NCBI GenBank assembly: GCA_002425885.1
Contig: DINC01000097.1
Location: 1-13,211, forward strand
Length of the DNA stretch: 13,211 bases
From: Spirochaetia bacterium UBA5550
GTDB taxonomy: Bacteria > Spirochaetota > UBA4802 > UBA5550
Direction: 5' to 3'
The translations under genes were made by a program, and so were the position numbers. Below, piece after piece: positions 1-13,211 of the stretch (the first letter of the stretch is position 1; each line of letters starts with the position of its first letter). Below the pieces are notes generated by a model. The model was not told where the DNA came from, did not search any database, and worked only from the letters and a program-made list of their open reading frames with translations.

Positions 1-188
1 TTAACACAGTTAATCAGCAGGTCAGGATTGAATTCACTGACCTCCTCCAGTTTCATAAAGCGCTTAATATTTATGAAATGTTTCATGTTGCGGGGATCAA
101 TATCAAAGACAGCTACATCGTGGTCAAAACAAAGCTCTTCAACAAGCCAGCTCCCCATTTTCCCTGCGCCGATAATAAATATTTTCAT
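1..188 (-). CDS. tyrA: Probable prephenate dehydrogenase, N-terminal 62 residues (cut by window edge)
   Basis: The product probably oxidises prephenate to 4-hydroxyphenylpyruvate with NAD(P)+, the committed step to tyrosine. Only 62 codons are visible. They begin MKIFIIGAGKMGSWLVEEL, a Rossmann GxGxxG dinucleotide-binding fold. An acidic FDIDPR stretch follows at the end of beta-2 (about residues 28-33), then DLLINCV as the next strand near the edge. The ATG shares one base with the TAA of pheA (TAATG), and a GGAGAG ribosome binding site lies inside the end of pheA, so the two are translationally coupled. Catalytic residues lie outside the window. The call rests on the Rossmann start, the position after pheA in an otherwise complete Phe/Tyr operon, and a remembered resemblance to Bacteroidota-type TyrA. 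Another Rossmann dehydrogenase cannot be excluded. Confidence 0.75.
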   Translation of the reverse strand, partial: MKIFIIGAGKMGSWLVEELCFDHDVAVFDIDPRNMKHFINIKRFMKLEEVSEFNPDLLINCV

Positions 189-1267
189 TAAATCTCTCCT
201 ATCATCATATCATCAGTTATAAATCTTTCACAGTAGCACCCTAACAGCTTAAGGTCTGATGTCGCTTCGGCTGCAAGTTCAAGAGCCTCCTGGATTGCGG
301 GGTCTTTGTCAGATCCATCAAAATCAAGGAAGAATGAATAATGTCCCGGTTCAGTGGGGATTGATTCAATTCGCGTGAGGTTGATCCCTCTTTTCGCGAA
401 TATTTCAAGAGTGCTGAAAAGAGTTCCGGATTTGTGTTCGGTTGTGAAAGTAATAGAACATTTATTCCCCTGACTCTCTCTGTTTTCTTTAGCAAGAATG
501 AGAAATCTTGTTCTATTAATATTTGAGTCTTCAACATTCTCTTTAAGAATTTCTAGGTTATAAAGTTCAGCAGCAAGTTTACCCGCAATGCATGCAGTGG
601 CGCGGGGTTTCTTCTCTGTAAGCATCATCGCAGCTCCTGCAGTATCATAGAAAGGAACCGGAATGAGATTATTACGGAAAAGAAAATTTCTGCACTGGGA
701 GAGTGCCTGTGAGTGTGAGTATACTTCGCGAATCTCCCTGTGGTCGGTCCCCGGCAGCATCATGAGACTGTGATGTATAGGCATGTCAACTGCTCCAACG
801 ATGTGAAGTTCAGTATTGATGAGGAGTTCGTTTACCGGCCCCACGATTCCGCCGAGAGTATTCTCAACCGGAACCACACCATAATCAAACATTCCTGAGT
901 GCACACCTTCAAAAACTCCGTTGAAAGTTGTGCACGGGATAGTCAGGAGATCCCGGTTCCATCTTCTGGCAGCCTCTTCGCTGTACGCACCATGCTCCCC
1001 CTGGAATCCTATTACCTGGTAATTCCTTGACTGGAGTTCCTTGCTCCATGAAATAACAAGTTTGTACATCGATTCTGTGAACGAAGGTTCAAGCAGGAGA
1101 TTGGGCGTATGCTTGATCTTCTCAATAATCTCCTTTTCACGCGCAGGGTCTTCAATACTTGTTTTAAATTTATTGGCAAGCAGGGCCTGCTCCATCCTGT
1201 CATTAAGAAGTTTGAGAATCCTGGAATCGATCTGGTCTATTGTGTTTCTTATCTCTTCAAGTTTCAT
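188..1267 (-). CDS. pheA: Bifunctional chorismate mutase / prephenate dehydratase (P-protein)
   Basis: The enzyme converts chorismate to prephenate and then to phenylpyruvate, the precursor of phenylalanine, in the cytoplasm. Its 359 residues match the P-protein family length. Residues 1-80 are an AroQ-type chorismate mutase helical domain with the expected basic residues (R7, R24, K33, R43). Residues 83-265 are prephenate dehydratase, with the start GFQGEHGAYSEEAA, the segment VPVENTLGG and the catalytic NRTRF motif (TRF at 253-255). Residues 271-350 are a C-terminal ACT domain. In P-proteins this domain binds Phe for feedback inhibition through GALV and ESRP motifs; here those read SGTL and ESIP (301-304). 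The ATG is preceded by GGAG with 7 nt spacing and lies 13 nt after the aroC stop. Confidence 0.96.
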   Translation of the reverse strand: MKLEEIRNTIDQIDSRILKLLNDRMEQALLANKFKTSIEDPAREKEIIEKIKHTPNLLLEPSFTESMYKLVISWSKELQSRNYQVIGFQGEHGAYSEEAARRWNRDLLTIPCTTFNGVFEGVHSGMFDYGVVPVENTLGGIVGPVNELLINTELHIVGAVDMPIHHSLMMLPGTDHREIREVYSHSQALSQCRNFLFRNNLIPVPFYDTAGAAMMLTEKKPRATACIAGKLAAELYNLEILKENVEDSNINRTRFLILAKENRESQGNKCSITFTTEHKSGTLFSTLEIFAKRGINLTRIESIPTEPGHYSFFLDFDGSDKDPAIQEALELAAEATSDLKLLGCYCERFITDDMMIGEI

Positions 1268-1280
1268 ATCTATGCTCCAT

Positions 1281-2261
1281 TTAAATATATGCTTTATTTA
1301 TAAGATACATGTCTGCGGAAACAATGGCAGCGCATGCTTCGAATACAACCGGTGTGCGGAGGGCTATACATGCATCATGCCTTCCGCGTATTTCAAGGAG
1401 TTCAGTCAAACCGCTTGAAAAATTCAATGTATGCTGCTGCTGACTGATGCTTGGTGTCGGCTTAACGGCAACTCTGAATACTATTTCATTGCCGTTTGTT
1501 ATCCCGCCATTGATTCCCCCTGCATTGTTTGTTGCTGTTTTGCCGTCTGGTGAAATTATTAAGTCATTGTTTTCACTCCCTTTCATTTTTGAAGAGAAAA
1601 AACCGGCTCCAAACTCTATACCCTTAACTGCCGGAATAGAAAAAACTAAATGACTCAGTACTGACTCATAAGAGTTGAAAAAAGGTTCTCCAAGCCCGCA
1701 GGGTAGGCCTGAAACTTTTACCTGTATAATCCCCCCCAGCGAATCCCCGTTTTTAACCGCTTCATCAAGGAGAGAGGCGTAATCCTTATTGCCCCCTATC
1801 TCGAGGATCTCAGATGTTATCTCCTGCAGCGGGTTAATCTTTTTTGCTATAGATCCGGCAGCTACAATGGCAAGAGTGACTCTCCCGGAAAAATGTCCGC
1901 CACCTCTGTAGTCATTGAACCCGTGATACTTTGTCATTGCAGTAAAATCTGCATGACCGGGTCGCGGATGTGACCTCAATGATTCATAATCCCCTGAACG
2001 TGTATTGCTGTTTCTGAAAATTATGGTCATTGGTGCGCCTGTAGTGCGGCCGTTAAATACACCGCTTAAAATTTCAGGTGAATCCGCCTCGACTCTCGGT
2101 GTTGTTCCCTGAGCTCCCGGTTTTCTTCTGGCAATATCCTTTTCCATGTCCGCTTCAGAGAATTCAATCCCTGCGGGAATTCCGTCTATAGAAGCTCCTA
2201 CAGCAGGGCCGTGGGATTCTCCGAAAAGAGATACTCTGAATAGCGTTCCAAAGCTGTTCAT
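1281..2261 (-). CDS. aroC: Chorismate synthase
   Basis: The enzyme makes chorismate from EPSP with reduced FMN as catalyst, the last step of the common shikimate pathway. The 326-residue protein is slightly shorter than the E. coli enzyme (about 360). Visible family motifs are FGESHGPAVG near residues 13-22, RRKPGAQGTTPR near 45-56, RPGHADFTAMTKYHG near 100-114, RGGGHFSGR at 119-127 and, near the C-terminus, GGINGGITNGNE and GRHDACIALR. The GGHFSGR form is a known variant of the RSSARET loop seen in other family members. The start ATG overlaps the aroA TGA by 4 bp (ATGA), so translation is probably coupled. The next gene, pheA, uses its product directly. Confidence 0.97.
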   Translation of the reverse strand: MNSFGTLFRVSLFGESHGPAVGASIDGIPAGIEFSEADMEKDIARRKPGAQGTTPRVEADSPEILSGVFNGRTTGAPMTIIFRNSNTRSGDYESLRSHPRPGHADFTAMTKYHGFNDYRGGGHFSGRVTLAIVAAGSIAKKINPLQEITSEILEIGGNKDYASLLDEAVKNGDSLGGIIQVKVSGLPCGLGEPFFNSYESVLSHLVFSIPAVKGIEFGAGFFSSKMKGSENNDLIISPDGKTATNNAGGINGGITNGNEIVFRVAVKPTPSISQQQHTLNFSSGLTELLEIRGRHDACIALRTPVVFEACAAIVSADMYLINKAYI

Positions 2262-3505
2262 TTAACCATTACCCCCAGCTTTATTATGTGGTCAAAAAAT
2301 TCATTGTACGACTTGTTTACGCATTCCGCACCGTTTATTGCAACAGGTGAATCTGCTCCAAGTGCAGCGATTGCACACATCATTGCAATTCTGTGATCGC
2401 CGTGTGATTCAACTTCTGCTCCATGAATCTGTGATCCTTTTATTACTAAACAGTCAGGGTGAAGATCTACAACAGCGCCGAGTTTTTCCATCTCTGTTTT
2501 AATAGTCATACCTCTGTCGCTTTCCTTGTGTTTGAGTCTCTCAGCGCCATGAATTACTGTTTCACCATTACAGTAAACCGCCAGTGCTGCAAGAGGGGGG
2601 AAGAGATCCGGACATTCAGAAGCATCAAACTCAAATCCGTTAAGCGTGCTTTTTTTAATTTTAATTGAGTTTGAGGAGATTGCTATATCCGCTCCTGCTT
2701 TGCGGAGTGCTGTGACAATTCCCCTGTCAGGCTGATCTGAATCAATACTGATCCCGGTGACAGTAATATCGCCTGCAATGGCTCCTGCACAGAGGAGAAA
2801 TGCCGCTCCGCTCCAGTCCCCTTCAATGTCAACTATTCCGGGGATAAATTTCTGGTTCCCTTTTACCATGAATTCACTGTATCCCCTGTTATCAATTTCA
2901 ATAGAGAATTTTTTCAGTATATTAATTGTAAGATCAATATACTCTCTGCTTTTCAGGTTTCTGACTTTAAGAAGTGAGTCATTTTCACATAACGGGAGAG
3001 CCATGAGTAATCCTGTGAGGAACTGGGAACTCATGCTGCCATCTATTTCTGTTTCCCCCCCCTTCAGCCTGCCGGTAACTTTAATAGGGAGCTTCCCGTT
3101 ACTGGAGGATATAACAGCGCCCAGTTCCCGCAAGGGTTCTTCTATGGCTGATACAGGCCTTTCAGCAAGGGATTTTTCCCCTGTCAGTATAAGTTCTTTA
3201 CCTGTAAGAGCCGCAATAGGGGTAAACATCCTTATGCAGAGTCCGGATTCGCCGCAATGTAAGTTATCAGCAACAGGTTTAAGTCCGCCATTGATTATCA
3301 CACAATCAGATTTCAACTTTATTTTTGCGCCAAGTCCTTCAGCAACGCGCATTGCAGCTAAAGAATCATCACAGAATGTGGGGTTCACAAGGAGGCTCTC
3401 GCCATCCGCAAGGAGTGCCGCCGCTATGCTGCGCTGCATTGCGCTCTTTGATGCAGGGGCATTAATGCTGCCTCTTAAATCAGAGGGATAAATATATTTC
3501 TTCAT
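2258..3505 (-). CDS. aroA: 3-phosphoshikimate 1-carboxyvinyltransferase (EPSP synthase)
   Basis: The enzyme transfers the enolpyruvyl group of PEP to shikimate-3-phosphate. The 415 residues are the normal length for two inverse alpha/beta domains. Visible motifs are the substrate-binding SKS at 19-21 with R25, GESGLCIR at 85-92, SSQFLTGLLMALP at 159-171, the catalytic Asp in CPDLFPP (D300), KESDR at 327-331 and DHRIAM at 370-375. The GESGLCIR segment replaces GNAGTAMR of E. coli, changing the residues at the positions of T97 and P101 (see findings). The ATG has a GGAG ribosome binding site 8 nt upstream and lies inside the 3' end of aroEK, overlapping it by 26 bp. It overlaps aroC by 4 bp. 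Confidence 0.97.
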   Translation of the reverse strand: MKKYIYPSDLRGSINAPASKSAMQRSIAAALLADGESLLVNPTFCDDSLAAMRVAEGLGAKIKLKSDCVIINGGLKPVADNLHCGESGLCIRMFTPIAALTGKELILTGEKSLAERPVSAIEEPLRELGAVISSSNGKLPIKVTGRLKGGETEIDGSMSSQFLTGLLMALPLCENDSLLKVRNLKSREYIDLTINILKKFSIEIDNRGYSEFMVKGNQKFIPGIVDIEGDWSGAAFLLCAGAIAGDITVTGISIDSDQPDRGIVTALRKAGADIAISSNSIKIKKSTLNGFEFDASECPDLFPPLAALAVYCNGETVIHGAERLKHKESDRGMTIKTEMEKLGAVVDLHPDCLVIKGSQIHGAEVESHGDHRIAMMCAIAALGADSPVAINGAECVNKSYNEFFDHIIKLGVMVK

Positions 3506-4781
3506 TTATTAACTCCACAATCTCTTCAGGTGAATCCCCGGAGAGTACAAGGGTTCCGTATAACGAAGCGTAGAGATGCTTACGCATTTCAAAAAGCTGT
3601 GTCAGCTGCTCCGGGCTCTCCATATTTTGCAGCAGAGGCCGGGTACCGTCATTTCCCCTCTTCAGGGTTTCTTCCATTGATGTATAAAGCCAGAAAGGGA
3701 GAGTCTCCTCTGTCAGGAAGTTTCTGTTTTGTTCTTTCAGCACTGCACCGCCGCCGCAGGAGATCACGATGTTGCTTTTTCCTTTAAAAGAAAGAAGCAT
3801 GTCAGATTCCATCTCTCTGAATTTATCTTCTCCATAATTTTTGAAAATGCCGGAGATACTCATCGACTGTTTCTGTTCAATAATTTCGTCGGTGTCTGCA
3901 AATTCATATCCGAGCTTTTCAGCCAGCATCCGGCCCGCGCTGCTCTTCCCTGATGCCATGAAGCCTGTGAGCGAGATTATGCTTTTCTTTGTAACTGTGC
4001 GTTCAAGCGCTGAAGAAAGTATCTCTCTCTCCGGAAGAAATCCGAGAAAGTGTCTGCATGCATGAATCCCCTGGTGTATAAGCCACTCTTCACCGCCGAT
4101 AAATGCTGCGCCTGCCTTCTGTACTGTATTTTTGTAATGAGATTTTTTATATCCTGCGTCAAAAAAAAGCGCATTACTTCTGATTCCGGAAATGTCCAGC
4201 TCACCTATTTCATAAGGTATAGTATTAATTATAATATCTGCGCTGCCTATAACATCAGGGAGAAGTTCGAGATTTTTAAAATCAGCACCTGTTTTTAAAG
4301 CCGCTGCTTTACCCTGATCCTCGAATTTATTCAGGATAATAACTTCAGCGCCTTTCTGTCTCAGGCCGAAAGCTGCGGCAATACCGGCCCCGCCTGCGCC
4401 CAAAACAAGGCACTTGCTTGCCGAAAGGTTACCCGCTCTCATTTCGAGAGGTTCAGTAACACCGAAATGGTCAGTATTATAACCCGTAAGTGATCCTTTA
4501 CTATTAATAATGGTGTTCACTGCGCCGATAGAATTTGCATCACCTGATACTTTATTTAAAAAAGGGATAACACTCTCTTTAAATGGAGCTGTTATATTCA
4601 CCCCGTTAAAACCAAGCTCATTTATAAGCCGGACTGCATCTGCCGCGGTTTTTACGGCACACCTTACATAGGCTCCGTTTAATCCCCGGTTACGGAATAT
4701 CTCCCTGAACATCAGCGGACTTCTGCTGTGAAGTACCGGTTTCCCTACAACGCCCAGTAGAATGTTGTCAGCCGCGTTCAC
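3480..4781 (-). CDS. aroEK: Shikimate dehydrogenase - shikimate kinase fusion
   Basis: This single 433-residue chain would reduce 3-dehydroshikimate to shikimate and then phosphorylate it. Residues 1-262 are an AroE domain: SRSP at 19-22 (shikimate binding), NITAPFKES with the catalytic Lys at 68, GAVNT at 86-90, YNTDHFG with Asp at 104, an NADP-binding GAGGAG at 128-133, and the late GGEEWLIHQG with Gln at 237. Residues 267-433 are an AroK domain: Walker A GFMASGKS at 273-280, DTDEI at 296-300, FREME at 321-325, CGGGAV at 342-347, the lid segment with RPLL at 381-384, and R400 with Y404. All key residues appear present in both halves, and no stop or frameshift separates them. The start is GTG, overlapping the aroD TGA (GTGA). 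Confidence 0.96.
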   Translation of the reverse strand: MNAADNILLGVVGKPVLHSRSPLMFREIFRNRGLNGAYVRCAVKTAADAVRLINELGFNGVNITAPFKESVIPFLNKVSGDANSIGAVNTIINSKGSLTGYNTDHFGVTEPLEMRAGNLSASKCLVLGAGGAGIAAAFGLRQKGAEVIILNKFEDQGKAAALKTGADFKNLELLPDVIGSADIIINTIPYEIGELDISGIRSNALFFDAGYKKSHYKNTVQKAGAAFIGGEEWLIHQGIHACRHFLGFLPEREILSSALERTVTKKSIISLTGFMASGKSSAGRMLAEKLGYEFADTDEIIEQKQSMSISGIFKNYGEDKFREMESDMLLSFKGKSNIVISCGGGAVLKEQNRNFLTEETLPFWLYTSMEETLKRGNDGTRPLLQNMESPEQLTQLFEMRKHLYASLYGTLVLSGDSPEEIVELINEEIYLSL

Positions 4782-5419
4782 TGTGAGTTCCTTATCATAT
4801 CAATAATCTGTTTTAAAGTTGCCGAGTCGATCTGGCCGGATGCAGTCTCCCTTGCAGCATCAAGGGACGCGTAAGTGAAAGGCGCTCCGAGAAGAGGAGC
4901 CGCTATACGGGTTATCCGGCCCGTCTCGCCCATCCCTATAGAAATAACGGGCTTACCCAGGGCATACAGAGAGAGAAGTCTTGCAGCATCACTCATGCTG
5001 TTGACCTGGCATGCGATCTTTGCGATGTCAGCCCCCCCTTCAAAACACCAGTAAATAAGCTGCTCAAGCTCCCGCATAACTGGCGTTTTTGTGTAATCAT
5101 GATATGAAACTATTGTTCTGCATCCATCTGATAGAGCAGCTTCTTTGAGCTCATTTTTGTATATATCATTGCTTTCCACTTCAATGTCAACGTAAGATGC
5201 ACCATGTTTAATTGCAGATTTCAGTATCTCTTTTCTTTTATCATCATCTATTCCATCAACAGGCCTGAACGTTGCCACAGTTTTCCCTGAAGTGAACATC
5301 CGTTCAATATCATTTTCTGAGAAATTAATCCTGTCAAGACGCACTTCGGAAATTTCATGTTCCCTGATTATCCTGCATGCTTCATCGGCTGTAACATCAG
5401 CAATACTTACACAAATCAT
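4778..5419 (-). CDS. aroD: 3-dehydroquinate dehydratase, type I
   Basis: The enzyme dehydrates 3-dehydroquinate to 3-dehydroshikimate through a Schiff base. At 213 residues it is a compact member of the type I (beta/alpha barrel) family, typically 220-250 residues. The substrate-binding segment EVRLDR is at 25-30, the catalytic His is in SYHDY (H107), the Schiff-base Lys is in ADIAKIA (K134), and IGMGETGRITR carries the conserved Arg (R168). ASGQ at 193-196 supplies the late Ser/Gln of the family. The ATG overlaps the aroB TGA by 4 bp, and the stop overlaps the aroEK start in the same way. Type II dehydroquinase is excluded by size and motifs. Confidence 0.96.
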   Translation of the reverse strand: MICVSIADVTADEACRIIREHEISEVRLDRINFSENDIERMFTSGKTVATFRPVDGIDDDKRKEILKSAIKHGASYVDIEVESNDIYKNELKEAALSDGCRTIVSYHDYTKTPVMRELEQLIYWCFEGGADIAKIACQVNSMSDAARLLSLYALGKPVISIGMGETGRITRIAAPLLGAPFTYASLDAARETASGQIDSATLKQIIDMIRNSQ

Positions 5420-6480
5420 CTGAAACCTCCATCTGCTGATACGGCACCGTTAATTATATCTGACAGCTCATTGAAATCCATTGCTTTGGTAAAAGGCTCT
5501 CCATGCCCCTTGAGTAAAACAAAATTCACGCTATGGGATTCCCTCTTTTTGTCAGATTCAATTGCATCCATTATAGCCGGTATATCATCTTTATTGATAA
5601 TTTCGTTAATCCCCCCCGGCAGCCCGAAAAATTTCAGCAGAGATTTAATTTCATCAGCATAAGCTTTATCTGCATCTCCACTCATGACAGAGATATCAAG
5701 AGCAATACCCATACCTGCGGCAATCGCAAATCCGTGCTTTATACCTTTAATCTTTTCAATCGCATGGCCCACAGTATGCCCCAGATTAAGAACTCTGCGC
5801 AGATCGTTCTCCTTTTCATCAGCTTCAACAACAGAGGCCTTATATCTGACACATCTGTATACAGCTTCAGAAACTGTTTCCATCTCCATTGAGAGAATTT
5901 TTTCTTTATTAGATTGAACAAATTCATAAAGTCCCTGATTATCCAGACATGCTGTTTTAACAAGTTCAGCTATTCCGTTTATATACTCTTCGCGAGGTAG
6001 AGTTTCGAGCATTCTGTGATCACAGATTACAAATTCCGGCTGTGAAAAAACCCCTGCCATATTTTTTGTCATGCCGATATTAACTCCGTTCTTCCCGCCA
6101 ACACTTGCGTCAACCTGCGAAAGAAGTGATGTCGAAACAAAACCAAAACGGACTCCCCGCATGAAAATTGAAGCAGCAAATCCTGCAATATCAGATACCA
6201 CCCCTCCGCCTATCCCCAGAAGGAAAGTATTTCGCGTGCACCTTAATTCAATCATCTTCCGCATGATATTTTCAATTGTTGAGAGATTCTTGATCTCCTC
6301 CCCTGTGCCGATTTCAATTACAGGGAAATCATCAAACATGGCAGAGTAATGTCTGAGAATGTTTCCATCTGTGATAATCACACTGTTTTCCGGACTGGTA
6401 AACCGTCTGATTGCAGATAAACTCTCCCCTGCGTAAACAGTAGAAATTCTGTTTTCAAGAGTGATCTTAATCTCTCTCAA
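5416..6480 (-). CDS. aroB: 3-dehydroquinate synthase, probable TTG start
   Basis: The enzyme cyclises DAHP to 3-dehydroquinate, using NAD+ and a divalent metal. Counted from the TTG start it has 354 residues, normal for the family. Motifs are the nucleotide-binding GGGVVSDIAGFAAS at 91-104, the segment VSTSLLSQVDASVGGK at 115-130, and the metal-ligand region NLGHTVGHAIE (H235) with KHG (H249). An ATG at 6519 in the same frame would add 13 residues inside aroF, but it has no ribosome binding site. TTG at 6480-6478 has GGAGG about 7 nt upstream, starts just after the aroF TAA, and gives an N-terminus (REIKITLEN) that aligns with other AroB proteins. It overlaps aroD by 4 bp. Confidence 0.95.
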   Translation of the reverse strand: MREIKITLENRISTVYAGESLSAIRRFTSPENSVIITDGNILRHYSAMFDDFPVIEIGTGEEIKNLSTIENIMRKMIELRCTRNTFLLGIGGGVVSDIAGFAASIFMRGVRFGFVSTSLLSQVDASVGGKNGVNIGMTKNMAGVFSQPEFVICDHRMLETLPREEYINGIAELVKTACLDNQGLYEFVQSNKEKILSMEMETVSEAVYRCVRYKASVVEADEKENDLRRVLNLGHTVGHAIEKIKGIKHGFAIAAGMGIALDISVMSGDADKAYADEIKSLLKFFGLPGGINEIINKDDIPAIMDAIESDKKRESHSVNFVLLKGHGEPFTKAMDFNELSDIINGAVSADGGFR

Positions 6481-6481
6481 A

Positions 6482-7321
6482 TTAACCCTCCAGCCCGTCC
6501 AGCGGGTAGATTGACTCATCCATAAATTTTTTCAGTTTCAGAACTTTTGCTGTGAGATTCGCAAACTGTTCAGGTGTAAGCTGCTGGTCAGCGTCACTGA
6601 GGGCCTCTTTCGGATTGATATGAACCTCTAACAGAAGACCGTCCGCACCTGCTGCAACGGCAGCTAAGCTCATGGGCTCAATAAGGCTCAGCTTCCCTGT
6701 GCCGTGAGACGGGTCAACCATAACCGGAAGATGTGTAAGCTCTTTGATCGCTGGCACTATGCTTAAATCCAGTGTATTCCTTGTATAAGTTTCAAAAGTC
6801 CGTATTCCCCTCTCGCAGAGTATTACATCGGGATTCCCCTCGGCAAGAATATATTCGGCGCAGTTCAGCCATTCTCTGAGAGTTGAGTACATCCCCCTCT
6901 TAAGTAGAACAGGCTTGTTTGATTTACCCACCTCTTTCAGAAGAGAGAAATTCTGCATATTTCTCGCACCGATCTGGAGGATGTCGGCATACTCGCAAAC
7001 CCATGAAACGTCGCGGGGGTCGATAACCTCAGTTACTATGGGGAGCCCGGTTTTAAGTTTAGCCTTTTCAAGGATTTTAAGCCCTTTAAGTCCAAGACCC
7101 TGGAAGTCATAAGGTGAGGTTCTCGGCTTAAAGGCCCCTCCCCGGAGCATATTGCCTTTCCCCTGTTTAACAGCTTCCGCTGTGAGCATAGTCTGCTCTT
7201 CACTTTCAACACTGCATGGGCCTGCAATTATCATGAAATCCTTTCCTATTTCACAGTTGCCGACCTTAATCGTGCTTTTTCTGGCTGAATCTTCTGATTT
7301 TACAAGTTTAAGATTCTTCAT
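6482..7321 (-). CDS. aroF: 3-deoxy-7-phosphoheptulonate (DAHP) synthase, type I-beta, no regulatory domain
   Basis: The enzyme condenses PEP and erythrose-4-phosphate to DAHP, the entry step of the pathway. The 279 residues are a bare I-beta (KDO8P-synthase-like) barrel. Visible motifs are IAGPCSVES with metal ligand C36, [16 protein letters not shown] at 60-75, IGARNMQN at 117-124, LLKRGM at 139-144, DPSHGTG with H206, and [17 protein letters not shown] with E232 and D243. Family members such as the Thermotoga and Bacillus enzymes carry an N-terminal ferredoxin-like or chorismate mutase domain that mediates feedback inhibition. Here only about 25 residues precede the barrel, so allosteric control by a fused domain is absent. 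The ATG has GGGAG 9 nt upstream and follows the attenuator terminator by about 35 nt. This is the first structural gene of the operon. Confidence 0.97.
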
Positions 7322-7356
7322 TTGTTTAAACTCCCTTTATCGAAGCAGATTTACCT

Positions 7357-7397
7357 AAAAAAAAAAGACCCTTTGAGTTTCATCAAAGGGTCTTTTT
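7357..7397 (-). terminator. Intrinsic terminator (attenuator) in the aro leader
   Basis: Read on the minus strand, AAAAAGACCCTTTGA (7397-7383) pairs perfectly over 15 bp with TCAAAGGGTCTTTTT (7376-7362). The loop is TGAAAC, and the T run is ten long (7366-7357). It stands between the aro promoter and aroF with no gene end immediately before it other than the leader peptide, so it would cut transcription before the first structural gene. It can also catch read-through from the upstream chemoreceptor gene. Confidence 0.92.
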
Positions 7398-7498
7398 ATA
7401 TATACCTGGATAAAACTCGCGTCACACTACTATATAGTTACCATGAAAGTAAAAATAAAAATAACCAAAGCTGAAAGACTTCGGTTCTGTGAGCGCGA
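7375..7498 (-). promoter_or_regulatory. Attenuator alternative pairings: protector hairpin and antiterminator
   Basis: Two further pairings are visible by eye on the minus strand. First, TCGCGcTCACA (7498-7488), just before the Phe/Tyr codons, pairs with TGTGACGCGA (7426-7417) over 10 bp with one bulged C; this enclosing stem includes the leader stop codon. Second, GAGTTTTATC (7418-7409), starting 3 nt after that stop, pairs with GATGAAACTC (7384-7375) over 10 bp including one G-U. The second helix consumes the loop and the top 2 bp on each side of the terminator and so should act as antiterminator. The two helices share 2-3 nt, so they compete. No folding energies were computed. Confidence 0.65.
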
Positions 7499-7535
7499 AA
7501 GCTGCATTTGCAGTATTTTTCATCAAGTTTTTCAT
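7422..7535 (-). CDS. Phe/Tyr-rich leader peptide of the aro operon
   Basis: This 37-codon ORF begins MKNLMKNTANAAF and runs through FSFGYFYFYFHGNY to a TGA at 7424-7422. It contains six Phe and four Tyr codons; codons 21-34 (7475-7434) hold nine of them. There is no Trp codon. It lies between a TTGACA promoter and a strong terminator upstream of the complete aromatic operon, the arrangement of classical amino acid leader peptides such as E. coli PheL. A ribosome stalled on Phe/Tyr codons would leave the antiterminator arm free. A ribosome reaching the stop would cover that arm, which starts 3 nt later, and allow termination. The weak points are that no clear Shine-Dalgarno precedes either the first ATG or the in-frame ATG at codon 5, and the 5' leader is short (about 17 nt). 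Confidence 0.8.
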   Translation of the reverse strand: MKNLMKNTANAAFALTEPKSFSFGYFYFYFHGNYIVV

Positions 7536-7558
7536 AGGTTTTAATTCAATTAATGTAG

Positions 7559-7587
7559 CAGATATAGCTGACTGCCTGGTCTGTCAA
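7559..7587 (-). promoter_or_regulatory. Promoter of the aro operon
   Basis: On the minus strand, TTGACA is at 7587-7582, a consensus -35. Two -10 readings are possible: TATCTG at 7564-7559 (17 nt spacer) or TATATC at 7566-7561 (15 nt spacer). The 30 nt upstream are runs of A and T that could act as an UP element. Transcription would start near 7552, about 17 nt before the leader-peptide ATG. The -35 is clear and the -10 is imperfect. Confidence 0.6.
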
Positions 7588-7614
7588 ATATTTTTTTTTG
7601 AAAATTTAAAAAAA

Positions 7615-9171
7615 TTAAACAATAATCTCTCCGGTCATCCCCCGCAGCCCTTCAGCAATGTCATTGAGTATCCTTGTGGATTCATTTATCCTCCTTGAAA
7701 TATTTACAATTTCCCCGGCCTGCACAGCAATATCGGATGTTGTGTGACTCGATTCCTCTGTTGCTCTTCGCTGTTCAGTTGTGGATGATTCAATAGATTT
7801 GCTGAAATTATGAACTCTGTCATTCAGATTTCTTATTGTTTTTATTGTGATGTCAATATCACCGATTTTATCAACTGCCACATCAATCTGTTCCTTTATT
7901 AAACGGATAGACTCATGCAGTTTATCTGTCAGAGATGATGAATCCCCTATAAACATTGAGCTTTCATCGATAAGTTTGGTGCTTTCGTTAATAATTCTTT
8001 CAATCTCCTTTGAGTTTCTTGTGGTTTCATCTGCGAGCTTGGAAATCTGTTCAGCAACTATGGCAAAACCTCTACCAGCTGTACCGGCCCGGGCTGCTTC
8101 AATTGAAGCATTTAAGGATAGAAGATTTACATTGTCAGCAATATCATTGATAAGCTGTATAAAATTCGACATTTCCCGGCTTTTTTTCTGTACTGTGGAA
8201 AACCTCTCTTTTGTTGTTTCAATCTGGGAAAACGATTTCTCAGAAAAGGAGAGTACTTCGCCAAGTGATTTCTGTACCTGCATGGAATCATTTTGCAGAG
8301 AATCATTCACCATTTTCAGATCGCTTATAGCTTCAACTGTAATATCCATCTCTTCGCAAAGAGAACGTGAGGTGCTGCTCACTGCGTCAGCGTCATTTGC
8401 AAGAGTGTCCAGTGAAACCGTTATCTGTTTAAGTGCCGCAGCCTGATTCTCGGAGATATCATTCATACTGGTGGAGATCTTCTCCTGCTCTGAAGCATGT
8501 TTTTTCATTAACATGATTGAATTGAGCACTGATCTTGCCATCTCTTTCAGTGAGCTGACATTTTCCAGTGACTCATTATGCTTCGCAACAGTGAGTTTCA
8601 GAAGATGCCGCGCAGCAGAAGCCCCTGTGGTTGCTCCAAGGCCCACCATGCAGTAAACAATATACCTGACAATAATATTACTTGCAGGGCCTCCGGGTAT
8701 AAGCTCCGGCCTGTATATAAAAGAAGCTGTCTGGGCAGTCACTACAAGTATGAGGCTGTAAATGCATAACCATGGATTAAAATAGAAGATACTGAGGGTC
8801 AGAGCAATATAGTTTGCTGCGAAAAGTTCAGGCGCTCCAAAAAAAGCAGTCTGAAAAATCATGAGACAGACAAAAATTGAAGTGAGAGTAATGTATCCTG
8901 AAAATATTGTCCCCGGCCGTTTTCTAATGAGAAGTTCGGAAACAATGAGTATCCCTGAAATAACAGCAATCTCAACAGCAATAGTTGAATATGTCAGATA
9001 TTGTGAGCCCTTACCTGTAAATTTTATCAGGGTCACAGATATGTTGGCAATAACCATAATAGATAGAAAAGCTTTAAGCATTCTTCTATTATTTGTGTGC
9101 ATTATTTCTGAGAAAATTGAAGATTTTGTCAGTTTTACGTCATCGATATTATTTTCTGGCCCCCGGTTCAT
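7615..9171 (-). CDS. Methyl-accepting chemotaxis protein with multi-pass membrane sensor, no HAMP
   Basis: This 518-residue receptor would signal to CheA/CheW. The N-terminal region has about six hydrophobic segments (roughly 33-51, 60-82, 88-111, 118-134, 135-153, 165-185) with only short connecting loops, so there is no large periplasmic ligand domain. Residues 190-518 form a long coiled-coil cytoplasmic domain. The conserved hairpin tip is at about 342-385 and includes [15 protein letters not shown] and [18 protein letters not shown]. No HAMP domain is evident between membrane and coiled coil, and the C-terminus (GMTGEIIV) has no CheR-docking pentapeptide. GGAGGG precedes the ATG. It ends about 30 nt before the aro promoter on the same strand, with no convincing terminator between. 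The ligand is unknown; the membrane region may itself sense, as in several spirochaete receptors. Confidence 0.93.
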
Positions 9172-9198
9172 CTGGCCCTCCGGAATCGGGAAATTTTA

Positions 9199-9223
9199 TG
9201 CAGAAGTATATTACATTTCTGCA
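9199..9223. repeat. Inverted repeat between mcp and the small ORF
   Basis: TGCAGAA (9199-9205) and TTCTGCA (9217-9223) are perfect 7-bp inverted arms around 11 nt. They lie 28-52 nt upstream of the mcp start codon and about 46 nt upstream of the divergent small ORF, a reasonable place for an operator serving either gene. A candidate promoter for the plus strand (TTACAT at 9211-9216, TAAAAT at 9235-9240, 18 nt spacer) overlaps the right arm. It may equally be a chance palindrome. Confidence 0.35.
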
Positions 9224-9268
9224 CTTTATTCGGATAAAATTACTTATGCGTTGAATATAGGAGGGAAC

Positions 9269-9421
9269 ATGGATGAATTCAAAAAATGTCAAAAAACCGG
9301 GGCCGGATTTATCTTAAAAAAATTCTCATTCAATATACTCCATGGGGAACCTGAAGAATTATGGAGGGTAATTTGTATCGGCCTGAAATTAAATAAAAGA
9401 GAAATGTTTATTACGGCTTGA
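9269..9421 (+). CDS. Unrecognised 50-residue ORF with strong ribosome binding site
   Basis: ATG at 9269 is preceded by AGGAGGG at the right distance (about 4 nt), better than most ribosome binding sites in this window, and the frame stays open for 50 codons to TGA. The product begins MDEFKKCQKTGAGFILKKF and ends KREMFITA; it is basic, with two Cys far apart and no membrane segment or signal peptide. I recognise no family. It lies divergent to the chemoreceptor gene and upstream of the tRNA-ribosomal cluster in a stretch of about 450 nt otherwise free of genes. A frame open further upstream is antisense to mcp and is not part of this gene. It could be a real small protein, a decayed gene or chance. 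Confidence 0.4.
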   Translation: MDEFKKCQKTGAGFILKKFSFNILHGEPEELWRVICIGLKLNKREMFITA

Positions 9422-9444
9422 CATTCTCATCGAATAAATATAAT
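9418..9444 (+). promoter_or_regulatory. Candidate upstream promoter of the tRNA-Thr/ribosomal cluster
   Basis: TTGACA (9418-9423) and TATAAT (9439-9444) both match consensus exactly, but the spacer is only 15 nt. With a 17-nt spacer the -10 would read TAATTT. It overlaps the stop codon of the small ORF. Together with the promoter at 9558 it would give tandem promoters, which are common for ribosomal clusters. Confidence 0.4.
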
Positions 9445-9557
9445 TTACTATGGTACTGCTATGATCTGCTCACTGGGGGTGGGGGAAATTATCCGGCCGC
9501 GTTCATAAATTATTTCAGGTTTGGCACAAAATCAGCGTAAAACTGTAAAATTAATTG

Positions 9558-9585
9558 TTGACATAGAAACGGCACTTTCTATGAT
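9558..9585 (+). promoter_or_regulatory. Promoter of the tRNA-Thr - rpmG - secE - nusG - rplKAJL cluster
   Basis: TTGACA (9558-9563) and TATGAT (9580-9585) with a 16-nt spacer form a strong sigma-70-type promoter, 35 nt upstream of the mature tRNA 5' end. A perfect 8-bp inverted repeat, CATAGAAA (9562-9569) and TTTCTATG (9576-9583), spans the spacer and overlaps the ends of both promoter boxes. A protein bound there would compete directly with RNA polymerase. Confidence 0.7.
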
Positions 9586-9620
9586 TTTATCCTGATTTTT
9601 CCCTTAAATTGCATCTAAAC

Positions 9621-9693
9621 GCCTACGTAGCTCAGTCGGTAGAGCATTTGCATGGTAAGCAAAAGGTCACCAGTTCGATTCTGGTCGTAGGCT
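9621..9693 (+). tRNA. tRNA-Thr (anticodon GGT)
   Basis: A full cloverleaf is visible. The acceptor stem GCCTACG pairs with CGTAGGC, the D arm is GCTC..GAGC, and the anticodon stem TTTGC/GCAAA carries the 7-nt loop ATGGTAA, giving anticodon GGT. The variable region is short (AGGTC), the T arm ACCAG/CTGGT has loop TTCGATT, and the discriminator is T. The 3' CCA is not encoded. It reads ACC and ACU threonine codons. A tRNA upstream of secE-nusG-rplK is common, and co-transcription from the promoter at 9558 is likely. Confidence 0.95.
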
Positions 9694-9806
9694 AATTATG
9701 TTTTTAAATTAAATCTTTTCCCTGTCTTGCATTAAAAATGCTTGACTGGATAGGGGCAAATATTAGCTTGCTCTTGGTTTACTATATATAAGTGTGGGGT
9801 ATTTAT

Positions 9807-9959
9807 ATGCGAGACGTGGTATTACTGATATGTCAGGAGTGCAAGAATAAGAATTATTCTTTTACAAAGAATAAAAAAGGGCAGTCTGGAAAGCTTGAAG
9901 TAAAAAAATACTGCAAATTTGACAGAAGACATACTGTTCATAAAGAAACTAAGGCTTAG
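9807..9959 (+). CDS. rpmG: 50S ribosomal protein L33
   Basis: The 50-residue product begins [19 protein letters not shown] and ends [12 protein letters not shown]. It has the L33 architecture: a CxxC pair (ICQEC), the basic TKNKK segment, KKYC with a third Cys, and the RHTVHKE ending. It resembles the Cys-containing (zinc-ribbon type) L33 of B. subtilis, in which the fourth position of the metal site can be Asp (here CKFD). The ATG follows a GGGG-type ribosome binding site. It lies 11 nt before secE, the usual rpmG-secE-nusG order. Confidence 0.94.
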
Positions 9960-9970
9960 AGTTACCCCCA

Positions 9971-10165
9971 TTGGTTGCTAAGATAAAAAATTGGATACAA
10001 TTTTTCAAGGACTCGAGGGAGGAGCTGCGAAAAGTAACCTGGCCCGACAGGGAGGAGGTTACCAGCTTTACAGTGGTGGTTGTGGTTGCCCTTGTTGTCT
10101 TTTCCATATTTTTATGGCTGATTGACACAGGACTTATGGCCCTTATCAGGGTGGTGATGAATTAA
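9971..10165 (+). CDS. secE: Preprotein translocase subunit SecE
   Basis: SecE stabilises SecY in the protein-export channel of the inner membrane. The 64-residue form is the short, single-pass type. A basic amphipathic N-terminus carries the signature EELRKVTWPDREEV (about 17-30), followed by one hydrophobic membrane segment (about 33-53). The only reasonable start is TTG, 11 nt after the rpmG stop. It has no obvious ribosome binding site, so coupling to rpmG translation is likely. One nucleotide separates its TAA from nusG. Confidence 0.93.
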   Translation: MVAKIKNWIQFFKDSREELRKVTWPDREEVTSFTVVVVVALVVFSIFLWLIDTGLMALIRVVMN

Positions 10166-10166
10166 T

Positions 10167-10712
10167 ATGGCAAAAAGATGGTATATAATTCATACTTATT
10201 CCGGTCATGAGAATAAGGTAAAGGCAACACTTGAAAAAAAAGTAGAGAATCTTGGTCTCACTGAGGAGATTATAGATGTAAAGATCCCCACTGTTGAGGT
10301 GCAGGAGGTCAAGGACGGCCAGAAGAAGACCAAGTCAAGGAAGGTTTTCCCGGGATATGTTCTTGTAAGAATGGAACTTAATGACCATACCTGGAGTGTC
10401 GTAAAAGGTGTTCCGGGAGTAACAAATTTTGTGGGAGCTTACGGCTCGAATAAACCTAAACCTTTAAGTGATAATGAAGTGGCGTCACTTTTCGACTCAC
10501 TTGGCGGTGAACAGAAAACCGGCGAGAAAGCCTCAATAACTGTAGATTTTGTTATTGGAGAGCATGTAAAAGTAACAGACGGACCATTCAGTAATTTTAC
10601 AGGTATAGTAGAAGAGGTTTATCCGGATAAAGGACGCCTTAAAGTAAGAGTTGAGATCTTCGGAAGAGGCACTCCGGTTGACCTTGATTTCCTTCAGGTA
10701 GGGAAGATATAA
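10167..10712 (+). CDS. nusG: Transcription termination/antitermination protein NusG
   Basis: NusG binds RNA polymerase and couples transcription to Rho or to the ribosome through S10. The 181 residues comprise an NGN domain (WYIIHTYSGHENKVK at the start, KSRKVFPGYVLVRMEL and VPGVTNFVGA in the middle) and a C-terminal KOW domain (GEHVKVTDGPFSNFTGIVEEV followed by KGRLKVRVEIFGRGTPVDLD). There is no inserted domain. The ATG lies 1 nt after the secE stop, with a GGTGATG-type ribosome binding site inside secE. Confidence 0.97.
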   Translation: MAKRWYIIHTYSGHENKVKATLEKKVENLGLTEEIIDVKIPTVEVQEVKDGQKKTKSRKVFPGYVLVRMELNDHTWSVVKGVPGVTNFVGAYGSNKPKPLSDNEVASLFDSLGGEQKTGEKASITVDFVIGEHVKVTDGPFSNFTGIVEEVYPDKGRLKVRVEIFGRGTPVDLDFLQVGKI

Positions 10713-10860
10713 TTTAAGCTTTTAAAATGCGGGTAGAGGGTTTACCTCGAAACAATCCCGTTAGCACAGCATTGAATTTTTTCATAAGCATCGGTTCATT
10801 GCTGGAGTGAGACCCTGTTTCACGAACAATAATTTTGAGTTATCGATATAGGATAGAGAA
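10713..10860 (+). promoter_or_regulatory. Structured leader upstream of rplK (candidate L1-type autoregulatory site)
   Basis: The 148 nt between nusG and rplK have no ORF but several short complementary segments. CGGG (10730-10733) pairs with CCCG (10757-10760), enclosing GAGG (10736-10739) with CCTC (10745-10748). AGCA (10787-10790) pairs with TGCT (10800-10803), and GTGA (10807-10810) pairs with TCAC (10820-10823). In many bacteria L1 represses the rplK-rplA unit by binding a leader in this position. That function is inferred from position only; I cannot match the L1 motif with certainty. Confidence 0.3.
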
Positions 10861-11295
10861 ATGGCACCGAAAAAGAAAAAAGTAATGAAGATGATTAAGC
10901 TGCAGATAACCGGCGGACAGGCTAACCCTGCTCCTCCTGTGGGACCTGCACTGGGTCAGGCAGGCGTCAATATAATGGATTTCTGCAAAAATTTTAATGA
11001 AAGAACAAAAGAACATATGGGAACAGTAATTCCTGTTGTTATAACTGTTTATGAAGACAGGTCATATACTTTCATTACAAAGACACCACCGGCGTCTGTT
11101 CTTATTATGAAAAGTCTCAAACTTGCAAAAGGCTCAAGTGAACCGAATAAGACCAAGGCTGGCAAAATAACAAGGAAGCAGCTTGAAGAGATAGCTCAAA
11201 TCAAGATGCCTGACCTTAATGCCAATGATATAAATGCTGCTGCAAACATTATCGGCGGAACTGCCAGGTCCATGGGAGTTGAGGTTGTTGACTGA
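10861..11295 (+). CDS. rplK: 50S ribosomal protein L11
   Basis: L11 forms part of the GTPase-associated centre with 23S rRNA. The 144-residue length is typical. After a basic leader ([15 protein letters not shown]) come the conserved [23 protein letters not shown] segment, FNERT, the KTPPAS linker between the N- and C-domains, and the terminal [16 protein letters not shown] signature of the rRNA-binding domain. The ATG follows AGGATAGAGA. rplA starts 33 nt downstream. Confidence 0.98.
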
Positions 11296-11328
11296 TAACA
11301 ACCGGCAATGCTAAACGAGGTATAAGGA

Positions 11329-12012
11329 ATGAAAAGAGGAAAAAAAATTACTGAGGCGCGCGCGAAGGTGGATAAAACAGTCCTCCACGGCGTTGAGGAA
11401 GCTATTAAGCTTATGAAAGAGCTGAAATGGGCTGGGTTTGACGAGTCTATTGATATGTCTATTAAAATAGTACACAAAAGTATGCAGAACATCAGGGGAT
11501 CCGCAGTTCTCCCTGCCGGTACAGGTAAAACCAAAAAGGTTCTCGTAATATGTAAAGGTGAAAAGCAGAAAGAAGCTCTTGAAGCCGGCGCTGATTATGT
11601 TGGAGCTGAAGATGTAATAGAGAAAATTAAAGAGGGCTGGATTGATTTCCAGGCTGTAGTTGCTACACCGGATATGATGAAAGAGGTTGGTAAACTCGGC
11701 GCGACTCTCGGAAGAAAAGGCCTTATGCCTAAGCCGAAATCAGGTACTGTTACTGATAACGTGAAAGAGATTATAAAAGAACTCAAAGGCGGCCGTATTG
11801 AATATCGTGCTGATAAAACAGGCGTTGTTCATATACTCATCGGAAAAGTATCTTTTGATGATGATGCGATCTCTTCTAATATAAAAGCTTTTTATAACCA
11901 GATTATGAAAGATAAACCTTCAGACGCGAAAGGTAACTATATCAAATCCGTTTATATAAGTTCAACAATGGGTCCTGGTATAAAAATCAATCACAAGGGG
12001 ATCGAAAGATAA
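11329..12012 (+). CDS. rplA: 50S ribosomal protein L1
   Basis: L1 builds the mobile stalk at the ribosomal E site and in many bacteria represses its own operon. The 227-residue length is typical. Visible family motifs are IRGSAVLPAGTGKTKKVLV, the signature ATLGRKGLMPKPKSGTVT and the C-terminal STMGPGIKI. GAGG lies 8 nt before the ATG. The TAA shares its last base with the rplJ ATG (TAATG), so L10 translation is probably coupled to L1. Confidence 0.98.
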   Translation: MKRGKKITEARAKVDKTVLHGVEEAIKLMKELKWAGFDESIDMSIKIVHKSMQNIRGSAVLPAGTGKTKKVLVICKGEKQKEALEAGADYVGAEDVIEKIKEGWIDFQAVVATPDMMKEVGKLGATLGRKGLMPKPKSGTVTDNVKEIIKELKGGRIEYRADKTGVVHILIGKVSFDDDAISSNIKAFYNQIMKDKPSDAKGNYIKSVYISSTMGPGIKINHKGIER

Positions 12013-12530
12013 TGGTAAAGCAATATAAAGTAGATGAAGTTGCTGAACTTAAAGCCAGACTTCAGGAAAAAGGGAATGTTATCCTTACTGATTATTCAGG
12101 TGTTAAGGTAAATGATATTGCAGTGCTCAGGCGTCAGCTTGCTGAAAAGGGCGCTAAATATAAAGTTGTTAAAAATAATCTTTTCAGAAGGGCTCTTGAG
12201 GAGTCTGGATACAAAAATATAGACGAGCATCTCAAAGGACCAATCGGCGTTGCTTTTGCAGGCGAGCAGGTTGGAGAGGTTGCGAAAGTCCTCAAGGAAT
12301 TTGCTGAGAAGAATGATAAATTCTCATACTTTGCAGGTATTCTGGAAAACACAGTATACGGCAAAGATCAGATTAAAAGAATAGCAGATCTCCCGTCAAA
12401 AGAGGTTCTTCTTTCACAGACAATGTCTATGATAAACGGACCTGCAAGATACATTGCAACAGGGATGAACCAGGTTATGGCATCACTGGCAAGAGGGATA
12501 AAAGCTGTAGCAGAAGCAAAAAATAATTAA
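12012..12530 (+). CDS. rplJ: 50S ribosomal protein L10
   Basis: L10 anchors L7/L12 dimers to the ribosome. The 172 residues include the N-terminal rRNA-binding domain with VILTDYSGVKVNDIAVLRRQL, KYKVVKNNLFRRAL and GPIGVAFAG, and a C-terminal helix region (residues from about 135) that would bind L12 dimers. The start overlaps the rplA stop by 1 nt, leaving no room for the separate L10 leader that precedes rplJ in many bacteria. The following 153 nt separate it from rplL. Confidence 0.97.
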   Translation: MVKQYKVDEVAELKARLQEKGNVILTDYSGVKVNDIAVLRRQLAEKGAKYKVVKNNLFRRALEESGYKNIDEHLKGPIGVAFAGEQVGEVAKVLKEFAEKNDKFSYFAGILENTVYGKDQIKRIADLPSKEVLLSQTMSMINGPARYIATGMNQVMASLARGIKAVAEAKNN

Positions 12531-12683
12531 TTAACTTTAATTATTAATATATAAGTGGTTTAGGTTTAGTTCCATATATAAGCGTTAGCGAATTTACGGA
12601 TCAATGCCTGGCCCTTTATAGGTTTTTGCGGCATAAAGACCGCATTAACTTGAAGTAATTCACTAAGTATAAAGGAGTAAAAA
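12531..12683 (+). promoter_or_regulatory. Long rplJ-rplL intergenic leader
   Basis: This 153-nt gap has no ORF. It begins AT-rich and contains one modest hairpin, TGCGG (12627-12631) with CCGCA (12640-12644) around 8 nt. It ends in AAAGGAG, an excellent ribosome binding site for rplL. It could supply the extra L7/L12 synthesis needed for several copies per ribosome, through its own promoter, mRNA processing or strong initiation. I see no convincing promoter in it. Confidence 0.3.
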
Positions 12684-13058
12684 ATGGCAAAATTAAGTAT
12701 TGAAGAGCTTCTCGATGCTATCGGAAGTCTTACACTTGTTGAAGCTGCTGAACTTGTAAAAGCAATGGAAGACAAATTCGGCATATCTGCAGCTGCACCT
12801 GTTGCTGTTGCTGCTGCCGGCCCGGCTGCTGCTGAAGTTGAAGAGCAGACAGAGTTTGATGTTATCCTCACAGGTTTCGGCGATCAGAAAGTCGGCGTTA
12901 TCAAAGTTGTTCGTGAGATAACAGGTCTTGGACTCAAAGAGGCAAAAGAGCTTGTTGAAGCAGGCGGAAAAGCAGTTAAGGAAAAAGTTTCCAAAACTGA
13001 AGCTGAAGCAATCAAAAAGCAGCTTGTTGATGCTGGCGCAACTGTTGACGTAAAGTAA
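12684..13058 (+). CDS. rplL: 50S ribosomal protein L7/L12
   Basis: L7/L12 forms the flexible stalk that recruits translational GTPases. The 124-residue length is typical. Residues 1-32 are the dimerisation domain ([30 protein letters not shown]). An Ala/Pro/Gly-rich hinge follows at about 36-52. The C-terminal domain begins [21 protein letters not shown] and has the [12 protein letters not shown] and [10 protein letters not shown] segments. AAAGGAG lies 6 nt before the ATG. Confidence 0.98.
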
Positions 13059-13118
13059 TTTATAAACAATAGATTATTTTGAATAACAGAAGACTGTCCT
13101 TCAATTTTGTACTTTCCA

Positions 13119-13153
13119 TCAATAGGTTTGATCTGTTGGGTCAAACCTATTGG
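13119..13153 (+). repeat. 12-bp hairpin downstream of rplL
   Basis: CAATAGGTTTGA (13120-13131) and TCAAACCTATTG (13141-13152) are perfect inverted arms around a 9-nt loop, extendable by a T-G pair. No T run follows directly, so it does not look like a simple intrinsic terminator. In E. coli the rplL-rpoB gap carries a partial attenuator and an RNase III site, and a processing or attenuation role here would be analogous. The next gene is expected to be rpoB but is not visible. Confidence 0.6.
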
Positions 13154-13211
13154 TGTTAATTATGCTGATTTATTTTTACTCTGATTTTAAATTTATGTTT
13201 TTTCATATGTC

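Follow-up and report, generated by a model that had tools for sequence, protein, structure and literature searches.

The pheL and trpL leaders of Escherichia coli combine control codons with a terminator, an antiterminator and an anti-antiterminator, the stop codon being placed such that the terminating ribosome favours the terminator, and the trp and pheA attenuators follow an arrangement of regions 1:2, 2:3 and 3:4. Multivalent leaders, in which one leader holds codons for several amino acids, precede ilvGMEDA and thr of E. coli. Before the aroF operon of Corynebacterium glutamicum lies AroR, a Phe-Tyr-Phe leader that acts by transcription attenuation and, in the passages covered, is responsive to Phe with no effect of Tyr (PMC11802643); the same leader is also treated in part of PMC4046766. 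The uORFC-13-1 motif of Acholeplasma, as the passages covered from PMC8632094 describe it, is a predicted upstream open reading frame that contains one or more Phe codons and is followed by a terminator and aroF; its 24 representatives come from Acholeplasma and environmental DNA. As for comparative work, the excerpts of PMC2659441 list aroF with a tyr-tRNA attenuator hypothesis, those of PMC1262725 report no conserved structures upstream of the Phe or Tyr operons of Actinobacteria, and PMC4833913, likewise in excerpt, is a further comparison paper. Among the open-access literature matches listed, none concerned an aromatic attenuator in spirochaetes.

A leader reading frame before the aro operon of an uncultured spirochaete

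We analysed the whole of a 13,211-nucleotide stretch (hereafter the window) from Spirochaetia bacterium UBA5550, an uncultured spirochaete, in which an initial annotation had proposed a 37-codon open reading frame (ORF) with nine Phe/Tyr codons in 14, lying between a TTGACA promoter and a terminator directly before aroF. All of these elements were confirmed, on the minus strand (Table 1), and sequence comparison leads us to read the locus, with a probability of roughly 0.86, as a ribosome-mediated transcription attenuator of the aromatic amino acid operon that would respond to the supply of Phe and Tyr.

Table 1. Positions of the leader, its RNA elements and the operon genes within the window.
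Feature	Position	Strand	Basis or remark
-35 hexamer TTGACA, leader promoter	7582..7587	minus	perfect match in sequence
leader peptide ORF	7422..7535	minus	37 codons + TGA; MKNLMKNTANAAFALTEPKSFSFGYFYFYFHGNYIVV
candidate anti-antiterminator 5' arm (region 1), UUCGCG-UCAC	7489..7499	minus	minimum-energy fold
pause-like hairpin AACCGAAGU/GCUUUGGUU	7463..7486	minus	9 pairs; U-rich Phe/Tyr codons directly after
control codons FSFGYFYFYF (Phe/Tyr 8/10)	7446..7475	minus	sequence
candidate anti-antiterminator 3' arm (region 2), GUGACGCGAG	7416..7425	minus	minimum-energy fold; overlaps stop codon and antiterminator
antiterminator 5' strand GAGUUUUAUC	7409..7418	minus	at most 13 bases after leader stop; pairs with 7375-7384
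antiterminator 3' strand GAUGAAACUC	7375..7384	minus	terminator loop and start of 3' arm
intrinsic terminator hairpin	7362..7397	minus	15 pairs, -19.7 kcal/mol, then T run
aroF, DAHP synthase (B. subtilis type)	6482..7321	minus	TIGR01361
aroB, 3-dehydroquinate synthase	5416..6519	minus	TIGR01357
aroD, type I 3-dehydroquinate dehydratase	4778..5419	minus	best NF002683, TIGR01093, both under curated cut-off; operon position conserved
aroE-aroK fusion, shikimate dehydrogenase and shikimate kinase	3480..4781	minus	PF08501, PF01202
aroA, EPSP synthase	2258..3505	minus	TIGR01356
aroC, chorismate synthase	1281..2261	minus	TIGR00033
pheA, chorismate mutase-prephenate dehydratase with ACT domain	188..1267	minus	PF01817, PF00800, PF01842

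Counting one ORF per stop codon, the leader is the sole one among the 160 window ORFs of 20-60 aa to hold nine Phe/Tyr codons per 14 (run FSFGYFYFYFHGNY), the runner-up holding seven. A bare pattern of six Phe/Tyr codons is common in the genome (29 matches versus 77 for the reversed control), so the significance of the run rests on its context and conservation; a chance run was rejected by conservation and controls, common though the bare six-codon pattern is.

The first base of TTGACA lies 52 bases 5' of the leader ATG, and the hexamer occurs at most 90 bases upstream in 21 of the 22 leaders of the operon and sister classes defined below. In two of these (G013 and G020) it stands just 13 and 19 bases 5' of the ATG used, so near that a later start codon is likely there. 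The leader promoter was missing from the promoter scan of the window, and no good -10 box was found at a spacing of 16-18 from TTGACA, the best candidate being TATATC (4/6, spacing 15). No Shine-Dalgarno-like sequence was seen before the window leader ATG (7536-7553), unlike at aroF in the window, which has GGGAG, and even a weak Shine-Dalgarno core was present in just 2 of the 22 leaders; the leader peptide of C. glutamicum ilvBNC is reportedly formed without a ribosome binding site. Both shortfalls, at the -10 position and before the ATG, weigh against the attenuator reading. A motif, TTTGACAGAC-N6-GTC or a near match to it, is common to the promoters at 7565-7587 of the window and at the equivalent positions in G001, G002 and G011, together with a partial palindrome (GACTTTGAAGTC in G001) that is possibly a candidate repressor operator.

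An Rfam scan of the window at gathering scores returned tRNA only, with no riboswitch, T-box or amino acid leader model, and riboswitch or T-box control was rejected in the absence of such a match. Upstream of the leader and in the same direction lies a chemoreceptor-like gene (7615-9171), whose end is 218 bases upstream of the terminator hairpin; our scan gave no terminator-like site from the end of this gene to the leader, and transcription of the gene might therefore continue into the attenuator.

Downstream of both leader and terminator, aroF starts at 7321. The claim that the leader precedes all of the shikimate genes stood for the window, whose operon contains the whole pathway together with pheA, and did not extend to G003, in whose operon neither an aroE nor an aroK match was found. 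Because the window begins at contig base 1, 187 bases past pheA, the operon is cut after that gene, and in all six operon-class relatives tyrA comes directly after pheA (PF02153 in 5/5 tested relatives; the sixth, G015, is 80% identical to the prephenate dehydrogenase homologue of G007). With pheA in the window and tyrA in 6/6 relatives, the sensor codons of the leader match the end products.

Conservation and spread of the aromatic leaders

The operon class, in which a close aroF homologue heads the operon, comprises seven genomes: that of the window (G000), G001, G002, G003, G007, G011 and G015. The alignment with relatives that the initial annotation had proposed gave the outcome it anticipated: in all seven loci the Phe/Tyr leader frame is retained together with its aromatic run, and the remainder of the peptide varies. 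These leaders share runs such as YFYFYFYG, begin with an N-terminal MK(N/S) in six cases (absent in G003), and are followed by an intrinsic terminator between leader and aroF in 7/7. The aromatic columns of the alignment, whose choice by majority favours aromatic retention, hold F, Y or W in 67 of 76 cells, and 83 of their 129 differing codon pairs stay aromatic (46 synonymous, 37 F/Y/W swaps); 68 of 363 differing codon pairs in the other columns are synonymous.

Within the window's family a DAHP synthase match (E<=1e-60) was found in 11 of 20 genomes, and all 11 have an aromatic leader ORF upstream; ten of these leaders reach seven F/Y/W in 10 codons and that of G003 reaches six (NFSYFYFF), with a terminator like the others. 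Across 125 DAHP synthase loci, hand-chosen from the matches listed and so no random sample, 31 have an upstream ORF with at least seven F/Y/W in 10 codons. This survey excludes duplicate loci, the filler stretches L259 and L260 and the G038 locus L009, and the G003 leader, at six in 10, is outside the 31 counted. At the same threshold an antisense control yielded 4/125 loci, one of them in the window's family, and other ORFs of at least 200 residues had such an upstream ORF in 1/365 cases.

Whether relatives with the same operon might lack the leader received a divided answer: it is kept in 7/7 close operons, and in family f3 the aroF-to-pheA operon occurs without such a leader in 3/3 loci examined; G038, a fourth genome of that family, likewise showed no such leader. 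Short-type aroF loci in families f35, f45 and f50 (n=9) gave no ORF at seven in 10 and three at six. By these comparisons of sequence, every genome of the window's family in which the DAHP synthase gene was found has the leader too, but the operon also occurs in lineages that lack it.

Runs such as YFYYYWYYFF and RYFFYFYYFSF mark further ORFs before DAHP synthase at L227, L228 and L229 (f24) and L224 (f14), where terminator-like hairpins follow downstream; these ORFs are likely members outside the window's order. The aromatic ORFs at L215, L217, L219 and L221-L223 (f15) end in GV-stop, and in several the stop codon is flanked by an inverted repeat of the GGCG/CGCC kind; a terminator was not found at these loci, whose output is perhaps a different one.

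A sister class of 15 leaders (families f1, f2, f4, f5 and f7) precedes another DAHP synthase, one that does not head an aro operon. An aroE-like match lies ~2.2 kb downstream at three f5 loci (L158, L171 and L175), and L169 is readable for 1.7 kb only downstream. At L169 (G008) one extra T in a T run, relative to G005, shifts the frame such that the leader stops early, which is either a real change or an assembly error. Trp occurs within the run in 11 of the 15 sister leaders, for example SKSYYFWFYYFYSRARL. A covariance model of this class (R1) matched 18 genomes among 392 of the phylum, made up of the 15 training loci, G044 and the weak matches G024 and G208, and left the operon class unmatched. 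The G044 leader has the run YFSFYFYY, with Ser at the position of Trp in most others, and the translated upstream stretches of G024 and G208 are without an aromatic run.

RNA pairings and a proposed attenuation mechanism

All seven operon-class loci possess a hairpin of 6-11 pairs that ends at most 5 bases from the start of the Phe/Tyr run, after which U makes up 8-10 of 12 bases. Hairpin and U-rich stretch together are as expected of a transcription pause site, at which RNA polymerase would pause.

The bases after the leader stop are conserved as CGAGUUUUAUC, with some variation, and pair with a stretch of the terminator loop and 3' arm that reads GAUAAAACUCG or close to it. The potential antiterminator so formed is present in 7/7 operon-class loci with 10-14 pairs (10 contiguous in the window) at -10.2 to -17.6 kcal/mol, and against shuffles its p values span 0.004-0.042, with p<=0.05 in 7/7. 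In the G001 terminator C and G replace the T and A of the others and the after-stop strand pairs with both, and in G011 and G003 both antiterminator strands differ from those of other loci with pairing retained. Pairing of the Gly-Tyr-Phe codons GGUUAUUUUU with the terminator 5' arm had been a candidate antiterminator and was dropped for the conserved after-stop strand.

Attenuation by a Phe/Tyr leader, as put forward in the initial annotation, gains support from these mutually exclusive terminator and antiterminator helices in 7/7 loci. Leader frame and run, terminator, potential antiterminator, stop-codon position and operon content are all established by comparison of the aligned loci. The complementary strands are rightly placed, from which we predict that antiterminator and terminator cannot form together and that a ribosome at the leader stop would cover the former.

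In the fold of the window leader the hairpin UUCGCG-UCAC/GUGA-CGCGAG encloses the run and takes up part of the antiterminator strand, an arrangement like regions 1:2, 2:3 and 3:4 of trp and pheA. Among the minimum-energy folds this enclosing hairpin is clear in G000, G002, G001 and G011, gives way to other pairings in G007 and G015, and is absent in G003.

The sister-class antiterminator is formed by the last codons before the stop, which pair with the terminator 5' arm and loop, and in these folds a long hairpin connects bases before the run with those after the stop. The sister helices were scored on a MAFFT alignment (A3) that is not fitted to structure, with the helix chosen from one member. 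On this basis the antiterminator helix is paired in 88.3% of cells (best slid control 53.3%), has both-sided changes in 6/8 pairs (a value that 11/500 shuffles reach) and has a covariation score reached by 0/500 shuffles; the terminator is 98.7% paired, with both-sided changes in 4/10 pairs (4/500 shuffles). The number of further pair types was not above shuffles for either the antiterminator (59/500) or the terminator (483/500). The duplex beats shuffles (p<=0.05) in 11 of 15 leaders, G013, G023, G032 and G042 failing to do so.

Folding with a ribosome placed on the stop codon left free RNA that forms the terminator in 22/22 leaders, and when the ribosome was stalled and the 3' arm incomplete, the region of the stop codon paired with that of the terminator, again in 22/22. 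Once the terminator is fully transcribed and the ribosome has stalled partway through the run, the fold of lowest energy is the terminator in 7/7 operon-class and 10/15 sister leaders; since the full-length terminator wins at equilibrium, antitermination would have to be kinetic.

The mechanism that we propose would begin with RNA polymerase starting at about 7550, as placed from the -35 hexamer, and pausing at the hairpin that precedes the U-rich run, as a ribosome begins to translate the leader. With charged Phe-tRNA and Tyr-tRNA both ample, the ribosome would reach the stop codon and cover GAGUUUUAUC, such that the terminator forms and transcription ends before aroF. Were either charged tRNA short, the ribosome would stall in the Phe/Tyr run and open the enclosing hairpin, leaving GAGUUUUAUC free to pair with GAUGAAACUC once that is made and before the terminator 3' arm is complete; with the antiterminator formed, polymerase would continue into aroF-B-D-EK-A-C-pheA(-tyrA). 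Leader translation, stalling, the pause and the response to both amino acids are steps that we infer. If the mechanism is true, the charging of two tRNAs governs, through one leader, the expression of the complete shikimate pathway and of its two end branches.

Amino acids probably sensed, and comparison with known attenuators

Of the six operon-class relatives searched, five have trpE, and upstream of the gene in three of these five (G002, L266; G001, L268; G011, L265) a short ORF contains WWW and is followed by a terminator-like hairpin; going by their sequences, these ORFs are probable trp leader peptides. The ORF upstream of G007 trpE has FFWW without a terminator-like hairpin, no Trp leader was found upstream of trpE in G003, and the window's own genome has no WW before trpE, where the contig begins ~190 bases before the trpE open frame. 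The WWW leaders at trpE would suit a division in which the Trp operon does its own sensing of Trp, and they fit the lack of Trp codons in the window leader; this agreement is suggestive. More broadly, we give even odds to the reading that many spirochaetes possess leader-peptide attenuators at the entry to the aromatic pathway, with codons tracking the products: Phe/Tyr for aro-phe-tyr, Phe/Tyr/Trp for the stand-alone DAHP synthase and Trp-Trp-Trp for trpE. If this product-tracking reading is true, a single leader senses two or three aromatic tRNAs simultaneously, with a distinctive antiterminator placed at its stop codon. Leaders with Phe/Tyr, Phe/Tyr/Trp and Trp alone form a natural series that could be used to test how codon choice decides the amino acid response of an operon.

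That the window leader senses both Phe-tRNA and Tyr-tRNA, as had been claimed, is how we would interpret its codons. It is unlikely, though well worth weighing, that the attenuator senses Phe alone in practice and that the Tyr codons are incidental or merely lengthen the stall window: AroR, a Phe-Tyr-Phe leader, answers Phe limitation but not Tyr in the passages covered, a single base separates TTY from TAY, and the U-rich run also follows a pause-like hairpin, yet the run holds Tyr and Phe codons in roughly equal numbers (YFYFYF here), Tyr codons are present in all seven operon-class loci, and tyrA follows pheA in every one of the six relatives.

Far less probable is that the hairpin at 7397-7362 is the terminator of the chemoreceptor gene, or a constitutive partial terminator, with the ORF incidental. 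The orientation of that gene and its end 218 bases upstream of the hairpin would suit such a role, but 7/7 loci retain leader, antiterminator and terminator as a set ahead of aroF, a chemoreceptor match lies upstream in just 2/6 operon-class relatives (L141 and L142), and TTGACA stands between the end of the gene and the leader. A stall caused by the nascent peptide or a free amino acid in place of a charged-tRNA shortage is similarly improbable, for although ribosome-arresting leader peptides such as TnaC exist, the residue order here is not fixed, and the F/Y swaps and drifting N-terminal part agree better with a role for the identity of the codons than with one for a set arrest sequence.

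Read as a Phe/Tyr-responsive attenuator, the locus has its closest precedent in AroR, which is alike, as far as the passages covered describe it, in being a short leader with both Phe and Tyr codons that stands at the head of an operon for DAHP synthase and acts by attenuation. The likeness that we propose is one of function; against AroR, the spirochaete run is 8/10 F/Y, the operon is the whole shikimate pathway with pheA, and tyrA in relatives, and the phylum is a different one. The initial annotation had called a mixed Phe/Tyr leader over the entire pathway unusual, which stands for the proposed control of the whole pathway; for the mixed leader ahead of a DAHP synthase, AroR is a precedent. 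A mixed run is not described for uORFC-13-1 in the passages covered, a difference from the window leader. The pheL and trpL leaders are alike in their control codons, terminator, antiterminator and stop-codon placement, with an anti-antiterminator to which the enclosing hairpin is a candidate counterpart; they have one amino acid each, whereas two are represented in the window leader, and the operon-class antiterminator would engage the terminator's loop and 3' arm where those of pheA and trp of E. coli use the terminator 5' arm. The ilvGMEDA and thr leaders concern branched-chain amino acids or Thr/Ile, whereas the window leader is aromatic. The device would thus belong to a familiar type of control, met here in a bacterial group new to it, and what is less usual about it is the Phe/Tyr/Trp sister leaders and the proposed control of a whole pathway.
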